Source: Micropruina glycogenica
GTDB taxonomy: Bacteria; Actinomycetota; Actinomycetes; Propionibacteriales; Propionibacteriaceae
Assembly (NCBI RefSeq): GCF_900289045.1
Contig: NZ_LT985188.1
Span: 2,418,001-2,482,000, forward strand
Reading direction: 5' to 3'
DNA: 64,000 nucleotides
This document shows, one piece after another, positions 1-64,000 of this stretch. Each line of letters opens with the position of its first letter. The stretch's first letter is position 1. The position numbers and the translations under genes were made by a program. The notes beneath the pieces were generated by a model. That model was not told the DNA's origin, searched no databases, and worked only from the letters and a program-made list of their open reading frames with translations.

Positions 1-51
1 TTTTCAGCCCATTCTCAGCTTCAAATCTCGCTGACCAGGGCGGACGCGGGG

Positions 52-90
52 TGAGCCAAAAGGAGAACCGTCCCCGATCTGGCTCAGTCG
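52..90. repeat. GGGGACGGTTCT-family palindromic unit
   Basis: GAGCCA and TGGCTC arms bracket an AGAACCGTCCCC core just downstream of, and slightly overlapping, the end of the first minus-strand gene. The same core recurs at 4758-4836, 27329-27489, 41313-41477 and, in variant form, 58489-58580. Confidence 0.7.
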
Positions 91-971
91 TCCGTGGAGA
101 GCCGCACGAGGTTGCCCCACGGGTCGTCCAGTTCGACCGATACGCCCGTGTCGCGCACCTGGACCCCGCCCGCGCGCAACCGGTCCGCCGCCTGGGCGAC
201 GTGGGAGTCGTCGGGCAGTGTGATGTCGACCCGACCGAGCCCCAGGGCCGGCGCCCGGAAGCCCGCCCCTGCGCTGCGCCACGTGTTCATCGCCATGTGG
301 TGGTGGTACCCGCCGGCGGCGACGAACACCGCCCCGTGCCACTCGGCGGTCAACTCGAAACCCAGTAGGTCGACGTAGAACCGCTTGGCCAGATCGGCGT
401 CCCCCACCTTGAGGTGCACGTGCCCAACAGTGCCGTCCAGCCCATCGAGCACGCCGCGCCGGTCGGGGGCGGTCGACAGGTGCTCGCGGGCGGCATCGGT
501 GAGGTGCTCGCCGATGAAAGCGTTGGGGTCGATGTAGAGGGCGTCCATCACGACGCGGCCGTCTCGATAGCTCCACTCGCTGCGTGGCCGGTCCCAGTAC
601 AGCTCGATGCCGTTGCCCTCGGGGTCGTCGAGGTAGAACGCCTGGCTGACCAGGTGGTCGCCGGCACCGGTGTAGAGCTGTGGGGTGTTGACCGCCACGG
701 ACGCCAGAGTCGCCGCGAGGGACGCCTGGTCGGGGTGCAGAATCGCAGTGTGAAAGAGGCCTGCGCTGCGCCGCTCGCCCTTGGGCAGGTCAGGACGATG
801 CCGCAGCTTCACCAGGGTCTGGCCGGCACGGCCGAGTTCGACCTCGGGGCCGTTCTCGGCCAGTACGTCGAGTAGCAGCACGTCGCGGTAGAAGGAGGTC
901 TGGCCCGCCAGATCGCCAACGTCGAGGCTCACCCGTCCCATATGGGTCTGCCCCGGCAACAACTCGGTCAC
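84..971 (-). CDS. Two-domain VOC protein, catechol 2,3-dioxygenase (CatE)-like
   Basis: The 295-residue protein has two vicinal-oxygen-chelate modules. The first opens with HMGRVSLDVGDL and closes with FYLDDPEGNGIELY; the second opens with VGHVHLKVGDADLAKRFY and closes with DDPWGNLVRL, giving the expected metal-ligand His and Glu of the CatE/extradiol dioxygenase branch in the first module. That family cleaves catecholic or related aromatic rings with Fe(II); the real substrate cannot be told from sequence. The GTG start at 971 has a strong GGAGGA ribosome-binding site a few bases upstream. It diverges from the MFS transporter at 1037, so the two could share a control region. No signal peptide is visible; the protein should be cytoplasmic. 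Glyoxalase or fosfomycin-resistance-type activities are less likely because of the paired-domain length. Confidence 0.8.
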   Translation of the reverse strand: MTELLPGQTHMGRVSLDVGDLAGQTSFYRDVLLLDVLAENGPEVELGRAGQTLVKLRHRPDLPKGERRSAGLFHTAILHPDQASLAATLASVAVNTPQLYTGAGDHLVSQAFYLDDPEGNGIELYWDRPRSEWSYRDGRVVMDALYIDPNAFIGEHLTDAAREHLSTAPDRRGVLDGLDGTVGHVHLKVGDADLAKRFYVDLLGFELTAEWHGAVFVAAGGYHHHMAMNTWRSAGAGFRAPALGLGRVDITLPDDSHVAQAADRLRAGGVQVRDTGVSVELDDPWGNLVRLSTDD

Positions 972-1036
972 GATTCCTCCTTTTGCTGACTCATCAACAA
1001 TCTAGTCTGCCGGGTTGTTCCCATACACTCCCCCGA

Positions 1037-2251
1037 GTGACCGACCACCCCCGCACAGCCCCGTCCGCACGGGGCGGGCACGCGCTGATCGTGGTCGGCA
1101 TCGTGCTGCTCTCGTTCAACATGCGCCCCGCCGCCGTGACCATAGGGCCCGTGCTGGGTCGCATCGTGGACGATCTGCACCTCAGCGGCGTCGAGGCGGG
1201 GCTGCTCACGGCGCTGCCCGTGTTGTCGTTCGCCCTGTTCGGCGCGCTCACCCCGCGGCTGGCGGCCCGGGTGGGTCCGCACCGGCTCACCGTGCTCGCG
1301 TTGGTCGCCGCGCTGGTGGGCATGGTGGGGCGCAGCCTCGCCACCAACGCGTGGGCCTTTCTGGCCCTGACCCTGGTGGCCCTGTCGGGTATGGCGTCGG
1401 TGAACGTGCTGATGCCGTCGCTGGTGAAGCGTCACTTTCCCGATCGCATCGGGCTGATGACCGCTGTCTACACCACCGCCATGGCGGTCGCCCTCACCAC
1501 CGCCGGCGTGCTGACCGTGCCCATTTCGGAAGCGACCGGAAGCTGGCGCATCGGCCTGGTGGTCTGGGCGGCGCTGGCGCTGCTGGCGATCGGCCCCTGG
1601 ATCGGCCTGGCCGGCCACGACCACCCGGACGCCGCCCCTCGCGTCGGCCCCGTCGTGCGGTTCGCCGACGTGGCCCGCACCCGGCTCGGCTGGGCGATGG
1701 CGGTGTTCTTCGGCATGCAGTCGTTGCAGGCCTACGCCGTGTTCGGCTGGATCGCCGAGCTGTACGCCGACGCGGGCTTCTCGGCCACCGAGGCCGGGTT
1801 GTTGTTGGGCGTGATCACCGGCATCGGCATTCCCTTGTCCTTTGTGATCCCGACGTTCGGCATTCGCAGCGCGCTGCAGTGGCCGATGCTGGTGGCGCTG
1901 ACGAGCTGCTACGTGGTCGGTTACCTCGGCCTGCTGATCGCCCCCGTCGCCGGGGCGTGGCTGTGGGCACTGCTGGTGGGCATCGGCACCTGCACGTTTC
2001 CGCTGATACTCACCCTGATCGGGTTGCGGGCCCGCACGGCCGAGGGCACCGCCGCGCTGTCGGGGTTCACCCAATCGGTGGGCTACCTGCTCAGCGCCGT
2101 CGGGCCGTTCAGCATCGGACTGCTGCACGATGCGACCAATGGCTGGACCGCGCCACTGCTGCTGCTGATCGCCCTACTCGTTCCGCTCACGGTGGCGGGC
2201 TGGACGGCGATCCGGTCGGGTCCGATCGAGGACCAGCTGCATCAGCGCTGA
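1037..2251 (+). CDS. MFS transporter, CynX/NimT (cyanate/2-nitroimidazole) type
   Basis: The protein of about 404 residues has roughly twelve hydrophobic segments. The N-terminal LSFNMRPAAVTIGPVL stretch and the RVGPHRLTVLAL loop are typical of the CynX/NimT branch of the major facilitator superfamily, whose members import cyanate or export small drugs such as 2-nitroimidazole. I prefer the GTG at 1037 over an in-frame ATG at 983, because the extra 18 residues (rich in Q, S, P) are unlike the family and the divergent gene's control region lies there. It sits in the inner membrane. The substrate is not predictable; the neighbouring dioxygenase-like gene is the only contextual hint. Confidence 0.8.
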   Translation: MTDHPRTAPSARGGHALIVVGIVLLSFNMRPAAVTIGPVLGRIVDDLHLSGVEAGLLTALPVLSFALFGALTPRLAARVGPHRLTVLALVAALVGMVGRSLATNAWAFLALTLVALSGMASVNVLMPSLVKRHFPDRIGLMTAVYTTAMAVALTTAGVLTVPISEATGSWRIGLVVWAALALLAIGPWIGLAGHDHPDAAPRVGPVVRFADVARTRLGWAMAVFFGMQSLQAYAVFGWIAELYADAGFSATEAGLLLGVITGIGIPLSFVIPTFGIRSALQWPMLVALTSCYVVGYLGLLIAPVAGAWLWALLVGIGTCTFPLILTLIGLRARTAEGTAALSGFTQSVGYLLSAVGPFSIGLLHDATNGWTAPLLLLIALLVPLTVAGWTAIRSGPIEDQLHQR

Positions 2252-2263
2252 TCGTCGATCGTC

Positions 2264-2321
2264 GTTGGTCGAGTCTGTCGAGACCGACGCCGGTCGGGGG
2301 TTTTCGACAAGCCCAACCAGC
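2264..2321. repeat. TTGGTCGAG...CCAACCAGC inverted repeat, copy 1
   Basis: The left arm GTTGGTCGAGTCTGTCGAG and a right arm ending TTCGACAAGCCCAACCAGC are imperfect reverse complements around a short GC-rich centre. About eleven related copies, whole or half, lie in intergenic gaps across the window (2264, 3272, 8354, 21548, 23386, 23602, 33332, 39910, 52453, 54785, 57488). Confidence 0.8.
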
Positions 2322-2369
2322 AGTACGGCGGCCCCAGGACTTCTCGAGCGGTGCGGCTACGCTGATTCG

Positions 2370-3239
2370 GTGCGGCGGCTCGTGGTGACCTTGGCGCTGG
2401 CCGGGCTGCTGTGCGGGTGCACCGCCGCACCGGCCGTCTCGCCGTCCGTCAGCACCCCCTCCCCGCAGTACGTCGTCACGCCGACTCCCAGCCCGAGCAC
2501 GGCCATATCCGTGGCCGGCGCGACGCCCACACCGGCACCTTCGAGTGCGAAGCCGAGCGCCACGCCCACCGCCTCGGCGAAGACCAAGCCGCTGGCCGGA
2601 CGCACCATCGTGGTCGACCCCGGTCACAACGCGGTCTGGACGAAGGCCCTGCTCAAGCAGGTGCCGGCCGGCAACGGACGCACCAAGCCATGCAACGCGT
2701 CCGGCACCGCCGGCGGCAGCTACGCCGAGCACACCTTCACCTGGCAACTCGGCCAGGCCCTGGTCGCGCGCCTGCAGCGGTTGGGCGCCACAGTGGAGCT
2801 GACCAGGCCCAACGATCGCGGAAGCGGGCCGTGCGTCAACGCCAGGGCCGCGATCACCAACCGCGCCAAGGCCGACCTGCTGATCTCGCTGCACGCCGAC
2901 GGCAACCTCGCCCAGGGCGCCCGCGGCTACCACATCATCGTCAGCTCGACCATGGTGGGCGGGGCCGCTGTCGAGCGCCGTTCGGCCGCCCTGGCCCGCG
3001 ACCTGCGCACCGAGTTGGACGCCACCCGCACCATGCCGCGCTCCACCTACATCGGCGGCGGCACCGCGATTCACGCCCGCACCGACATCGCCGGGCTGAA
3101 CCTGATCAACGTGCCTGGAGTGATGCTCGAACTGGGCAACATGCGCAACGCGTCCGATCTGGCGCTGCAGCGCTCGCCGCAGTGGCGGGCCACCGTTGCG
3201 AAAGCCCTGGCCGCCGGAGCGGTGGCGGCTCTCGCCTAG
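2370..3239 (+). CDS. Lipoprotein N-acetylmuramoyl-L-alanine amidase (Amidase_3)
   Basis: The enzyme should cut the amide bond between MurNAc and the stem peptide. Starting at the GTG at 2370 gives a classical lipoprotein signal: RR, a hydrophobic run and the lipobox LLCGC, with the lipidated Cys near residue 17. A Ser/Pro/Thr-rich spacer follows (to about residue 75), then the zinc amidase domain. Zinc ligands are the His of DPGH, the Glu of YAEHTF and the His of SLHAD; the catalytic Glu is in MLELGNMRN. An upstream in-frame ATG at 2265 lies in repeat sequence and would bury the signal peptide, so I reject it. The protein is probably anchored to the outer face of the membrane and acts in wall turnover or daughter-cell separation. 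It is about 289 residues, usual for the family. Confidence 0.88.
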   Translation: MRRLVVTLALAGLLCGCTAAPAVSPSVSTPSPQYVVTPTPSPSTAISVAGATPTPAPSSAKPSATPTASAKTKPLAGRTIVVDPGHNAVWTKALLKQVPAGNGRTKPCNASGTAGGSYAEHTFTWQLGQALVARLQRLGATVELTRPNDRGSGPCVNARAAITNRAKADLLISLHADGNLAQGARGYHIIVSSTMVGGAAVERRSAALARDLRTELDATRTMPRSTYIGGGTAIHARTDIAGLNLINVPGVMLELGNMRNASDLALQRSPQWRATVAKALAAGAVAALA

Positions 3240-3271
3240 GGCGGTTCAGTTTCTCTTGGGCTCCATGGCCC

Positions 3272-3323
3272 CGAGCTTGTTCGACCCGCTGCTGGTCAGG
3301 GGTTTCGACACGGTCCACCAGCG
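3272..3323. repeat. TTGGTCGAG-family inverted repeat, copy 2
   Basis: Degenerate copy: CGAGCTTGTTCGACCCG on the left and GGTTTCGACACGGTCCACC on the right. It lies immediately 3' of the amidase gene. Confidence 0.55.
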
Positions 3324-3379
3324 CGGCCGGCGCGTCGTCACAGACACTCGCCGCGGGGTTCGTGCATCCCGTGCTGCGC

Positions 3380-3395
3380 TGGGAGAGCGCTCCCA
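3380..3395. promoter_or_regulatory. Candidate LacI-family operator upstream of the GH32 gene
   Basis: TGGGAGAGCGCTCCCA has 6-bp perfect arms around AGCG and contains the perfect palindrome GAGCGCTC. It resembles the TGGGAGCGCTCCCA sites of actinobacterial CelR-type sugar regulators but is two bases longer. It lies about 48 bp upstream of the GH32 start; a TTGACG hexamer at 3414-3419 could be the -35 element. A role in fructan or sucrose induction is inference. Confidence 0.4.
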
Positions 3396-3442
3396 CCGGG
3401 CTGCCGAGATCTGTTGACGAACGTGCGACGCAGCCCACTACC

Positions 3443-4744
3443 ATGCGGACCATGGCGCGCCAGCACTCACGTCCACGCTGGCACTACTCGCCGCTGCAGA
3501 CGTGGATGAACGACCCCAACGGGCTGATCCACTACGCCGGCACGTGGCACCTGTTCTACCAGTCGAACCCCTCGGACGACCGCTGGGGCAACATGTCGTG
3601 GGGGCACGCGACGTCGCCCGACCTGTTGACCTGGACCGAGCATCATGTCGCGCTGTGGCATACCGACAGCGAAGAGATCTTCTCGGGCAGTTGTGTGTTC
3701 GACGCCACCAACTCCAGCGACCTGGGCACCGCCGACTGGCCGCCGCTGGTGGCGATCTACACCGCCAACTACCGCCCGGGCAGCGAGCGGCACGGCACCC
3801 AGGCCCAGTGCCTCGCCTACAGCCTCGACGGCGGATCGCACTGGACCAACTACTCCGGCAACCCGGTGCTCGACAGAGGCTCGGCCAACTTTCGCGACCC
3901 CAAGGTGTTTCGGCACGGCGACGCCTGGGTGATGGTGGCCGTCGAGGCCGAAAACCAGCAGGTGGTGATCTACCGCTCGACCAACCTGGTCGACTGGACG
4001 TACTGCTCGACGTTCGGCCCGGCGCATGCGGCCGCGGGCGTCTGGGAGTGCCCCGACCTGTTCGAACTGCCGGTGGCCGGACATGACGAGACCCGCTGGG
4101 TGCTGCTGGTGAACGTCAACCCGGGCGGGGTGGCCGGTGGCAGCGGCTGCCAGTACTTCGTCGGTGATTTCGACGGCCACACGTTCACCCCAGACCGGGT
4201 GATCGCCACGTCGACCGATCGTGACCTCGGTCTCGACGACCCGCTGCTGCGGTCGTACGACTGGTTCGACTACGGCCGCGACTGCTATGCCGTGGTGTCG
4301 TTCGCGGACGCCCCGGGCGGCCGCCGGATCGTGTTGGGCTGGATGAACAACTGGGACTACGCCGCCGACGTGCCGCTGACCGGCGGTCGTAGCATCATGA
4401 CCATCCCCCGTGAACTCGACCTGGTGCTTCTCGACGACGGTTACCGGGTGCGGCAGCGGCCCGTCCGAGAGCTGCCCGTGGACGCCCTGCAGCATCACGC
4501 ACTGGCGGCCGGCGACCGGGTCGTCATCAACGGAGTCGCGCTGGAGTATCACAACGGGGTGCTCAGCCTCGATCGTCGCGGGGTGGGTATGAACGACTTT
4601 CACGAGGCGTTCGGCAGCCGGCAGTGGGCCGAGGTGCCCGGCGAGCCCGAAACCGTCCACGTGGACGTGCTGGTCGACACCTGTTCGATCGAGGTGTTCG
4701 CCGCCGGCGGCCTGGTGACCATCAGCGATCTGGTCTTCTTCTGA
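3443..4744 (+). CDS. GH32 beta-fructofuranosidase (levanase/invertase family)
   Basis: Glycoside hydrolase family 32 enzymes release fructose from sucrose, inulin or levan. All three family signatures are present: WMNDPNG near residue 20 (nucleophile Asp), FRDPK (transition-state stabilising Asp) and WECPDLFEL (acid/base Glu). A short C-terminal beta-sandwich ends in DTCSIEVFAAGG, the usual GH32C motif. At about 433 residues it is compact. There is no signal peptide, so hydrolysis should be cytoplasmic and needs an uptake system; the SLC45-type sugar symporter at 37855 is a candidate. Two starts are possible, ATG 3443 or ATG 3452; the catalytic domain begins so soon after that the difference is trivial. 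A LacI-type palindrome lies just upstream. Confidence 0.9.
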   Translation: MRTMARQHSRPRWHYSPLQTWMNDPNGLIHYAGTWHLFYQSNPSDDRWGNMSWGHATSPDLLTWTEHHVALWHTDSEEIFSGSCVFDATNSSDLGTADWPPLVAIYTANYRPGSERHGTQAQCLAYSLDGGSHWTNYSGNPVLDRGSANFRDPKVFRHGDAWVMVAVEAENQQVVIYRSTNLVDWTYCSTFGPAHAAAGVWECPDLFELPVAGHDETRWVLLVNVNPGGVAGGSGCQYFVGDFDGHTFTPDRVIATSTDRDLGLDDPLLRSYDWFDYGRDCYAVVSFADAPGGRRIVLGWMNNWDYAADVPLTGGRSIMTIPRELDLVLLDDGYRVRQRPVRELPVDALQHHALAAGDRVVINGVALEYHNGVLSLDRRGVGMNDFHEAFGSRQWAEVPGEPETVHVDVLVDTCSIEVFAAGGLVTISDLVFF

Positions 4745-4757
4745 ACCTCGCCCAGCG

Positions 4758-4836
4758 GGCTGAGCCAGAAGTGAGGACGGTTCTCTTTCTGTATCACCGG
4801 CAATCTGAGCCGGAATGAGAACCGTCCCATTCGGGC
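4758..4836. repeat. GGACGGTTCTC/GAGAACCGTCC hairpin cassette
   Basis: The left arm runs from GGCTGAGCC to GGACGGTTCTC and the right arm from GAGAACCGTCC to GGGCTC, with an intervening GCCGGCAATCTGAGCCGG-like segment. It separates the GH32 gene from the deacetylase gene and could also act as a transcription terminator. Confidence 0.7.
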
Positions 4837-4854
4837 TCGGGCATACTTGCCGCC

Positions 4855-5649
4855 GTGTCCACGATCGTGTTCGTTCATGCCCACCCCGACGACGAAGGCA
4901 CCCTGACCGCCGGGTCGATGATCCGGGCCGCCGAGGAGGGCCATCGCGTGGTGGTGGTGTTCGCCACCCACGGTGAGCACGGCGAGGCTGCCGTTGATCT
5001 CGCAGCCGGCGAAACCGTGGCGCAGCGCCGCATGAAGGAGGCGGCCAACGCCGCCGAGGTCGCCGGTATCGAGCGTGTGCACTGGTTGGGCTATGCCGAC
5101 TCGGGCATGGCGGGGTGGACGCAGAACAACGACCCCGACGCGTTCCTGCAGGCCGATCTCGACCAGGCGGCCGGGCGGCTGGCAGCCGTGCTCGACCATG
5201 AACAGGCGGACGTGCTGGTGGGCTACGACTGGCACGGCAACTACGGCCATCCCGATCACGTCAGGGTGCACCAGGTCGTGCGCCGGGCGGCCGAACTGGC
5301 CGCCCAGCGTCCGCGATTGTTCGAGGCCACGATGAACCGCGACCTCATGCGACGCAACTTCGAGTTGGCGAAGAGCGCAGGCATCGAGGGCGCGGAAGAC
5401 TTCGACCCCGACGCTCCGATGACCGACGGCAACCCGCTCGGCACCCCCGAGGCCGAACTCAACCTACAGGTCGACGTCACCGGCCAACTGGCCAAGCGGC
5501 GCACGATGATGGCCTGCCACATCAGCCAGGTCACCGACGTGGGGGGCATGCTGGCCATGCCGGTGGAAGCGTTCGAGGCGATGTTCAGCCGCGAGCACTA
5601 CATCGAGGTGGGCAGCACCGACCCGATGCGCCTCGGCTGGCTGGTGTGA
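4855..5649 (+). CDS. PIG-L family zinc deacetylase (MshB/Mca-like)
   Basis: The N-terminal AHPDDE motif, preceded by a beta strand, and the later HGNYGHPDH motif supply the zinc ligands and catalytic Asp of the PIG-L/LmbE deacetylase fold. In Actinobacteria members include MshB (mycothiol synthesis) and Mca (mycothiol S-conjugate amidase); others remove acetyl groups from GlcNAc-containing compounds. At 264 residues it is shorter than typical MshB or Mca, so I do not assign either symbol. The GTG start is immediately in front of the first strand. It is followed after a few bases by a small gene of unknown function, probably in the same transcript. Confidence 0.82.
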   Translation: MSTIVFVHAHPDDEGTLTAGSMIRAAEEGHRVVVVFATHGEHGEAAVDLAAGETVAQRRMKEAANAAEVAGIERVHWLGYADSGMAGWTQNNDPDAFLQADLDQAAGRLAAVLDHEQADVLVGYDWHGNYGHPDHVRVHQVVRRAAELAAQRPRLFEATMNRDLMRRNFELAKSAGIEGAEDFDPDAPMTDGNPLGTPEAELNLQVDVTGQLAKRRTMMACHISQVTDVGGMLAMPVEAFEAMFSREHYIEVGSTDPMRLGWLV

Positions 5650-5656
5650 ACCCGTG

Positions 5657-6034
5657 ATGAGCGATTCTCACCCGGTGACCGACCAGTTCTGGCCCACCCT
5701 GCCGCAGCCCCTCGACCGATCCGACGACTCACGTGAGCCGTCGAACACCGAGTTCACGGTGATCGTCGAACAGACCGAGGGCAGCGGCAACAGCATGCGC
5801 TGGCTGGCCGTGCCGGTGACGCCGAGCACCTGGGACGACCGCGAAACCGCCCGCGCCGAGGCCCAGCGGTACGCCTGGACGTTTCAACCGCGGCACCCGA
5901 TGAGCGAACAGCGGCGGTCGGTCTACCGAGTCTCGCCCGATGAGTACCTGGTGATCATCGAGGGCGCCACCATGACGTTCTCACTGCGGGTCACCGTGGC
6001 CGAGCCGCTCGGCTACCACAGCTCAGATCGGTAG
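5657..6034 (+). CDS. Hypothetical protein, 125 aa, no recognised domain
   Basis: I do not recognise a family. The first ~30 residues are polar and probably disordered ([15 protein letters not shown]); the remainder alternates beta-like strands ([31 protein letters not shown]) with one charged helix ([14 protein letters not shown]), suggesting a small alpha/beta fold. The gene follows the PIG-L deacetylase with only a few bases between, so they are probably co-transcribed. Its last 12 bases overlap the 3' end of the convergent dprE2. The ATG at 5657 is preferred over the GTG at 5654. Confidence 0.6.
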
Positions 6035-6784
6035 CCTGCGAAACACCGGACGGGGCACGTGCCGCAGCGCCATCATCACGAACCGGAACGCCGGCGGCAC
6101 CCAGATCAGCGTCTTGCCGTCGGCGACGGCCTGCACGATCTGCTTCGCTGCGTCCCCCTTGTCGACGGTCAGCGGCGCCTCTTTCACGCCGGCCGACATG
6201 CGCGTGCGCACCTGCCCGGGCCGGACGACGAGCACCTTGGGCCCCAGCCCGTCCAACGCCTCACCGAGGTTGAGGTAGAAGCCGTCGAGCCCGGCCTTGG
6301 TCGAGCCGTAGACGAAGTTCGAGCGCCGCACCCGCTCGCCGGCCACGGTGCTCATGGCCACGATCTGGCCGTGGCCCTGCGCCTTGAACCGCTCGCCGAG
6401 CAGCACGCCGACGCTGACCGCGCCGGTGTAGTTGACCTGGCAGATCTGCACGGCTTTGGCCTGGTTCTGCCAAAGTTCTTCGGCGTCGCCGAGCAGGCCG
6501 AACGCCACGATGGCCAGGTCGATGTCGCCGCCGGCGAAGGCTGCCTCGACCACCGCGGGGTGGGTGTCGAACGCGGTGGCGTCGAAGTCGAGCACCTCAA
6601 CCGCGGTGGCGCCCTGCACCTTCAGGGCGTCCACCGACGCCTCGGTCAGCGGGTCGCCCGGCTGGCAGGCCAGCACCACGCGCACGGGCTGGCGGCGCAG
6701 GTACTCGGTGATGATCGCCAGGCCGATCTCAGAGGTGCCACCCAGCAGCAGAATCGACTGCGGGTTGCCGACGGCGTCGAACAT
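6023..6784 (-). CDS. dprE2: Decaprenylphospho-beta-D-erythro-pentofuranosid-2-ulose 2-reductase (DprE2)
   Basis: The SDR-fold protein of about 253 residues has a nucleotide-binding N-terminus ([13 protein letters not shown]), an active site of the form S-x(n)-Y-x3-K (Tyr and Lys in FVYGSTKAG) and a C-terminal hydrophobic tail ([17 protein letters not shown]) typical of membrane-associated DprE2. It would reduce the keto intermediate made by DprE1, giving decaprenyl-phospho-arabinose, the only known donor for mycobacterial-type cell-wall arabinan. The start at 6784 puts the Rossmann glycine motif at the usual distance; longer readings run into dprE1. dprE1 lies 41 bp upstream in the same direction, the conserved gene order being dprE1-dprE2. 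Confidence 0.85.
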
Positions 6785-6825
6785 GGGGTCTCGCTTTCGT
6801 GCGTGATTCGCGGGGACGCGTGGGG

Positions 6826-8256
6826 TCAGATGAGTTCGAGCCGGCGGCCCAGGTCTGAGGCGAACACCCCGTCGGGGTCGATGGCGCGCCGGGTCGCGAT
6901 CCACGCGTCGATGTCGGGGTACATGGCGTGGAAGGTGGCGGCTGTGGTGCGGCTGTCCTTGGCGGTGTAGAGCCGTCCGCCGAACTCGAGAATGCGGGCG
7001 TCCAGCCCGGTCAGAAACTCGTTCAGCCCGGCCTTGATCGGAAAGTCGACGCACACGTTCCAGCCCGCCATCGGGTAGCTGAGCGGGGCGCGGTTGCCCT
7101 CGCCGAACAGCTTGAACACGTTGAGGAACGAGTAGTGGCCCGAGCGTTGGATGTCGCCGATGATCGCCTTGAACTCATCGATCGCCGACGGCGGCACCAC
7201 GAACTGGTACTGCAGAAAGCCGGCCGGCCCATAAGCGCGGTTCCACTCGCTGAACATGTCGAGCGGGTGATAGAAGCCGGTGAGGGTCTGGATCTTGTTG
7301 GTGTAGTTGCCCGACTTGGCGTACCACACCGTGCCCAGCGCGCTGAAGGTGAACTTGTTGGCCAGCCCGTTGGGAAAGACGTCGGGCAGTTCGAACAGCG
7401 GCTTGGCGCTGAAGTGCAGGGGGTCGGCGGCCAGTTTGGGCGCATACTCCTGCAGTTGCGCGAGCGTGGCCAGGCTGCCGCGTGACACGGCGGCACGACC
7501 GAGTTTGGGGGGCGCCGAGATGGCGTCGAACCAGGCCGAGCTGTAGTCGTAGCGGGCCTCGGAGCCGTCGGAGTGCACTGCGATGGTCTCGTCGAGACTG
7601 TCGGTGACCACGCCGTCGGCCAGAAAGTACGCGGTTTCGGTGCGGGTCATCGCCAGCCGCACCCGCAGAATGATGCCGGTCATGCCCACACCGCCGATGG
7701 TGGCCCAGAACAGGCTGCCGTCGGGGTCGTCGGAACTGCCTTCGGGGGTGAGGGTGAGCACCCGTCCATCGGCCACCAGCAGGTCCATGGACGTGACGTG
7801 GTCGCCGAAGCTGCCCGCCGAATGGTGGTTCTTGCCGTGCACGTCGCAGCCGATGGCACCGCCGATGGTGACCTGGCGGGTGCCGGGCAGCACGGGCACC
7901 CACAGGCCGTAGGGCAGGGCGGCACGCATCAGGGCGTCGAGGCTGACCCCCGCGTCGAGGTCGATGATGCCGGTCTCGGTGTCGATCTCGTGGATGGTGT
8001 CGAGGCCGTTCATGTCGATCACCAGGCCGCCGGTGTTCTGGGCCACGTCGCCGTAGCTGCGCCCCAGCCCCCGCGCGACCACGCCGCGCTTGAGGTGTGA
8101 CGGCTTGCCGGCGTTGTGGTCGGCCACCGCGGCCACGGCCGCGATCACGCGGTCGGGGGTGGTGGGACGCAACACGTGCGACAGGCCGGACGCGGTGCGT
8201 CCCCAGCCCGAGAGCGGTTCGAGAGAGGTTGGCAGGTCGGTCGCTGTAGTGAACAT
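6826..8256 (-). CDS. dprE1: Decaprenylphosphoryl-beta-D-ribose 2-oxidase (DprE1)
   Basis: FAD-dependent oxidase of the VAO/GlcD type, 476 residues, about the usual length. The N-terminal FAD-binding module contains [15 protein letters not shown], and a second FAD contact region carries [18 protein letters not shown]-like features (Gly-rich, ending in a histidine pair). The C-terminal substrate-binding half has [16 protein letters not shown] and [12 protein letters not shown] segments characteristic of DprE1. It oxidises the 2'-OH of decaprenyl-phospho-ribose; DprE2, encoded 41 bp downstream, completes the epimerisation. The position normally occupied by the benzothiazinone-reactive Cys (Cys387 in M. 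tuberculosis) cannot be assigned with certainty by eye, although the NVCVDFP segment near residue 395 offers a Cys. Confidence 0.88.
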
Positions 8257-8353
8257 CGGGGCTCAGTCTATCGCCGGGCGCCGGTGCGCACCGGCCGCGT
8301 GCAGGATCGTCCGACCGGGCTCACCTCAGGTGCTGGGCCGGATCTGCACCATC

Positions 8354-8406
8354 GGTGGTCGAGCGTGTGGAGACCACGCATGGTCAGAGGTTTCGACGAG
8401 TTGGGC
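8354..8406. repeat. TTGGTCGAG-family inverted repeat, copy 3
   Basis: GGTGGTCGAGCGTGTGGAGA on the left, GGTTTCGACGAGTTGGGC on the right. It lies between the start of dprE1 and the ClC-like remnant. Confidence 0.6.
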
Positions 8407-8484
8407 GTGCGATCGTCGGCGCGCAACTGCCGCGTGCAGTACGTTGACGCCAGCCCAACAGGTGCCGATCGGACGGCCCGGGGC

Positions 8485-9157
8485 GTGAGCGCGGCGGCAG
8501 GGGGCCACATGAAGCCCATCGTCACCGCGATCGGCTACGGCTTCGTGGGCGGAATCGTGACCACCCTGGTGCTCAAGCTGATCCGCGGCGTCTCCGACTT
8601 CGTCTGGGGCTGGACCGGGGGCCAAGGCCCCATCGTGATCTTCGCGGTGGTGATGGTCGGCGGCGGCATCATCGCCCTGCTTCGCCACCGCGACCCCAAC
8701 CAGAACTTCGACGACCAGCTTCGCGAGGGCCAGGGCGATCGTCCGGCACCGCTGAGCCGAACCGGCAACGCGGCCGCGCTGGGCATCACCTCGTTCGGGT
8801 TCGGCGGTGCCATCGGCCTGAGGGCGGCGTGGTGGCGGTGATCGAGGCGCTGTCGAGCCAGGTGTCGACGCGGCTGTCGAGCGACGTGCAGCAACAGCGA
8901 CTCATTCGTCAGGCCGGGCTGGCCGGATCGCTGGGGCGGCCTGTACGGCTCACCCCCGGTGGGGCGAGCTACGCCGACACCGAGGCCAAGGCCCGTGGTG
9001 GTTGCTGTTCGTGGCCGCCACGTTCGGGCTGATCGGGGTGTACGCGTTCTCGGCGGTGTTTCCGAGCCACGGCGAAGGGCTGAAGATTCCGGTGCCCGAC
9101 CCGGCGCGCTCGATCGACCTGGGTCAGTCGGTGATGATGCTGCTGCCCACGGAATGA
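8485..9157 (+). pseudogene. ClC-type chloride channel remnant with three frameshifts
   Basis: Joining three frames restores a ClC-like polypeptide: MKPIVTAIGYGFVGGIV... (8509 on), then, if one base is restored near 8817, the selectivity-filter motif GAIGPEGGVVAVIEALSS, then AGSLGGLYGSPPVGASYAD after a slip near 8935, and WLLFVAATFGLIGVYAFS after a one-base loss near 8995. Reading stops at a TGA at 9155-9157. GPE and the GSP-x-GA loop are hallmarks of the ClC channel/antiporter fold. Intact ClC proteins have about 400 or more residues; only the N-terminal half is here, so restoring the frames alone would not give a full channel. It sits between dprE1 and aftB and ends 20 bp from the convergent aftB stop. 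The GTG at 8485 and the ATG at 8509 are both possible former starts. Confidence 0.75.
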
Positions 9158-9177
9158 CGAACGGTCGTCCCGGGACC

Positions 9178-10860
9178 TCAGCACAGGGTGGCCCGAGCTT
9201 CGGCCGGATCGACCGGAATGCGCAGCAGCGTCAGCTTCGGCGCCAGGGTGATGTTGGTAAAGAACCGCTGCACGGTCAGCGGCTCACTGATCGCGCTGAT
9301 CAGGGTGGGCACGTCGCCGCAGGCCAGGGTGGCGCGGGCGTCGTTCAGCGCCTGGTCGTCGGGGTGCACGTCGGCGGCGGTGTAGCGAGCCATCGCCCAC
9401 ACCACCGGCTTGTAGGCGTGGCCGACGCGATACTGCGCGTCGGGCGCCAGCACCAGTCGTGACCCGATCGGGTCACCGAGCGAGGGCGGGTCGACCATCA
9501 CCACGTGCAGCCCCGCGCCCACGCCGGCGATGCCCAGGGAGTTGATCACCACGTAGACGCCCTCGCCGTTGTAGGTGGGCAGCAAATCGTCGGGTTTGGT
9601 GATGTCGACGAAGTATGAGCGTCCGTCGGCGAGGTCTTTGGCGGCGCGCTGGGTGAGCTGAAAGCCGACGTCGGCCGACCAGTTCTCGGCGATCACCATC
9701 GCCCCCGGCCGGTCGGGCACGAAGGCGGAGTAGTAGCTGCGCTCGTCCACGATCATGCCGTTCCACAGGGCCGGCCTCAGCACCAGCCCGGCCACCAGCG
9801 CCCACACCAGGGTGAGCACCGCGAGCACACGCGTCCAGGCGGCGCCGCCGATCACGGCGACCGGCGCGAACAGCAGCACCGTGGCGGGCAGCAAGAACCG
9901 GGCGTGCATGAAGTCGCCGCCCACCGAGATCACGAAGCCCACGTGAATGGCGACACCGACCAGCGGCCCCAGCCACAGCGCGGTCAGGCCGGGGTCGCGG
10001 TCTTTGAAGCCGCGCGCCAGACCCACCGCGTACAGGGCCAGCGCGAACGCGACCGGCAGATACAGGTGGTAGGTGAACACGAAATCGCGCAGGTAGAGCA
10101 GACCCTGGGCCACCGATCCGTTGGCCTTGGCCAGGGCGGTGTTGGGCACGAGCGAGGCGTAGTAGCCCATGCGAAAGACCTCGTAGGCCACGGGCAGCGC
10201 CAGGGCGAAGCCGGCGGCACTCAGCCAGCCGGTGACTCGACGCTCCGATTGGCAGAGCAGCATGATGCCGAACACCAGGCTGACCAGGGCCAGGTCGGGC
10301 CGAATCAGCACGCCCAGCCCGATCAGCACCGCCACCGGCCACGGACGCCACGCGGGCAGCGGCTTGCGCGGGCGGTTGGCCCAACGCCTGGCCAGCGCCC
10401 AGAAGCAGGCCGCGATCCAGCAGAAGGTCAGCGACGTTTCGAGGCCAGAGGTGCCGAAGTCCCAAAACGGCGCCAGGCCGGCCAGGGCCGCGGTGCCGAG
10501 TGGCAGCACGACGCTGCTGCGGGCGGGCACCAGGTGCAGGGCGCCGAGACCGAGCAGCAGCATGGCCAGGGTGATGAAGCCGGTGCCCAGCCAGACCATC
10601 ACCTCGCCCACCTCGGCCCACGGGGCCGCGAGCTTGCCGAGGGTGACGAAGAACAGCCACAGCGTCGAGGTGCCCACCTCGACCCGCTCGTTGAGGTTGT
10701 AGGTGGGTCCGTTGCCCGCCACGAGTTGCAGGATCACCCGCACGTTGATGAAGCCGTCGTCCGACACCCAGCGGCGCAGCCAGGTGAGCACGCCCACGAC
10801 CACCGCCGGCAGCACCACCGACAGCACGACCCAGACGCGTCGGTTGGACGCTGCAGCCAC
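9178..10860 (-). CDS. aftB: AftB-like terminal beta-(1->2)-arabinofuranosyltransferase
   Basis: A polytopic membrane protein of 560 residues with about ten hydrophobic segments followed by a C-terminal extracytoplasmic region of roughly 160 residues. It shows the AftB (GT89) pattern: WVSDDGFINVRV near residue 31 (DD motif after TM1), AGNGPTYNLNERVEVGTST, FGTSGLETSL, LIRPDLAL, VFRMGYYASLVPNTALAK and GGDFMHARFLLP. AftB caps arabinogalactan/LAM arabinan using decaprenyl-phospho-arabinose. The mycobacterial enzyme is somewhat longer. The GTG start has GAGAGGGG upstream. Its donor is made by the DprE1/DprE2 pair encoded 1 kb away, which supports the call; the acceptor polymer in this organism is unknown. 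Confidence 0.82.
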   Translation of the reverse strand: MAAASNRRVWVVLSVVLPAVVVGVLTWLRRWVSDDGFINVRVILQLVAGNGPTYNLNERVEVGTSTLWLFFVTLGKLAAPWAEVGEVMVWLGTGFITLAMLLLGLGALHLVPARSSVVLPLGTAALAGLAPFWDFGTSGLETSLTFCWIAACFWALARRWANRPRKPLPAWRPWPVAVLIGLGVLIRPDLALVSLVFGIMLLCQSERRVTGWLSAAGFALALPVAYEVFRMGYYASLVPNTALAKANGSVAQGLLYLRDFVFTYHLYLPVAFALALYAVGLARGFKDRDPGLTALWLGPLVGVAIHVGFVISVGGDFMHARFLLPATVLLFAPVAVIGGAAWTRVLAVLTLVWALVAGLVLRPALWNGMIVDERSYYSAFVPDRPGAMVIAENWSADVGFQLTQRAAKDLADGRSYFVDITKPDDLLPTYNGEGVYVVINSLGIAGVGAGLHVVMVDPPSLGDPIGSRLVLAPDAQYRVGHAYKPVVWAMARYTAADVHPDDQALNDARATLACGDVPTLISAISEPLTVQRFFTNITLAPKLTLLRIPVDPAEARATLC

Positions 10861-10908
10861 GGGTTCCCCTCTCTGATCCGGCGTCCATTCTGACAGTAGG
10901 TTTAAGGC

Positions 10909-11700
10909 GTGGACGTGCTACTGCTCGGTACCGGCGCTTCGGACGGCGTGCCCAACAGTTGGTGTGCCTGCCCCACCTGTGCCGAGGCGAGGTCGTCGGG
11001 GTACGTGCGCACCAACGCGTCGGTGCTGGTGGACGGCCGGCTGCTGATCGACTGCGGCCCCGAGGCGCCCCGGCAGGCGTCCCGTGCGGGAGTCGAGCTC
11101 ACCGGAGTTCGTACCGTGTTGATCTCGCACGCGCACGACGACCATCTCGACCCGGCGTTTCTGATGCACCGCGGCTGGGTGAGCACCGAACCGTTGCAGG
11201 TGATCGGACCCGCACCTGCGATCGAGCTGTGCCGCGACTGGCTGGCGCCCGACCAGACCGCGGTCACCCTCACAGTGGCGACGGCGGGCGACACGTTCGA
11301 GGTGGACGGCTACCGGGTGCAGGTGCTGCCCGCCACGCATCACGCCTTGGGCGAGGCGGTGCTGTACGCGGTGCAACGCGACGGCCGCTCGCTGCTGTAC
11401 GCGACCGACACCGGGCCCTGGCGCACGAGGCTGCTCGAGCTCGTCCGGGGCTGGACGTTCGACCTGGTGCTGCTGGAGGAGACGTTCGGCGACAAGACCC
11501 CGCCGAATGCCGTCCATCACAACTTCGTGAGCTTCGGCGCTGCCGTGCAGGCGCTGTGCGCCGTCGGTGCGGTCGACGACGCCACCCGCGTGGTGGCGAT
11601 TCATCTGGGCCACGACAACCCGCGGTTGGCGGAACTGACAAGCCGGTTGGCTGCCTTGGGCGCCGAGGTTCACCCGGACCTGACCGTGCTGCACATCTGA
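10909..11700 (+). CDS. MBL-fold metal-dependent hydrolase, PhnP-like
   Basis: The 263-residue protein has the metallo-beta-lactamase signature HAHDDHLDP near residue 75 and further ligands in LPATHHALGE, YATDTGP and IHLGHDN. Near the N-terminus, SWCACPTCAEAR gives a Cys-rich zinc motif of the form C-x-C-x2-C, characteristic of the PhnP/PqqB-type subgroup; PhnP is a cyclic phosphodiesterase. The exact substrate is unknown. A GTG start directly precedes the first beta strand (DVLLLGTG). It is divergent from aftB with a gap of under 50 bp, so their promoters must be very close together. In some Actinobacteria this hydrolase is fused to CobU; no such fusion is present here. Confidence 0.78.
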   Translation: MDVLLLGTGASDGVPNSWCACPTCAEARSSGYVRTNASVLVDGRLLIDCGPEAPRQASRAGVELTGVRTVLISHAHDDHLDPAFLMHRGWVSTEPLQVIGPAPAIELCRDWLAPDQTAVTLTVATAGDTFEVDGYRVQVLPATHHALGEAVLYAVQRDGRSLLYATDTGPWRTRLLELVRGWTFDLVLLEETFGDKTPPNAVHHNFVSFGAAVQALCAVGAVDDATRVVAIHLGHDNPRLAELTSRLAALGAEVHPDLTVLHI

Positions 11701-11727
11701 CGATCGGTGCACTGCGGTAGACCCTTA

Positions 11728-11840
11728 CTCGCCAACACCGATGCCGGCATCGATCACAGGTGCCGAACGGCGTCTGTGCTGCCGCGCCCTAACACGGCAC
11801 CAGAAATCCAACCGGGCAGCAGAGGCAGATGCTGGCATCC
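11728..11840. repeat. ~110-bp interspersed repeat, divergent copy A
   Basis: CTCGCCAACACCGATGCC at the left, a TAACACGGCACCAGA core in the middle and GATGCTGGCATCC at the right align with copies at 12850-12968 and 12996-13126. It lies upstream of the AbiEi/DUF559-type gene, with the other two copies downstream. Confidence 0.65.
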
Positions 11841-11964
11841 GTCGCAGAGTTCCGAACGGTCATCGGCTGTTGTAATGCGATGGTGCCGTGCATCAAGCGG
11901 CGCCGATCATTGGGAGGGATGGGCGGTTTGAACACTTCTCGCCGCTCGTGCCCATGCTGAGGTC

Positions 11965-12828
11965 GTGATTCCGGATGAACTGCGTGACCATCGAATACTG
12001 AGCGTTGGGCAACTGACGCGGGCGGGCGTCACACCGGTCGACACTCGGCAGGCGTTGGCCGCTGGCGAGCTCACCCGCCTCAAGCGGGGCTGGTACACCC
12101 CACGAACCATGGAGTGGCCCACTGACCGGCACGCGCTAGTCGTGCAGGCTGAACTCAAAGACCACCCGGGCACAGTCCCCAGCCACCAATCGGGCGCGAT
12201 TCTGCTTGGCTACCCCGTTCATCGACCTGACCTGAAACGAGTTCATCTGATGCGCGTCGACGACGGTCCGGCCCGCAGCCGCCCCACCGTCGTCATTCAC
12301 CGTCGAGTCGACGACGCCGCAGTTCTGCTGCCTGCATTGGTGATCGCGCAGACTGCACTCACCTGCCCGGTATCTGGGCTGATGGCCATCGACCACGCCT
12401 TGCGGACGGGTTCCGTCACGCTCGCCGACGTCGAGTCATGGTGCTCACGACTGAAAGATCACGTCGGACGGGCACATCTGGTTCCTGTCCTGGCGCTCGC
12501 CGACGGTCGGCGAGAATCACCCCTGGAATCACATTCGGCGCTGACGTTTCACCATTGGGGGTGGCGCTTACACCCGCAGTTCGAGGTGCCTGGCACGCAA
12601 TACCGCGCGGACGCCCGGCTGGGCGCCAGCCGCGTGCTGATCGAATGCGACGGGACCGGCAAGTACGACGAGCAGGGTAGCGAGATGCGTGAGAAGCTGC
12701 GCGAAGACGAGATCCGGTCGCTCGGCTGGGAGGTCGTGCGCATCACCACTGAGCTGTTAACCGAGCGCACCAAGCTGATTCGCCGCGTCAACGCGGCGCT
12801 TTCGAGGGCCCAGCGCCGCGCAGCTTGA
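11965..12828 (+). CDS. AbiEi-type winged-helix plus DUF559/PD-(D/E)XK-like protein
   Basis: The 287-residue protein has two parts. Residues ~1-55 (IPDELRDHRILSVGQL... LKRGWYTP) match the N-terminal winged-helix of AbiEi-type antitoxins, where a tyrosine-containing GWY/G-Y-P motif ends the wing. The C-terminal ~110 residues carry YRADARLGASRVLIECDG followed by GKY, an acidic D-x(n)-E-x-D arrangement resembling DUF559/Vsr-like restriction-endonuclease folds. Such fused proteins are common and mostly single-copy orphans in Actinobacteria; their role is unproven, although the AbiE system is a type IV toxin-antitoxin/abortive-infection module. No AbiEii nucleotidyltransferase partner is next to it. 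It starts with GTG, stands alone, and is bracketed by the ~110-bp repeats, hinting at mobility or horizontal origin. Confidence 0.75.
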   Translation: MIPDELRDHRILSVGQLTRAGVTPVDTRQALAAGELTRLKRGWYTPRTMEWPTDRHALVVQAELKDHPGTVPSHQSGAILLGYPVHRPDLKRVHLMRVDDGPARSRPTVVIHRRVDDAAVLLPALVIAQTALTCPVSGLMAIDHALRTGSVTLADVESWCSRLKDHVGRAHLVPVLALADGRRESPLESHSALTFHHWGWRLHPQFEVPGTQYRADARLGASRVLIECDGTGKYDEQGSEMREKLREDEIRSLGWEVVRITTELLTERTKLIRRVNAALSRAQRRAA

Positions 12829-12849
12829 TCGCGGCGAACGAAGCAGGCG

Positions 12850-12968
12850 GTCTTCACCGATACCGACATCCGTCGGTAGTGCCGCCCACCGTCTCTGCTG
12901 CCGGTTAATAACACGGCACCAGACACCCGACCTGGCACCAGACACCGATGCCGCCATCAGATGCGAAC
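12850..12968. repeat. ~110-bp interspersed repeat, copy B
   Basis: From CGACATCCGTCGGTAGTGCC through GGTTAATAACACGGCACC to CATCAGATGCGAAC it is almost identical to copy C. It contains an internal short duplication of GGCACCAGACACC(CGAC). Confidence 0.85.
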
Positions 12969-12995
12969 TTCTCGCGGCGACTCCACAACGCCGGA

Positions 12996-13126
12996 CTCGC
13001 CAACAATGCCTGCACCGATGCCGCCATCCGTCGGCAGTGCCGCCCACCGTCTCTGCTGCCGGTTAATAACACGGCACCAGACACCCGACCCGGCACCAGA
13101 CACCGATGCCGCCATCAGATGCGAAC
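12996..13126. repeat. ~110-bp interspersed repeat, copy C
   Basis: Near-identical to copy B over about 105 bp, at an offset of about 158 bp. Its extra left part, CTCGCCAACAATGCCTGCACC, is shared with divergent copy A (CTCGCCAACACCGATGCC). Confidence 0.85.
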
Positions 13127-13152
13127 GTGTCGTGGCTCGCCGCCCGGTCAGC

Positions 13153-16113
13153 TCAATCAAGGCCCCAGAAGACGTGGTCCATCACCTGACGCGCGTGCCG
13201 GGTTCGCCGGCGGTACTCGTCGAACAGAATGCTCGCCTCGCCCTTGTCGTAGCCCAGCAACTGCGCCACTGCACCCGCCTCGCGCGGGTCGGACGGAATC
13301 GTGTCGGACGCCCGTCCACGCAGCAGCAGAATCGCGTTGCGCAGGCGTCCGGCCAGCAGCCAGGCGTCGCGTAGGGCGCGCGCGTCGTCGACGGTGACCA
13401 GATCGGCCTGCTCGGCCGCAGCGAGTGCCGTCAGCGTCGACGTGGTACGCAGCCCCGGCACCTCGTGGGCGTTGGCCAACTGCAGCAACTGCACCACCCA
13501 CTCGACATCTGACAGCCCACCGGGCCCCAGCTTGGTGTTGCGCAGCGGGTCACTGCCGCGCGGAATGCGCTCCACCTCCATGCGCGCCTTCAGCTTGCGG
13601 ATCTCGAGCACCTGCTGCCGGAGCAACCCGTCAGCCGGGTAGCGCAACACGTCGATGCTCTCGAGCAGTTCGGCCGACAGTTCGGGGTCGCCCGCCCCGT
13701 GCGCCGCCCGCACCAGTGCCTGCGCCTCCCACGTCGACGACCAGCGCTCGTAGTAGGCCCGAAACGACGACAACGAGCGCACCATGGGCCCGTTCTTGCC
13801 CTCGGGGCGCAGATCGATGTCGATGTCGAGGGACGGGTCGGGGCCGGCCTTGGCCAGCACCGCACGCAGGTCTGAGGTGATCTGGGTGGCGATCTTCATC
13901 GCGTCCGGTCGATCGGAGTCTTCGACCACGAACATCGCGTCGGCGTCCGAGGCGTAGGCCAGCTCGCCGCCACCCCAGCGGCCCAGCGCGATCACCGCCA
14001 TGCGCGGCGACCACTCGAACCGCCGCCGCACCACCTCGAGCGTGGCGTCGATGGTGGCGCTGATCAGTTCAGAAAGCCCGACGCCCACCGTGGTGAGGTC
14101 GATCAGCCCCAGAATGTCGGCCATCGCCACCCGCAGCAGTTCGCGGCGTCGCACCGCCCGAATGTGCTCCACCGCGACACTGACGTCGTCGTGCCGCTTG
14201 GCCGAAGCACGCATCTCGGCCAGGATCTCGCCGCGATCGCGCGGCTGCAGGTTGCTGGCGTCGCCCAGCATGCCCACCGACTGCGGTGCACGCATCATCA
14301 GGTCGACGGTGTAGCGGCTCGACGACAGAATGCGGGCCAGCCGCTCGGCCATCGCATCACCGTCACGCAACGCCCGCAGGTACCAATGCGTGCGCCCCAT
14401 CGCCTCTGACACCTGCCGAAACGCCAGCAGCGCATGGTCGGGGTTGGGGCCGGCAGTGAACCACCCCAGCATCGCGGGCAGCAGTTGCCGCTGAATCTCG
14501 GCCTGTCGCGACAACCCCTGCGACAGCGCCTCGATGTGCCGCAGCGCCGCCTTCGGGTCGGCGTAGCCGAGCGCGCGCAGCCGCACCTCGGCCCCGTACG
14601 AGGTGAGCCGCACGGCCTCGGACGGAATGCGCGCCACCGCTTCGAGCAGCGGCGAGTAGAACAACCGCTGGTGCAGCTTGAGCACCCGCCTGGTGGCGTC
14701 GCGCCATCGGGTCAGCAGCTCGTCGACGTCGGCCATGCCCGTGCTGCGGGCGAGGCGGCGCAGGCTCAACTCGTCGTCGGGCATCAGGTGAGTGCGGCGC
14801 ATCTTCTCCAGCTGAATGCGGTGCTCCAGCAGCCGCATCAGTCGGTACGCGGCGTCGAGGTCGCTGCCGTCGGAGCGTCCGACGTAGCCGTACTCGATCA
14901 GCTTGGCGAGGGCCGCCAGGGTGCCGGCCTGGCGCACCCGGTCGTCGGCCCGTCCGTGCACCAACTGAATCAACTGCACGCTGAACTCGACGTCGCGCAG
15001 ACCACCGGCGCCCAGTTTGATCTCGCGGTCTGCCTCGCGGGCGGGCAGCAGCGAGATCACCCGGCGGCGCATGGCCTGGGTCTCTGACACGAACTGGTCG
15101 TTCTCGGCCACCCGCCACACCATCGGCGCCACCATGGCCACGAACTCGGCGGCCAAAGCCCGGTCACCCGCCATGGCGCGGGCCTTGAGCATGGCCTGAA
15201 ACTCCCAGTTCTTGGCCCACTTCTCGTAATAGGCCTGGTGCGACGCCAGCGACCGCACCAGGGGCCCCGCCTTGCCCTCGGGACGCAACGCCGCGTCGAG
15301 TTGCCAGATGGTGCCGGCCGCGGTGTGCGCTGAGCACTCGCGAGTGAGGGCGCCGACGAGCTTGGCGGCCACCGCGATCGCCTCGGCGGTGCTGCACACC
15401 GGCTCGCCCGACTCGTCGAGCGCCGGTTCGGCGACGTAGAGCACGTCGACGTCGCTGACGTAGTTGAGCTCTTGGCCACCGGTCTTGCCCAGGGCGACGA
15501 TGCCCAGGCGTGCCTTCTGCCAGCCGGGCACCTGTTCGCGAGCCAGCGCCAGGGCCGCCTCGACGGTGGCGTCGGCCAGGTCGGCCAGTTCGCCGGCGAC
15601 GCTGGGCAGTTCGGCCAGGGGGTCGGTGCTGGTCAGGTCGCGGGCGGCGATGCGTAGCACCTCGCGCCGGTAGGCCAGCCGCAGCTCGTCCGACCGCTGC
15701 GGCTGCGCCACAGGTTGCTCGTCTCCGGGGTCGGCGCCGATCGGGCAGAGCACGGCCGCCCGTAACCCGGTCACGGCGCGGCGCTCGATCGGGCCGCGTA
15801 ACACATCCACGTCGGCAGGGTGTGCACCCAGGTGCTGGTTGAGCGCGACACTGGCCCCGAGCACCCGGCAGACCCGTTCACCCCACTCGGGTTCTGCCAC
15901 CAGCGCGGCCAACAGGTCGGGGCGAGCGGCGTCCAACCGGGTCAGTCCGTTGAGCGTCAGATCGGGGTCGGCCGAGGCGATCACCTGGTCGACCAACGCG
16001 CCGCAGCCGTCACCATGCTCGGCGAACCATGCGTCGAGGGTTTCTGCGGCCCGGTGCGGATCGCCGAACCCGAGCCGGGCGAGCGTGCCTTCGGTCGTCG
16101 TCGTCCGGTCCAT
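13153..16113 (-). CDS. glnE: Bifunctional glutamine-synthetase adenylyltransferase/deadenylyltransferase
   Basis: GlnE adds AMP to, and removes it from, the active-site-proximal tyrosine of type I glutamine synthetase, setting its activity to nitrogen status. The 986-residue length is normal. Two nucleotidyltransferase modules are visible: an N-terminal one with LGKTGGQELNYVSDVDVLYV and a C-terminal one with LGRWGGGELAYASDADAMFV, each followed by a PEGK-containing motif (DAALRPEGKAGPLV; DIDLRPEGKNGPMV) and an LGPGGL/LGAGGL segment introducing a helical PII-uridylyltransferase-like domain. Convergent with the AbiEi-type gene and divergent from the sterol-carrier-type gene. The glnA gene 0.5 kb away is of the GlnA2 type, which lacks the adenylylation tyrosine, so the true target (GlnA1) is presumably elsewhere. 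Confidence 0.96.
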   Translation of the reverse strand: MDRTTTTEGTLARLGFGDPHRAAETLDAWFAEHGDGCGALVDQVIASADPDLTLNGLTRLDAARPDLLAALVAEPEWGERVCRVLGASVALNQHLGAHPADVDVLRGPIERRAVTGLRAAVLCPIGADPGDEQPVAQPQRSDELRLAYRREVLRIAARDLTSTDPLAELPSVAGELADLADATVEAALALAREQVPGWQKARLGIVALGKTGGQELNYVSDVDVLYVAEPALDESGEPVCSTAEAIAVAAKLVGALTRECSAHTAAGTIWQLDAALRPEGKAGPLVRSLASHQAYYEKWAKNWEFQAMLKARAMAGDRALAAEFVAMVAPMVWRVAENDQFVSETQAMRRRVISLLPAREADREIKLGAGGLRDVEFSVQLIQLVHGRADDRVRQAGTLAALAKLIEYGYVGRSDGSDLDAAYRLMRLLEHRIQLEKMRRTHLMPDDELSLRRLARSTGMADVDELLTRWRDATRRVLKLHQRLFYSPLLEAVARIPSEAVRLTSYGAEVRLRALGYADPKAALRHIEALSQGLSRQAEIQRQLLPAMLGWFTAGPNPDHALLAFRQVSEAMGRTHWYLRALRDGDAMAERLARILSSSRYTVDLMMRAPQSVGMLGDASNLQPRDRGEILAEMRASAKRHDDVSVAVEHIRAVRRRELLRVAMADILGLIDLTTVGVGLSELISATIDATLEVVRRRFEWSPRMAVIALGRWGGGELAYASDADAMFVVEDSDRPDAMKIATQITSDLRAVLAKAGPDPSLDIDIDLRPEGKNGPMVRSLSSFRAYYERWSSTWEAQALVRAAHGAGDPELSAELLESIDVLRYPADGLLRQQVLEIRKLKARMEVERIPRGSDPLRNTKLGPGGLSDVEWVVQLLQLANAHEVPGLRTTSTLTALAAAEQADLVTVDDARALRDAWLLAGRLRNAILLLRGRASDTIPSDPREAGAVAQLLGYDKGEASILFDEYRRRTRHARQVMDHVFWGLD

Positions 16114-16183
16114 AGCCGTGATGCTAGCCGCGACGCCCGTTCCATGGTGCCTGCACGATCACCGGCCGAGTAGCGTCGGCGGT

Positions 16184-16555
16184 ATGCCCCGCCCCGCCAA
16201 GCCCTTGGACGCCTCGGACCTTCGCCGAGCCGTCCAGCTCCTCGACGACGGCGAGGTACTCGATCGGGCCGAGACCGCCCGGCTGGTGCGTGCCGTTTGC
16301 GCCGAGCTCGCCGGTCGGCACCCGGGCGGCAGCATCGAAGTGCGGGTGCCGCCGTTCGCGGCCGTTCAACTCGCCCTCGACGACGCCGGACGGCACCGCC
16401 GCGGCACCCCGCCCAACGTGGTCGAGTGCTCCCCCGAGGTGATGCTGCGGCTGGCGGCCGGTTCACTCACCTGGCTGGACGCCCTCGCCACCCATCAGGT
16501 GCGTGCGTCAGGCACCCGCAGCGATCTGGCCGGGGTGTTTCCGCTGATCGGCTGA
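16184..16555 (+). CDS. Sterol-carrier (SCP2)-family small protein
   Basis: The 123-residue protein looks like the actinobacterial 'sterol carrier family protein' group. After a short PRPAKPLDASDLRRAV helix, it has RLVRAVCAELAGRHPGGSIEVRVPPFAAVQL (strand), GTPPNVVECSPEVMLRLAAGSLTWLDAL (the family's ligand-pocket helix region) and a short C-terminal strand, RASGTRSDLAGVFPLIG. The family binds lipids or nucleates small hydrophobic pockets, but the role in bacteria is not known. The ATG at 16184 is the first sensible start after the divergent glnE promoter region. It ends just before a nested palindromic cassette that separates it from glnA. Confidence 0.7.
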   Translation: MPRPAKPLDASDLRRAVQLLDDGEVLDRAETARLVRAVCAELAGRHPGGSIEVRVPPFAAVQLALDDAGRHRRGTPPNVVECSPEVMLRLAAGSLTWLDALATHQVRASGTRSDLAGVFPLIG

Positions 16556-16571
16556 GCGGGCGATTGGCCTC

Positions 16572-16655
16572 GGTGACGAAAGGTGAGCGCCAGTGAGCGC
16601 GACACGCCGCAAACAGGGCGTCTCAGCCGCACTGGCGCTCAGTTTTCGTTCGGTG
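16572..16655. repeat. Nested inverted-repeat cassette between convergent genes
   Basis: The outer arms are GACGAAAGGTGAGCGCCAGTG and its near-complement CACTGGCGCTCAGTTTTCGTTC. The inner arms are GACACGCC and GGCGTCTC. It lies between the convergent sterol-carrier-type gene and glnA and could work as a two-way terminator; no T-run flanks it. Confidence 0.75.
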
Positions 16656-16666
16656 AGCCCAACGCT

Positions 16667-18004
16667 TCACAGTGCAGGCAGTGAGGTGCGCAACTCCCAC
16701 GGGGTGACCTGCGACCGGTAGGCCTCGTACTCGACCCGCTTGTTGCGCAACACGAAGTCGAACACGTGCTCGCCAAGGGTTTCGGCCGCCAGTTCGGAGT
16801 TCTCCATCAGCGTGATCGCGGTGTCGAGCGAGCGCGGCAACGGCTTGATGCCCAGCGACTGACGCTGCCGCTCGGTGAGGGTCCAGACGTCGTCTTCAGC
16901 ACCCTCGGGCAACTCGTACTCGTTCTCGATGCCCGCGAGCCCCGCGCTGAGCACCAGCGCGTAGGCGAGGTAGGGGTTGGCCGCCGAGTCGATGGACCGC
17001 AGCTCCACCCGCGCCGAGGCACCCTTGCTGGGCTTGAACATCGGCACGCGCACCAGGGCCGAGCGGTTGTTCTGGCCCCAGCAGATGTAGCGCGGTGCCT
17101 CCGAGCCCGCCGCCAGCCGCTTGTAGCTGTTCACGAACTGGTTGGTCACCGCCGAGATCTCGGCCGCGTGACGCAGCAGGCCGGCGATGAACTGGCGGCC
17201 GATCTTCGACAGGTTGTATTCGGCAGAGGCGTCGTAGAACGCGTTGCTGTCGCCCTCGAACAGCGACACGTGCGTGTGCATGCCCGACCCGGGGTGGTTC
17301 TCCAGCGGTTTGGGCATGAACGAAGCGAACATGTTCTTCATCGCCGCGACCTCTTTGATCACCACCCGGAAGGTCATGATGTTGTCGGCCGTCATCAGCG
17401 CGTCTGCGTACCGCAGGTCGATCTCTTGCTGACCGGGGCCGCCCTCGTGGTGGCTGAACTCCACCGAGATGCCCATCTGCTCCAGCAGCGTGATCGCGTG
17501 CCGCCGGAAGTCGGTGCCCGCATTGGCGGTGGTGTGGTCGAAGTAGCCGCCCTGGTCGACCGGAATGGGCGGCTCGCCAGGCACCACCGGCTCTTTGAAC
17601 AGGTAGAACTCGATCTCGGGGTGGGTGTAGAAGGTGAACCCCATGTCGGCGGCCTTGCGAAGCGCGCGCTTGAGCACGTAGCGCGGGTCGGCGAAGGCCG
17701 GCGAACCGTCGGGCAGCCGAATGTCGCAGAACATGCGCGCGGTGCCCTGCGTGGTGCCACGCCAGGGCAGCAACTGAAAGGTGGCGGGGTCGGGGTGCGC
17801 CACCATGTCGGCCTCGTAGACGCGGGTGAAGCCCTGAATGGCCGATCCGTCGAAGCCGATGCCCTCGGCGAAGGCGCCCTCCAACTCGGCGGGTGCGATT
17901 GCCACCGACTTCAGGTAGCCCAGCACGTCGGTGAACCACAGGCGGACGAAGCGGACGTCGCGCTCCTCCATGGCACGCAGGACGAACTCTGTCTGCTTAT
18001 CCAT
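16667..18004 (-). CDS. glnA2: Glutamine synthetase, type I (GlnA2 group)
   Basis: The enzyme makes glutamine from glutamate, ammonia and ATP. The 445-residue length, the beta-grasp N-terminus (VRFVRLWFTDVLGYLKSV), the GFDGSAIQGF loop, the metal ligands in EIEFYLF and the HHEGGPGQQEIDL and NHPGSGMHTHVSL motifs, and the RVELRSIDSAANPYLA signature all mark a type I-alpha glutamine synthetase. Like M. tuberculosis GlnA2 it lacks the NLYDLP-type tyrosine loop adenylylated by GlnE (the equivalent stretch reads SLDTAITLMENSELAAETLG), so it should escape that control. The gene is minus strand, upstream of and co-directional with glnE but separated from it by the sterol-carrier-type gene. Start ATG at 18004. 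Confidence 0.95.
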   Translation of the reverse strand: MDKQTEFVLRAMEERDVRFVRLWFTDVLGYLKSVAIAPAELEGAFAEGIGFDGSAIQGFTRVYEADMVAHPDPATFQLLPWRGTTQGTARMFCDIRLPDGSPAFADPRYVLKRALRKAADMGFTFYTHPEIEFYLFKEPVVPGEPPIPVDQGGYFDHTTANAGTDFRRHAITLLEQMGISVEFSHHEGGPGQQEIDLRYADALMTADNIMTFRVVIKEVAAMKNMFASFMPKPLENHPGSGMHTHVSLFEGDSNAFYDASAEYNLSKIGRQFIAGLLRHAAEISAVTNQFVNSYKRLAAGSEAPRYICWGQNNRSALVRVPMFKPSKGASARVELRSIDSAANPYLAYALVLSAGLAGIENEYELPEGAEDDVWTLTERQRQSLGIKPLPRSLDTAITLMENSELAAETLGEHVFDFVLRNKRVEYEAYRSQVTPWELRTSLPAL

Positions 18005-18109
18005 GGCCGCTAGTCTGCCGTCCGGCGTGTTTCAGTTGGGTTACATCCACGAACGTGCGGACTGCTCAGGCTTTCGGCAGCGGCGGCGAGCTGTGAGCGT
18101 GACGGCGGT

Positions 18110-18287
18110 GAGATCCCGGCGTTCGCCGGGATGACGGGGGTGCCGGGTCGCCGGGACGACCGGTCGCGGGGTTGACCGGGTCGCCTGGGATGACGGGGCC
18201 GCCCGGTTGTTGGGGTCGCCCGGTTGTTTGGGTCGCCGGTACGAACGGGTCACCGGGACGACCGGGCTGACCGGCGGGGACGGTGCG
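18110..18287. repeat. CCCGGCG/CGCCGGG palindrome followed by GGGTCGCC-rich degenerate tandem repeats
   Basis: Starts with a perfect copy of the CCCGGCGTTCGCCGGGAT element (18110-18135) and continues as a degenerate array with units such as GGGTCGCCGGGACGACC and GGGGTCGCCCGGTTGTT to about 18287. Nothing coding is convincing here; the Pro/Gly-rich open frames are by-products of the repeat. Confidence 0.7.
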
Positions 18288-18295
18288 CGGGCCGC

Positions 18296-18511
18296 TCAGG
18301 CCCCCATCACCGATGGCGAGTCGGGGTCGTCGCCGTATTCTTCGTCTTCGCGGTCCCACTGCTCGTTGCGCTTCTGCACGGTCTCGAGCGCCCGGCCGGC
18401 CTCGTCACGGGTGGCGTAGGGGCCCAGGCGATCCTCAGCCCGGCAACCGTCCCAGGGTTCGGCCGCGTTGTGCTTCAGGCACCAGTACCACTGATTCTGT
18501 TCGTCGGTCAC
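18296..18511 (-). CDS. Small conserved actinobacterial protein, 71 aa
   Basis: The polar protein begins with [16 protein letters not shown], continues with [27 protein letters not shown] and ends in a very acidic tail ([12 protein letters not shown]). I recognise the pattern as a small family widespread in Actinobacteria: a CxxH-type N-terminal segment, then an R-LGPY-T-xEA-A motif like a half SPOR repeat and a helix. Its function is not known. It starts from GTG at 18511 with a GAGGCGG sequence upstream and is divergent from map, whose start is only 32 bp away. Confidence 0.72.
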
Positions 18512-18543
18512 GGCCGCCTCCTCGTCGCTCGGAAGGTCCCACT

Positions 18544-19404
18544 ATGATCGCGCCCGTGACCGCGATCAAGCCCTACCCGCTGACCGCGCGGCGTCAGGTG
18601 CCCCGCTCGATCACCCGCCCCCACTACGTCGGACGCCCCGCACCCGACCCCTATCGGGGCTCGCACGTGCAGAGCCCCGAGGTGATCGAGAAGATGCGGG
18701 TGGCGGGCCGCATCGCCGCCCAGGCCATGCATGTGGCCGCCGAGGCGATCGCGCCCGGCATCACCACCGACGAGTTGGACGCCGTCGCTCACGCCTTCAT
18801 CTGCGACCAGGGGGCCTACCCCTCGGCCCTGGGCTATCGCGGCTTTCCCAAGTCGATCTGCACCTCGGTGAACGAGGTGATCTGCCATGGCATACCCGAC
18901 TCTCGTCCGCTCGAAGACGGCGATCTGGTCAAGATCGACGTCACCGTGTTCATCGACGGCGTGCACGGCGACAACTGCGGCACGTTCTTCTGCGGCGAGG
19001 TCGACCAGGCGTCGGCCGACCTGACCGAACGCACCCAAGAGGCCCTCAACCGGGCGATCAAGGCCGTGCGGCCCGGTCGGCAGGTCAACGTGATCGGCCG
19101 GGTGATCGAGAGCTACGCCAAGCGGTTCGGCTACGGGGTGGTGCGCGACTACACCGGCCACGGCGTGCACACCGCGTTTCACTCGGGCCTGGTCATTCCG
19201 CACTACGACGAGCCCAGCCTCACCACGGTGATCGAGCCCGGCATGACGTTCACCATCGAGCCGATGCTCACCCTGGGCGATCAGGCCAACCACCTGTGGC
19301 GTGACGGTTGGACGGTCGTCACCAACGACGGCAGTCGGTGTGCGCAGTTCGAGCACTCTCTGGTGGTGACCCCGCAGGGAGCGGAAATACTCACCCTGCC
19401 CTGA
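18544..19404 (+). CDS. map: Methionine aminopeptidase, type I
   Basis: The enzyme removes the initiator methionine from new proteins. The dinuclear metal ligands are in place: two Asp in [16 protein letters not shown], a His in YTGHGVH, a Glu in FTIEPML and a Glu in QFEHSLVV. The type Ic-like N-terminal extension (about 40 residues with Pro-rich [17 protein letters not shown]) is common in Actinobacteria and is thought to contact the ribosome. The ATG at 18544 is supported by a GGAAGG ribosome-binding site about nine bases upstream; the GTG at 18556 is an alternative. At 286 residues it is a normal length for the extended type. Confidence 0.93.
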
Positions 19405-19446
19405 CTTGCCCCGAGGGCGAGGCATCATGGGGCCGAGGAGGCGACG

Positions 19447-20322
19447 ATGGCACAACCGGGCTGGTTTCCCGATCCTGGCGGTCAGGCGGGCATGTTCCGC
19501 TACTGGGACGGCACGGCCTGGACCGATCGGCTGTCGGCGAATCCCGGCGGCCAACCGTCGTCCGGCAAGCCGGGACGCGCGGGCCTGCTGATCGCGGCCA
19601 TCGTGGCCGTGGTCGTGGTGGCACTGCTGGCGGTGTTCTTTCTGCCCCGCGTGTTCGGCGCCGGCCCCTCGCCCTCGCGGTCGGTGCCCACCGGCTCGCC
19701 GACAGTGTCGGCCTGGGACGAGCGCACGCCGACGCCGACACCCACACCGACTCCGACGCCAACCCCGACACCCACGCCCACCAAGTCGCCCGAGGTCAGC
19801 CTGCCGTGCCCCAAGTACGACGACGCCGTGGTGAACGGCCGGCTCTACGGCGGCGGCCTGTCGGTGCCGGTGATCGACGACTCACGGTGGAGCGTGAACC
19901 CCGTGCGGGTGCTGCCGTGGGCCATCTGCGCCACCGGGCTCGAACGCAAGATCGCCCCCGCCTGGGTGAGCGAGGTGATTCTGGCCGGCATTCAGCCGCA
20001 CTCGATGCTGGGCACCCTGCAGCAGCAGGCCGAGGCCATTCGCGACGACTCGGAGTCACGCTTCTACAACGGCGAGAAGACCAAGCTCACCACCAGCAGC
20101 AGCCGCTCGCTCACCGTGGACGGGCTGCCTGCGTGGGAGATCAAGTTCCAGGTGCGGATCAGCTACCTCGACAACATTCCCGGCGACAACGTCGAAGTGC
20201 TGGTGGTGCAGCACACCGACGGCTCGCGCAGCGGCCTGCTGACCTTCGCCACGATCGGCGACACCGAAACCCAAAGGCAGGTGGACGGCTCGCGCGCCGG
20301 CGTCAGGGTCGAGAAACGCTGA
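19447..20322 (+). CDS. DUF2510 membrane protein with Pro-Thr spacer
   Basis: Three regions are visible. Residues 1-35 are a DUF2510 module (GWFPDPGGQAGMFRYWDGTAWTDRL), thought to be a short tryptophan-rich cytoplasmic motif. Residues ~45-70 form one transmembrane helix (AGLLIAAIVAVVVVALLAVFF). Then comes a strongly repetitive Pro-Thr spacer (about eleven TP units near residues 97-118) before a ~170-residue extracytoplasmic domain with a pair of Cys (LPCP and WAICATG). The latter has no family I recognise. The TP run comes from a simple trinucleotide-pair repeat in the DNA and could vary in length between strains. Start ATG with GGAGGCGACG just upstream. Confidence 0.82.
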   Translation: MAQPGWFPDPGGQAGMFRYWDGTAWTDRLSANPGGQPSSGKPGRAGLLIAAIVAVVVVALLAVFFLPRVFGAGPSPSRSVPTGSPTVSAWDERTPTPTPTPTPTPTPTPTPTKSPEVSLPCPKYDDAVVNGRLYGGGLSVPVIDDSRWSVNPVRVLPWAICATGLERKIAPAWVSEVILAGIQPHSMLGTLQQQAEAIRDDSESRFYNGEKTKLTTSSSRSLTVDGLPAWEIKFQVRISYLDNIPGDNVEVLVVQHTDGSRSGLLTFATIGDTETQRQVDGSRAGVRVEKR

Positions 20323-20367
20323 GCGAGAGCCGAGCCGACGGTTCTGCACCGCCCCTGGGCACATCAA

Positions 20368-20391
20368 GATTGCGGCGTTCGCCGCAATGAC
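20368..20391. repeat. CCCGGCG/CGCCGGG-family palindrome, variant
   Basis: GATTGCGGCGTTCGCCGCAATGAC retains the GCGTTCGCCGC core; both stem halves have changed together (TTGCGGC and GCCGCAA), keeping the hairpin. Confidence 0.7.
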
Positions 20392-20457
20392 GTAAGCCTC
20401 GGCATCCCGGCGCACACGTCGCAATCGCGGAGCACGTCGTCATCCGTCGCGCACTTC

Positions 20458-20482
20458 GTCATCCCGGCGAACGCCGGATCTC
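20458..20482. repeat. CCCGGCG/CGCCGGG-family palindrome, reversed
   Basis: GTCATCCCGGCGAACGCCGG followed by ATCTC, the reverse orientation of the element, with one G missing from the right arm. It lies just downstream of rnpB. Confidence 0.75.
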
Positions 20483-20543
20483 GCGACCCAACGCCGCCAG
20501 ATCCGAAGCAATGCGAGAAACCGTGCGCAGAGCCGGCCGGAGG

Positions 20544-20934
20544 GGACGAGCCGGCCTGTAAGCCGGATTCTGTGGCCCGAGGGCCGGTGATCATCCATCT
20601 GCGACGGCTGTTGCCAGCCGCCTTCGCCCGTGGGCGTGCAACCTACCCGGACGCCTCGCGCGGGCAGCGCTCGAACGGCGTCCGCGGGCTCTCGTCCGAA
20701 GACGGGGGCCCTTCTTGGTCTTGCTCCGGGTGGGGTTTGCCTAGCCACCCCAGTCACCTGGGGTGCTGGTGGTCTCTTACACCGCCGTTTCACCCTTACC
20801 GCCGTCACCGGCGGCGGTCTGTTCTCTGTGGCACTGTCCCGCGGGTCACCCCGGGTGGGTGTTACCCACCACCCTGCCCTGTGGAGTCCGGACTTTCCTC
20901 AGCTTGCGCTGCGATCACCCGGCCGACTCGTCCG
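20544..20934 (-). ncRNA. rnpB: RNase P RNA, bacterial type A
   Basis: Read on the minus strand, the transcript carries the universally conserved GAGGAAAGTCCGGACTCC (near the 5' end, CRI/P4 strand), ACAGTGCCACAGAGAAC, GGTGAAACGGCGGTGTAAGA, GGCTAGGCAAACCCCACC and AGATGGATGATCACC, and ends in ACAGAATCCGGCTTACAGGC. The 5' GGACGAGTCGG and 3' CCGGCTCGTCC ends pair as helix P1 and set the limits, giving about 390 nt. It forms the catalytic subunit of RNase P, which matures tRNA 5' ends. A TACCCT hexamer on the same strand sits directly upstream. Confidence 0.96.
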
Positions 20935-20940
20935 GGCTCA

Positions 20941-20946
20941 AGGGTA
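20941..20946 (-). promoter_or_regulatory. Candidate -10 box of rnpB
   Basis: Minus-strand TACCCT ends about 7 bases before the P1-defined 5' end of RNase P RNA, matching the TANNNT pattern of actinobacterial -10 boxes. No clear -35 is seen. Confidence 0.4.
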
Positions 20947-21082
20947 GGCCACGAAACAGGCCGACGGGGAATGCGCAGATGAGGCGTTCCTCATGCATGC
21001 CTAACAGCGGTTTCACGCGGGGCCGGTGAAGTACTGCTCAAGCAACCGGGCGCAGGGCCCGGCACACGAAAAGGAGCAGCAC

Positions 21083-21472
21083 ACGTTCACCACCCGTACC
21101 CGGCGGCTGAGCCGCTTCGCGATTCTTCCGCTTGCGGCCGGCCTGGCGATCGGCCTGAGCGCCTTCAGCGCACCCCAGGCACAGGCGGCCACCCAGTACT
21201 GCAACGGCTACAAGGCCACCATCGTCGGCACCAACGGCAACGACGACATCGAAGGCACCAGCGGACGCGACGTGATCGTGGGCCTCGGCGGTCACGACGA
21301 GATCGACGGCAACGGCGGCAACGACGTGATCTGCGCCGGCTCGGGCAACGACGAGGTCGACGGCGGCAGCAGCAACGACTACATTCACGGCGGCTCGGGC
21401 CACGACCTCGTCGGGGGCGGACCCGGCAGTGACACCGTCAGCGGCGGTGCGGGCACCGACACGGTCACGTAG
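21083..21472 (+). CDS. Secreted RTX/hemolysin-type calcium-binding repeat protein; likely ACG start
   Basis: An AAGGAG site (21071-21076) is followed six bases later by an in-frame ACG (21083), not ATG. Starting there gives a textbook signal peptide: TRTRRLSRF, a hydrophobic core AILPLAAGLAIGLSAF and an AQA cleavage site (near residue 33), after which the mature protein starts ATQYC. The only ordinary upstream start, GTG 21026, has no ribosome-binding site and would add 19 polar residues before the n-region. The mature part carries GGxGxDxxx-type RTX nonapeptides (GTNGNDDIEG, GLGGHDEIDG, GNGGNDVICA, GSGNDEVDG, GSGHDLVGG, GAGTDTVT), which bind calcium and fold as a parallel beta-roll. At 129 residues it is a minimal RTX protein with no enzymatic domain. 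Confidence 0.75.
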   Translation, partial: TFTTRTRRLSRFAILPLAAGLAIGLSAFSAPQAQAATQYCNGYKATIVGTNGNDDIEGTSGRDVIVGLGGHDEIDGNGGNDVICAGSGNDEVDGGSSNDYIHGGSGHDLVGGGPGSDTVSGGAGTDTVT

Positions 21473-21547
21473 CGCTACGCGTCTGAGCGCGAGGAGGACC
21501 GCTGGGAAGATCGCTACGGTCACGACGACTGAGTGAGCCGATCAGGT

Positions 21548-21600
21548 GCTGGTCGAGCTTTTCGACACCCCGGTCAGGGGTTTCGACACGCTCAAACAGC
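21548..21600. repeat. TTGGTCGAG-family inverted repeat, copy 4
   Basis: GCTGGTCGAGCTTTTCGACA on the left; GGTTTCGACACGCTCAAACA on the right. It lies between the convergent RTX gene and the RNB ribonuclease gene. Confidence 0.7.
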
Positions 21601-21611
21601 ACCGACCACGC

Positions 21612-23039
21612 TCAGAACACCCGAAAGTCGACGCTGCCCTTCACCAGGTCGGCGGCCACGAGCGTGGCGGTCACCTCGCCACCCAGCTTCAGCCGGCTGC
21701 CCTTCACCCGGGCCTCGACCGCCGGGTCGGGCACCTGCAAACGGCCGGCCCGACGGTCGGGATCGACGTCGATCAGCACGCCGTTGAAGCTCTGGCCGAT
21801 GTGCGGGGCGAGCACCATGGCCTCGACCAGGTCGACGATGCCCCGCTCGTATTTGCCGGCCCTCCGCGCCGAGTCCTCCATCTCGCTGGGCAGGTCGTTC
21901 AGGGCGTCCAGCACCCAAGCGGGCACCGGCTCGCCGGCACTCAGCGCCACGCACAACTCGCCTGCGTACCGGTCGACCAGCCGCCGCAACGGTGCGGTCA
22001 CGTGGGCGTACGGTGCCGCGATGGCGGCATGCTCGGCCTCTTTGGGTGCCCCATCGGTGAACGAGTCGTAGCCGGCCCCGCGAAACAGCGTGGTGCAGGC
22101 GTTCAGCATGGCCGCCTCGCGCGGCACCGACGCCTTCAGTCCCCGGACGAAATCGGGGTAGCTCACCTTCTGCGGCCATGAGATGCCGAGCCCCTGCGCG
22201 GTGCGGCGCAGCCGGTTGATCGCGTGGTCTTCGGCCGGCGGCAGGGTGCGCAGAATGCCCACACCCGCCTTCAGCATCATGTCAGCCGCCACCATGCCGG
22301 TGAGCAACGAGAGCTGCGCGTTCCAGCCCTCGCAGGGCAGGTTCGTGCGGTAAACCAGGGCCCAGCTGCCGCCGGCGACCGTCACCTCCTGCTCGGGCAC
22401 GCCCAGGCTGACGCCGCCGCGAGCCACCTCGGCCTGCTCGCGCAACTGCCCGATCACCTTGAGCAGGTCGAGCACGTCGCCGGCCTGGCCGCCGTCGATC
22501 AGGGCCTGAACCTCGTCGTAGCTGTAGCGGCGGCGGCTGCGCACCCGGGCGCGTGCCACGGTGGCGTCGACCACGGCGCCGTCGGCGTCCAACTCGATCT
22601 GCCAGACCAGGGCCGGACGCACCACGTCGGGCAGCAGGCTGGCCCCGTTCTCGCTGAGCGCCTCGGGGTGCAGCGGCGTGCGCCGGCTCGGCGCGTACAG
22701 CGTCTCGACCCGCTCGTGGCACTCGTCATCGATCACCCCGCCGGGCTCGACGAACGCCGCCACGTCGGCGATGGCGTAGCGCACCAGATAGCCCGTGTCG
22801 GTGCGCGACAGGTGCAGCGCCTGGTCGAGGTCGAGCGACCCGGCCGGGTCGATGGTGACGAACTCGACGTCGGTGAGGTCGGTCACCGGCAACTGGACGT
22901 CGGCGGCCGCGGCCTGGGCCGCCTCGATCACCTCGGCCGGAAAGTCGTCGGGCACGCCCAGCTCGTCGCGCAGTTGCCGCAGCCCCTCACGCAGCGGCGG
23001 GGGCACCTCGTCGAGAAAGGCGACGGTACGACTCGGCAT
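21612..23039 (-). CDS. RNB-domain 3'-5' exoribonuclease, short actinobacterial form
   Basis: The central RNB catalytic domain of RNase II/R is recognisable from TIDPAGSLDLDQALHL (catalytic aspartates), YAIADVAAFVEPGG, TLYAPSRRTPLHPEALSE and AHVTAPLRRLVDRYAGEL. At 475 residues it lacks the N-terminal cold-shock domains of RNase R; a degenerate OB-like tail (GQSFNGVLIDVDP... GGEVTATLVAADLVKGSVDF) replaces the S1 domain. It would degrade RNA processively from the 3' end in the cytoplasm. The ATG at 23039 has a strong GGAGG ribosome-binding site seven bases away. It is flanked by repeats on both sides and is not in an obvious operon. Confidence 0.88.
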   Translation of the reverse strand: MPSRTVAFLDEVPPPLREGLRQLRDELGVPDDFPAEVIEAAQAAAADVQLPVTDLTDVEFVTIDPAGSLDLDQALHLSRTDTGYLVRYAIADVAAFVEPGGVIDDECHERVETLYAPSRRTPLHPEALSENGASLLPDVVRPALVWQIELDADGAVVDATVARARVRSRRRYSYDEVQALIDGGQAGDVLDLLKVIGQLREQAEVARGGVSLGVPEQEVTVAGGSWALVYRTNLPCEGWNAQLSLLTGMVAADMMLKAGVGILRTLPPAEDHAINRLRRTAQGLGISWPQKVSYPDFVRGLKASVPREAAMLNACTTLFRGAGYDSFTDGAPKEAEHAAIAAPYAHVTAPLRRLVDRYAGELCVALSAGEPVPAWVLDALNDLPSEMEDSARRAGKYERGIVDLVEAMVLAPHIGQSFNGVLIDVDPDRRAGRLQVPDPAVEARVKGSRLKLGGEVTATLVAADLVKGSVDFRVF

Positions 23040-23180
23040 CGATGAACCTCCGGTTCGGCCGCGTTCACCCTAGTCGCGTGCAGGCGGTGCGGCGCCGATC
23101 AAGGTGCCGACACTCCTTGCCGAAGACCCCGTCGTCCCTGGCGAGACCGGGGATCTCACCCGCAACCGTGCAGTGGAACA

Positions 23181-23292
23181 GATGGGAGATCGCGGCGTTC
23201 GCCGGGATGACGGCGTGCCGTGATCGAGTGCGCGACAGATGGAGATCCCGGCGTTCGCCGGGATGACGGCGTGCCGTGATGGAGTGCGCTCA
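23181..23292. repeat. Tandem duplication of a ~57-bp unit carrying the CCCGGCG/CGCCGGG palindrome
   Basis: Two adjacent units begin GATGGGAGATC and GATGGAGATC, contain GGCGTTCGCCGGGATGACGG and continue with CGTGCCGTGATCGAGTGCG / CGTGCCGTGATGGAGTGCG. The second carries the perfect palindrome; the first has CGCGGCG in its left arm. Confidence 0.85.
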
Positions 23293-23337
23293 CGTCTCGC
23301 CCGTCAAAGACCCGGCGTTCGTGATGACACAGACAGC

Positions 23338-23367
23338 GGTCATCCCGGGCTTGACCCGGGATCTCAC
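23338..23367. repeat. CCCGGG-variant palindrome
   Basis: GGTCATCCCGGGCTTGACCC followed by GGGATCTCAC: the same flanks (GTCATCCCGG and GGGATCTCAC) as the CCCGGCG element but with a different loop, CTTGAC. Confidence 0.75.
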
Positions 23368-23385
23368 ACGTGACGGGCGCGACGA

Positions 23386-23410
23386 GGTCTCGACACGCTC
23401 AACCAACGAG
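23386..23410. repeat. TTGGTCGAG-family half copy
   Basis: GGTCTCGACACGCTCAACCA is the right arm alone. Confidence 0.6.
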
Positions 23411-23429
23411 AGAACGCAGATCGCGTTAT

Positions 23430-23454
23430 GAGATCCCGCGTTCGCCGGGATGAC
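23430..23454. repeat. CCCGGCG/CGCCGGG-family palindrome
   Basis: GAGATCCCGCGTTCGCCGGG then ATGAC, with one G lost from the left arm. Confidence 0.75.
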
Positions 23455-23601
23455 GAAGGCTGCGAGCGCAACGTCAAAGCGGAGCGGGAGCGTCCCTGTC
23501 AGGGTGTGGTCGGGCGTTTGCGCACCTGCGAGGCGCTAGCCGAGCAGTTCAGCAAGGGCGGGACAGGGGCGCCCCCGCTCCGCGGCAACAGACGCAACCA
23601 A

Positions 23602-23642
23602 CGGGCTCTCGACAAGCTCGACCATCCAGAAGCTCGACCAGC
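23602..23642. repeat. TTGGTCGAG-family degenerate copy
   Basis: CTCTCGACAAGCTCGACCAT and AGAAGCTCGACCAGCGG form two right-arm-like halves directly repeated, immediately 3' of the alpha/beta hydrolase gene. Confidence 0.55.
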
Positions 23643-23645
23643 GGC

Positions 23646-25388
23646 CTAACCGGACGCGCCCGGGCCGCCCAACCCACCACCCGGGCGAATCGACCCCAGC
23701 GACCCCGATCCCTTACCCGAGCCGACCGCGGCACCCGGTGCCGGCTTCTTCAACACCTCGACCGCCGATCTGATCGCGGCGACGATGGCCGTGACCGGAG
23801 CGTCCGTGCGCTGCAGCACCGCGGCCCACACCGGCACCAGTTCGTCTTCGTAGATGTGGCCGTGCCCGGGCGGGGTGTCGAGGCTGGTGGCCATGTCGGT
23901 GCTGACCTGAAACCAGGTGACCAGTGGCCACCAGCGCAGGGACGGGTTGACATCGGAGCCGGCACGTTCGTGCAACCAGTCCGGCTCTCGCCACGCGAGT
24001 TCGGCGGTGAACCGGGCCATCGGGTCGGACGCGTGCGCGACGTAGACGATGCGCGGGGCGTCCCATCGGCCCAGTGGACGTCCGTAGGCGTCGGCGACCA
24101 GCTCTTCGGGTCTGGTGACGAAGCGAATGTGCTTGCCGTTGTCGATCACGGGGGTGATCTCGGGTGAGCCCCGCATGCGCAGCCGTACCAAGTCGCGGGC
24201 GATGCGGGTGAAGCCCGGTGTGCCGATCCAGACCGCTCCTGCGATACGGGCCACCATGTCATCGGCGTCGACGAAGGCGCCGTGGCCGCCGAAACTGCCC
24301 AGCGACTCGCCGCTCACGAAGATGGCCGGACGGCGGTCGCGCGGCATCAGCTCGATCTCTTCTTCGAGCGCCTCCAGCAGCGCGAACGCACTCTGGCCGG
24401 GGGTGTCGCGGTCGGCCAGAAACACGAACGCGCTGGCCAGCTTCGAGTACTGGATCGAGACGGTCGCGCAGTCACCGCCGGTGAGGTACTCCACGGCCTG
24501 CACCGAGAACTCGTCCACCCAACCCCGACCTGCAGGGGTGTTCACCACCAGGGTGCCCCGGTTGAGGGCACCGGTGCGGCGCACCTCGGCCATGGCCGCC
24601 GCGACCGCTCCGGCGACACCGTCGTCACCCTGGGTGGCGTAGACGCGAATCGGCTCGAGCGCAGGCTCGCCGGTCACGGCTTCGATCTGCTGGGCGGACG
24701 GCCCGCACGAGGTGAAGATCTGGCCACGACGGCCCAGGTCGTCCCATGACTGCGCGGCGCCGGGGCTGCCGCTGCGGGTGGCCGAGGTCGGAGCCTCGAC
24801 CCCGCGGGGGCGGCGCCGGTTCATCTTCTCGGCCTGCCTGGTGAGCGACTCGAACACGCGACGCACCAGCACGCGGTTGACCAGCCGCAGCGCGACGATG
24901 ATCGCCACCACGACCACCAACAACGACAGCAGTGACGGCATGAACAGGTCCAGACCATTGGTGGCCCAGCTACCCAGCATCACCAGCCCGGTGACCAGCG
25001 TCACCAGCACCGCCAGAAACGCCAACGCCACACCCGTGGCCGCGATGTCGTGCCAGACGGGCTGCAGCGGCATGTCGACCAGCCGGGCGGTCCTGCGATG
25101 CTCCCGAACCGACCACGACCAACCCAACACCAGGAGCGTCACCCCGACCAGCGTCAGTATTTGTTGACCGCCGGGCATCGTCCAGGTGACCTGCACGGTC
25201 AAACCGATCATGCGGGCCAAGAATCGAGCGGTCGCTTCGAGCGCCAGGCCGACGAGGTAGCCGATCACGGCCACGACACCGCCGATCAGGCCCTGCATCA
25301 GCCAGCGTCGGGGCAGCAGGCTGGGCGCGAACGTCACCAGAAAGGCGCACAGGCCCAGCACCAGGCCCAAGCCCGATACCGCGCCCAT
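23646..25388 (-). CDS. Membrane-anchored alpha/beta hydrolase (Abhydrolase_9 family)
   Basis: A 580-residue protein with about five N-terminal transmembrane helices (residues ~1-175; the family's Abhydrolase_9_N module) and a C-terminal alpha/beta-hydrolase domain. The nucleophile elbow is GESLGSFGG near residue 350, with preceding strands VVNTPAGRGWVDEFSVQA and VSIQYSKLASAF typical of this family; HASDP supplies a possible catalytic His region. The substrate is unknown; the family is restricted to Actinobacteria and some Proteobacteria, and catalysis is probably extracytoplasmic or membrane-associated. The last ~40 residues are Gly/Pro/Ser-rich. The ATG start has a GAGAGGGG upstream. The PLD-like gene lies upstream in the same direction, 56 bp away. 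Confidence 0.8.
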   Translation of the reverse strand: MGAVSGLGLVLGLCAFLVTFAPSLLPRRWLMQGLIGGVVAVIGYLVGLALEATARFLARMIGLTVQVTWTMPGGQQILTLVGVTLLVLGWSWSVREHRRTARLVDMPLQPVWHDIAATGVALAFLAVLVTLVTGLVMLGSWATNGLDLFMPSLLSLLVVVVAIIVALRLVNRVLVRRVFESLTRQAEKMNRRRPRGVEAPTSATRSGSPGAAQSWDDLGRRGQIFTSCGPSAQQIEAVTGEPALEPIRVYATQGDDGVAGAVAAAMAEVRRTGALNRGTLVVNTPAGRGWVDEFSVQAVEYLTGGDCATVSIQYSKLASAFVFLADRDTPGQSAFALLEALEEEIELMPRDRRPAIFVSGESLGSFGGHGAFVDADDMVARIAGAVWIGTPGFTRIARDLVRLRMRGSPEITPVIDNGKHIRFVTRPEELVADAYGRPLGRWDAPRIVYVAHASDPMARFTAELAWREPDWLHERAGSDVNPSLRWWPLVTWFQVSTDMATSLDTPPGHGHIYEDELVPVWAAVLQRTDAPVTAIVAAIRSAVEVLKKPAPGAAVGSGKGSGSLGSIRPGGGLGGPGASG

Positions 25389-25444
25389 CTCGACCCCTCT
25401 CGTCGATGGGGTTCACCCTAACGGTCGTCGGTGACGCGAGTGAG

Positions 25445-27193
25445 TCAGCCGTCCAGCGGATCGGCCATCTCGGCGAGCTTCTGCACCCGTTTCGCGCGCA
25501 GCGTGCCGGGTGCGTACTTCAGGGTCCAGGTGTCGTTCTCGATCAGGTCGAAGGCGTGCTGGTCGGCCTGGGGTTGGTCGCCCTGCTGTTGACCGTTGCG
25601 TGCTGACAGCTGCTGCACCACCGAACGAAAGTAGTAGTGAAAGAACAGCCGGTTGAACTCGGTGAAATAGATGTCGGCCACCCGAGCGTCACCCCTGATG
25701 ATGATCATGTTCTCGTCGTTCTCGGTGGTGGAGGCCTTCGAGAAGTTGGCCGAGCCGGTGACCACCACCGGGTCAGGACCGAGCGGGTCGCTGAGCAGGA
25801 ACTTGTCGTGAATGAACGCGACGTGCTTGTTGAGGCCCAGTTCACGGGTGGTGGTCTCGGCGACCCACTGACCCAGCGGGTGGTCGAGTTCAGAACCCCA
25901 GGCCTGGTAGACGTTGCGCGACGAGTCGAGGCGAACCGTCGCCTTGCCGCGGGTTTCGAGCAGAAAGAACCGCAGCGGGCCGTCAGGGGTTCCGCCCGCG
26001 GCGGCGTCTTGAATCTCTTGCGCGATGCCGAACGCGAACGTGGCGCAGGCCAGCGAGGTGGTGCCCGCTCCGATCAGTTGGGCGTACAGGTTGAGTGCCC
26101 CCAGGTCGGGCCGCGGGCTGAACACCGGGGTGATGCCGGGTGCGACACCCGCCCGGTCGGCCGGGCCCGGGCTCAAGGCGGCCACCGCCGCCTTGAACGC
26201 GGCGTTCTTGGTTCGTTTGTCGGTGGCGGTGTCCGCCGACCGTCCGCCGGGGTCGGTGGCCAGCAGGTCGAAGTACGCCTCGTAGGCGGCGGCGGTGCGG
26301 GCGTCGCGCACCAATTGGCCGACATTCGACTGGCCGTGCACGCCGCCCCTGGTCAGGTTGGTCGAGCCCGTCCAGACCGTGGTGGGGGTTCCGGCCTCGC
26401 TGCGCACCAGGAACTTGTTGTGCGCGATCGCCGACACCCGCGCCTCGCGGGCAATGATCACGCCGGGCGGAAAGCCGGCGGCGGCGATGGCGGCCTGGTT
26501 GGGCACCCGCGGGCCGTCGGCGGTGTTCTTGAAGTCGATCACCAGGCGCACCTCGACGCCCCGGTCGGCGGCGCGGACCAGTTTGTCGAGCACGGGGGCA
26601 TAGTTGAACTCGTAGAACGCGCCGTGCAGCGCGTCGCCGGGGGCGGTTGTTCGAATGAAGTCCAGCAGCACGTCGTCCAGATCGCGGCTGAGCCAGTCGA
26701 GCGCCTGTTGCCGCAACTCGGGGGTCGGCTGGGCGTCGGGCGGCAGCCCGTTGAACCGGCGCTGGTAGGCCTGGCTCGAGGCCACGCCGCGGTTGAAGAC
26801 CACGTCATTGGCGCCGCCATGCAGCGGCTCCGTGTGCACCGTGATGGTGATCGGCTTGTTGCGTCGCGGCTTGGCCGGCGTCCCACGCATCGGGTGAAAG
26901 CGGTAGGTGTAGGTGGTGTCGCCACGCAGCGTGAAGTCGTCCCACACCAGCGCCTGAATCGGGTGGGTGTACGTCGACACCTCATCAGTCGGCTTGGGGT
27001 CGCGCACCAGCGACGGGAACACCTTGAACCCGCGCATCCAGACGAACGGTCCGCCCTCGGCGGCGCGTTCGACGCAGAACCCCAGCAGGCCCTTGCGGGC
27101 GAATTCGGTGGCGGTCAGGGCGAACGACACGGTGTTCACACCGCACACCGCGTAGGCCCGAATGCCACGAACCGAACGTGACCGGTAACGCAT
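25445..27193 (-). CDS. Phospholipase D-like protein with two HKD motifs
   Basis: A 582-residue protein of the PLD superfamily, which hydrolyses or transfers phosphodiesters through two HxKx4D motifs. The first is HNKFLVRSEAG...GSTNLTRGG (residues ~275-305; the Asp position of the strict motif is replaced by Glu in SEAG) and the second is HDKFLLSDPLGPD...GSANFSKAS (~475-500), which is canonical. The N-terminal ~150 residues form a beta-rich region (FCVERAAEGGPFVWMRGFKVF; YTYRFHPM) with no family I know. There is no signal peptide, so it should act in the cytoplasm, where substrates could be phospholipids or nucleic acids. It stands in front of the membrane hydrolase gene and may be co-transcribed with it. 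Confidence 0.78.
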   Translation of the reverse strand: MRYRSRSVRGIRAYAVCGVNTVSFALTATEFARKGLLGFCVERAAEGGPFVWMRGFKVFPSLVRDPKPTDEVSTYTHPIQALVWDDFTLRGDTTYTYRFHPMRGTPAKPRRNKPITITVHTEPLHGGANDVVFNRGVASSQAYQRRFNGLPPDAQPTPELRQQALDWLSRDLDDVLLDFIRTTAPGDALHGAFYEFNYAPVLDKLVRAADRGVEVRLVIDFKNTADGPRVPNQAAIAAAGFPPGVIIAREARVSAIAHNKFLVRSEAGTPTTVWTGSTNLTRGGVHGQSNVGQLVRDARTAAAYEAYFDLLATDPGGRSADTATDKRTKNAAFKAAVAALSPGPADRAGVAPGITPVFSPRPDLGALNLYAQLIGAGTTSLACATFAFGIAQEIQDAAAGGTPDGPLRFFLLETRGKATVRLDSSRNVYQAWGSELDHPLGQWVAETTTRELGLNKHVAFIHDKFLLSDPLGPDPVVVTGSANFSKASTTENDENMIIIRGDARVADIYFTEFNRLFFHYYFRSVVQQLSARNGQQQGDQPQADQHAFDLIENDTWTLKYAPGTLRAKRVQKLAEMADPLDG

Positions 27194-27328
27194 ACCTCAA
27201 GGTAGCCCCGGCAGGCCGCTTTGATACCGGCCGGACTCGATGTGGCGCCGCACGACCGCCTGTGCGGATCCGCAGCCTCCAGCCCGGTCACTCGGCATGA
27301 CCACGACGGGCGAAGGGGAGGTTTCTCA

Positions 27329-27489
27329 GCGGTCAGGGGACGGTTCTCCAGCGGTTGGAGAACCGTCCCCTACCCGGTTGGAGAACCGTCCCCTTGCCGG
27401 TTGGAGAAGCGTCCCCTACCCGGTCGGAGAACCGTCCCTTACCCGGTCGGAGAACCGTCCCCTACCCGGTTGGAGAACCGTCCCCTTGC
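27329..27489. repeat. Six tandem 23-bp repeats preceded by one inverted unit
   Basis: From 27352 to 27489 there are six exact-length 23-bp units, each beginning CGGT(T/C)GGAGAA(C/G)CGTCCC and ending (C/T)TACC or CTTGC. The upstream GGGGACGGTTCTCC (27337-27350) is the inverse of the core AGAACCGTCCCC, so a large hairpin with sliding registers is possible. The array ends a few bases from the stop of the downstream VOC gene. There are no spacers, so it is not a CRISPR array; it has the form of a variable-number tandem repeat. Confidence 0.92.
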
Positions 27490-27492
27490 CCG

Positions 27493-27984
27493 TCAGTCGA
27501 TGCGTTGCGCGAGGGCGACGATGATGCCGTCGGGGCCACGCACGTACGCCATGCGCCAGACGTTCTCGTACTGGCCGATGCCGCCCACCAGGCCGTAGCC
27601 GTCGGCCGCCACCCGCTCGACGAGGGCGTCGATGTCGTCCACCTGAAACGCGACGCTGCGCAATCCCGCCTGATTGGTGGGTGCGGCTGAGCCTGGCAGC
27701 ACGTCGGGGCGATCGAAGCTCGACAGTTCGACCCCGGTGCCGCCGTCGGGCGCTCGCAGCATGACGATCTGCGTGCGCGCACCCGTCATGCCGATCACGG
27801 TGTCGAGGAAGTCCCCGTCAACCGCCATACGTTCTTCGACCTCCAGCCCGAGGCTGACGAAGAAGGCCGTTGCACTGTCGAGGTCACTCACCGTGATACC
27901 GACGTGGTCGAAGGTCAGCACCCGCGCCGCCGTCGATTCGTCGAAACCGCCGACGCCCTGCGGCAGCCTCGGCGCCCGGGCCAT
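27493..27984 (-). CDS. VOC family protein, methylmalonyl-CoA epimerase/glyoxalase-like
   Basis: A single VOC chain (about 163 residues) with the two-module fold: LTFDHVGITVSDLDSATAFF supplies the first metal His, VELSSFDRP the first Glu, LRSVAFQVDDIDALVERV the second His position (here Gln/Val, so possibly degenerate) and YVRGPDGIIVALAQ the last Glu position (replaced by Val/Ala). Loss of canonical ligands makes the activity uncertain. The ATG at 27984 overlaps the TGA of the upstream zinc-ribbon gene as ATGA, indicating translational coupling. Reading further upstream (27493-28026) would intrude into that gene and is rejected. Confidence 0.75.
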   Translation of the reverse strand: MARAPRLPQGVGGFDESTAARVLTFDHVGITVSDLDSATAFFVSLGLEVEERMAVDGDFLDTVIGMTGARTQIVMLRAPDGGTGVELSSFDRPDVLPGSAAPTNQAGLRSVAFQVDDIDALVERVAADGYGLVGGIGQYENVWRMAYVRGPDGIIVALAQRID

Positions 27985-28727
27985 CACAGCCCCGATTCGG
28001 CGGTGCGCACCAGAATGCGGTTGCACTCTTCGCAGCGCAGCACCTCATCGGGTGACGCGTGGCGGTAGCGCACCAGGTCGGCGGCGTTCACCTGCAACTG
28101 GCAACCCGAACAGCGACGCTGCACCAGCGCGGCAGCCCCCACTCCTCCGCTCTTGGCGCGCACCTTGTCGTACAGGTCCACCAGGTCGGCCGGCAGCTCG
28201 GCAACCAGCCCTTCGCGCAGCGAGCGCTGGCCGGCCAGCTCGGCGTCCAGTTCGGCGAACTGAGTGTCGCGCGCGGCGATCAGAGCGCGCAGTTCACCTT
28301 CACCCGCCGCGCGGTCGGCCACCAGTTGATCGCGGACGCCGGTGGCGGCCTCGAGCCGTTCCATCACCTCGAGTTCGTCGTCTTCGAGGGCGACGATGCG
28401 GCGCTTGAGGTGCTCGATCTCGTCCAACAGGGCGTTGAGCTGCTTGGGGTCGCTGACGGTGCCGTCGTTGACGCGCTGCTGATCGCGCTGCAACCGCTGG
28501 CGCACCGGCACCAGATCGTCCTCGGCCTTGGCCTGATCGAGCTCCAGATCGCTGACCGCGGTGTTGGCGGCGATCAGCTCTTCGGCCTGCCGCCGGCGCA
28601 CCACCTGGCGCTCGGCGATGGCTGCCAGTTCGGGCAGTGAGCGCCGCCGATGATCGAGCTGAGCGATCGCGGTGTCGATCGACTGCAGTTGCAGCAGCCT
28701 CGTTTGAGCGGTGGCAGCAGCCTGCAT
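27984..28727 (-). CDS. Coiled-coil protein with C4 zinc ribbon (zf-RING_7/CT398 family)
   Basis: The 247-residue protein is mostly two long antiparallel coiled-coil helices (residues ~1-190; LQLQSIDTAIAQLDHRR, then ELDQAKAEDDLVPVRQRLQRDQQRV and LLDEIEHLKRRIVALEDDELEVMERLE) followed by a four-Cys ribbon, CSGCQLQVN...CEECNRIL. This architecture is the conserved bacterial DUF164/zf-RING_7 family. In Actinobacteria it is often encoded next to Nif3-like and RNase H/phosphoglycerate-mutase genes; here a histidine phosphatase lies divergently, 53 bp away. Its function is unproven; flagellar or transport roles have been proposed for homologues elsewhere. The ATG start has GGAGG. Confidence 0.85.
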   Translation of the reverse strand: MQAAATAQTRLLQLQSIDTAIAQLDHRRRSLPELAAIAERQVVRRRQAEELIAANTAVSDLELDQAKAEDDLVPVRQRLQRDQQRVNDGTVSDPKQLNALLDEIEHLKRRIVALEDDELEVMERLEAATGVRDQLVADRAAGEGELRALIAARDTQFAELDAELAGQRSLREGLVAELPADLVDLYDKVRAKSGGVGAAALVQRRCSGCQLQVNAADLVRYRHASPDEVLRCEECNRILVRTAESGL

Positions 28728-28780
28728 GGCGACCTCCTGGAGTTGTGGCCTCCGACTCTAGCCGCTGGTTAGATGGGCGC

Positions 28781-29341
28781 ATGACCCTGCTGTATCTCGT
28801 CCGCCACGGACAGACCGAATGGAGCAAGTCCGGCCAGCACACCTCGTTCACCGATCTCGATCTCACCGAGCACGGTGTCAAGCAGGCGACCGCCCTGCGT
28901 GAGCGGCTCGACCCGAGCGAGTTCGGCCTGGTGTTGACCAGCCCACGCATGCGCGCCCGCAAGACCGCCGAACTGGCCGGCTTCACCGACTACGAGGTCA
29001 CCGACGACCTTCAGGAGTGGAACTACGGCGACTACGAGGGCAAGACGTCTGCGCAGATTCGCGAGGACCACCACGGTTGGCGGCTGTGGTTCAACGGTGT
29101 GCCGAACGGCGAAACCGCCGACCAGGTGCGTGAGCGGCTCACCCGGGTCGTTCACCGGGTGCGGGCATCAGGCGTCGACAAGGCGATCTGCTTCGGCCAC
29201 GGCCACGCCTCGCGGGTGTTGGCCCTGTGTTGGATGGACTTTCCGCTGATCTTCGGCCAGGCGTTTCCGCTCGAAGTGGCCAGCATCTCGATTCTGGGCC
29301 GCGAGAAGGAATCGTGGGCCATGCTGCGCTGGAACAGCTGA
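28781..29341 (+). CDS. Histidine phosphatase (phosphoglycerate mutase/acid phosphatase-like)
   Basis: The 186-residue protein belongs to the histidine phosphatase superfamily. The phosphohistidine motif LVRHGQTEW is at residues 4-13, the proton donor Glu lies in LQEWNYGDYEG and the second catalytic His in CFGHGHASR. The size and the EWNYGDYEG segment suit small broad-specificity phosphatases such as the CobC/GpmB group or actinobacterial acid phosphatases. The substrate is not predictable. The start codon ATG 28781 was chosen because it directly precedes the first strand. The Xaa-Pro aminopeptidase gene follows two bases after the stop. Confidence 0.85.
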   Translation: MTLLYLVRHGQTEWSKSGQHTSFTDLDLTEHGVKQATALRERLDPSEFGLVLTSPRMRARKTAELAGFTDYEVTDDLQEWNYGDYEGKTSAQIREDHHGWRLWFNGVPNGETADQVRERLTRVVHRVRASGVDKAICFGHGHASRVLALCWMDFPLIFGQAFPLEVASISILGREKESWAMLRWNS

Positions 29342-29343
29342 TC

Positions 29344-30843
29344 GTGGCCGACGAGACCGGCCCGGCCGAGGGCGAGAACCAGGAGCTGCCCAACCGGCAG
29401 AGCCCCTTCTCTGAGCCGTTCCGGGCGTTCATTCCGCAGGGTTGGGCGCCCTACTCCGACGTACCGCCCGCCGCGCTGCCCGCCACCGCGTACGCACCGG
29501 CCCGCCGCGAAGCCCTGAGCGCGCAGTTCCCCGGTGACCGGCTGGTGATTCCCGCCGGCGACCTGTCGGTGCGGTCCAACGACACCGACTACCGGTTTCG
29601 GCCGCACTCGGCGTTCGCGCACCTGACCGGGCTGGGCACCGACCGCGAGCCCGCTGCCGTGCTGGTGCTCGAACCCACCGACGACGGCCACGACGCCACG
29701 CTGTACTTCAAGCCGCGGGTGCCCCGCACCGATCGCGAGTTCTACGCCGATTCGCGCTACGGCGAGATGTGGGTCGGCCAGCGCGAGTCGCTGGGCGAGA
29801 TGGAGGCGCTCACCGGGCTGGCCTGCGCGCCGATCAGCCAACTGTCCGAGGCGCTGGCGAAGAACGCCGGCGCCACCCGGGTGCTGATCGTGTCGGACGC
29901 CGACGCGCAGCTCACCGCGCAGCTGAACGGCCAGCGCACCGCGCTGGGCCTGGGCGCCGAGGCGGCCGGCGACATGCAGTTGACCGTCGCGCTGAGCGAG
30001 CTGCGGTTGGTCAAGGACGACTTCGAGATCGAGCAGATGCGGGTCGCCTGCGACGTGACCGCCGACGGCTTCGAGGCCGTGGTGGCCGCCCTGCCCGAGG
30101 CCGTCCGGCGCGGCCGTGGCGAACGCTGGGTCGAGGGCGTGTTCGGGTTGCACGCCAGGCACGCGGGCAACGCGGTGGGCTACGACACCATCGCCGCGGC
30201 CGGCGATCACGCGAACACGCTGCACTGGATTCGCAACGACGGCGACTTGACCCCCGACGGCCTGTTGCTGCTCGACGCCGGTGTCGAGCTCGACAGCCTG
30301 TACACCGCCGACATCACCCGTACCCTGCCGGTGGGCGGACGGTTCACCCCGGCCCAGCGCAAGGTGTACGACGCGGTGCTCGCGGCCCAAGAGGCCGGCA
30401 TGGCGGCGGCCAAGCCGGGGGCCAAGTTCTCCGACGTGCACGCCGCGGCGATCCGGGTGATCGCCGAGCACCTGCTCGAGTGGGGGCTGCTGCCGGTGTC
30501 TGTCGAGCAGACGCTGGACCCCGAGCAAGGGGGCCACCACCGGCGCTGGATGGTGCACGGAACGTCCCACCACTTGGGCATCGACGTGCACGACTGCGCG
30601 CAGGCGCGGCAAGAGAACTACCGCGACGCCGTGCTGCGGCCCGGCATGGTGATCACCGTCGAACCGGGCCTGTACTTCAAGTCGACCGACCTGCTGGTGC
30701 CCGACGAACTGCGCGGCATCGGGGTGCGCATCGAAGACGACGTGCTGATCACCGAGACCGGCTGCGAGAACCTCTCGGCGCGGCTGCCGCGCACCGCCGA
30801 GGCCGTCGAAAGCTGGATGGACGGGCTACTAGGACACCGCTGA
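29344..30843 (+). CDS. pepP: Xaa-Pro aminopeptidase (M24B)
   Basis: The enzyme releases an N-terminal residue preceding proline. Residues ~45-190 are the aminopeptidase-P N-terminal domain (AYAPARREALSAQFPGDRLVIPAGDL... FAHLTGLGTDREPAAVLVL), and ~215-499 the pita-bread catalytic domain. Metal ligands: Asp in LLLDAGVELDSLYTADITRT (two), His in HGTSHHLGIDVHD, Glu in VITVEPGLYF and Glu in IRIEDDVL. At 499 residues it is normal for actinobacterial PepP. The GTG at 29344 begins two bases after the phosphatase stop, so translation is probably coupled. The first ~40 residues are polar and variable, so a slightly different start cannot be excluded. Confidence 0.92.
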   Translation: MADETGPAEGENQELPNRQSPFSEPFRAFIPQGWAPYSDVPPAALPATAYAPARREALSAQFPGDRLVIPAGDLSVRSNDTDYRFRPHSAFAHLTGLGTDREPAAVLVLEPTDDGHDATLYFKPRVPRTDREFYADSRYGEMWVGQRESLGEMEALTGLACAPISQLSEALAKNAGATRVLIVSDADAQLTAQLNGQRTALGLGAEAAGDMQLTVALSELRLVKDDFEIEQMRVACDVTADGFEAVVAALPEAVRRGRGERWVEGVFGLHARHAGNAVGYDTIAAAGDHANTLHWIRNDGDLTPDGLLLLDAGVELDSLYTADITRTLPVGGRFTPAQRKVYDAVLAAQEAGMAAAKPGAKFSDVHAAAIRVIAEHLLEWGLLPVSVEQTLDPEQGGHHRRWMVHGTSHHLGIDVHDCAQARQENYRDAVLRPGMVITVEPGLYFKSTDLLVPDELRGIGVRIEDDVLITETGCENLSARLPRTAEAVESWMDGLLGHR

Positions 30844-30888
30844 ACATCGGCCTACCATGGGCTGCGGTCCTAGTGAGGAGGCATTCCG

Positions 30889-31941
30889 ATGACGGTTCGC
30901 AGCAACTGGGACTCCGCGCACGAACGGCCCCGTGGCCTCGGCACCAAAAAGATGCCCCCCGAACTCATCTGGTCGCGTTACGTCGGCGGCCACCCGTGCC
31001 CCTCGGAGGTGCTCGACGAGGCGGTGGGGGCGGCCCGGCACGGTGACGGCTACATCTGGATCGGCCTGCACAACCCCACCGAGGCCACCATGGAGGCGCT
31101 CGGCGAACGGATAGGCCTGCACGAACTGGCCATCGAGGACGCCGTGCACGGCCACCGCCGATCGAAGCTGGAGCGGTTCGACGAGAACCTTTTCTTCGTG
31201 ATCTCGACCGTCGCCTACGTCGACCGGGGCGCCGACGAGGCGGCCGAGATCGTCACCACCGGCGAGCTGATGGTGTTTCTCGGCGACTGGTACGTGATGA
31301 CCTCACGACACAGCGGGCCGACGCGCATGGCCGAGGTGCGGCGCGAGGTCGAGCAGGATTCGGACGACATGCCGCTCGGCCCGTCGCGGGTGCTGTACGC
31401 CTGCCTGTCGGTGGCGATCGACGACTTCGAGCGGGTGGCCGCGCAGATGGAGGAGGACGTCGAGGACTGTGAAGAGCTCGTGTTCGGCAACGACGGCCAA
31501 CCCGACGTCGAACGGGCCTACGCGATCAAGCGCGAACTGATCGAGTTCCGCCGCTGCGTCGGGCCGCTCGGCGCACCGCTGACCGCCCTGTGCACGCGCG
31601 ACTTCCCCTCCATCGGCGAAGACGCCCGGCCGTACTTTCGCGAACTGGCCGAGCGCGTGCAGCAGGTGCGTGAGACGGTCGGCGCCATGGAAGACCAGCT
31701 GACCAACATTCTGCAGGCGGCGCTGGCCAGGGCGTCGATGGCCGACAACCGCGACATGCGCAAGATCTCGGCCGCGGTGGCGATTCTGGCGATTCCGACC
31801 ACGCTGGGCGCGATCTACGGCATGAACTTCACCGACATGCCCGAGTTGTCGTGGGCGGGCAGCTACTTCGTGGTGATGGCGGTCAACGTGATCGGCATGG
31901 TGGTGTTGTACCTGCTGTTCCGCAAGTTCAAGTGGCTGTGA
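30889..31941 (+). CDS. corA: CorA-type magnesium/cobalt transporter
   Basis: The 350-residue protein has a large cytoplasmic N-terminal domain rich in acidic residues, a long stalk helix and two C-terminal transmembrane helices. The signature YGMNFTDMPE between them (residues ~303-312) has the GMN selectivity motif and the periplasmic acidic loop of CorA; the protein ends FRKFKWL, the usual positively charged tail. CorA forms a pentameric Mg2+ channel in the membrane. The ATG at 30889 has GGAGG eight bases upstream. It follows the pepP gene by 45 bp and could be transcribed with it. Confidence 0.92.
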   Translation: MTVRSNWDSAHERPRGLGTKKMPPELIWSRYVGGHPCPSEVLDEAVGAARHGDGYIWIGLHNPTEATMEALGERIGLHELAIEDAVHGHRRSKLERFDENLFFVISTVAYVDRGADEAAEIVTTGELMVFLGDWYVMTSRHSGPTRMAEVRREVEQDSDDMPLGPSRVLYACLSVAIDDFERVAAQMEEDVEDCEELVFGNDGQPDVERAYAIKRELIEFRRCVGPLGAPLTALCTRDFPSIGEDARPYFRELAERVQQVRETVGAMEDQLTNILQAALARASMADNRDMRKISAAVAILAIPTTLGAIYGMNFTDMPELSWAGSYFVVMAVNVIGMVVLYLLFRKFKWL

Positions 31942-31998
31942 GCACAGCCGTCCGAGATCGAATGACGCGGCTTGCGGCACGGCGCTAGCATCCGCACC

Positions 31999-33315
31999 GT
32001 GAGCGCACCTACGAAGACGAAGGTGGTCCTCGACGAGTCGAAGATCCCCACCCACTGGTACAACATCGTCGCCGACCTGCCCGAGGCTCCGCCGCCGCCG
32101 CTGCACCCGGGCACCCGCGAACCGCTGACGCCGGACGACCTGGCCCCGCTGTTTCCGATGGGGCTGATCGCGCAAGAGGCGAGCACCGAGCGTTGGATCG
32201 AGATTCCGCAGGCCGTGCGTGACATCTACCGGCTCTGGCGACCGTCGCCGATGATTCGGGCCTGGCGGCTCGAGCAGGAACTCGGCACGCCTGCCCGCAT
32301 CTACTACAAGTACGAGGGCGCGTCCCCCGTCGGCTCGCACAAGACCAACTCGGCCGTCGCCCAGGCCTACTTCAACAAAGAGGCCGGACGCACCAAGCTG
32401 ACCACCGAGACCGGCGCCGGCCAATGGGGCTCGGCCCTGGCGTTCGCCTGCGACGTGTTCGACCTCGAGTGCGAGATCTGGCAGGTGCGGTCGTCGTACG
32501 AGGGCAAGCCGTACCGGCACGTGCTGATGGAGACCTTTGGGGCGACCGTCCACTCGTCCCCGTCCGACCTCACCCAGGCGGGGCGCTCGTTCCAGGAGCG
32601 CTTCCCCGACACGTCCGGCTCGCTGGGGATGGCGATCTCTGAGGCGATCGAGGTGGCTGCGGCCGATCCGAACTCGTCGTACTCGCTGGGCTCTGTGCTC
32701 AACCACGTACTGCTGCACCAGACGGTGATCGGTCAGGAGGCGCTGCAGCAACTGGCGGAGTTCGGCGAAGAGCAGGCAGACGTGGTGTACGGCTGTGCCG
32801 GCGGCGGTTCGAACCTGGGCGGGCTGACGCTGCCGTTCCTGCGCGAGAACCTGGACGGCCGGACGTCCACCCGGCTGGTGGCGTGCGAACCCAAGGCGGC
32901 ACCGTCCCTGACCGAGGGCGAATACCGCTACGACTTCGGCGACACCGCAGGCATGACCCCGCTGCTGAAGATGTACACCCTGGGCCCCGACTTCGTGCCC
33001 GACCCCGTGCACGCCGGCGGCCTCAGGTACCACGGCATGGCGCCGCTGCTCAGCTTCGTCAAGCACCTGCGCATGATGGACGCGATCAGCGTCAAGCAGC
33101 GCGAGGCGTTCGCCGCCGGAGTGCTGTTCGCCCGCACCGAGGGCATCGTGCCGGCGTCGGAGTCGAACCACGCCATCGCCGGCGCACTGCGCGAAGCCCG
33201 ACAGGCGGCCGAAGACGGCACCTCGCCAGTGATCGTCATCGGCGTCTCGGGTTCGGGCCAACTCGACCTGCCCGCCTACTCGGAGTTTCTCGCCGGCGAC
33301 ATGGCCGACAGTTAG
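31999..33315 (+). CDS. trpB2: TrpB2-type tryptophan synthase beta chain
   Basis: A pyridoxal-phosphate enzyme of about 438 residues. The PLP lysine is in [15 protein letters not shown], the phosphate-binding loop in [14 protein letters not shown], and the catalytic acidic region in [11 protein letters not shown]. The N-terminal extension ([11 protein letters not shown]) and the [19 protein letters not shown] segment identify the TrpB2 group rather than the trpB of the trp operon. TrpB2 makes tryptophan from indole and serine, often without TrpA; some act on O-phosphoserine. No trp genes flank it. The GTG at 31999 is preferred to an ATG at 31972 because the extra nine residues are not family-like. 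Confidence 0.9.
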
Positions 33316-33331
33316 GCAAGCGCTGACCATC

Positions 33332-33391
33332 GTTGGTCGAGCCTGTCGAGACCTTGCCCGGCCAGGGGGTTTCGACAAGCTCAACCAGCGA
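33332..33391. repeat. TTGGTCGAG-family inverted repeat, best-preserved copy
   Basis: GTTGGTCGAGCCTGTCGAG with ACC at the left and TTTCGACAAGCTCAACCAGC at the right are near-perfect reverse complements, around CTTGCCCGGCCAGGGG. It lies between the convergent trpB2 and DUF2752 genes. Confidence 0.88.
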
Positions 33392-33444
33392 GGGCCGTTG
33401 ATCAACACCCTTCCCAGGCTGATCCACGGCTCGTGGGTACCGGC

Positions 33445-33882
33445 TCAACCCGCGGCACCGGCCAGGTTGCGCCACAGGGTGAACGCGAACGCGAGCAGGC
33501 CGATCGTGACCCAGACGCCACGACCGTCGAGCCGTACCCCCCGGGGTGCACGGACGGCCGGCCCACCGAGCGCCTCGATCGTCCAGATCACACCCAAGCC
33601 GACCAGCACCACCAAGCCGGCCAGCACGAACGGGTTGGCCGCCCAGGCCGCGGCCAGATCTCCGCGCAGTAGGGCCATGCCGACGTGGGTGGCGCCGCAC
33701 AGCGGGCAGAGCGTGCCGGTGAGTGCGCGCCACGGGCACGGCAGGCCCCATCCGGTGACCGCGGCCACGCCGCTGATCCCTACCCCCACGATCGCGAAGG
33801 CGGCCAGCCCGCGCAGGGCGGTGACGGGCTGAAAGGGCCCGGCGGCGGTCGATTTCAACGGCACGACGTTCATTATCGCCAT
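33445..33882 (-). CDS. DUF2752 membrane protein
   Basis: The ~145-residue protein has three to four transmembrane segments. The family signature PCPWRALTGTLCPLCGATHVGMALLRGDLAAAWAANP is intact: two Cys-containing motifs, then G-T-HVG and an AAA-NP helix. The family is widespread in Actinobacteria and Bacteroidetes, and its function is unknown; a Cys pair in a membrane loop hints at metal or redox chemistry (inference). The ATG at 33882 is chosen, though a TTG at 33885 is in frame and an ATG lies at 33873. It is divergent from the RDD gene, 80 bp away. Confidence 0.83.
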   Translation of the reverse strand: MAIMNVVPLKSTAAGPFQPVTALRGLAAFAIVGVGISGVAAVTGWGLPCPWRALTGTLCPLCGATHVGMALLRGDLAAAWAANPFVLAGLVVLVGLGVIWTIEALGGPAVRAPRGVRLDGRGVWVTIGLLAFAFTLWRNLAGAAG

Positions 33883-33963
33883 CAAACGCCGAAGGGTGCC
33901 GGTGCATGTGAGCCGCGCGCCCGTAGGATCACACTCACCTGAACGCGAAACCCAGGAGCAACC

Positions 33964-35019
33964 GTGACCAACCAGCCCGGTAACAACGACCAGAAGCCCA
34001 CCGAATCCGACGAGGGCTCGACCCCTCCCCCGTACTCACCGCCTGGGTACACGCCCCCCGGTGCCGATGCCGGCCAGGGCCAGCAGTCGGGCTACACCCC
34101 GCCCAGCTACTCCGCCCCAAGTGGCAGCGACGCCCCCGCGGCAGGCGGCTACACCCCACCCAGCTACGGGGCCCCCAGCGGCAGCGACGCCCCCGCGGCC
34201 GGCGGCTACACCCCACCCGGCTACGGGGCCCCCAGCGGCAGCGACCAGAGCTTCGGCCAGACCCCGAGCTACGGTGCTCAGGGCCAAGAGAGCTATGGCC
34301 AGCAGCAGCCCGAGTATGGCCAGCAGCCCGGGTATGGCCAGCAGCAGCCCGAGTATGGCCAGCAGCCCCAGTACGGCCAGCAGCAGCCCGGGTACGGCCA
34401 GGAGCAACCGGGGTACGGCCAGCAGCCCCCCGCTGCTCCTTACGGAGCGCCTGCCGGCGGCTACGGCCCGAACGCCACCGGCGGGTACGACCCCAATGCG
34501 GGTGCCCAGACCCCCTACGGGGCTCCCAACGCCGGCTACGGGGCCCCTTCGCCGTACGGTGCACCCGGTGGCTACCAGCCCAACCCCTATGCCCCCTCGG
34601 GCCCGGTGCTCGCCACCTGGGGACGTCGCGCTCTGGGCGGCCTGATCGACTTCGTCGCTCCAGGGATCGTGGTCTCGATGATCATCGGACTGATCTTTGC
34701 CGACCGCACGTCATCCGTGGCGAACCTGCTGAGCACCGTGCTCACGCTCGGTTTCTGGTGCTATAACACCGGTTACCGCCTCGCCACCACCGGCTACTCG
34801 TTCGGCCACAAGATCGCCCAGGTGCGCGTGGTGATGGCCGACAGCGGCCAGACTCCGACGGTCAACACGGCCGTGCTGCGTGCGGTGTGCCACCTGCTCG
34901 ACTCGTGGGCCTGCCTGATCGGCTGGCTGTTCCCCTTGTGGGACGCCAAGAAGCAGACGTTCGCCGACAAGATCACCAAGACTGTCTCCCTCGACGAGCG
35001 CAACGCCGGGCAGCGCTGA
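33964..35019 (+). CDS. RDD family membrane protein with long Gly/Tyr/Gln/Pro-rich N-terminus
   Basis: The 351-residue protein has a low-complexity N-terminal half (residues ~20-215). It contains three GGYTPPSYGAPSGSDAPAA-like units, then a run of about seven YGQQ(P/Q)xYGQQ units, then PNAGYGAPSPYGAPGGYQP. The C-terminal ~140 residues are an RDD domain with three membrane helices (RRALGGLIDFVAPGIVVSMIIG; VLTLGFWCYNTGYRLATTGYSFGHKIAQVRV; a last helix near DSWACLIGWLFPLWD). RDD proteins may be transport or antiporter components; the actinobacterial ones with such tails are often partners of cell-envelope or division machinery, but the role here is unknown. GTG start with AGGAG. Confidence 0.88.
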   Translation: MTNQPGNNDQKPTESDEGSTPPPYSPPGYTPPGADAGQGQQSGYTPPSYSAPSGSDAPAAGGYTPPSYGAPSGSDAPAAGGYTPPGYGAPSGSDQSFGQTPSYGAQGQESYGQQQPEYGQQPGYGQQQPEYGQQPQYGQQQPGYGQEQPGYGQQPPAAPYGAPAGGYGPNATGGYDPNAGAQTPYGAPNAGYGAPSPYGAPGGYQPNPYAPSGPVLATWGRRALGGLIDFVAPGIVVSMIIGLIFADRTSSVANLLSTVLTLGFWCYNTGYRLATTGYSFGHKIAQVRVVMADSGQTPTVNTAVLRAVCHLLDSWACLIGWLFPLWDAKKQTFADKITKTVSLDERNAGQR

Positions 35020-35035
35020 GCCACCCGAACCCAAG

Positions 35036-35067
35036 AAAGGGCCGCCCCCAACCGGGGGCGGCCCTTT
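35036..35067. terminator. Bidirectional intrinsic terminator
   Basis: GGGCCGCCCCC and GGGGGCGGCCC form an 11-bp perfect GC stem with a small AACC-type loop, preceded by AAA and followed by TTTCGC. It serves both the RDD gene and the convergent YflT-like gene. Confidence 0.85.
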
Positions 35068-35094
35068 CGCTTCGCCTGACCAGACGATCGAGGC

Positions 35095-35880
35095 TCAGTT
35101 GTCGCCGCGCGGGGTGCGTCCGTCCTGCTCGTTCTGGTTATCGGACGACGGTGCCCGGCCGATGCCCTCGCCCCGATCGTACGACTCGGCCGAGGGTTGG
35201 CTGGGCGCCTGCTGCGGCGAGGCCTGCGTGGGGGCTTGGCCGTAGGCCTGCGGTTGCCCGTAGGTCTGCTGCTGACCGTACGGCGATTGCTGGGCCGGAG
35301 GCTGCCCGTAGGGCTGCTGGGGGTAACCGGCCTGTGACGGATACTGCTGCTGCGGGGGCTGCCACGGCTGGTTACGCGGGTCGAACGCCGCAGCCCGCGC
35401 GCCCGGCATGCGCGTGAGCAACTCACGCGCCTGCCCCGCCACCTTGTGCTCGCAGAGCAGCTCGTACTTGTTCGCCACCGTCTGGCTGATCGAGTTGAAG
35501 TCACGCTTGCCGCGTGAGGCGGCGTACCCGATCGCCGCGAAGGCGATGCCGATCAGAATGCCGATCAGCAATGCACCGGGCAGCAGCACCAGCGGGTTGG
35601 TCTGCGGCTGCAGAAACCACAGAATGAACGTGACCATCAGACCGGTCGACAGTCCGCTCTGCAGGCCCTGCACCATGACGGTTCCCCAGTTGCGCCGTCC
35701 GGTCACCCGCTCGACCGACCTCAGGTCGGTGCCGACGATCGCCAGGTTCTCGACCGCGAACTTCTGATCGGCCAGATAATCGACGGCGGCCTGCGCCTGC
35801 GGGTAGCCGTCGTAGACGCCCACCGTCTGCGGGTACTCGAGTTCGAACAGCGAACTGAGCCGTGGGTTGGGCTGAGTCAT
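35095..35880 (-). CDS. YflT-like (general stress protein 17M) domain membrane protein
   Basis: The ~261-residue protein begins with MTQPNPRLSSLFELEYPQTVGVYDGYPQAQAAVDYLADQKFAVENLAIVGTDL (a YflT/GS17M-type alpha/beta segment), followed by two transmembrane helices (SGLSTGLMVTFILWFL and PGALLIGILIGIAFAAIGYAASRG) and ends in a Gln/Pro/Tyr-rich tail (QQYPSQAGYPQQPYGQPPA...) resembling the N-terminal half of the convergent RDD protein. Homologues are stress-linked in Bacillus; in Actinobacteria the role is not established. The ATG at 35880 has an AAGGAAAG site upstream; the longer reading to 35952 lacks a ribosome-binding site. Confidence 0.82.
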   Translation of the reverse strand: MTQPNPRLSSLFELEYPQTVGVYDGYPQAQAAVDYLADQKFAVENLAIVGTDLRSVERVTGRRNWGTVMVQGLQSGLSTGLMVTFILWFLQPQTNPLVLLPGALLIGILIGIAFAAIGYAASRGKRDFNSISQTVANKYELLCEHKVAGQARELLTRMPGARAAAFDPRNQPWQPPQQQYPSQAGYPQQPYGQPPAQQSPYGQQQTYGQPQAYGQAPTQASPQQAPSQPSAESYDRGEGIGRAPSSDNQNEQDGRTPRGDN

Positions 35881-35956
35881 CGCTTTCCTTCCATGCCGCA
35901 CGGACGTTCCGCGCGTCTGTTCATTGTCAGCGCTGGGCGGCCCAGAAGTCATTCCG

Positions 35957-35996
35957 GCTCACCCTCTGGTTGACCCGCTCACCCTCTGGTCTACCC
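35957..35996. repeat. Two tandem 20-bp repeats
   Basis: GCTCACCCTCTGGTTGACCC is followed directly by GCTCACCCTCTGGTCTACCC (two mismatches). They lie between the YflT-like gene and the LacI regulator's 3' end, in the YflT-like gene's upstream region. Confidence 0.85.
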
Positions 35997-36031
35997 GATC
36001 AGCCGCCGGGCAAACCCAGCGGGGCCGTCGC

Positions 36032-37159
36032 TCAGGACTCATTGGAGCTGAGCAGCGACGCCCCGGCCGCACGCCCTCGGTGCGGCGGTGCGGTGCTTTC
36101 GCGCAGCACCAACCGAATCGGCTCGAGCCGCTGCACGGCGTCGTCGGGGTCCGCCTCGCCGCTGAGCAGCCGAATGAGTTGGACGGCCGCGTAGCGTCCC
36201 TGAGCCACCACGTCTTGAGCCACGGTGGTGAGGTCGACGAAGCGGGCCGTGTCCATGTCGTCGATACCGATCACCGACACGTCGCGCGGCACCTGCAACC
36301 CGGCGCGGCGTAGCGCCCAGAGCGCCCCGATCGCCAGTTCGTCGAACTCCGCGAGTACGGCAGTTGGCAGGTGCGGCCGACCCAGCAGTTCGATCATGGC
36401 CTGGGCCCCACCCTCGATGCCGTGCGGACCCTCGACCACCAGCGCCGGATCGAAGTCGATGCCGGCCGCGTTGAGCGCCTGCTCGTAACCGAGCCGCCGG
36501 GCGACCGAGGCGGTGAAGTCGAAGCGGGCGTCGTCGACCGCGCCGGCGATCAGGCCGATACGCTGGTGCCCCTGATTGAGCAGATGGTTCACGGCGAGCG
36601 CCCCTGCGGCCACGTCGTCGATGCCCACCGACGGCCACCCGTCGATGTGCGAACCGATGCTCACCAGCGGCAGTCCGAGTGCCCGCAACGCCAGCGTGTG
36701 GTGTTCGCCGAGCGGCATCGACAGCGAGAGAACGCCCTGCACCCGGCCGGCGAGCGGCAGCGTTTCGAAGAACTGGTCGCGCACCTCGGCGGTGCCCAGG
36801 TGGTAGAGCAGCACGTCGTAGCCGTTGGCGCGCAGGTGGTCCAGCGCGGCCGCCGTGGCGGTCGAGAAGTACCAGCGGGTGAAGAAGGGCAGAATCACCG
36901 CGACCACCGGGGCACCGGGCTGGGCGGGCTGCGCTTCGAACAGTCGCGGCGCGACGCCGTAGGAAAGTTCGCGGGCCGCGTCCAGCACTCGTTCGCGGGT
37001 GGCCGGCGACACCTTGGCGACCCCGCGCAGCGACCGCGACGCGGTGGCGACCGACACCCCGGCGGCATTCGCCACGTCGATCAGCCGCACACCCCGGCCG
37101 GCCCCACGCACGGCGCGAAACGGTGAGTCGTCGCCCTCTGTCGCAGGGTTGTCGATCAC
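36032..37159 (-). CDS. LacI family transcriptional regulator
   Basis: The 375-residue protein has a LacI-type helix-turn-helix (VRLIDVANAAGVSVATASRSLRG, residues ~24-46), a hinge helix (SPATRERVLDAARELSYG) and a periplasmic-binding-protein-like sensor domain (VVAVILPFFTRWYFSTATAAALDHLRANGYDVLLY...). The pocket segment VIGIDDMDTARFVDLTTVAQDV and the EADPDDAVQRLEPIRLVLRES tail are typical of sugar-responsive members. It is divergent from the SRPBCC-symporter-USP operon and should repress it through the palindromes in the shared 220-bp region. The GTG at 37159 is the first start in the frame; a shorter start close to the helix-turn-helix cannot be excluded. Confidence 0.9.
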   Translation of the reverse strand: MIDNPATEGDDSPFRAVRGAGRGVRLIDVANAAGVSVATASRSLRGVAKVSPATRERVLDAARELSYGVAPRLFEAQPAQPGAPVVAVILPFFTRWYFSTATAAALDHLRANGYDVLLYHLGTAEVRDQFFETLPLAGRVQGVLSLSMPLGEHHTLALRALGLPLVSIGSHIDGWPSVGIDDVAAGALAVNHLLNQGHQRIGLIAGAVDDARFDFTASVARRLGYEQALNAAGIDFDPALVVEGPHGIEGGAQAMIELLGRPHLPTAVLAEFDELAIGALWALRRAGLQVPRDVSVIGIDDMDTARFVDLTTVAQDVVAQGRYAAVQLIRLLSGEADPDDAVQRLEPIRLVLRESTAPPHRGRAAGASLLSSNES

Positions 37160-37273
37160 TTCACCAGCCTATTCAGGTTCGGGCACCGGCAACGGAACTC
37201 GCCCGTCGCAGGCCACGCCGTTGCCATTCTGCTGCAAGTGATGCCAACAAGACACATTCTTCCGCCAGAGTGT

Positions 37274-37287
37274 GCAACCGGTTTACC
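37274..37287. promoter_or_regulatory. Candidate LacI-family operator O1
   Basis: TGCAACCGGTTTAC carries a perfect AACCGGTT palindrome with a central CG, the AAnCGnTT pattern recognised by LacI-family proteins. It lies between lacI-type regulator and the divergent operon. Confidence 0.55.
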
Positions 37288-37315
37288 CAAAGGGTGGTCA
37301 ATGTCACACTGACGG

Positions 37316-37330
37316 TGCAAGATTTGCACA
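37316..37330. promoter_or_regulatory. Candidate operator O2
   Basis: GTGCAAGATTTGCAC is a perfect 6-bp inverted repeat around GAT, about 50 bp upstream of the SRPBCC start. It shares the TGCAA half-site with O1 (37274), so both may bind the same dimer. The CAAGAT inside it could also be the operon's -10 box, in which case binding would block transcription directly. Confidence 0.55.
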
Positions 37331-37381
37331 ACCGAGCGCAAAGCGGCGCCCGGTGTACCCACCCAACGAAGAAGGTGACGC

Positions 37382-37858
37382 GTGACCGCCAATGTGATCG
37401 TCACGGTGGAGCGAGAGTTCGACGCTCCCCGTGAACGTGTGTTCAGAGCCTGGACACAACCCGAAGAACTGGCTCAGTGGCGAGGTTCGCCCGGCTGGCA
37501 CGTCGAAACAGACACCGTCAGCGGCGAACTCGCGCTGGGTGGACGTCACCACCACGTCAAGGTGCGCGACGCAGACCCGAGCACCCGGGTGGGCACCGAC
37601 GGCGTCTACACCGAGTACTTCGAGCCAGACGTGTTCGTGTCGAGCGAGAAGATCACCGGCGACCCCGGCATCGACCCCAACGTTCCGCTTGAGCTTCGGG
37701 TCGAGTTCACCCGCATGGGCCGCGACAACACCCTGGTGCGCATCATCCAGGGCCCCTACGAGGCCGACGTCGCCAGTTGGCACGGCACCGCGTGGGAGGC
37801 CGAACTCACCAGGCTGGCCGACTACCTCGCCACGACGAATCGGGAGGCCGGCCGATGA
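37382..37858 (+). CDS. SRPBCC/AHSA1-like ligand-binding protein
   Basis: The 158-residue protein follows the AHSA1/START fold: VIVTVEREFDAPRERVFRAWTQPEELAQW at the N-terminus, GWHVETDTVSGELALGGRHHHVK, then VYTEYFEPDVFVSSEKI and a C-terminal long helix (WHGTAWEAELTRLADYLAT). Such proteins bind hydrophobic ligands or catalyse ring reactions; no ligand can be assigned. Its stop overlaps the symporter's ATG (ATGA), so the two are translationally coupled. Position as first gene of a LacI-controlled sugar operon is unusual for this fold. Confidence 0.8.
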   Translation: MTANVIVTVEREFDAPRERVFRAWTQPEELAQWRGSPGWHVETDTVSGELALGGRHHHVKVRDADPSTRVGTDGVYTEYFEPDVFVSSEKITGDPGIDPNVPLELRVEFTRMGRDNTLVRIIQGPYEADVASWHGTAWEAELTRLADYLATTNREAGR

Positions 37859-39225
37859 GCACCGACGCCCCGAACCTGCAGCACGTCAGCATCGTTCGCA
37901 CCAAGCCGCTGATGACGATGCCGCAGATCCTGGTCATGAACTTCGGCTTCTTCGGCATTCAGTACAGCTTCGGCATGCAGCAGACGGCCGTGAACCCGGT
38001 GTACGAGTTTCTCGGCGCCAACCCCCACGACCTGCCGATTCTTAACCTGGCCGGCCCGATCACAGGCCTGCTGATCCAGCCGCTGATCGGCGCCCTGTCC
38101 GACCGCACCTGGAGCCCGCGGTGGGGGCGGCGCAAGCCGTTCTTCCTGATCGGGGCGATCGGCTGCAGCATCTGCCTGTTCCTGTTCCCCTTCGTCACCG
38201 CGGTCTGGATGGCCGTGCTGCTGCTGTGGCTGCTCGACGCCAGCAACAACACCGCGATGGAGCCCTACCGGGCGTTCATCGCCGACAAGCTGCCGCCGTC
38301 ACAGTTGGGCAAGGGCTTCCTCGCCCAGTCGTTCTTCACCGGCCTGGGCATCACCTTGGCCAACCTGTCGCTGTTCGTGTTCCAGAAGTTGATCCAGGGC
38401 TCGACCGACGCCGGCATTCCCTACTGGGTGGTCGGGTCGTTCATGCTCGGCGCCGTCTGCTCGATCGGCTCGGTGCTGATCTCGGTGCTGCGTACGCCCG
38501 AGATTCCGCCCAGCCCCGAAGAGCTCGAGGCGATGCGCAACCAGAAGGGCGGTTTCGGCCCCGCGATCGCCGAGATCGGCGAGGCGATTCGCGACATGCC
38601 GGTCGAACTGCGCAAGCTGGCCCTGGTCTACTTCTTTCAGTGGTACGGCCTGGTGATCTATTGGCAGTTCATCGCCCTGACCATCGCGCAGAACATGTTC
38701 CCCCAGACCGATCAGGGCAAAGAAGAGGCCGTGGCGTGGACGGGCCTGGTCAACGGTTGGTACAACATCGTGACGTTCTGCGTGGCGTTCGGGCTGGTCG
38801 CCTTCGCCCGCAAGCGCGGTGCCAAGCTGGTGCACTGCGCGTGTCTGCTGTTGGCCGCGGTCGGCCTCGCGATCGTGCCGTTCTTGACCAACCAGTACCT
38901 GATCTTCATTCCGATGGTCGGCTTCGGCATCGCGTGGGCCTCGATCATGGGCGTGCCGTACATCATGGCGGTGCGCATGGTGCCGTCCACCCGGCTGGGC
39001 GTCTACATGGGCATCATCAACATGATGATCGTCATTCCGATGCTCATTCAGTCGGTGACCTTCGGGTGGATCTACACTCATCTGCTGGGCGACAACCCGG
39101 GTAACGCGATCTTGTTCTCTGCCGCCTTCTTGGCCATCGCCGCGCTGCTGATGCTGTGGCTCAAAGAGTCCAGGGCGGTGCGCGACGTCGACGACGTGGG
39201 CGCGATGCCCATGGGCGGGCACTGA
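37855..39225 (+). CDS. MFS sugar symporter, SLC45/GPH-like
   Basis: A 456-residue membrane protein with about twelve helices. The loop sequence SDRTWSPRWGRRKPFFLIGA has the RxGRR(K/R)P motif found in plant-type sucrose transporters and bacterial SLC45/GPH members; the inter-domain loop contains EIPPSPEELEAMRNQKGGFGPA, and the second half repeats a shorter motif at FARKRGAKL. It probably brings a disaccharide or glycoside in with protons. The ATG at 37855 overlaps the previous stop, with GGGAGG upstream. A cytoplasmic GH32 fructosidase is encoded at 3443, so sucrose or kestose is an attractive but unproven substrate. Confidence 0.85.
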   Translation: MSTDAPNLQHVSIVRTKPLMTMPQILVMNFGFFGIQYSFGMQQTAVNPVYEFLGANPHDLPILNLAGPITGLLIQPLIGALSDRTWSPRWGRRKPFFLIGAIGCSICLFLFPFVTAVWMAVLLLWLLDASNNTAMEPYRAFIADKLPPSQLGKGFLAQSFFTGLGITLANLSLFVFQKLIQGSTDAGIPYWVVGSFMLGAVCSIGSVLISVLRTPEIPPSPEELEAMRNQKGGFGPAIAEIGEAIRDMPVELRKLALVYFFQWYGLVIYWQFIALTIAQNMFPQTDQGKEEAVAWTGLVNGWYNIVTFCVAFGLVAFARKRGAKLVHCACLLLAAVGLAIVPFLTNQYLIFIPMVGFGIAWASIMGVPYIMAVRMVPSTRLGVYMGIINMMIVIPMLIQSVTFGWIYTHLLGDNPGNAILFSAAFLAIAALLMLWLKESRAVRDVDDVGAMPMGGH

Positions 39226-39234
39226 GGAGCTGCC

Positions 39235-39738
39235 ATGACAATGAAGGACTACCGCACCATCGTGGTGGGCACCGACGGCTCGGCGCTGGCCGAACCCACC
39301 GTCGGACGAGCCGCCTGGCTGGCCAAACACGACGACGCCGACCTGGTGATCGTCTGCGCCTACTCGACGCTGTCGCGCCGTGACGAGGCCAAGAACGTCG
39401 CCACCCTGGGCGGCGATTCGAGAACCGGTCAGGTGCTCGGACGCACCGCGGCCGGCCAAGCGCTCAGCACCGCCGTTCAGGTGGCCGCCGACGAGGGTGC
39501 CACCGTCACCGGGGCACTGCTGGTGGACGGCGAGGCGGCCGAGGCCCTGATCGACGTGGCCGACGATCACGGCGCCGAACTGATCGTGCTGGGCGCCGTC
39601 CGCGACACCAGCCTGGCCACCCGGCTGCTGGGTTCGACCGCAGAAGAGGTCACCCGGCGGGTGTCGTGCGACGTGCTGATCGTGCGGCCAGAGCTGGGCG
39701 AAACCGAGTTCGAAGTACCCGAGGACCCCAGCCTCTGA
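39235..39738 (+). CDS. Universal stress protein (UspA family)
   Basis: The 167-residue protein has the alpha/beta Usp fold: YRTIVVGTDGSALAEPTVGRAAWLA with the nucleotide-binding GTDGS at the start, and LIVLGAVRDTSLATRLLGSTAEEVTRRVSCDVLIVRPE at the end, a variant of the ATP-binding G-2x-G-9x-G-S/T loop. The first glycine pair is altered (GAVRD), so nucleotide binding may be weaker. It follows the symporter by ten bases with AGGAG, making it the third gene of the LacI-regulated operon, and is followed by a strong terminator. Confidence 0.88.
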   Translation: MTMKDYRTIVVGTDGSALAEPTVGRAAWLAKHDDADLVIVCAYSTLSRRDEAKNVATLGGDSRTGQVLGRTAAGQALSTAVQVAADEGATVTGALLVDGEAAEALIDVADDHGAELIVLGAVRDTSLATRLLGSTAEEVTRRVSCDVLIVRPELGETEFEVPEDPSL

Positions 39739-39765
39739 ACTGCCCCTCACCCGCCCCCGCAGACG

Positions 39766-39801
39766 ACGAGGCCCGCACCGCCACAGGGTGCGGGCCTCGT
39801 T
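39766..39801. terminator. Intrinsic terminator after the USP gene
   Basis: ACGAGGCCCGCACC and GGTGCGGGCCTCGT pair as a 14-bp perfect stem with a small GCCACA loop and a TTC tail on the plus strand. It is nearly symmetric, so could stop transcription both ways. Confidence 0.85.
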
Positions 39802-39815
39802 CTGCGATCAGCGGC

Positions 39816-39833
39816 GGGTGCGCCGGCGCACCC
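39816..39833. repeat. Perfect 18-bp palindrome
   Basis: GGGTGCGCCGGCGCACCC reads the same on both strands. It lies 14 bp after the terminator; it could be an operator-like site or a second stem. Confidence 0.8.
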
Positions 39834-39909
39834 TGCGGCGACCCGGCGTTCGCCTTCGTAGCTGCTGCTCGGCTGGCCTTTGGGGAGTGGCTGCTCAACG
39901 TGCGGGTCG

Positions 39910-39966
39910 GTGGTTGACCTGGTCGAAACCCTGGCAACAACGGGTGTCGACCAGCTCGACCAGCGA
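39910..39966. repeat. TTGGTCGAG-family inverted repeat, diverged copy
   Basis: GTGGTTGACCTGGTCGAAACC on the left; GTGTCGACCAGCTCGACCAGC on the right. Confidence 0.6.
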
Positions 39967-40080
39967 AAACAGCACTAGCTCAGCCGCCACCGGGGCTTGC
40001 GCCTGGTCAGCGCGACGGCGAAGGCGGTCAGCGCTCGGTGCGCGACCACCTGTACTTCGCCGCTGCCGTCTCGACCCCGA

Positions 40081-41235
40081 TCAGCCCACTGGGGTGAGGT
40101 TCAGGTTTCGTCCGACCAGTGAACGGCGTCGTGCGGCCAGCGTGTCGGCCAGGCCGCTCAGGGCCACCGCGCCGGGCCGCGACGGGTCGGCCACCACCAC
40201 CGGAAAACCGTCGTCGCCGCCCACCCGCACCGACGGGTCGAGCGGCACCTCGGCCAGCAGCGGAATGTCGTAGCCCAGTCGTGTGGTGAGGGTCGACGCG
40301 ACCTCGGCGCCGCCACCGGTGCCGAACACGTCCACCCGGTGCGATTCGCCGCAGTGCGGGCAATCGACGTCGAGGTAGCTCATGTTCTCGACCACGCCGA
40401 TCACCTTCTGGTCCATCATCGACGCCATGGTGCCGGCCCGTTCGGCCACTTCGGCGGCCGCCTGCTGCGGTGTGGTGACCACCAGCACCTCGGCGTTGGG
40501 CAGCTTCTGGCCGAGCGACAGCGCGACGTCGCCGGTGCCGGGCGGCAGGTCGAGCAGCAGAAAGTCCAGGTCGCCCCAGAACACGTCCGACAGCAACTGG
40601 TGCAGGGCGCGGTCGAGAATCGGCCCACGCCAGGCGATCACCTGGTCGCGGCTGGCCTTGAGCATGCCCATCGAGATCACCTTCAGGCCCATGGTGGGCA
40701 CGGGCAGGATCATGCCGTCGAGCGAGGTGGGGCTGTACTCGGCCACGCCCAGCATCTGCGGAATGGAGTGACCGTAGATGTCGGCGTCGAGTACGCCCAC
40801 CGATTTGCCGCGCTCGGCCAGTGCCATGGCGAGGTTGACCGTCACCGACGACTTGCCCACGCCGCCCTTGCCGCTGGCCACGAGGATCACCTGGGTGAGG
40901 TTGTTGGGGTCGGCGAACGGAATGGAGCGCTCGGCGACGCCGCCGCGCAGTTGACGCTTCATCTCGGCGCGCTGCTCGTCGTTCATCGCGCCCAGGGTGA
41001 GGTTGATGCCACCCACACCCGACACGCCGGTGACGGCCGCGGTGACGTCATGCTCGATCGTGCTCTTCATCGGGCAGCCGGGAATGGTGAGCAGTACCGT
41101 CAGCGACACCACGTCGTCGTCGTCGATGCTCAACGACTCGACCATGCCGAGTTCGGTGATCGGACGCTTGATCTCAGGGTCGACCACCCCGGCCAGCGCC
41201 TCGCGGACGGCGTCGAGCAGTTCGTTATCGGGCAT
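40081..41235 (-). CDS. mrp: Mrp/NBP35-family P-loop ATPase, Fe-S cluster carrier
   Basis: The 384-residue protein has an N-terminal MIP18/DUF59 domain (DAVREALAGVVDPEIKRPITELGMVES, with the conserved GCP motif in TIPGCPMKSTI) and a C-terminal deviant-Walker P-loop ATPase (VILVASGKGGVGKSSVTVNLA, Walker A at residues ~115-125). The C-terminal DCPHCGESH motif (CxxC) is the Fe-S binding site used to deliver clusters. Gene is alone on the minus strand. The ATG at 41235 has AGGGTG seven bases upstream; the GTG at 41244 is an alternative three codons longer. Confidence 0.92.
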   Translation of the reverse strand: MPDNELLDAVREALAGVVDPEIKRPITELGMVESLSIDDDDVVSLTVLLTIPGCPMKSTIEHDVTAAVTGVSGVGGINLTLGAMNDEQRAEMKRQLRGGVAERSIPFADPNNLTQVILVASGKGGVGKSSVTVNLAMALAERGKSVGVLDADIYGHSIPQMLGVAEYSPTSLDGMILPVPTMGLKVISMGMLKASRDQVIAWRGPILDRALHQLLSDVFWGDLDFLLLDLPPGTGDVALSLGQKLPNAEVLVVTTPQQAAAEVAERAGTMASMMDQKVIGVVENMSYLDVDCPHCGESHRVDVFGTGGGAEVASTLTTRLGYDIPLLAEVPLDPSVRVGGDDGFPVVVADPSRPGAVALSGLADTLAARRRSLVGRNLNLTPVG

Positions 41236-41312
41236 GCGATTCACCCTACTCCGGCGGCAGGGGTCGTCCCGAACGGGTATGCCGTATCAGCTGAGCCGGA
41301 TTGAGCCAGATC

Positions 41313-41477
41313 GGGGACGGTTCTACTTCTGGCTCAGGGGACGGTTCTACTTCTGGCTCACTCCCGCGTGCTCAGTCGGCGCAACAATCCCCGTCCCCGA
41401 ACGCAGGTCAGCAAGGCAGGGGACTCGGCCGAGCCACAAAGAGAACCGTCCCCTGAGCCAAAAAGAGAACCGTCCCC
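41313..41477. repeat. Mirror-image double doublet of 24-bp units
   Basis: The left half has two tandem 24-bp units (41313-41336, 41337-41360) beginning GGGGACGGTTCTACTTCTGG; the right half has two tandem units of opposite sense (41431-41454, 41455-41477) of the form GAGCCA(C/A)AAAGAGAACCGTC. The 70-bp centre is not repeated but contains CCCCGTCCCC. The array lies between mrp and the DUF1003 gene and should fold into a large cruciform-like structure. Confidence 0.9.
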
Positions 41478-41485
41478 ATTTGGTG

Positions 41486-41992
41486 TCAGCGGGACGGACG
41501 CGGCTCCTTGCCGTCTTTGTCGTCACCGCGGTCGAGGTCTTCGAGCAGGTCGCGCAACTCGCTGCGAATGAAGTCGCGGGTGGCAAGATCGCCGATGCGC
41601 ATGCGCAGGGCTGCGATCTCACGGGCCAGGAAGTCGGTGTCGGCCCGGGCCTGAGCGGCCACCTCGCGGTCGTGTTCGAGGCTGACCCGCTCGCGGGCCT
41701 CTTGCCGGTTCTGCGCCAGCAGAATCAACGGGGCCGCGTACGAGGCCTGCAACGACAGCAGCAGGGTCAAGAAGATGAACGGAAAGGGGTCGATCGCCCA
41801 TGCGGCGGGCGCGAAGACGTTCCACGCGATCCAGGCGACGATGATCACCGTCATCCAGATCAGAAAGCTGGCCGTGCCCATGAACCGGGCGAACCCTTCG
41901 GCGAAACTACCGAAAACCTCCGAGTCCATTCGCACCTTCGGCAGCAGCCGGCGCTCCCGCCCCGGCGTGCTCAGACGATCGCTGCTCGACAC
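41486..41992 (-). CDS. DUF1003 membrane protein
   Basis: A 168-residue protein with two adjacent transmembrane helices (FLIWMTVIIVAWIAWNVFAP and PFPFIFLTLLLSLQASYAAPLILLAQNRQ), the DUF1003 signature AFPFIFLTLLLSLQA(S/A) included, and a C-terminal coiled coil of charged residues (ERVSLEHDREVAAQARADTDFLAREIAALRMRIG). In Actinobacteria it is typically encoded directly after an MgtE-N/CBS-domain gene, as here, three bases downstream of its end; the pair may form a divalent-metal-related complex (inference). It starts from GTG at 41992. Confidence 0.85.
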   Translation of the reverse strand: MSSSDRLSTPGRERRLLPKVRMDSEVFGSFAEGFARFMGTASFLIWMTVIIVAWIAWNVFAPAAWAIDPFPFIFLTLLLSLQASYAAPLILLAQNRQEARERVSLEHDREVAAQARADTDFLAREIAALRMRIGDLATRDFIRSELRDLLEDLDRGDDKDGKEPRPSR

Positions 41993-41995
41993 CGG

Positions 41996-43252
41996 CTACA
42001 CCCCCTGCCGCAGTTGGTCGAGCTGAACGCCCCGCCAGTCGTTGGGCAGAATGTGGTCGAGCACGTCGTCGACGGTGACCGCACCCAACAGCCGTCCGTC
42101 TGCGTCCACCACCGGCGCACAGACCAGGTCGTAGGTGGCGAAGTAGCGCGACACCAACGCGATGTTCGAGTCGGGCAGCAACGGCGTGATGCCCTTGTCG
42201 ACCAACGCGGCCGCCAGGGTGGACGGCGGCTCGCGCAGCAGCCGCTGAATGTGCACCGCACCCAGGAACCGTCCCGTCGGGGTGTCGAGCGGCGAACGGC
42301 ACACGAACGCGAGGCACGCCAGGGCCGGGGTCAGTTCCTCGTCGCGCATCATCGCCAGCGCGTCGGCGACGGTGGCGTCAGGGGCCAGAATCACCGGCTC
42401 GGGCGTCATCAGACCGCCGGCGGTGGCCGCGTCGTAACTGAGCAGCGATCGGACGTCCTCGGCCTCTTCGGGCTCCATGCGCTCGAGAATGTCCTCGGCC
42501 ACTTCGGGCGCCAGCTCGGCGATCAGGTCGGCGGCGTCGTCGGGGTCCATCTCTTCCAGCACGTCGGCGGCCCGCTCGGCCTCGAGCGACTGGATCACCT
42601 CGACCTGTTCGTCTTCGGGCAGTTCCTCCAGCGCCTCGGCCAGCAGTTCGTCGTCCATCGCCTGCACGACCTCAGCACGGCGCTGCGGGTCCATGTCGTG
42701 TAGCTCACGGGCCACATCGGCGGGCTTCATCTCCTGCAACTCTGCCAGCACCTGATCGGCGCTACGACCGGGAATCAGCGCAAAATCGGGCACTTCGCTC
42801 CACGCCACGATCTGCACGTGCGGTTTCGCGAACGGACGCCGCCGGGTCTGGTCGCGCAGCGCCACCTCGGACAGCTCCCAATCCCGCGGCCGCACCTGAC
42901 GGATTGCCAGGTCGTAGATGATGAACGGCTGATCGTTGCCCCGCCGGTACACGGTGCGGTCGAACAGATCGTCGATGGCGAGATTCTCGAATTCGCGTGG
43001 TTCGAACCGACGCGTGTTGACCACGCCCGAGATGATCACCTGATTGGCGTCGATCGAATGCACCCGCACCATGGGAAAGAAGATGCGGCGCAGAGCGAAC
43101 AGCTCGACCACCAGACCCTTGACCCGCGGCGCGCGCTTGCCCGGCCGGTTCTGCAGCACGACGTCACGAACCTTGCCGACCTGGTCGCCGGCGGTGTCGA
43201 GCAGGGGAAGTCCCTTGATGCGCGACACGAAGATGGACGACGTTGAGCTCAC
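41996..43252 (-). CDS. PRC-barrel, MgtE N-terminal and CBS-domain protein without membrane domain
   Basis: The 418-residue protein has three parts: a PRC-barrel-like N-terminus (residues ~1-110, SIFVSRIKGLPLLDTAGDQVGKVRDVVLQ), a superhelical MgtE-N region of acidic helical repeats (~160-280, PADVARELHDMDPQRRAEVVQAMDDELLAEALEELPEDEQVEVIQSLE), and two CBS domains (~290-415). These match the cytosolic Mg2+-sensing part of MgtE channels but the five-helix membrane domain is missing. The DUF1003 protein downstream may supply the membrane part. It would sense Mg2+ or nucleotides. Start GTG at 43252. It is a known actinobacterial arrangement. Confidence 0.88.
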   Translation of the reverse strand: MSSTSSIFVSRIKGLPLLDTAGDQVGKVRDVVLQNRPGKRAPRVKGLVVELFALRRIFFPMVRVHSIDANQVIISGVVNTRRFEPREFENLAIDDLFDRTVYRRGNDQPFIIYDLAIRQVRPRDWELSEVALRDQTRRRPFAKPHVQIVAWSEVPDFALIPGRSADQVLAELQEMKPADVARELHDMDPQRRAEVVQAMDDELLAEALEELPEDEQVEVIQSLEAERAADVLEEMDPDDAADLIAELAPEVAEDILERMEPEEAEDVRSLLSYDAATAGGLMTPEPVILAPDATVADALAMMRDEELTPALACLAFVCRSPLDTPTGRFLGAVHIQRLLREPPSTLAAALVDKGITPLLPDSNIALVSRYFATYDLVCAPVVDADGRLLGAVTVDDVLDHILPNDWRGVQLDQLRQGV

Positions 43253-43289
43253 CTGGGAACGGTAGCGCGTACTCGCCCCGGTGTGCGGC

Positions 43290-43688
43290 TCAGGTCGCTT
43301 CGGTGTCGAAGGGTGTGGGCCGCGGAGCCGGCACCGGCACCTCGACGGCGTCGCCGTCGGGAATGCTGGACGTGCCGCTGGCGTGCAGTGCTTCGTCGAT
43401 GCTGGTGCGGGCGCCCTTGAGTTCTTTTGCCACGTCGTCCAGATCGGCCGCGGCGTCGGCCCCGAGGTGTTTGGCGACGAAGTTTCGGGGATTCAGGTCG
43501 GACAGTTCCAGATCGGCGAACTCGGGCCCCAGTTCTTGCCGCAGCCGACCCTGCGCGTCGTTGGCGATGCGGCGAAAGTAGTGCAGCAGCCGGGCCGACT
43601 TGCGGGCGAGCTCGGGCAGCTTCTCGGGGCCGAACAACACGATGGCGAACACGAGCAGCAGAATCACCTCGCCCGCGTTGAAGTCCAT
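43290..43688 (-). CDS. tatB: Sec-independent translocase component TatB
   Basis: The ~132-residue protein begins with a single membrane helix (AGEVILLLVFAIVLFGPEKLPELA) with the conserved Glu before it and the FGPEKLP hinge of TatA/B, then an amphipathic helix (RKSARLLHYFRRIANDAQG) and an acidic, Pro-rich tail. The length beyond 100 residues and the VDFNAGE-type opening fit TatB rather than TatA. TatB with TatC recognises twin-arginine signal peptides. tatC is not in the neighbourhood. The ATG at 43688 is likely; the GTG at 43694 is two codons upstream. Confidence 0.85.
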   Translation of the reverse strand: MDFNAGEVILLLVFAIVLFGPEKLPELARKSARLLHYFRRIANDAQGRLRQELGPEFADLELSDLNPRNFVAKHLGADAAADLDDVAKELKGARTSIDEALHASGTSSIPDGDAVEVPVPAPRPTPFDTEAT

Positions 43689-43844
43689 GAGCACACATTA
43701 GTGCGCCCAACCAGTACCCGATTCCACGTCACGATGAGGGCCTCGGTGACTGTAGGTGTGAGCGGTCCCCCATGGGCGGTTGCGAGTTTTCGGTTCACGC
43801 GGGCGGCAACCGAGACCCGTCCCCGGGTCTTTCGCCCGGCCCGG

Positions 43845-44726
43845 CTACAGGCCGGCGGCGTCCAGCAGGGCGACGAACGCAGCCGCTTGTTGGTCGGACG
43901 CCGGCAACAGGGGCTGGCGCACCACAGCTGGGCCGAAGCCCCGCGCGGCCAGGCCGGCCTTCACCAGCATGCAGCCCTGGGTGGCGAACACTCCGGTGAA
44001 CACCGGCAGCAGCGACTGGTTGTCGGCGATGGCGCCGGCCAGGTCACCGGCCAAGAACTTCTCGATCATGGTCTTCGTGCGCGCCCCGGTGAAGTGGGTG
44101 GACGTGCCCACCACCCCCACCCCGCCCACGCTCAGCAGGGGCAACGTGAACGCGTCATCACCGGAGTAGTACGCCAACTCTGTGGCCGCGATGACCGTGC
44201 TCGAAGCCACCAATAGGCCCTTGGCGTCTTTGACCGCGACGATGCGCGGGTGGGCGGCCAGTTCGATCAAGGTGGCGGTCTCGATCGGCACCCCCGACCG
44301 GTGCGGAATGTCGTAGAGCATCACGGGCAGCTGGGTGGCGTCGGCGACGGCGGTGAAGTGGGCCAGCAGCGCGTCCTGCGGGGGCTTGGAGTAGTAGGGC
44401 GTGACCACCAGCAGCCCGTCGGCGCCGGCCTGCTCGGCCTGCTTGGCGAGTTCGATCGTGTGCCGGGTGCTGTTGGTGCCCACCCCGGCCAGCACCTTCG
44501 CGCGATCGCCGACCTCGGCCACCACCGCGGCAATCAAGTCGGACTTCTCGGCATCGGTGGTGGTGGGCGACTCCCCCGTCGTGCCGTTGATCACCAGGGC
44601 GTCGTGGTTCTGGGCGTCCACCAGGTGGCCCGCCAGCTTTCGCACTCGATCGAGGTCGACGGCCCCGTCGGGGCCGAACGGTGTGACCATCGCGGTGATC
44701 AGACGTCCGAAAGGAGGCTGGGGCAT
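43845..44726 (-). CDS. dapA: 4-hydroxy-tetrahydrodipicolinate synthase
   Basis: DapA condenses pyruvate with aspartate semialdehyde, the first committed step to diaminopimelate and lysine. It is a TIM barrel of 293 residues: the pyruvate-binding motif INGTTGESPTTTD is near residue 45, the proton-relay Tyr is in VTPYYSKPPQDAL, the Tyr/Arg of MLYDIPHRSGVPI is in place and the Schiff-base Lys in IVAVKDAKG. An AAGGAGG ribosome-binding site precedes the ATG. The pathway's other enzymes dapE, dapD and dapC are at 51-56 kb; dapB is not here. Confidence 0.95.
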   Translation of the reverse strand: MPQPPFGRLITAMVTPFGPDGAVDLDRVRKLAGHLVDAQNHDALVINGTTGESPTTTDAEKSDLIAAVVAEVGDRAKVLAGVGTNSTRHTIELAKQAEQAGADGLLVVTPYYSKPPQDALLAHFTAVADATQLPVMLYDIPHRSGVPIETATLIELAAHPRIVAVKDAKGLLVASSTVIAATELAYYSGDDAFTLPLLSVGGVGVVGTSTHFTGARTKTMIEKFLAGDLAGAIADNQSLLPVFTGVFATQGCMLVKAGLAARGFGPAVVRQPLLPASDQQAAAFVALLDAAGL

Positions 44727-44804
44727 GGCCGCAGTGTAGACGGATGGGTCGCCTGATGCCTGGGCACCCGGCGGCGCCGGGAGCGTATTCGCTAGGGTTG
44801 CCCC

Positions 44805-45467
44805 GTGACTCCTGCATCGCGTTCGGCCGCCAAGGCGACCTCAACCCCGTCGCCCTCGTGGGCGTTCTCTGAGTCGTTCATCGCCGACGACGACACCATG
44901 CGCCTGGCCCGGGCTGCGAGCCGCCAACTCGCCCTTGGTTCGGCCAGCCAGGGCGTCACGTCGACGCTGACGTTTCTGGCCAAACTGATGCACGCCCGAG
45001 CGGTGGTCGAGATCGGCACCGGCGCCGGCGTGTCGGGTCTGGCCCTGATTCGCGGCATGGCACCCGACGGCATTCTCACCAGCATCGACCTCGAGAACGA
45101 GCACCAGGTGGCCGCGAGGCAGATCTTCGCCGCCGAGGGCATTCCGACCCGACGGGTGCGGCTGATCGCGGGCTCGGCGCTCACCGTGCTGCCCAAGCTG
45201 AGCGACGGCGCCTACGACCTGGTGGTGGTGGACGGCGATCCGCTCGAGTTCGTCGAATACGTCGCCCAGGCGCAACGGCTATTGCGCTCCGGCGGTGTGC
45301 TGGTGCTGCACCACGCGCTGTGGAAGGGCCTGATCGCCGACGAGGCCAACGAAGACGACGAAACGCTGATCATTCGCGAGTCGCTGCAGGCCGTGCAAGA
45401 GATGGACGACTTCACCGCCACCCTGCTGCCGGTCGGCGACGGGCTGCTGGTGGCCGTCAAGGCCTGA
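44805..45467 (+). CDS. SAM-dependent O-methyltransferase
   Basis: The 220-residue protein belongs to the class of small bacterial O-methyltransferases related to catechol-O-methyltransferase (Methyltransf_3 family). The SAM-binding motif is VVEIGTGAGVSGLALIRG (residues ~66-83), followed by ILTSIDLENEHQ and the metal-binding region LVVVDGDPLEFVEYVAQAQRLLRSGGVLVLHHALW. The SIDLE Asp and HHALW region agree with divalent-metal-dependent members. It starts from GTG and is divergent from dapA, 78 bp away. Substrate unknown. Confidence 0.85.
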   Translation: MTPASRSAAKATSTPSPSWAFSESFIADDDTMRLARAASRQLALGSASQGVTSTLTFLAKLMHARAVVEIGTGAGVSGLALIRGMAPDGILTSIDLENEHQVAARQIFAAEGIPTRRVRLIAGSALTVLPKLSDGAYDLVVVDGDPLEFVEYVAQAQRLLRSGGVLVLHHALWKGLIADEANEDDETLIIRESLQAVQEMDDFTATLLPVGDGLLVAVKA

Positions 45468-45537
45468 GCGGACGCCTTCGCCCGTCACGATGGCATAGAC
45501 CGTCGCACCCGCGCCCTTCGTCATCAGGCCCCCCTTC

Positions 45538-45563
45538 GTCATCCCGGCGACCGCCGGGATCTC
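45538..45563. repeat. CCCGGCG-type palindrome, reversed, GACC loop
   Basis: GTCATCCCGGCGACCGCCGG continued by GATCTC; the loop reads GACC in place of GAAC. Confidence 0.75.
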
Positions 45564-45621
45564 TCTCTTGTCGACGTTGTTGCACGTTTGGTTCTGGGCT
45601 GCGCTCCTTCGTCAAAGTTCC

Positions 45622-45772
45622 GCTCCGCGGACCGGACGGCACCCCGTCCCGCCCAAGCGGAGCTCGTCGGCCGACTCCTCTGCGTCGAATCCGTCTCGTT
45701 GTTGGCCGACGAGCCGCCTCACGCCCGCCTACCCGGACGGGGTGCCGCCCAGTCCGCTTCACACTTGCCTTC
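45622..45772. repeat. Long imperfect inverted repeat (~60-nt arms)
   Basis: Left arm GCGGACCGGACGGCACCCC then GTCCCGCC ... GAGCTCGTCGGCC; right arm GGCCGACGAGCC ... CCCGGACGGGGTGCCGCCC then AGTCCGC. They pair through GCTCGTCGGCC/GGCCGACGAGC and GGCACCCCGTCC/GGACGGGGTGCC with bulges, around a loop of about 30 nt (GACTCCTCTGCGTCG...). It is much longer than the other elements and could be a structured RNA. Confidence 0.7.
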
Positions 45773-45795
45773 TCCGGGCGAGAGTTGCTCCATTC

Positions 45796-45821
45796 CGTCA
45801 TCCCGGCGAACGCCGCGATCT
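45796..45821. repeat. CCCGGCG-type palindrome, reversed, one arm change
   Basis: GTCATCCCGGCGAACGCCGC followed by GATCTC. Confidence 0.75.
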
Positions 45822-45844
45822 CCCCCTGCGCTCTGGTCGAGTCT

Positions 45845-45872
45845 CAGATCCCGGGTCAAGCCCGGGATGACG
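45845..45872. repeat. CCCGGG-variant palindrome
   Basis: CAGATCCCGGGTCAAGCCCG followed by GGATGACG; a reverse-oriented relative of 23338-23367. Confidence 0.75.
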
Positions 45873-45886
45873 ACCGGCTACACCCC

Positions 45887-45913
45887 GTCATCCCGGCGAA
45901 CGCCGGGATCTCA
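45887..45913. repeat. CCCGGCG-type palindrome, reversed, perfect
   Basis: GTCATCCCGGCGAACGCCGG followed by GATCTCA; it is the exact reverse of 18110-18135. Confidence 0.85.
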
Positions 45914-45962
45914 CCCCTGCACGCGACCGCTCTCGTGCCGACCCGCGTCCTCGAACGGACTA

Positions 45963-45997
45963 AACCCCGGGCCGAGTGTTTCCACTCGTCCCGGGGT
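45963..45997 (-). terminator. Probable terminator of glgC
   Basis: ACCCCGGG-C-CGAGTG and CACTCG-T-CCCGGGGT form a long stem with a TTTC loop, just 3' of the glgC stop on the minus strand, followed there by GTTTAGT. Confidence 0.75.
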
Positions 45998-46011
45998 CGC
46001 GTCCTTTGGGC

Positions 46012-47229
46012 TCAGGGACTCGGAATCGGGAAGTTCTTCGGCACCACCGTGATGCCCTCTTCGTGGTAGAAGCCGCGAGCCTTGTCGTGTTCGGGATCGA
46101 CACCGATCTCGACGCCGTCGGGCACATGCACGTTCTTGTCGAGAATCGCCCGCCGCACCACCGCGTTGCGTCCGATCTGACAACCGGGGAACAGGATCGA
46201 CTCCTCGACCTTGGACCACTTGTGCACACGGACGTTCGGCGACAGCACCGAACGGTCGACGTCACCGCCCGAGATGATGCAACCCGCGCTGACGATCGAG
46301 TCTTCGGCGTTGCCGCGCAAGGTGAACTTGGCGCCCGGCGCCTGCACCTGGTCGGTGAACATCGGCCACTTGCGGTTGTACAGGTTGAACTCGGGTTCGA
46401 CCGACACCAGATCCATGTGCGCGTTGTGGTAAGCGGCGATGGTGCCGACGTCGCGCCAGTAATTGCGGTCTTTCTGGGTCGACCCCGGCACGTCGTTGCT
46501 GGTGAAGTCGTACACCCCGGCACGACCCGCGCCCACGAAGTCGGGCACGATGTTGCCGCCCATGTCGTGCTTGGTGTCGCGAGCCGCGTCGTCGTTCAAG
46601 GCTTCGACGAACGCCTTGCGGGTGAAGATGTAGTTGCCCATCGACGCGAACGACTCATCCGGGCTGTCGGGCAGGCCCGGCGGGTCGGCCGGCTTCTCGA
46701 GAAACGTCTTGATCTTGTTGTTCTCGTCGGCGTCGATCACGCCGAAGGCGGTCGCCTCAGAGCGCGGCACTCGAATGCCTGCCACCGTGCAGTCGAGGCC
46801 CGACTCGATGTGCTGGTCGAGCATCTGCGACACGTCCATGCGGTAGATGTTGTCGGCGCCGAAGACCACAACGTAGTCGGGGTCTTCGTCGTTGATCAGG
46901 TTCATCGACTGGTAGATCGCATCGGCGCTGCCCTGGAACCACTGCTTGCCGGTGCGCTGCTGGGCCGGCACCGAGGTGACGTAGGCACCCAGCAGGGTCG
47001 ACATGCGCCACGTGACCGAAATGTGCCGGTCGAGCGAATGCGACTTGTACTGGGTCAGGACGCAGATCTTGCGCAGGTCGGAGTTGACGAGGTTCGACAG
47101 GACGAAGTCGATCAGCCGGTAGGTGCCCCCGAAGGGCACGGCCGGCTTGGCGCGGTCAGCCGTCAGTGGCATGAGTCGCTTGCCTTCGCCGCCTGCCAGA
47201 ACGATGGCGAGGACGCTCGGTTTGCTCAT
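46012..47229 (-). CDS. glgC: Glucose-1-phosphate adenylyltransferase
   Basis: GlgC makes ADP-glucose from glucose-1-phosphate and ATP, the regulated step of bacterial glycogen synthesis. The N-terminal GT-A-like domain has [25 protein letters not shown] (catalytic and allosteric Lys/Arg), then [28 protein letters not shown], and the C-terminal part carries left-handed beta-helix hexapeptides ([29 protein letters not shown]). The 405-residue length is normal. It is divergent from glgA, whose start lies about 160 bp away; they likely share a control region. A terminator hairpin follows. Confidence 0.95.
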
Positions 47230-47392
47230 GATCCGAACATAGGCCCCACCGGTTGCCGGTGACAGTAGAACTCGATGAAATTCTCAACCCGTTCGGGTGA
47301 TCCACCCAGAAACTCGCTGGTTTCGTGCCCGGCTGTGCGTGGTTCTCTGCGGAGGGGGTGCGCGAGGGGTACCGGTGTGCCACGATCCCCCT

Positions 47393-48583
47393 ATGTCACT
47401 CCGTGTATCCATCCTGACCCGCGAATACCCCCCGTCCATCTACGGCGGCGCCGGCGTGCACGTGGCGCAGTTGGTTCCGCAACTGCGCAAGTTCTGCGAA
47501 TCGGTGGACGTCCAGTGCATGGGCGAGCCGCGCGAAGGCGCGACGGCTCACCCCGAGACGTTCCCACCCGGCGCCAACGGTGCCCTGCGCACCCTCGGCA
47601 CCGACGTGGCCATGGCGGCCGCGATTCCCGAGGTGGACGTGATCCACTCCCATACCTGGTACGCCCAGTTCGCCGGCATCATCGGCGGCGAGTTTCAGAA
47701 CGTGCCCACCGTGGTCACCGCCCACTCGCTCGAACCCGACCGGCCGTGGAAGGTGGAGCAGCTCGGCGGCGGCTACCGGGTCAGTTCGTGGATCGAGAAG
47801 ACCGCCTACGGCCAGGCCGACGCCGTGATCGCCGTGTCGGCGGCCATGATCAAGAACATCAAGCAGGCCTACCCGTTTGTCGACGACGACAAGATCCACG
47901 TGGTGAAGAACGGCATCGACCCTGAGGAGTTCAAGCCCGATCCCAACACCGACGTGATCGACGCGCTCGGAATCGACCGCGACAAGCCGATCGTCACCTT
48001 CGTGGGCCGCATCACCCGGCAGAAGGGCTTGATTCACCTGGTGCGGGCTGCCCAGCAGTTCGACCCCGACACCCAGGTGCTGCTGCTGGCCGGTGCCCCC
48101 GACACCCCCGAGATCGCGGCCGAGTTCGACGGTGCGTTCGCAGAACTGAACCAGTCGCGCAACGGCGTCAAATGGGTGCAAGAGATGCTGCCGCGGGCGT
48201 CCGTGCGCCAGGTGCTGACGCATTCGACCCTGTTCGCCTGCCCGTCGGTGTACGAGCCGCTCGGCATCGTGAACCTCGAAGCCATGGCGTGTGAGATTCC
48301 AGTGGTGGCCTCGGCCGTCGGCGGCATTCCTGAGGTGGTCGTCGACGGCGACACCGGCCTGCTGGTGCCCTATGACCCCGAGCAGGCCAAGGACCCGGCG
48401 TTCGTCGACAACTTCGAGGCCACCTTCGCCGACAAGGTCAACGAACTCACCCGCGATCGTGACCGTGCGCGGCAGATGGGCCTGGCCGGCCGGCAGCGCT
48501 GCATCGACGAGTTCAGTTGGGAGAAGATCGCCCAAGAGACCGTGGACGTGTACGAGAAGGCGATCGCCAGGCACAACTCCTGA
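47393..48583 (+). CDS. glgA: GT4 glycosyltransferase: glycogen synthase/alpha-maltose-1-phosphate synthase
   Basis: The 396-residue protein is the actinobacterial GlgA/GlgM-type GT4 enzyme (similar to Rv1212c), which uses ADP-glucose to form glycogen or maltose-1-phosphate. The N-terminal Rossmann half has VSILTREYPPSIYGGAGVHVAQLVP; the C-terminal half has VGRITRQKGLIHLVRA and the catalytic E-x7-E motif in VYEPLGIVNLEAMACEIPVV. At 396 residues it is shorter than E. coli GlgA (~477) and matches GlgM. The ATG at 47393 was chosen over an in-frame upstream start that would add 32 residues without a family match. Divergent from glgC. Confidence 0.92.
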   Translation: MSLRVSILTREYPPSIYGGAGVHVAQLVPQLRKFCESVDVQCMGEPREGATAHPETFPPGANGALRTLGTDVAMAAAIPEVDVIHSHTWYAQFAGIIGGEFQNVPTVVTAHSLEPDRPWKVEQLGGGYRVSSWIEKTAYGQADAVIAVSAAMIKNIKQAYPFVDDDKIHVVKNGIDPEEFKPDPNTDVIDALGIDRDKPIVTFVGRITRQKGLIHLVRAAQQFDPDTQVLLLAGAPDTPEIAAEFDGAFAELNQSRNGVKWVQEMLPRASVRQVLTHSTLFACPSVYEPLGIVNLEAMACEIPVVASAVGGIPEVVVDGDTGLLVPYDPEQAKDPAFVDNFEATFADKVNELTRDRDRARQMGLAGRQRCIDEFSWEKIAQETVDVYEKAIARHNS

Positions 48584-48639
48584 GGCGGGCACACCGAACG
48601 GGCACCGCGGACGGCGGTGCGCCACGTCCACGACCATTC

Positions 48640-48707
48640 ACGTAGCTGCCTTTGTGACACGTAGCTGCCTGCACGCGGGCAGTCACGTGTCACAAAGGCG
48701 GCTACCT
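48640..48707. repeat. Nested palindromic cassette, CGTAGCTGCC type, copy 1
   Basis: The outer arm GTAGCTGCCTTTGTGACACG pairs with CGTGTCACAAAGGCGGCTAC; the inner arm CTGCC pairs with GGCAG around TGCACGC. The relation to 52611-52675 is clear: same order of elements, about 80% identity by eye. Confidence 0.85.
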
Positions 48708-48746
48708 CGATAAAGGCGGTCGCGCGTCACGTTCACCGACACGACG

Positions 48747-48779
48747 AAGGGCCCCCGGACAACCCGGGGGCCCTTTCGG
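48747..48779. terminator. Bidirectional terminator between glgA and DUF3117 gene
   Basis: GAAGGGCCCCCGG and CCGGGGGCCCTTTC pair as a 12-bp GC-rich stem with an ACAA loop and TTTC tails on both sides. Confidence 0.85.
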
Positions 48780-48802
48780 TTTCGTCGGCTTTTATGAGTC
48801 GA

Positions 48803-48976
48803 TCAGGCGGGATTCACGACGCCGTTCAGGGCCTCTTTGAGTTCTGCCGCCTCGGCCGCATTCATTTCGATGACCAGACGGCCGCCACCCTCGGCAGGGA
48901 TGCGCATGGCGATCACGCGACCCTCCTTGGCGACCTCGATGGGCCCATCGCCGGTACGCGGCTTCATTGCTGCCAT
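48803..48976 (-). CDS. DUF3117 protein, 57 aa
   Basis: Translation on the minus strand from ATG 48976 gives MAAMKPRTGDGPIEVAKEG, then VIAMRIPAEGGGRLVIEMN and ends in AAEAAELKEALNGVV. This is the DUF3117 family, a small protein conserved almost throughout Actinobacteria; its function is unknown. It is 57 residues and so shorter than common gene-calling limits, but length, start and family match are all ordinary. It lies between the glgA terminator and the DivIVA-like gene, 38 bp from that gene. Confidence 0.9.
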   Translation of the reverse strand: MAAMKPRTGDGPIEVAKEGRVIAMRIPAEGGGRLVIEMNAAEAAELKEALNGVVNPA

Positions 48977-49014
48977 TGCTCACCCTCAGTTCTGGTTGGG
49001 GACTTACCCGTCCA

Positions 49015-49512
49015 TTATTCCAGACGCTCCGGCCGCGCGTCGGAAGCATCGGACGAGCCGGGCTGCGACGCGCTCGGAGCCGTTTGCGACACATTCGGTT
49101 GCGACTCCGCCGGCGCCGTCTTCACCGTGGGTGTCGCCGCTTGGGGTTGCTGCTCTGACGCGCTGGGTTCGACAATCGACGGTTCAGACTCGGCGACCTC
49201 GGTCACCGAACCGGTGCGCTCGGGATCATGCTCGGACGACACCGGCCCGGGCTGCCCGCCACGGGTGCCGTCGAGTTGGCGGGCCAGCCGGTCGAGCAGT
49301 TCGTCCACCTGCTCCATCGAATAGCCGCGCGGCACCACGGCGAAGCGCAGCCCGCGCAGGTCGTCACCGATCAACAGCCCGTGCGGCACGTGCGGCCGGG
49401 GGGTGTCGGTCACCGTTGCGGGCAGTTCGCCCAGCCGTCCGGACGCCGCCACCGCGGCCAGCCCCAGAATCGCCACCGCGATCATCCACAGCACCCACTG
49501 CATGCCCGTCAT
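49015..49512 (-). CDS. DivIVA-domain-type membrane protein
   Basis: The 165-residue protein has one N-terminal transmembrane helix (QWVLWMIAVAILGLAAVAASGR) and a short DivIVA-like motif, DDLRGLRFAVVPRGYSMEQVDELLDRLARQL (the R-G-Y-xxxQVDELLDRL signature). The remaining ~70 residues are Pro/Ser/Glu/Gln-rich and probably disordered. In Actinobacteria, such proteins link polar or division machinery to the membrane. It is followed by the DUF3117 gene and preceded by the LOG gene with four bases between; a co-transcribed group of small genes is likely. Confidence 0.8.
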   Translation of the reverse strand: MTGMQWVLWMIAVAILGLAAVAASGRLGELPATVTDTPRPHVPHGLLIGDDLRGLRFAVVPRGYSMEQVDELLDRLARQLDGTRGGQPGPVSSEHDPERTGSVTEVAESEPSIVEPSASEQQPQAATPTVKTAPAESQPNVSQTAPSASQPGSSDASDARPERLE

Positions 49513-49516
49513 TCTT

Positions 49517-50257
49517 TCACGTGCCCGCGGTGCGGCCCGGCGTCTGCGTCACCGCTCGGATCACCTCGTCGACGCTGTCGGTGACGGTGAGCAGGTCGAG
49601 GTCGGCCTCTGAGACGTAATCCTCTGCCAGCACCGTCTCGCGGATCCAACCCAGCAGTGGAGTCCAGAACTCGGTGCCGAACAGCACGATCGGAAACGAG
49701 GTGACCTTGCGGGTCTGCACCAGGGTGAGCGCCTCGAACATCTCGTCCAGGGTGCCGAAGCCGCCCGGCATCACCACAAAACCGCGGGAGTACTTCAGAA
49801 ACATCACCTTGCGGGCGAAGAAGTAGCGAAAGTTGATGCCGAGCGTCACGTGCTTGTTCAGCGACTGCTCGAACGGCAGTTCGATGCCGAGCCCCACCGA
49901 GACTCCCCCGGCCTGGGCGGCGCCCTTGTTGACCGCCTCCATGATGCCGGGCCCGCCGCCGGTGATCGCCGCGAAACCGGCCTGGGCGAGGGCGCGTCCG
50001 ATCTCGACGCCGGCCTGCCAGATCGGGGTTCCCTTGTTGGTGCGGGCCGAGCCGAACACCCCGACCGCCGGGCCCAGTTCGGCCAGCGTGCCGAAGCCCT
50101 CGACGAACTCGGCTTGAATGCGCATAACCCGCCAGGGGTCGGTGTGCACCCAGCCCGTGTCGCCCTTGCCGGCGAGCAGGCGTTGATCGGTGGTGGTCTG
50201 TTGAACCTGCGCCTCGCGGCGAATCACCGGGCCCTGCGTGCGGGTGCGTCTGGTCAC
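49517..50257 (-). CDS. LOG-family (TIGR00730) nucleotide phosphoribohydrolase
   Basis: The 246-residue protein has the LOG/TIGR00730 signature VGVFGSARTNKGTPIW... AITGGGPGIMEAVNKGA and PGGFGTLDEMFEALTLVQTRK, where the motif PGGxGTxxE carries the catalytic Glu. The family hydrolyses nucleoside 5'-monophosphates; plant LOG enzymes make free cytokinins, while many bacterial forms act on AMP. The physiological role here is open. Start GTG at 50257; gene order LOG-DivIVA-DUF3117 downstream of dapE is a typical actinobacterial neighbourhood. Confidence 0.88.
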   Translation of the reverse strand: MTRRTRTQGPVIRREAQVQQTTTDQRLLAGKGDTGWVHTDPWRVMRIQAEFVEGFGTLAELGPAVGVFGSARTNKGTPIWQAGVEIGRALAQAGFAAITGGGPGIMEAVNKGAAQAGGVSVGLGIELPFEQSLNKHVTLGINFRYFFARKVMFLKYSRGFVVMPGGFGTLDEMFEALTLVQTRKVTSFPIVLFGTEFWTPLLGWIRETVLAEDYVSEADLDLLTVTDSVDEVIRAVTQTPGRTAGT

Positions 50258-50302
50258 GCGGTCAGCGTAGCCACCATCGACTCACCCTCGGCCACCCGCC
50301 TG

Positions 50303-51346
50303 TCAGCGACGCTGCTGCCACGCGTGCACCGTGTCGGTGTTGATCGCCTGCGCCAACGCGGCGACGCGCGGAACGTCGGCGACCACGTAACGCCGACCGG
50401 ACGGCGACGTGCCCCAGCCCGCGGTCGGCAGCTTGATCGTGGTGGGCGTGCGCACGGCCAGCTTGCGGTGCAGGTCGACGACGAGATCGATCAGCCGCAG
50501 GTTGTCGAGGCCGCTGTCGACGACCACAACGGTGGCCAGTTGATCGAGCACCGCCCGGGCCGTGCCGGGGTTGACCATCGCGCCGCTGATCACCAACCGG
50601 GTGACGATGCCGGTGAGCACCAGTTGCCGGCGGTGCGCCGGGTCGAACTCCCCCGCGGCGACCCCCTCGCGCGTGTAGGCCAGTGCCTCGTCGCCCGACA
50701 GCGTGATCTCGCCGCGGGGGAACACGAAGCCACCGCTGGCGGCATCGCTCGGGTTGTCGACCGGCACGCCGCCCAGCAGGTCGATCAGCCGCGACGTTCC
50801 GCTCAACGAGGCGAGGGCGACGTGCTGCACACGAATGCCCACGGTCTGCTCGACCGCCTCGACGGTCGCCGCAGCACCGTCGTCGGTGTACACGTAGGCC
50901 AGTACGCGGGGCTCGGCCGCCGAACCGGTGATCGCCAGTTCGCGAGGTATGTCGATCAGTTGCACGTCACGCCGGTCGGCGTCGATGTGCAGCAGCGTCA
51001 CGATATCGGCGACGTCGGCGCTCTTGGCCGCATCGGCGCTGATCAGCAGCACGTTGATCGACGTGTCGGCAGAAGCGATCGATTGATCGCCCGGTGGCAA
51101 CAGGTTGGGGTCGCGCTCGATCGCGGCCAGCGACACCCACAACGAGGCGGCCGCCGTGGCGACGGCCGTCACCGCAACGGCGGCGAACAGCAAGCCCCCC
51201 GCGGGCATGCCTGAACAGCCGGGCACCCGACGGGTGCACCCGCGAATTGGACGAGACGTCGCTGATGATCCGATCCCCCGGGTCGGCACACTGAACTGCG
51301 AGCGTCCGCCTCCTCCCCTGGCGCGGACGCGTCGCCAGCTCAACAC
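50303..51346 (-). CDS. Divergent LytR-CpsA-Psr (LCP)-type protein
   Basis: A membrane-anchored protein with an N-terminal helix (LLFAAVAVTAVATAAASLWVSL) and a ~220-residue extracytoplasmic domain similar to LCP phosphotransferases, which attach teichoic acids or arabinogalactan to peptidoglycan. Features: INVLLISADAAKSADVADIVTLLHI, RDVQLIDIPRELAI (LCP consensus ends PRD; here PRE), VEAVEQTVGIRVQHVALASL, LSGDEALAYTREG and DPAHRRQLVLTGIV (the RRQ motif). Because residues of the catalytic triad region are changed, activity may be reduced or altered. The first start in frame is GTG 51346, with a long basic N-terminal tail; ATG 51208 would begin immediately before the helix and is equally plausible. 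Confidence 0.7.
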   Translation of the reverse strand: MLSWRRVRARGGGGRSQFSVPTRGIGSSATSRPIRGCTRRVPGCSGMPAGGLLFAAVAVTAVATAAASLWVSLAAIERDPNLLPPGDQSIASADTSINVLLISADAAKSADVADIVTLLHIDADRRDVQLIDIPRELAITGSAAEPRVLAYVYTDDGAAATVEAVEQTVGIRVQHVALASLSGTSRLIDLLGGVPVDNPSDAASGGFVFPRGEITLSGDEALAYTREGVAAGEFDPAHRRQLVLTGIVTRLVISGAMVNPGTARAVLDQLATVVVVDSGLDNLRLIDLVVDLHRKLAVRTPTTIKLPTAGWGTSPSGRRYVVADVPRVAALAQAINTDTVHAWQQRR

Positions 51347-51361
51347 CGGCTGCGTGACGCC

Positions 51362-52426
51362 TCAGGCGGGCCGGTCGAGCCACCGCAACAGCGCGTCACG
51401 GCACGTGTAGAGCTCGTCGATCGGGCAGAACTCGTCGTCGGCATGTGCCTTGGACGGGTCGCCGGGCCCGAAGTTCACCGCCGGCACGCCGAGCGCCGAG
51501 AAGCGGGCGACGTCCGTCCAGCCGAACTTGGCCGACGGTTCACCGCCGACCGCGTCGACGAACGTCGCGGCCGCGGGTACGTCCAGACCCGGCCGGGCGC
51601 CGGCGGCGCCGTCGGTGAAGGTGAGGTCGTGGTCGGGCAGCAGCGAACGGCAGTAGTGCTCCGCGTCGGCGAGGCTGCGGTGCGGGGCGAAGCGGTAGTT
51701 CACCGAAACGGTGGCGGTGTCGGGTATGACGTTGCCCGCGATGCCCCCGGTGACCGCGACGGCGTTGAGCCCCTCGTGGTAGCGCAGTCCGTCGACCACG
51801 GGCTGTTCGGGCTCGTGGTCACGCAGCACGGCCAGCACCTCAGCCAGGTCGTGAATGGCGTTGTGACCCATCCAGGCGCGCGCCGAATGTGCCGCCTTGC
51901 CCTTCGTGGTCACCGTGAACCGCAGGGTGCCCTGGCAGCCGCCCTCGACCTTGGCGCTGGTCGGCTCCATCAGCACCGCGAAGTCGCCGACCAGCAGGTC
52001 GGGGCGCTCGGACGCGATGCGGGTGAGCGAATTGGCCGACGCCTCGACCTCTTCATGGTCGTAGAAGATCCAGGTCAGGTCGCGTGGCGGCGTGGTGGCC
52101 GCCACGGCCACGGCGAGCATCACCGCCACCCCGCCCTTCATGTCGCACGTGCCGCGGCCGTAGACGCGATCGCCGGCGAGGCTGGTCGGCAGGTTGCCCG
52201 CGACCGGCACCGTGTCGAGGTGACCGGCGATGACCACCCGTTCGGGCCGGCCGAGGTGGGTGCGGGCGATCACGGTGTCGCCGTCGCGCAGCACCTCGAG
52301 GTGCTCATGGCCCTGCAGGGCGGACTCCACCTGGTCGGCGAGGGCGGTTTCATTGCCGCTGACCGACTCGACGTCAACCAGGGCGCGAAGGAGCACGACG
52401 AGGTCGCCGTGCGGGTCGAGACTCAT
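51362..52426 (-). CDS. dapE: Succinyl-diaminopimelate desuccinylase
   Basis: DapE removes succinate from N-succinyl-LL-diaminopimelate. The 354-residue M20 peptidase fold has metal ligands in AGHLDTVP, RGTCDMKGGVAV, YDHEEVEAS and LMEPT, and the ending SKAHADDEFCPIDEL carries the last His. The ATG at 52426 is chosen because it directly precedes the first helix; a much longer frame open to 52585 crosses a repeat. It is divergent from dapD, which encodes the preceding enzyme of the succinylase branch, with 328 bp between them. This is one of four dap genes in the window. Confidence 0.92.
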   Translation of the reverse strand: MSLDPHGDLVVLLRALVDVESVSGNETALADQVESALQGHEHLEVLRDGDTVIARTHLGRPERVVIAGHLDTVPVAGNLPTSLAGDRVYGRGTCDMKGGVAVMLAVAVAATTPPRDLTWIFYDHEEVEASANSLTRIASERPDLLVGDFAVLMEPTSAKVEGGCQGTLRFTVTTKGKAAHSARAWMGHNAIHDLAEVLAVLRDHEPEQPVVDGLRYHEGLNAVAVTGGIAGNVIPDTATVSVNYRFAPHRSLADAEHYCRSLLPDHDLTFTDGAAGARPGLDVPAAATFVDAVGGEPSAKFGWTDVARFSALGVPAVNFGPGDPSKAHADDEFCPIDELYTCRDALLRWLDRPA

Positions 52427-52452
52427 GCCCAGGACCCTAGTGCTCACAGTCG

Positions 52453-52505
52453 CCGGTCGAGCCTGTCGAGACCCGGTTGGACGCCTGTCGACCTCGCCCG
52501 CGGCT
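52453..52505. repeat. TTGGTCGAG-family partial copy
   Basis: CCGGTCGAGCCTGTCGAGACC is a good left arm; the right arm (CTGTCGACCTCGCCCGCGG) is degenerate. Confidence 0.6.
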
Positions 52506-52610
52506 GGTTGCCCAGACCCCGACGCCCGGCCGTCATGACGTGAGCCGATGGCCGAGCGACACTGACTCAAACGCTGCACGACCACATCCGACGAGCGGCG
52601 GTTCTCGGCA

Positions 52611-52675
52611 ACGTAACTGCCCTTGTGACACGTAGCTGCCCGCGTGCAGGCAGTGACGTGTCACGAAGGCAGTTG
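52611..52675. repeat. Nested palindromic cassette, CGTAGCTGCC type, copy 2
   Basis: The outer arm AACTGCCCTTGTGACACG pairs with CGTGTCACGAAGGCAGTT and the inner arm CTGCC with GGCAG around CGCGTGC. It lies in the divergent dapE/dapD region. Confidence 0.85.
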
Positions 52676-52754
52676 AGTGGACGAGCTGTGGGCAACGCAA
52701 ACCGCGACGGCACGCGCGCGAGGGCTGTCGGAGCCGCCCGGTACGCTGGCGCGC

Positions 52755-53684
52755 ATGACCGACACCCGCTCTGCCTGGGGTTGGGGGCTGGCCGCCGTGC
52801 ACACCTCGGGCCAGGTCCTCGACACCTGGTTTCCGGCCCCGCAGCTCGGCCCGGCGGCCGCCGACCCCTTGCCCAAGCACATCGTCGCCGGCCAGGTGGA
52901 CGACCCCGACCGTGGCGTGCACACCGAAGCGGTGCTGGTCGAGATCGACCTCGACGCGCCGCCGGCGTCCACCTCTGACGCCTACCTGCGGCTGCACCTG
53001 CTCAGCCACCGGTTGGTACGACCGCGCGGGCTGAACCTCGACGGCATCTTCGGTGTGCTGCCCAACGTGGTGTGGACCTCGGCCGGCCCCTGCGCCGTCG
53101 AGGGATTCGATGAGGTGCGCGTCGCGCTGCGGTTGAGCCGCGGGCACGTGACCGTGTTCGGCGTCGACAAGTTCCCTCGGCTGGTCGACTACGTGATTCC
53201 GTCCGGCGTGCGCATCGCCGACGCCGACCGGGTGCGGTTGGGGGCGCACCTGGCCCCGGGCACGACCGTCATGCACGAGGGCTTCGTCAACTACAACGCG
53301 GGCACCCTGGGCACCTCGATGGTCGAGGGCCGCATCTCGGCCGGGGTGATCGTGGGCGACGGATCAGACATCGGCGGCGGCGCGTCGATCATGGGCACGC
53401 TGTCGGGCGGCGGCAAAGAAATGGTCACCATCGGCGAGCGTTGCCTGCTGGGCGCCGAGTCGGGCCTCGGCATTTCGCTCGGCGACGACTGCACGATCGA
53501 GTCGGGCCTGTACGTCACGGCGGGCACGAAGGTCACGATGCCCGACGGCACGGTGGTCAAGGCGCGCGAACTGTCGGGCCGCAGCAACCTGTTGTTCATT
53601 CGCAACTCGCTGACCGGCGCGGTGCAGGTGCGTCCAAAGGTCGGCGGCTCGTTCGAGCTCAACGCGGCCCTGCACGCGAACTGA
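52755..53684 (+). CDS. dapD: 2,3,4,5-tetrahydropyridine-2,6-dicarboxylate N-succinyltransferase
   Basis: DapD transfers succinate from succinyl-CoA to tetrahydrodipicolinate. The 309-residue protein has an N-terminal alpha/beta region ([26 protein letters not shown]) and a C-terminal left-handed beta-helix of hexapeptide repeats ([69 protein letters not shown]), matching the actinobacterial DapD group. The ATG at 52755 precedes the family start. Its stop overlaps the following gene's start (TGATG), so translation of the lysozyme-like gene is probably coupled to it. Confidence 0.93.
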
Positions 53685-54526
53685 TGCGTCCGAACTGGCC
53701 GCGCGTTCTGCTCGTTCTCGCCGTCGTACCCGTGGTGTGCGGGCTGGTGTGGGGTGCCCTGGCGCTGTGGTCAGGGGCCACCAAGACGCCCCAGCCGCTC
53801 GACGACCAGTGCAAGGCCGGCGCGAACGGTGCCAGTGTCACGGTCACCCTCGAACAGGCGCACAACGCCGCGATCATCAGCGCCGTTGGCCTGCGCCGCG
53901 GCCTGCCGGCGCGGGCCGTCACCATCGCACTCACGACCGCGTACCAAGAGTCGGGCATTCGCAACCTCGACTACGGGCACGCCGACTCGATCGGGCTGTT
54001 TCAGCAACGCCCCAGTAAGGGCTGGGGAACGATCAAGCAGATCATGGATCCCTACTACAGCTCGGGCAAGTTCTACGACGCCCTGCTCGGGGTGAAGAAC
54101 TGGCGCACCGACGACATCAACGACGTGGCCCAGAAGGTGCAGCGCAGCGCCCACCCCGACGCCTACCGCAAGCACGTGAGCAAGGCCCAGGCGCTGGCCG
54201 CGGCACTCACCGGGGTGCAGCCGGGCGGCCTGACCTGCAAGGCCGGCTCACCGGCCAAGGCCGATGCCGCGGGGCTGACGGCGCTGATGCGCAAAGCCCT
54301 GGCCGGCGAGGTGAAGGTGACGCGCACCGAGAAGGGCCTGATCGTGCAGGGCAGCACCCAGCAGCGCGCGTGGGCGGCGGCCGCTTTCGCCGTTGCCTAT
54401 TCCGACGCCTACGGCGTTGCGCGAGTGACGCTCGGTGGGGCCGACTGGGCCCTCGACACTTCGTCCCTCGCGCCGTGGACGGGCAACGGCACCGGTTCGA
54501 TCGTCACGGTGTCGTTCGGCACGTGA
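53684..54526 (+). CDS. Membrane-anchored lysozyme-like (SLT-fold) protein
   Basis: The 280-residue protein has an N-terminal transmembrane helix (PRVLLVLAVVPVVCGLVWGALALW) and an extracytoplasmic domain with ARAVTIALTTAYQESGIRNLDYGHADSIGLFQQRPSKGWGT, close to the soluble lytic transglycosylase pattern (E-S in YQES, then GLFQ). It would cut or bind glycan strands; family members are sometimes mislabelled 'heavy metal transporter'. Two Cys (QCKAG and LTCKAG) may form a disulfide. The start overlaps dapD's stop by one base, tying wall remodelling to DAP synthesis. The catalytic role of the Glu is inferred, not certain. Confidence 0.72.
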   Translation: MRPNWPRVLLVLAVVPVVCGLVWGALALWSGATKTPQPLDDQCKAGANGASVTVTLEQAHNAAIISAVGLRRGLPARAVTIALTTAYQESGIRNLDYGHADSIGLFQQRPSKGWGTIKQIMDPYYSSGKFYDALLGVKNWRTDDINDVAQKVQRSAHPDAYRKHVSKAQALAAALTGVQPGGLTCKAGSPAKADAAGLTALMRKALAGEVKVTRTEKGLIVQGSTQQRAWAAAAFAVAYSDAYGVARVTLGGADWALDTSSLAPWTGNGTGSIVTVSFGT

Positions 54527-54561
54527 CAGGGGCGGCTGATCGGGGTCGGTTCACCGGAACG

Positions 54562-54744
54562 TCAGCGTTCGGCTCGGCGCCGCTTCGACTCACGACGACG
54601 GTGCCTGGCCCACTCGTCGGCCAGATCGGGATCGTTCTTCACCAGGTACACCAGGCCGCAGTTGTGCGGGCCGTCCGCCCCCGGGTAGCACAGCGTGCAG
54701 GGCTCGCCGACTCTGATCGGGCATGTGGGTTGTGGCGTGGGCAC
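54562..54744 (-). CDS. Small Cys-rich conserved actinobacterial protein, 60 aa
   Basis: The protein reads PTCPIRVGEPCTLCYPGADGPHNCGLVYLVKNDPDLADEWARHRRRE, with four Cys in the order CPIR-x5-CTLC-x9-C, and a strongly basic C-terminus (RRRESKRRRAER). I recognise the pattern as a small family (DUF6767-like) common in Actinobacteria, with a putative zinc knuckle and a helical Asp/Arg tail. Its function is unknown. It starts from GTG at 54744. It is convergent with the lysozyme-like gene. Confidence 0.75.
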   Translation of the reverse strand: MPTPQPTCPIRVGEPCTLCYPGADGPHNCGLVYLVKNDPDLADEWARHRRRESKRRRAER

Positions 54745-54784
54745 AGGTTTACCTCGTGACCATTGTACGCCGCATGATCAGGCT

Positions 54785-54848
54785 CGCTGATTGAGCTCGT
54801 CGAAAGCCCCTCTCAGCCGCAGGGTGTGTCGACAGGCTCGGCCAGCGA
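54785..54848. repeat. TTGGTCGAG-family inverted repeat, diverged copy
   Basis: GCTGATTGAGCTCGTCGAAAG on the left; TGTCGACAGGCTCGGCCAGC on the right. It lies just 3' of dapC. Confidence 0.6.
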
Positions 54849-54861
54849 TCAGCAGAGCGGC

Positions 54862-55959
54862 TCAGAAGGTGAGGCGAGCAACGGCGGCCGCGATGCGCTC
54901 GTCGGTGGCGGTGAGCGCCACCCTGACGTGTTGGTCTGAGAAGGCGCCGTAGAAGTCGCCAGGGGCCACCAGAATGCCGTGCTCGGCCAGCCAGTCGACG
55001 CTGTCGCGGCACGGTTCGTCGCGCGTGCACCACAGGTACAGCGAGCCCTCGGAATGCTCGATGCGAAAACCGGCCGCCTCGAGCGCCGGGCGTAGTGCCT
55101 CGCGCCGGCGCAGGTAGCGCTCACGTTGCTCGATGACGTGCTGCTGGTCGCCCAGCAGGGCCGTCATGGCCGCCTGCACGGGCGCCGGCACCATGCCGCC
55201 GGCATGCTTGCGAACCTCGCGCAGGTCGCTGACCAGGTCGGGGTCGCCGGCGACGAAGCCCGCCCGGTACCCGGCCGCGTTCGAACGCTTCGACAGCGCG
55301 TGCAATGCCAACAGCCCCTCCAGCGACCCCCCGTTGACGCTGGGGTGCAGAATCGAGACCGGCTCGGCGGTCCACCCGAACTCGCCGTAGCACTCGTCCG
55401 CGGCCAGCACCGAACCACGCTCGCGGCAGTAGCGCACCCAGTCGGCCAACTGCTCGGGCGACATGATCGAGCCGTGCGGGTTGGCCGGCGAGTTGATCCA
55501 GACCAGCGCCGGGTTCTCGGCCACGATTCTGTTCGGGTCGTCGCACGGATACACCCAGGTTTCGACCAGCCGGGCACCCACCTCGTAGGTGGGGTAGGCG
55601 ATCTCGGGAATCACCACCAGATCGTCTTCACCGAGCCCCAGCAGAAACGGTAACTGAGCGACGAACTCTTTGGTGCCGATCACCGGCAGCACCGAGTCGT
55701 CGGTCAGCTCGACGCCGCCCCAGCGCTTGGTCAGGTAGCCACGAATCGCGGCACGCAACTCGGGGGTGCCCCACACCGTCGGGTAGCCGGGCGCGTTCGC
55801 GGCCTCGATCAAGGCCCGCTGCCCCAGTTCGGGGGTGGGGTCGACCGGGGTGCCGACGGACAGGTCGACGATGCCGTCCGGATGCTGGTGGGCGCGTTGC
55901 TTGGCGCCCGCCAGAGTGTTCCAGGGGAAGTCGGGCAGGCTGCGGTCGTGAACGCTCAC
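54862..55959 (-). CDS. dapC: Succinyldiaminopimelate transaminase
   Basis: DapC transaminates N-succinyl-L-2-amino-6-oxopimelate with glutamate, between DapD and DapE. This PLP fold-type I aminotransferase has 365 residues: [16 protein letters not shown] at the start, [54 protein letters not shown] and the PLP Lys in [18 protein letters not shown]. The GTG at 55959 overlaps the fdxA stop as GTGA, so the two genes are translationally coupled. Longer readings run into fdxA and are rejected. The fdxA-dapC pair is conserved in Actinobacteria. Confidence 0.93.
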
Positions 55960-56276
55960 TCGCCCTGGGGCGGCAGGTCGACCACGTAGGGGTGGTCGGC
56001 GTCGATCGGACCCTGCCGGGCCGCACCGCCGGGCGAACCGATGGAGTCGAAGAAGTTCACGTTGACGTCGTAGAACACCTTCTGATCGGCCGGCACGTCG
56101 TCTTCGTAGTAGATCGCCTCGACCGGGCAGACCGGCTCGCAGGCACCGCAGTCGACGCACTCGTCGGGCTGGATGTACAGCATCCGGTTGCCCTCGTAGA
56201 TGCAATCCACGGGACACTCCTCAACGCAGGCCAGGTCTTTCACGTCGACGCAGGGCTGCGTGATGATGTACGTCAC
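55956..56276 (-). CDS. fdxA: Seven-iron ferredoxin FdxA
   Basis: The 106-residue protein has the actinobacterial FdxA pattern: [28 protein letters not shown] at the N-terminus and [22 protein letters not shown] later. Cys 9, 17 and 50-like positions bind the [3Fe-4S] cluster and Cys 21, 40, 43 and 46 the [4Fe-4S], with Cys 25 in the usual spare place. It carries electrons, for example to cytochrome P450s or other oxidoreductases. The GTG at 56276 gives the standard N-terminus; an upstream frame to 56327 adds 17 residues unlike the family. It overlaps dapC, which follows. Confidence 0.95.
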
Positions 56277-56341
56277 TTCGAGTCCTTTCGAATGTCGTGC
56301 TTCGGATCGACACTCTACCGCGCACACCCTGACACGAAACG

Positions 56342-56827
56342 ATGGTGCCCATGGACGCTATCCGCCGGCTGAACCCGCCGCTGCGCACGGGCGAGCGGGT
56401 CACGCTGCGCGTGGTTGATCCGGCCCGCGACCTGATCGGGTTCGTCACGTGCCTTGCACCGCTCACCATCGAAGACCGGCACGGCCGTCTGCACCAGATC
56501 GCGGACGGCACGGTGCAGGCCGCCCGCCGGGTGGCGCCGGCGCTGGGCCGCGACCCCGCGAGCGCGCCCAGAGAGCTGCTCGACGAGCTGGCCGACCGAG
56601 CGGGAATCGCGGGTGAACCGGCGCTGCACCGCATCAGCGACCTGCTGGCCGGATTGGAGGCGCCGGCGCAGGTGTTCACCGAACGGGGCACCTGGGTACA
56701 CGGCAATGCCCGCGCCAGGGTCGAGGGCGAATGGCTCACCACGAACGTCACGGACCCCGACCTCTTGGCCGCGTTGTGCTGGTGGGCTACCCGGCAGAAC
56801 GCCCGCAGCGTGCAGGTTCGGGGCTGA
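56342..56827 (+). CDS. Hypothetical protein, 161 aa, possible Rv0428c-like N-terminal domain
   Basis: The segment [39 protein letters not shown] looks like the small beta-barrel that opens some actinobacterial GNAT proteins encoded next to fdxA-dapC; no acetyltransferase domain follows here. The remainder is helical ([24 protein letters not shown]) and ends in a short strand-rich tail ([28 protein letters not shown]). It may be a shortened relative of that protein. Two starts, ATG 56342 and ATG 56351, are possible. It is divergent from fdxA with about 65 bp between starts. Confidence 0.55.
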
Positions 56828-56909
56828 CCAAGCTGCCCCGTCGACTCTCTGTTGAGCGCGTGGACTGCGAATGCCGCCGGAGGTGATGACGGACTGAGCG
56901 ATGACGAAG

Positions 56910-57486
56910 CTAGGCCCGCCGCCGGTCGCCCAGGGCGTCGATGGCGGCCAGGTCGGCGATCTGGCCCGGAATACGCAGGCGATAGCCGGGCACCACGGCC
57001 AGCAGCAGGGAACCGAGCCACGACGCCGCGGGCGGCATGCCCACCACGTCGCGATGAAAGGTGACCATTGCCCGCACGAGCCGGCCGTCGGTCAGTTGGC
57101 GCCGCGCCCGCACCAGTGCGTCGCCCCCCGGTGGGCGCAGGGTCGTTGATCGGCGCCTCGACACGACCGCCGCACGATAGAGCCCCGGCTCGGCCGGCAA
57201 GCACTCCAGGGCGAGCACGCCGCCGGACGGATGACCCGAGCAGTTCGACCTCGCCGCTCAGGGCCGTGGCCAAGGCGGCGACGTCGCGCGCCTCGTCGGC
57301 CATCGTCCAGCCGAACGGGTCGCCCAGCCCGGGTCGATAGAACCGCCGGACGAACCTGACCACCCGGCGCTGCGCGGCCAGGTACGCGACCGTGGAGTCC
57401 CACCCGCGGCCGCGGTAGTCGATACCGCCGGCGACCAGCGGCGGCCCGTCGCCGGTGACGGTCGCCCGCTCGCGGGCGATGGACTG
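56910..57486 (-). pseudogene. Frameshifted alpha/beta-hydrolase remnant
   Basis: Three frames on the minus strand join to one hydrolase: VAGGIDYRGRGWDSTVAYLAAQRRVVRFVRRFYRPGLGDPFGWTMADEARDVAALATAL (frame 1), then GHPSGGVLALECLPAEPGLYRAAVV (frame 2, the nucleophile elbow), then EAPINDPAPTGG (frame 1 again) and DALVRARRQLTDGRLVRAMVTFHRDVVGMPPAASW (frame 2). The first slip is an extra G in CTCGGGTCAT near 57235, the second a lost base near 57168, the third one base too many or too few in the GGGGGG run near 57130. No ATG or GTG start is visible at the N-terminus, where a repeat copy (57488) abuts, so the 5' end may be lost. Confidence 0.72.
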
Positions 57487-57487
57487 C

Positions 57488-57537
57488 GTTGGTCGAGCCC
57501 GTCGAGACCCAGCCGGATCTCGACACGCTCGATCGAC
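57488..57537. repeat. TTGGTCGAG-family inverted repeat
   Basis: GTTGGTCGAGCCCGTCGAGA on the left; ATCTCGACACGCTCGATCGA on the right. It separates the broken hydrolase from folD. Confidence 0.7.
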
Positions 57538-57565
57538 GACACGCGCGATCGACGCGGCCAACCGG

Positions 57566-58426
57566 TCAGGCGCGCGCTCGCCGCTCGGCCGCCTCGACGC
57601 AGTTGCGAAACAGCATCGCGATCGTGGTGGGCCCGACACCGCCGACCCGCGGGGTGATCCAGCCGGCCACCTCGTTGCAGGCCTCGTCGACGTCGGGCAG
57701 CAGCTTCTTGCCCTCGTAGCGAACGCCCCCGCCGACCACCACGCGTCCGGGCGTGATGTGTTCGGGACGCAGAATGCCGGGCACCCCCGCCGCGGCGATC
57801 ACGATGTCGGCGCGCCGGGTGTAGTCGGCCCAGTTCGGCACCCCGGTGTGCACCACGGTGACTGCCGCGTTGCCGCCGGGGCGCTTCAACGACAGCAGCA
57901 TCGACAGCGGACGACCGAGCGTGAAGCCGCGGCCCAGCACCACCACGTCACGCCCGGCGACGGGGATCTCATAGTGCAGCAGCAGCGCCTCGATGCCCGC
58001 CGGAGTGCAGGGCAGCGGCCCGGCCATGCCCAGGGCGAGCCGGCCCATGTTCATCGGGTGCGCGCCGTCGGCGTCTTTGTCGGGGTCGAGTTCGGTGAGC
58101 GCCGCCTCGTAGTCGAGGTGGGGCGGAATCGGGTGTTGAATCAGTACCGCGTCGACCTCGTCGTCGGTGTTGAAGTCGCGAATCGCGGCCACCAGGTCGG
58201 CCTGCGATGCGTCGTCGTCCAGATGCACGTGCCGGCCACCGAACCCCAGGGAAGCGGCCCGGTCCTGCTTCATGCGAATGTAGCCGGCCGAGGCCGACTC
58301 GTTGCCCACCAGGATCGTGCCCAGGCCGGGGTTCCTGCCCCCGGCTCGCAGCGCGGCGACCCGCGGTTCGAGGTCGGCGAAGACGGCATCGGCCACCGGT
58401 TTGCCCGGCATCATCACGGCGCTCAC
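57566..58426 (-). CDS. folD: Bifunctional methylenetetrahydrofolate dehydrogenase/cyclohydrolase
   Basis: FolD converts 5,10-methylene-THF to 10-formyl-THF, feeding purine and formyl-methionine synthesis. The 286-residue length is standard. The catalytic Tyr and Lys are in SASAGYIRMKQD (residues ~46-57), with the Asp in LDPDKDADGAHP and the NADP loop in VVVLGRGFTLGRPLSMLL. The signature PRVGGVGPTTIAMLF is intact. The ATG at 58426 precedes AVFADLEPRVAAL-type family residues. The gene lies alone on the minus strand. Confidence 0.94.
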   Translation of the reverse strand: MSAVMMPGKPVADAVFADLEPRVAALRAGGRNPGLGTILVGNESASAGYIRMKQDRAASLGFGGRHVHLDDDASQADLVAAIRDFNTDDEVDAVLIQHPIPPHLDYEAALTELDPDKDADGAHPMNMGRLALGMAGPLPCTPAGIEALLLHYEIPVAGRDVVVLGRGFTLGRPLSMLLSLKRPGGNAAVTVVHTGVPNWADYTRRADIVIAAAGVPGILRPEHITPGRVVVGGGVRYEGKKLLPDVDEACNEVAGWITPRVGGVGPTTIAMLFRNCVEAAERRARA

Positions 58427-58488
58427 GTCGCATCAGCCTACGGGCTGTGCGTGAGTCGTCCGACCGCGCTGGTTTCTGAGACGCCCGG

Positions 58489-58580
58489 ATCGAGCAGGAT
58501 TCGGGGACGGGTTCCCAGATCCGGATCACAGCATGTGATCACAGAATGTGATCACAGAACCCGTCCCGGTTTCTGCTCAG
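58489..58580. repeat. GGGACGGGTTC/GAACCCGTCC cassette with TGTGATCACA core
   Basis: Outer arms GAGCAGGATT...GGGGACGGGTTC and GAACCCGTCCC...CTGCTC pair. The centre has two direct 14-bp units containing the perfect palindrome TGTGATCACA (58534-58543, 58548-58557) and a third half (GGATCACAG). It ends inside the vanW-type gene's stop region. Confidence 0.85.
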
Positions 58581-60271
58581 GGCTTCTTGCCGCACACCAC
58601 GGGGGTCAGGGTGTTGTAGCGCCAGAAGAACGGCTCGCTCTTGATCAACTTGCCGTCGCGGTAGAACAGCCGCTTGTAGCGCACGTCGAAACCGCTCATC
58701 GCACTCTGCGCCACACAGCCGGGCGAGTCGTCGTACTGGGTCGCGCCGGGCGAGCGGTAGTTGCTGCGTACGGGGGTGGACGCCTTGATCGTGTACCGCT
58801 TGGTCGACCACACCCGCACCGTCACCGAGCCGGTCTGGCCGACCTTGCCGGTGGTCCAGGCCTGCAGCACCACGCCGTAGGGCGAGTCGTTGCGAAACTT
58901 CATGTCGACGCTCTGCCAGTCGAGGGTGGCCTCTCGACCGACCGGGTACCGACTGAAGTACAGCGAGTGCGGCTTGTGGTACACGTCTTCGAGGCCCGCG
59001 AAGAAGATCGCATTGAAGGTGGTCGTGGTGACCTGGCTGATGCCGCCACCCAGCAGGGTCTTGATCTTGCCGCCCTCGATGCCGCCGCCGGCCATCCAGC
59101 CCGCCGCAGCGGTGCGCTTTCCCAGCGTGGCGTTCATGCTGAACGTCTCACCCGGCTTGAGAAACGTGCCGTTGATCAGCCGAGCGGCCTTGCCGATGTT
59201 GTTCACCCGGTACGCCGACCCGGGAAAGTAAGTGGTGAACGTGCCGGTGATCTGCTTCACGCCGAGCTTCTTGGCGTCGTCGGTGGTGAAGTCGGCCTTG
59301 CGCACCGTTGCGGCCACGGTGACGCTGCGTCCCTTCGGTTCGGCGAGCACGCCGGTGGCTGCCGTGGCGAGCGCGGCCGGGTCGAGGCCGATGCCGTCGA
59401 CGGACGCGATGATCTTCGGCTTGCCGTTCGCGATGGTGATGTCGGCGTTTTTCGGCTGCTTCAGACCGAGCTCCTTGATCTGATTCGCGGCGGCGGCGAC
59501 GAGCTTGTCGGCGTTCAGCTTGGGCTGCAACGTGCCGTCGGCGGGCACGAACGACAGCCCGGCCGCGATCATCGCCGGGGTGAGTTCGAACGAGCCGGAC
59601 GATCCCGTCTTGACCGTGATGCCCGAGGCCAGCGCAGCCTTGCCCACCCCCGCCGCCACCTCGTCGGCCTCGGCCGTGGTGATCTCGGGTTCGACGCTGC
59701 TCACCACGGCGTCGATGCTGGTGGCGGCGAGAAACCCGGACGCCACGGCGTCCGCGGTCTGGGGCTGTTGCACCGCGAGCCCGGGCTTTGCCTCGGCGCG
59801 GTCGATGGCGGTCTTGCGCACGGTCAGCGCCGCATTCACCGGGACGGTGTCTGCGCGTTCGGCCAGAGCGGCCACGGCGGCGGTCAGTGTGGCCGCGTCA
59901 CGGGTGACCACCGCCGGCTGGTCGCCACCACCGGTGAGCACGGTGACGATGTGGGCCGGATGCCAGCTTCGTCCGGCACCGGCGCCGGCGACGCTGGCGG
60001 AGTAGTCGACGCCCAGACCGAGCTCGGCCGCGGTGGTGGTCAGCCGCTCAGCCCCGGCGGTTACGGTGAGTGGTCGGGTGAGCCGCGGCTCCAGCTCGAA
60101 CTGCAGCTTGGCGACCGCGGCGTCGGAGGTCAGCCCGCCGATCGGCACCCCCGACACCGACGCGTTGCGCGGGGTGTTCTCACCGGCCAGCGCGTAACCC
60201 GCGGCGTAAGCGCCGCCGGCGAGCACGAGAGCACCACCGACGATCCATAGCGTTACGGTCTTGGCGCTCAA
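58577..60271 (-). CDS. VanW family protein with PG_binding_4-like domains
   Basis: The 564-residue protein begins with one membrane helix (VTLWIVGGALVLAGGAYAAGYA), then about 330 residues with two PG_binding_4-like modules (NASVSGVPIGGLTSDAAVAKL; TLTAAVAALAERADTVPVNAALTV) and ends in a VanW domain (GTFTTYFPGSAYRVNNIGKAARLINGTFLKPGETFSMNATLGKRTAAAGW... GGGISQVTTTTFNAIFFAGL). The YoaR/VanW group is associated with cell-wall stress and antibiotic tolerance; its biochemistry is not established. It starts from TTG at 60271 (LSAKTV), with AGGTGG upstream. Its stop is 3' next to the palindromic cassette. Confidence 0.88.
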   Translation of the reverse strand: MSAKTVTLWIVGGALVLAGGAYAAGYALAGENTPRNASVSGVPIGGLTSDAAVAKLQFELEPRLTRPLTVTAGAERLTTTAAELGLGVDYSASVAGAGAGRSWHPAHIVTVLTGGGDQPAVVTRDAATLTAAVAALAERADTVPVNAALTVRKTAIDRAEAKPGLAVQQPQTADAVASGFLAATSIDAVVSSVEPEITTAEADEVAAGVGKAALASGITVKTGSSGSFELTPAMIAAGLSFVPADGTLQPKLNADKLVAAAANQIKELGLKQPKNADITIANGKPKIIASVDGIGLDPAALATAATGVLAEPKGRSVTVAATVRKADFTTDDAKKLGVKQITGTFTTYFPGSAYRVNNIGKAARLINGTFLKPGETFSMNATLGKRTAAAGWMAGGGIEGGKIKTLLGGGISQVTTTTFNAIFFAGLEDVYHKPHSLYFSRYPVGREATLDWQSVDMKFRNDSPYGVVLQAWTTGKVGQTGSVTVRVWSTKRYTIKASTPVRSNYRSPGATQYDDSPGCVAQSAMSGFDVRYKRLFYRDGKLIKSEPFFWRYNTLTPVVCGKKP

Positions 60272-60401
60272 CGGTGTCCACCTCGGCGATCGGGGTCGGC
60301 ATCAGGGCTCCCCATCGTAGGCGACGCGCAGCGACTTCCTGGAAGCATCGTCGAACGACCGCGCCCACCCCCGGGTGAACGCAGACCGGCCGCAGAATCT
60401 A

Positions 60402-60482
60402 TCGTCAAATGACGACCGATCTGGACGCCCTCAACCCTCACGCGCGTCGGGTGGGCTGAAGATCCGTCGTCATTTTGCGAGC
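60402..60482. repeat. Nested inverted-repeat cassette, TCGTCAAATGACGAC type
   Basis: Left arm GATCTATCGTCAAATGACGAC pairs with GTCGTCATTTTGCGAGC on the right; inner segments GCCCTCAACCC and GGGTGGGC also pair, around TCACGCGCGTC. Confidence 0.8.
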
Positions 60483-60556
60483 ATCGGGAAACGACGGTGG
60501 ACGTCGCGTGACCCAAGCCGGTTTGACGGAGTCAACGAATGTCCCGGTTCGGCCGG

Positions 60557-60582
60557 GAGATCCCGACGTCCGCCGGGATGAC
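60557..60582. repeat. CCCGGCG-type palindrome, variant
   Basis: GAGATCCCGACGTCCGCCGG followed by GATGAC. The left arm is CCCGACG, the right arm CGCCGGG, so pairing is imperfect. Confidence 0.65.
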
Positions 60583-60626
60583 GGATGGGCCGGCGGGAAG
60601 ACGGAAGTCCGACGCGATGAAGGGGC

Positions 60627-62345
60627 CTACCGTCCCTGGCCCGCGTGCAACTCGATGCCGAAGGGCATCGAGAACGCACCGGTGGCGACCAGCCCGAGGC
60701 GCGCGGCGGCTGCTTCGATCACGCCGTCGAGGTCGAGCCGCCGGCTGGGCAGCGACACCGAGGTGGCGATCTGCTCGCTCGACTCGGCGGGCCTGAACTG
60801 GCTGAGAAAGCCGAGCTTCGACACCGACCGCACCGCCACGTCGGCCGGCTTCACCCCGGCCAGTTCGGCCGCCCGGTCGATCGCCAGGCCCATGCCGCCC
60901 AGATGGTCGATCAGGCCGCGTTCCCGGGCGTCCACGCCGGTCCAGACTCGGCCGCGGGCCAGGGGTTCGAGCACCTCGATGGCCATGTGCCGGTCGGTGG
61001 CGGCCTTGCCGGTGAAGTCGACGTAGATCTCGTCCAACCTGCGGTTGAGCGCGGCCCATTGCTCGTCGGTGAACCGGCTGTTCGGCGACAGGTAATCGGC
61101 CCACTGGCCGGAAGTCACGTCGGAAAGCACCAGGCCCAGCTTCTCTTTCAGTTCGGTGATCACGAACTTGCCGGCCAGCACACCGATCGAACCGGTGAGC
61201 GTGGTGGGCTGGGCCACGATCTCGTCGGCCGGCATGGCCACGAAATACCCCCCGGACGCCGCCACGTCGGCCATGCACGCCACCACCGGACGTCCGGCCT
61301 CACGCAGCCGCAGCACCTCGCGGCGAATGGCGTCGGACGCGACGGCTGAGCCGCCGGGTGAGTCGACGCGCAGCACGACCGCCTTGACCGCCGGGTCGGC
61401 GGCAGCGGCGCGCAGGTGGGAGCAGACCACCGACGACGTGGCGCTGGGCTGGCTGGCACCTCCGCCCTGCGGGCGTCCGGTCATGATCGGCCCTCGCACC
61501 TCGACCACCGCGATGGCGGGCTTGGTGCGGCTCTCGATCAGGTCGCGCACCGGCGAGGCGTGCGAGTGCCGGTGCACGTAGCGCAGCCCGGCTTCGTCGC
61601 CCGCCCAGGCGGCCCGGGCCGCCGCGTAGGCCTCGTCGCGGTAGCCGACCCGGTCGATCAGGCCGTGCTCGACCGCTTCGGCGGCGGTGAGCACGCCGGC
61701 GTCGACGGCGGCCCAGACCTGCTCGACCGTGCGTCCGCGGCGCTGGGCGATCGCGTCGACCGCCCAGTGCGTGATCGAGTTGGTGATCTGCTGCATCATC
61801 TCGGCGTTCGCGGCCGTGATCTCGTGGGCGGCGTAGGTGTCGGCGGCGGTCTTGAACTCTTTGCGCTGCCCGAACTGCGGCTCGACGCCCAGCTTGTCGA
61901 AGCCGCCGCGCAGCAGCGTGATCTGGGCCCGCACGCCGCCCAGCCCGCACTCACCGGTGGGCTGCACCCAGATCTGGTCGGTGTGGGCCGCGAGCACATA
62001 GGGCAGCAGTGCGGTGCCGAACTCGCCGAACGACTCGGTGTGCGCCCAGACCGGCTTGTGTTCGCCGAAGCCTGCGAGCATGTCAGCGAGTTCGCAGCAC
62101 TGGGCCGCGGTGAGCTGGCAGGTGCCGATGTGCACCAGCAGGCCGAGCACCGATTCATCGGACGCGGCCTGCCGCAAGCCCTCGCGCAGCGCCTTCATGG
62201 TGGGCGCGTTGACCAGCTTCAACGCCTCCAGTGGGTTCGCCGGTGCTGCGCTGAGCACGGAAAAGTCGAGATCGAGTTCGAGAATGACGCGATCGCCCAC
62301 CGGGGACTTGCGAAACAGAGACGACAGCGTGCCGAAGGGTTGCAT
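60627..62345 (-). CDS. sppA: Signal peptide peptidase SppA, S49 long form
   Basis: A serine/lysine peptidase that breaks down cleaved signal peptides in or at the membrane. The 572-residue protein has two S49-type halves, as in E. coli SppA. The catalytic Lys lies in FGQRKEFKTAADTYAAHE of the first half (residues ~165-180), and the nucleophile Ser in MADVAASGGYFVAMPAD of the second, with SPGGSAVASDAIRREV upstream. No N-terminal transmembrane segment is evident, which is common for actinobacterial versions; it may associate peripherally. The ATG at 62345 is a standard start. Confidence 0.9.
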   Translation of the reverse strand: MQPFGTLSSLFRKSPVGDRVILELDLDFSVLSAAPANPLEALKLVNAPTMKALREGLRQAASDESVLGLLVHIGTCQLTAAQCCELADMLAGFGEHKPVWAHTESFGEFGTALLPYVLAAHTDQIWVQPTGECGLGGVRAQITLLRGGFDKLGVEPQFGQRKEFKTAADTYAAHEITAANAEMMQQITNSITHWAVDAIAQRRGRTVEQVWAAVDAGVLTAAEAVEHGLIDRVGYRDEAYAAARAAWAGDEAGLRYVHRHSHASPVRDLIESRTKPAIAVVEVRGPIMTGRPQGGGASQPSATSSVVCSHLRAAAADPAVKAVVLRVDSPGGSAVASDAIRREVLRLREAGRPVVACMADVAASGGYFVAMPADEIVAQPTTLTGSIGVLAGKFVITELKEKLGLVLSDVTSGQWADYLSPNSRFTDEQWAALNRRLDEIYVDFTGKAATDRHMAIEVLEPLARGRVWTGVDARERGLIDHLGGMGLAIDRAAELAGVKPADVAVRSVSKLGFLSQFRPAESSEQIATSVSLPSRRLDLDGVIEAAAARLGLVATGAFSMPFGIELHAGQGR

Positions 62346-62449
62346 GCCGTCCAGCCTAGGTGCAGTGCGGATCGTGCCGGTCGCGCTCCGCCGAGACCGC
62401 CGTCGGGCACCGCGACGTGCAGCCCCGAGCCTGGAATTGCGAGCGATGC

Positions 62450-62530
62450 GTCTCGAGATTACGTCCGATTTCGAGGGCTCGACGCCTGCGCCGCCTCAAT
62501 CGGGTTCACATCGGACGTAATCCCGCGACC
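62450..62530. repeat. Nested inverted-repeat cassette, GATTACGTCCGAT type
   Basis: Outer arms GAGATTACGTCCGAT and ATCGGACGTAATC pair exactly over 12 bp; inner CGACGCCTGCGCCGCC region is GC-rich. It lies in the divergent sppA/lipoprotein region. Confidence 0.85.
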
Positions 62531-62620
62531 TCGCACGCAACGCTCGCGGGCGTCTCGACGGGCACCGACCGGCCGGCACGGGCGAGTCGCTGGGCGGTAT
62601 CGGCGCGTGCGTCGTTCAGC

Positions 62621-63250
62621 ATGGACTGTGTGACTGCACGTGACTGGCTTCGAACCATCGCCGTGACTGCCGGGGCGGCGCTCGCCGTCACCGGCTGCGC
62701 ACGAACCCAACCGGGTGGGGTGGTGGCGCCGTCGCCGGGTGCGAGTGCGTCCGACACCCCGATGGTCGGCGAATCGCCCACCACAACGCCATCGGAGTCC
62801 GCGAGCACGTCACCCACCGCCGCTACATCGACCTCGCCGACCAGTACTGCCTCGTCGGGGCCGGCGGTGAAGGCCACCGGAACCCTGAAGCTGTTCGCGC
62901 CCACCAGCAAGAAGCTCGCCGGAACCTGCCAGAACAAGGCCGGCGCACCCACGCTGACTGTGGCCGATCGCAAGAACGACTTCTTCCACACCGTCGACGC
63001 CGCGGTGGTGCTGACCGGTGACAAGTCCGCGGTGTCGACCGTCACGATCGCGCTGGGCGAAGACTCCGACGAGATCACCCGCACGATCACCTACGACGCT
63101 GCCAAGCCGACGGCCGGGGTATCGGCCAAACTGGGCGTCAAGGGCGCGGTCTACACCGTGAGCGGCAAGCTCGCCAATGCCGAAGACGGCACCCCGGCCG
63201 GCACGATTCCGGTGACGCTGGTGATTACCTGCGCGAGCACGAAGTGGTGA
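62621..63250 (+). CDS. Hypothetical lipoprotein with Ser/Thr-rich spacer
   Basis: The 209-residue protein has a signal peptide (RDWLRTIAVTAGAALAVTGCARTQ) with a lipobox VTGC, the Cys at about residue 26. A ~65-residue Ser/Thr/Pro-rich spacer (SESASTSPTAATSTSPTSTASS) leads to a C-terminal beta-rich domain of ~130 residues (GTLKLFAPTSKKLAGTCQNKAGAPTLTVADRKNDFF... YTVSGKLANAEDGTPAGTIPVTLVITC) with a Cys pair. I do not recognise its family; the fold may be a small immunoglobulin-like or lipid-binding barrel. The start could be ATG 62621 or GTG 62630. Confidence 0.75.
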   Translation: MDCVTARDWLRTIAVTAGAALAVTGCARTQPGGVVAPSPGASASDTPMVGESPTTTPSESASTSPTAATSTSPTSTASSGPAVKATGTLKLFAPTSKKLAGTCQNKAGAPTLTVADRKNDFFHTVDAAVVLTGDKSAVSTVTIALGEDSDEITRTITYDAAKPTAGVSAKLGVKGAVYTVSGKLANAEDGTPAGTIPVTLVITCASTKW

Positions 63251-63267
63251 ACCCGAACCGCTACCGC

Positions 63268-63325
63268 CGAAAGACAGTGTGAGTTAAGGCTTCGTCTGCA
63301 CTACCCGAACTCACACTGTCTTCCG
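63268..63325. repeat. Nested inverted-repeat cassette, GACAGTGTGAGTT type
   Basis: AAAGACAGTGTGAGTT and AACTCACACTGTCTT are a 15-bp near-perfect inverted pair around AAGGCTTCGTCTGCACTACCCG. It lies between the convergent lipoprotein and Ig-like repeat genes. Confidence 0.85.
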
Positions 63326-63366
63326 AAGGCTCACGGGCCTTCCGAAGGCGCACGGCCTTTGGAGGC

Positions 63367-64000
63367 TCACTTGGCGATCGTCACCGCGATGGTCTTGCTC
63401 TGCGAGTCGTAGCCGGTCTTGCGGCCCGTGACGCGCACGCTGACGGACTTGCCCTTGTCTTTGCTGGTCAGCTTGTACTTGGTCTTCGTGGCGCCCTTGA
63501 TGGCCGACGAACCCCGGTACCACTGGTAGCTGAGCTTCACCGCGCCCGGGCCCCAGTTGCCGCCGTCCACGGTCAGGGTGTGCCCCGACTTGCGGGTGCC
63601 CTTCAGCTTGGGCGTCTTCGGGCTGAGCGTACCCTTGGCCACCGCCGCGGTCGCCGCGGACGCCTTCGTCACGGTGGTGTAGCCGCTGGCCCGGCCGGTC
63701 ACCCGCACGGTGATCGTCTGGCCGGCCTCGGTGGCGTGCACCAGGGTCGTGGCCTTGGTGGCGCCCTTGATCGGCTTGGTGCCGGCGTACCACTGGTAGC
63801 TCAGCGTCACCGACGCCGGCGTCCACGCGCCCGGTTTGGCGGTCAGGGTCGAGCCGACCTTGGCGGTGCCCGTGATGGTCGGGGTGTCGCCGGTGAGCAG
63901 CTTCGGCACGGTGCTGGACGCCGCCGAGGTGCGGGTCACCGCGTTGTAGCCGGTCTTGGTGCCGCTCACGGCAACCTTGAGCGCGAACCCCGCGTCGTCG
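63367..64000 (-). CDS. Ig-like repeat surface protein, 3' part, cut by window edge
   Basis: The frame stays open to the last base of the window, so the N-terminus and any signal peptide are missing. At least two ~85-residue beta-sandwich repeats are visible: GTAKVGSTLTAKPGAWTPASVTLSYQWYAGTKPIKGATKAT...TVRVTGRASGYTTVTKAS and GTRKSGHTLTVDGGNWGPGAVKLSYQWYRGSSAIKGATKTK...SVRVTGRKTGYDSQSKT. This GT-x-VG-x-TLT...YQWYxG...I-GAT...V-V-V-TGxKxGY pattern is the common actinobacterial 'Ig-like/ beta-repeat' surface domain, normally a spacer between a catalytic or adhesion domain and the cell wall. The last residues (TIAVTIAK) end the protein without any LPXTG motif. Confidence 0.82.
   Translation of the reverse strand, partial: DDAGFALKVAVSGTKTGYNAVTRTSAASSTVPKLLTGDTPTITGTAKVGSTLTAKPGAWTPASVTLSYQWYAGTKPIKGATKATTLVHATEAGQTITVRVTGRASGYTTVTKASAATAAVAKGTLSPKTPKLKGTRKSGHTLTVDGGNWGPGAVKLSYQWYRGSSAIKGATKTKYKLTSKDKGKSVSVRVTGRKTGYDSQSKTIAVTIAK

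Follow-up and report, generated by a model that had tools for sequence, protein, structure and literature searches.

A phased 23-bp tandem array of Micropruina glycogenica as a probable local expansion of a RAYT-linked intergenic repeat family with a constant core

The described systems closest to the repeat reported here are those of the TIR-associated tyrosine transposases, known as TIRtrons or TIRYT (Di Nocera et al. 2013, PMC3733652). As that paper presents them, some TIRs of TIRYT genes share the motif GGGGWSAS, and the TIR families are moderately abundant and occur in dimers or clusters. TnpA_Y1 subclass 2.1, as defined in a 2018 survey, includes 291 of the 292 group 1 RAYTs and has an HTH; the survey reports no REP-like sequences near subclass 2.1 genes by either automatic or manual search, and asks for more work on the equivalence of this subclass with the TIR-linked enzymes (PMC6006769). 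The CGTC-tagged REPs form a further kind, described as having an 8-9-bp stem, at one end of which the tag is left unpaired, and as lacking an associated transposase gene (PMC3733652); the word actinobacteria is absent from the main text of that paper. For subclass 2.1, a high copy number, phased half-unit arrays and a co-varying core were not found in the open-licence literature. A literature search with the letters of the core described below returned no repeat paper among the matches listed, and one for Micropruina together with repeat and transposase returned none.

The window, which is the whole 64,000-nucleotide stretch of the M. glycogenica genome (G000) that was analysed, carries a tandem array of six 23-bp units at positions 27348-27485 on the plus strand, each unit consisting of a 12-nt linker and an 11-nt core. 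The cores start at 27360, 27383, 27406, 27429, 27452 and 27475, in exact 23-bp steps, and TRF reported a repeat at 27352-27486 with a period of 23, 5.9 copies, 91% matches and 0% indels; both confirmed the original prediction of six units exactly in phase. The core GAACCGTCCCC is exact in four of the six units, and units 3 and 4 carry GAAGCGTCCCC and GAACCGTCCCT, respectively. At the head of the array lies an inverted unit, GGGGACGGTTCTCC, at 27336-27349 on the minus strand (core 27336-27346), one base before the start at 27337 first given for it. Direct reading and a TRF row at 27314-27355 (period 21) placed a second, degenerate inverted unit, GGGGAGGTTTCTC, at about 27315-27327 on the same strand, 21 bp from the head. 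The array was expected to adjoin the stop codon of a gene, and the stop codon (27493-27495) of a glyoxalase-family ORF (PF00903, E = 2.1e-13; 27493-28026, minus strand) does lie 7 bp from the last unit. On the other side is a PLD-domain ORF at 25445-27193, minus strand (PF13091, E = 3.1e-24). The window as a whole contained 20 matches to the core with at most one mismatch; over 100 shuffles the mean was 2.81 and the highest count 7.

Reading the linkers unit by unit showed that the two sub-types predicted for them are real, the linkers following the cores of units 1 to 6 being TACC, TTGC, TACC, TACC, TACC and TTGC. This mix, with two identical, non-adjacent endings among the six units, fits the duplication of multi-unit blocks, but also that of single units with mutation or conversion. 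Together with the first direct unit, the inverted head forms a predicted DNA hairpin at 27335-27371, with a 16-bp stem and a 5-nt loop (-20.4 kcal/mol, z = -8.40), while two single 23-nt units fold weakly (-4.0 and -4.3 kcal/mol, z = -1.8 and -2.3). The hairpin proposed for the inverted head was thereby supported; of the further claim that the head can pair with any of the six cores, perfect pairing stood for four only, since units 3 and 4 have inexact cores.

Corresponding loci in other members of the genus were compared. Even with one mismatch allowed, no core was present in the matching stretches on the PLD side in G003 and G005 (3.2 kb each), and in both genomes the gene neighbouring the PLD gene differs. 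No core was found in G004 either, at a locus near a contig end (L016) where the match was confined to the gene on the far side of the glyoxalase gene. The array is missing at matched loci and is therefore not fixed in the genus. As far as these genome sequences go, its absence from two genus members shows gain or loss between species and not slippage.

Exact copies of GAACCGTCCCC numbered 374 in the 3,844,677-bp genome (176 on the plus strand and 198 on the minus strand), and the reversed control gave 0. A detailed sample of 60 stretches of 20 kb each (1.2 Mb, about a third of the genome) held 132 exact cores in 42 clusters, again with no exact copy of the reversed core; with up to one mismatch, the sample held 209 cores, compared with 21 for the reversed core. 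Ninety-six neighbouring cores in the sample had the same direction, mostly at spacings of 23 bp (50), 24 bp (19) or 22 bp (11); 25 faced inward and 3 outward. Because 11 of the 25 inward pairs share a spacing of 24-27 bp, the inverted head of the array is an instance of a recurring design. The forms found in this genome are 35-nt imperfect palindromes, inward pairs and tandem arrays with a period of 22-24 bp, and several stand elsewhere in the window. A single 35-nt member (13-nt arm, core, 11-nt arm) of the type designated C below was identified from its core and flanks at 52-86 on the plus strand (core 65-75), and core search found a degenerate inward pair, with one mismatch in each core, at 4773-4829. 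Two inverted 24-bp type C units at 41313-41347 (minus strand), in another gap that is intergenic according to the gene caller, and two direct 24-bp type C units at 41443-41477 (plus strand), all seen by TRF and core search, form an inward-facing pair of arrays.

All 45 clusters (42 sampled and 3 in the window) were intergenic, compared with 80.8% of random points falling within genes; the gene calls came from our own simple codon-usage caller, which is crude and independent of any annotation. Among six members of the genus, AGAACCGTCCCC ranged from 2 to 280 copies. The paired-unit pattern had 0 matches in the viral_contigs collection. A possible replichore bias was dropped from consideration, the GC skew over 61 stretches being too weak for safe placement of the origin and terminus.

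The 142 exact cores of the sample and the window were sorted by the type of their flanks into 56 of type D, to which the array at 27348-27485 belongs, 31 of type C, 18 of type A, 7 of type B and 30 of none. Types A and B are 35-nt palindromes made up of a 13-nt arm, the core and an 11-nt arm. On average, 9.1 of 11 arm positions pair within a unit of type A, 6.6 in B, 3.3 in C and 4.7 in D; the arms of C and D are unpaired on average because these types occur mostly as arrays of the left arm and core without the right arm. This repeated half-unit is 24 nt long in type C and 23 nt in type D. In folding, a type A element reached -18.9 kcal/mol (z = -7.3) and a type B element -12.2 kcal/mol (z = -5.6). 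The type C element that stands singly at window positions 52-86 folded no better than shuffles (z = -1.1).

The base that follows the core was T at 63 of 73 array-internal cores in G000, compared with 8 of the 45 that had no tandem neighbour, after which A was the commonest base (28 of 45). Junctions were all T in 14 of the 20 arrays with at least three units. Published RAYTs are described as cleaving at CT, or at CT and CA (PMC8266576), and the parallel between these cut sites and the C-T junction is suggestive only, because units within one subtype share ancestry; the preference may be one of simple inheritance within array subtypes. Arrays beside other RAYTs are not all of the C-T kind, as A follows the core at locus L009. 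On the other side of the core, GTAG directly precedes AACC in 13 of the 142 exact cores and GTGG in at least 3, among the types listed. GGAG stands before AACC in 47 of 73 array-internal cores, 12 of 24 array-last cores and 5 of 45 cores without a tandem neighbour.

Matches to PF01797 (Y1_Tnp) were found in 3 of 29 genomes, once in G000, once in the genus-mate G004 and twice in G013. The sole Y1_Tnp gene found in G000 (E = 3.2e-12) encodes a RAYT of 253 aa (L011:1465-2223). Arrays of the core flank this gene in inverted orientation: four inverted units stand upstream, and a four-unit 23-bp array is present in duplicate downstream. This arrangement bears out the link to RAYT genes that had been suggested for the array in the window. 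The two downstream arrays sit within a direct duplication with an offset of 211 bp, and the copying of a whole four-unit array in it indicates that arrays spread as larger blocks too. The duplication (L011:2235-2379) comprises 145 bp of exact identity around the array, with 149 of 150 aligned bases identical, and also includes a stretch that matches the final codons of the RAYT gene.

The RAYT of G004 is 57% identical to that of G000, occupies the same site and is likewise flanked by cores; its neighbours on the two sides are an IclR gene with 98.8% identity and an L,D-transpeptidase gene with 79.5%. The difference between 98.8% for IclR and 57% for the RAYT suggests, from this pair of loci, either fast evolution of the RAYT or its replacement. 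Other genes follow the IclR orthologue in G002 and G003, where the 3.7-kb stretch yielded neither a credible match to the RAYT (best E = 0.62) nor any core, even with one mismatch allowed. The genus-mate G005 has 280 copies of AGAACCGTCCCC and gave no Y1_Tnp match at 84% genome completeness; loss of the RAYT from this genome is possible.

The best 80 of 201 loci from a scan with four RAYTs were taken as relatives. Flanks were usable for scoring at 75 of these and too short at 5. The best inverted repeat between upstream and downstream flanks scored from 8 to 59 and exceeded 13 at 59 of the 75 loci, compared with a range of 7-13 at 74 of 75 loci when flanks were swapped (one outlier reached 169). 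At the other 16 of 75 loci the flanking inverted repeat was no better than swapped flanks. Direct reading of loci L009, L010, L011 and L012 revealed inverted flanking repeats with the core. A search for the core beside RAYT genes elsewhere had been proposed; outward cores ending in GTCCC[CT] were present on both sides in 18 of 20 relatives (L043-L062, the first 20 of the list). Of the remaining two, L048 has such a core upstream only, and in the actinobacterial relative L060 a GTCCC core is lacking altogether. A Clostridiales RAYT, L061 (36% identity), carries GAACCGTCCCT. The end of the L048 reading frame suggests a second core inside that gene.

A quick RAYT tree was built from 79 rows, 69 of them labelled (L075 and L111, with short or broken frames, were left out). 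The group without GTCCCC on both sides required 6 changes on this tree, compared with a mean of 22.4 after shuffling and 0 of 500 shuffles as low, a clustering that comes partly from near relatives and in which the label of L048 reflects a chance downstream GTCCCC. One clade held 19 actinobacterial rows, 18 of which, including L048, were labelled GTCCCC. L058, unlabelled (short flank), does carry GTCCC cores.

Residues H60, H62, Y119, N123 and P124 were invariant in the 20 relatives, all of which matched PF01797. All 20 members also matched the NCBIfam REP-associated tyrosine transposase model at E of 0.01 or below, with scores for L011 (70.8 bits) and L043 (75.6 bits) that lie below its 80-bit cut-off. 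The HUH motif of the G000 RAYT (residues 60-62) reads HAH, and the middle A recurs in 4 of the 20 relatives; A is not among the HUH middle residues listed in the 2018 survey (PMC6006769). Structure was predicted for the relative L043. Its AlphaFold2 model (20-row alignment) had a mean pLDDT of 85.0, and the best Foldseek match, 4er8 (E = 4.1e-07), was the E. coli RAYT in complex with a REP hairpin. A PDB sequence search with four of the proteins returned nothing, and one with 20 returned 4er8 at E = 0.0084 among 12 weak matches, headed by an unrelated 'CAP REPEAT' chain. Weak C-terminal HTH matches (E of 1 or below) were obtained to HTH_23 in 12 of the 20 relatives (best E = 7.5e-4) and to HTH_28 in 2, and the L043 model has helices at 189-250; these matches and modelled helices point to a C-terminal HTH in the relatives. 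The RAYT of G000 had no Pfam HTH match at E of 1 or below.

The positions at which the E. coli RAYT contacts GTAG were mapped through the weak HMMER alignment (E = 0.0084). On this mapping, W94 is replaced by F or Y and E100 by S in 20 of 20 relatives, R104 is replaced by E or D in 19 of 20, H101 is kept in none of the 20 and Q95 is kept in 19.

Core variants were counted in 17 genomes, and the core carried by a RAYT was taken from the listed RAYTs and not from every RAYT of each genome. Twenty short stretches were left out of all counts. KACCTGTCCCC reached 512, 158 and 49 copies in the three genomes whose RAYT carries it and 0-9 in the other 14, and GACCCGTCCCC reached 97 copies in the one genome with a matching RAYT and 0-27 in the other 16. 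GGGACTGTCCCC was present in 47 and 149 copies in two genomes with a matching RAYT and in 4 copies in a third, G037; four genomes without a listed matching RAYT had 48, 32 and 38 copies (G040, G042 and G050) and 12 copies, and the remaining ten had 0-3. Its reversed control gave 13 in G000 and 0-2 elsewhere. GAACCGTCCCC itself was found in all 17 genomes at 31-374 copies, some of them with a listed RAYT of another core. Amplification together with the cognate RAYT was clear for two of the three core variants tested. Most of the pattern of copy numbers fits cognate amplification, and GGGACTGTCCCC and the universal GAACCGTCCCC do not discriminate.

Like the published TIRYT loci (PMC3733652), the G000 locus has an HUH/Y1 gene between outward inverted repeats that start with GGGGAC, relatives with weak matches to a C-terminal HTH, and copies of the repeat elsewhere in the genome. 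It is unlike TIRYT or subclass 2.1 as described in that the repeat on its flanks belongs to a family that numbers 374 copies and forms tandem arrays of half-units (PMC3733652, PMC6006769). The G000 sequence GGGGACGG departs from GGGGWSAS, a motif common to some TIRs only, at the seventh base (PMC3733652), and GGGGACAG of L044, L046, L050, L051 and L056 fits it, as do the ACCTG and ACTG variants of relatives. Judged by their features, the RAYTs of the relatives fit the TIRYT/subclass 2.1 group, with most of the GTAG-contact residues missing and weak matches to a C-terminal HTH. The array represents a family of the known RAYT-linked kind, a kind described in the papers on TIRYT/TIR and subclass 2.1 (PMC3733652, PMC6006769), in an unusual form that lacks the GTAG tag and combines a fixed core of 11 bases with half-units in tandem.

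The family shares with the REP/BIME/REPIN elements of E. coli and Pseudomonas its high copy number, intergenic position, palindromic form, inward pairs and repeat-flanked RAYT, but differs from them in having no general GTAG foot and in a RAYT in which most of the GTAG-contact residues are not conserved. The constant part here is an 11-nt core located at the loop or in an arm, whereas in a REP it is a tag beside a family-specific stem. Short high-copy palindromes with CGTC within the core recall the CGTC-tagged REPs (PMC3733652); unlike those, the repeats of this family have their CGTC inside the core and are linked to a RAYT. Assignment of the array to the CGTC REPs was rejected on these two grounds, and a separate CGTC-like family exists in G000.

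We conclude that a repeat family which is abundant, intergenic and RAYT-linked, with GAACCGTCCCC as its constant core, has expanded locally to give the array; the family link, judged from sequence, is very probable. In the mechanism we propose, the RAYT, a single-strand HUH/Y1 endonuclease, would recognise the core exposed on a folded single strand, cut beside it and join the pieces, so that new inverted pairs would be seeded between genes. From an inverted pair, the half-unit of arm and core could then be multiplied head-to-tail, either through further cutting and joining by the RAYT at the C-T step just after the core or through replication slippage between identical cores behind the hairpin. 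We advance the RAYT's part in building the arrays as a hypothesis. A bolder proposal, which we offer tentatively and regard as doubtful, is that the RAYTs of this clade (group 1 / subclass 2.1 by features) have a repeat system of their own, in which the enzyme would read a short core (GAACCGTCCCC or close variants) and not GTAG with a fixed stem, and would itself build phased arrays by C-T cutting and head-to-tail joining. An enzyme reading a constant core and not a fixed stem would leave the arms free to diversify. The copies of a repeat are non-independent, and counts of them therefore overstate the evidence. The survey found no REP-like partner for subclass 2.1 (PMC6006769), and here a RAYT with the features of that subclass has an abundant partner repeat, the core of which changes with the RAYT across relatives. 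Recognition is therefore directly testable with a short oligonucleotide, and in the tandem arrays growth made by the enzyme could be told apart from growth made by slippage.

The view first put forward, that the arrays of this RAYT-linked family were produced solely by slippage in replication, or by unequal recombination, between their identical cores, with the hairpin acting to stall the fork, has in our estimation nearly an even chance. The exact phase of the units and the strong hairpin at the array head speak for such an origin, as does the duplication beside the RAYT, which carries a whole array at an offset of 211 bp; pure slippage does not, however, need the C-T junctions seen throughout 14 of 20 arrays. 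The position of the array 7 bp past the glyoxalase stop codon raises a different explanation, namely that it is an RNA or transcription element of that gene, with a 3' hairpin by which the transcript is terminated or protected. The minus-strand RNA of the array folds at -96.3 kcal/mol (z = -4.89), and clusters are over-represented between convergent genes, where 17 of 43 lie, compared with 127 of the 605 gaps that measure 50 bp or more. Repetitive inverted sequence nevertheless folds well by construction, the same family occupies dozens of other gaps, and the matching stretches of G003 and G005 hold no core with up to one mismatch. An Rfam RNA was also rejected, as none of the 7 matches at E of 1 or below in 26800-28100, four of which were microRNA models matching a hairpin, reached the gathering score. 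We consider an RNA element of the gene unlikely; beside the glyoxalase gene the array probably has no dedicated role and, if transcribed, might serve as a 3' hairpin.

The phasing of the repeats at about two helical turns, together with the weak C-terminal HTH matches in RAYT relatives, could also be read as an iteron-like array of binding sites for a regulator, for example the RAYT HTH acting as a repressor, that is selected for function. Hundreds of genomic copies, a number that varies strongly among six genus members (2-280 for AGAACCGTCCCC) and linkers that differ between arrays make this reading quite improbable. An ordinary GTAG-type REP array belonging to a canonical REPtron would equally be RAYT-linked, intergenic and palindromic, with inward pairs. 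We give it hardly any credence and rejected it on tag and contact residues, given that GTAG precedes only 13 of 142 exact cores and that the E. coli GTAG-contact positions are mostly changed in the 20 relatives.

Other repeats were noted in the same sequence. Another dispersed repeat, CGCCGGGATGACG, which on the opposite strand reads CGTCATCCCGGCG and resembles CGTC-tagged REPs, lies at window positions 18143-18266 and 23178-23289. Its exact copies number 206 in G000 and range from 2 to 341 in five genus-mates, with 0-1 for the reversed control. Repeats of 27 and 54 bp, beginning GGCAACGACGAGATCGACGG, occupy positions 21221-21406; we take them to resemble calcium-binding RTX-type repeats, their coding status being putative. 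Tandem repeats of 57 bp and of 18-60 bp were present at 34090-34429, and their consensus would read as codons for Q, P, G and Y.
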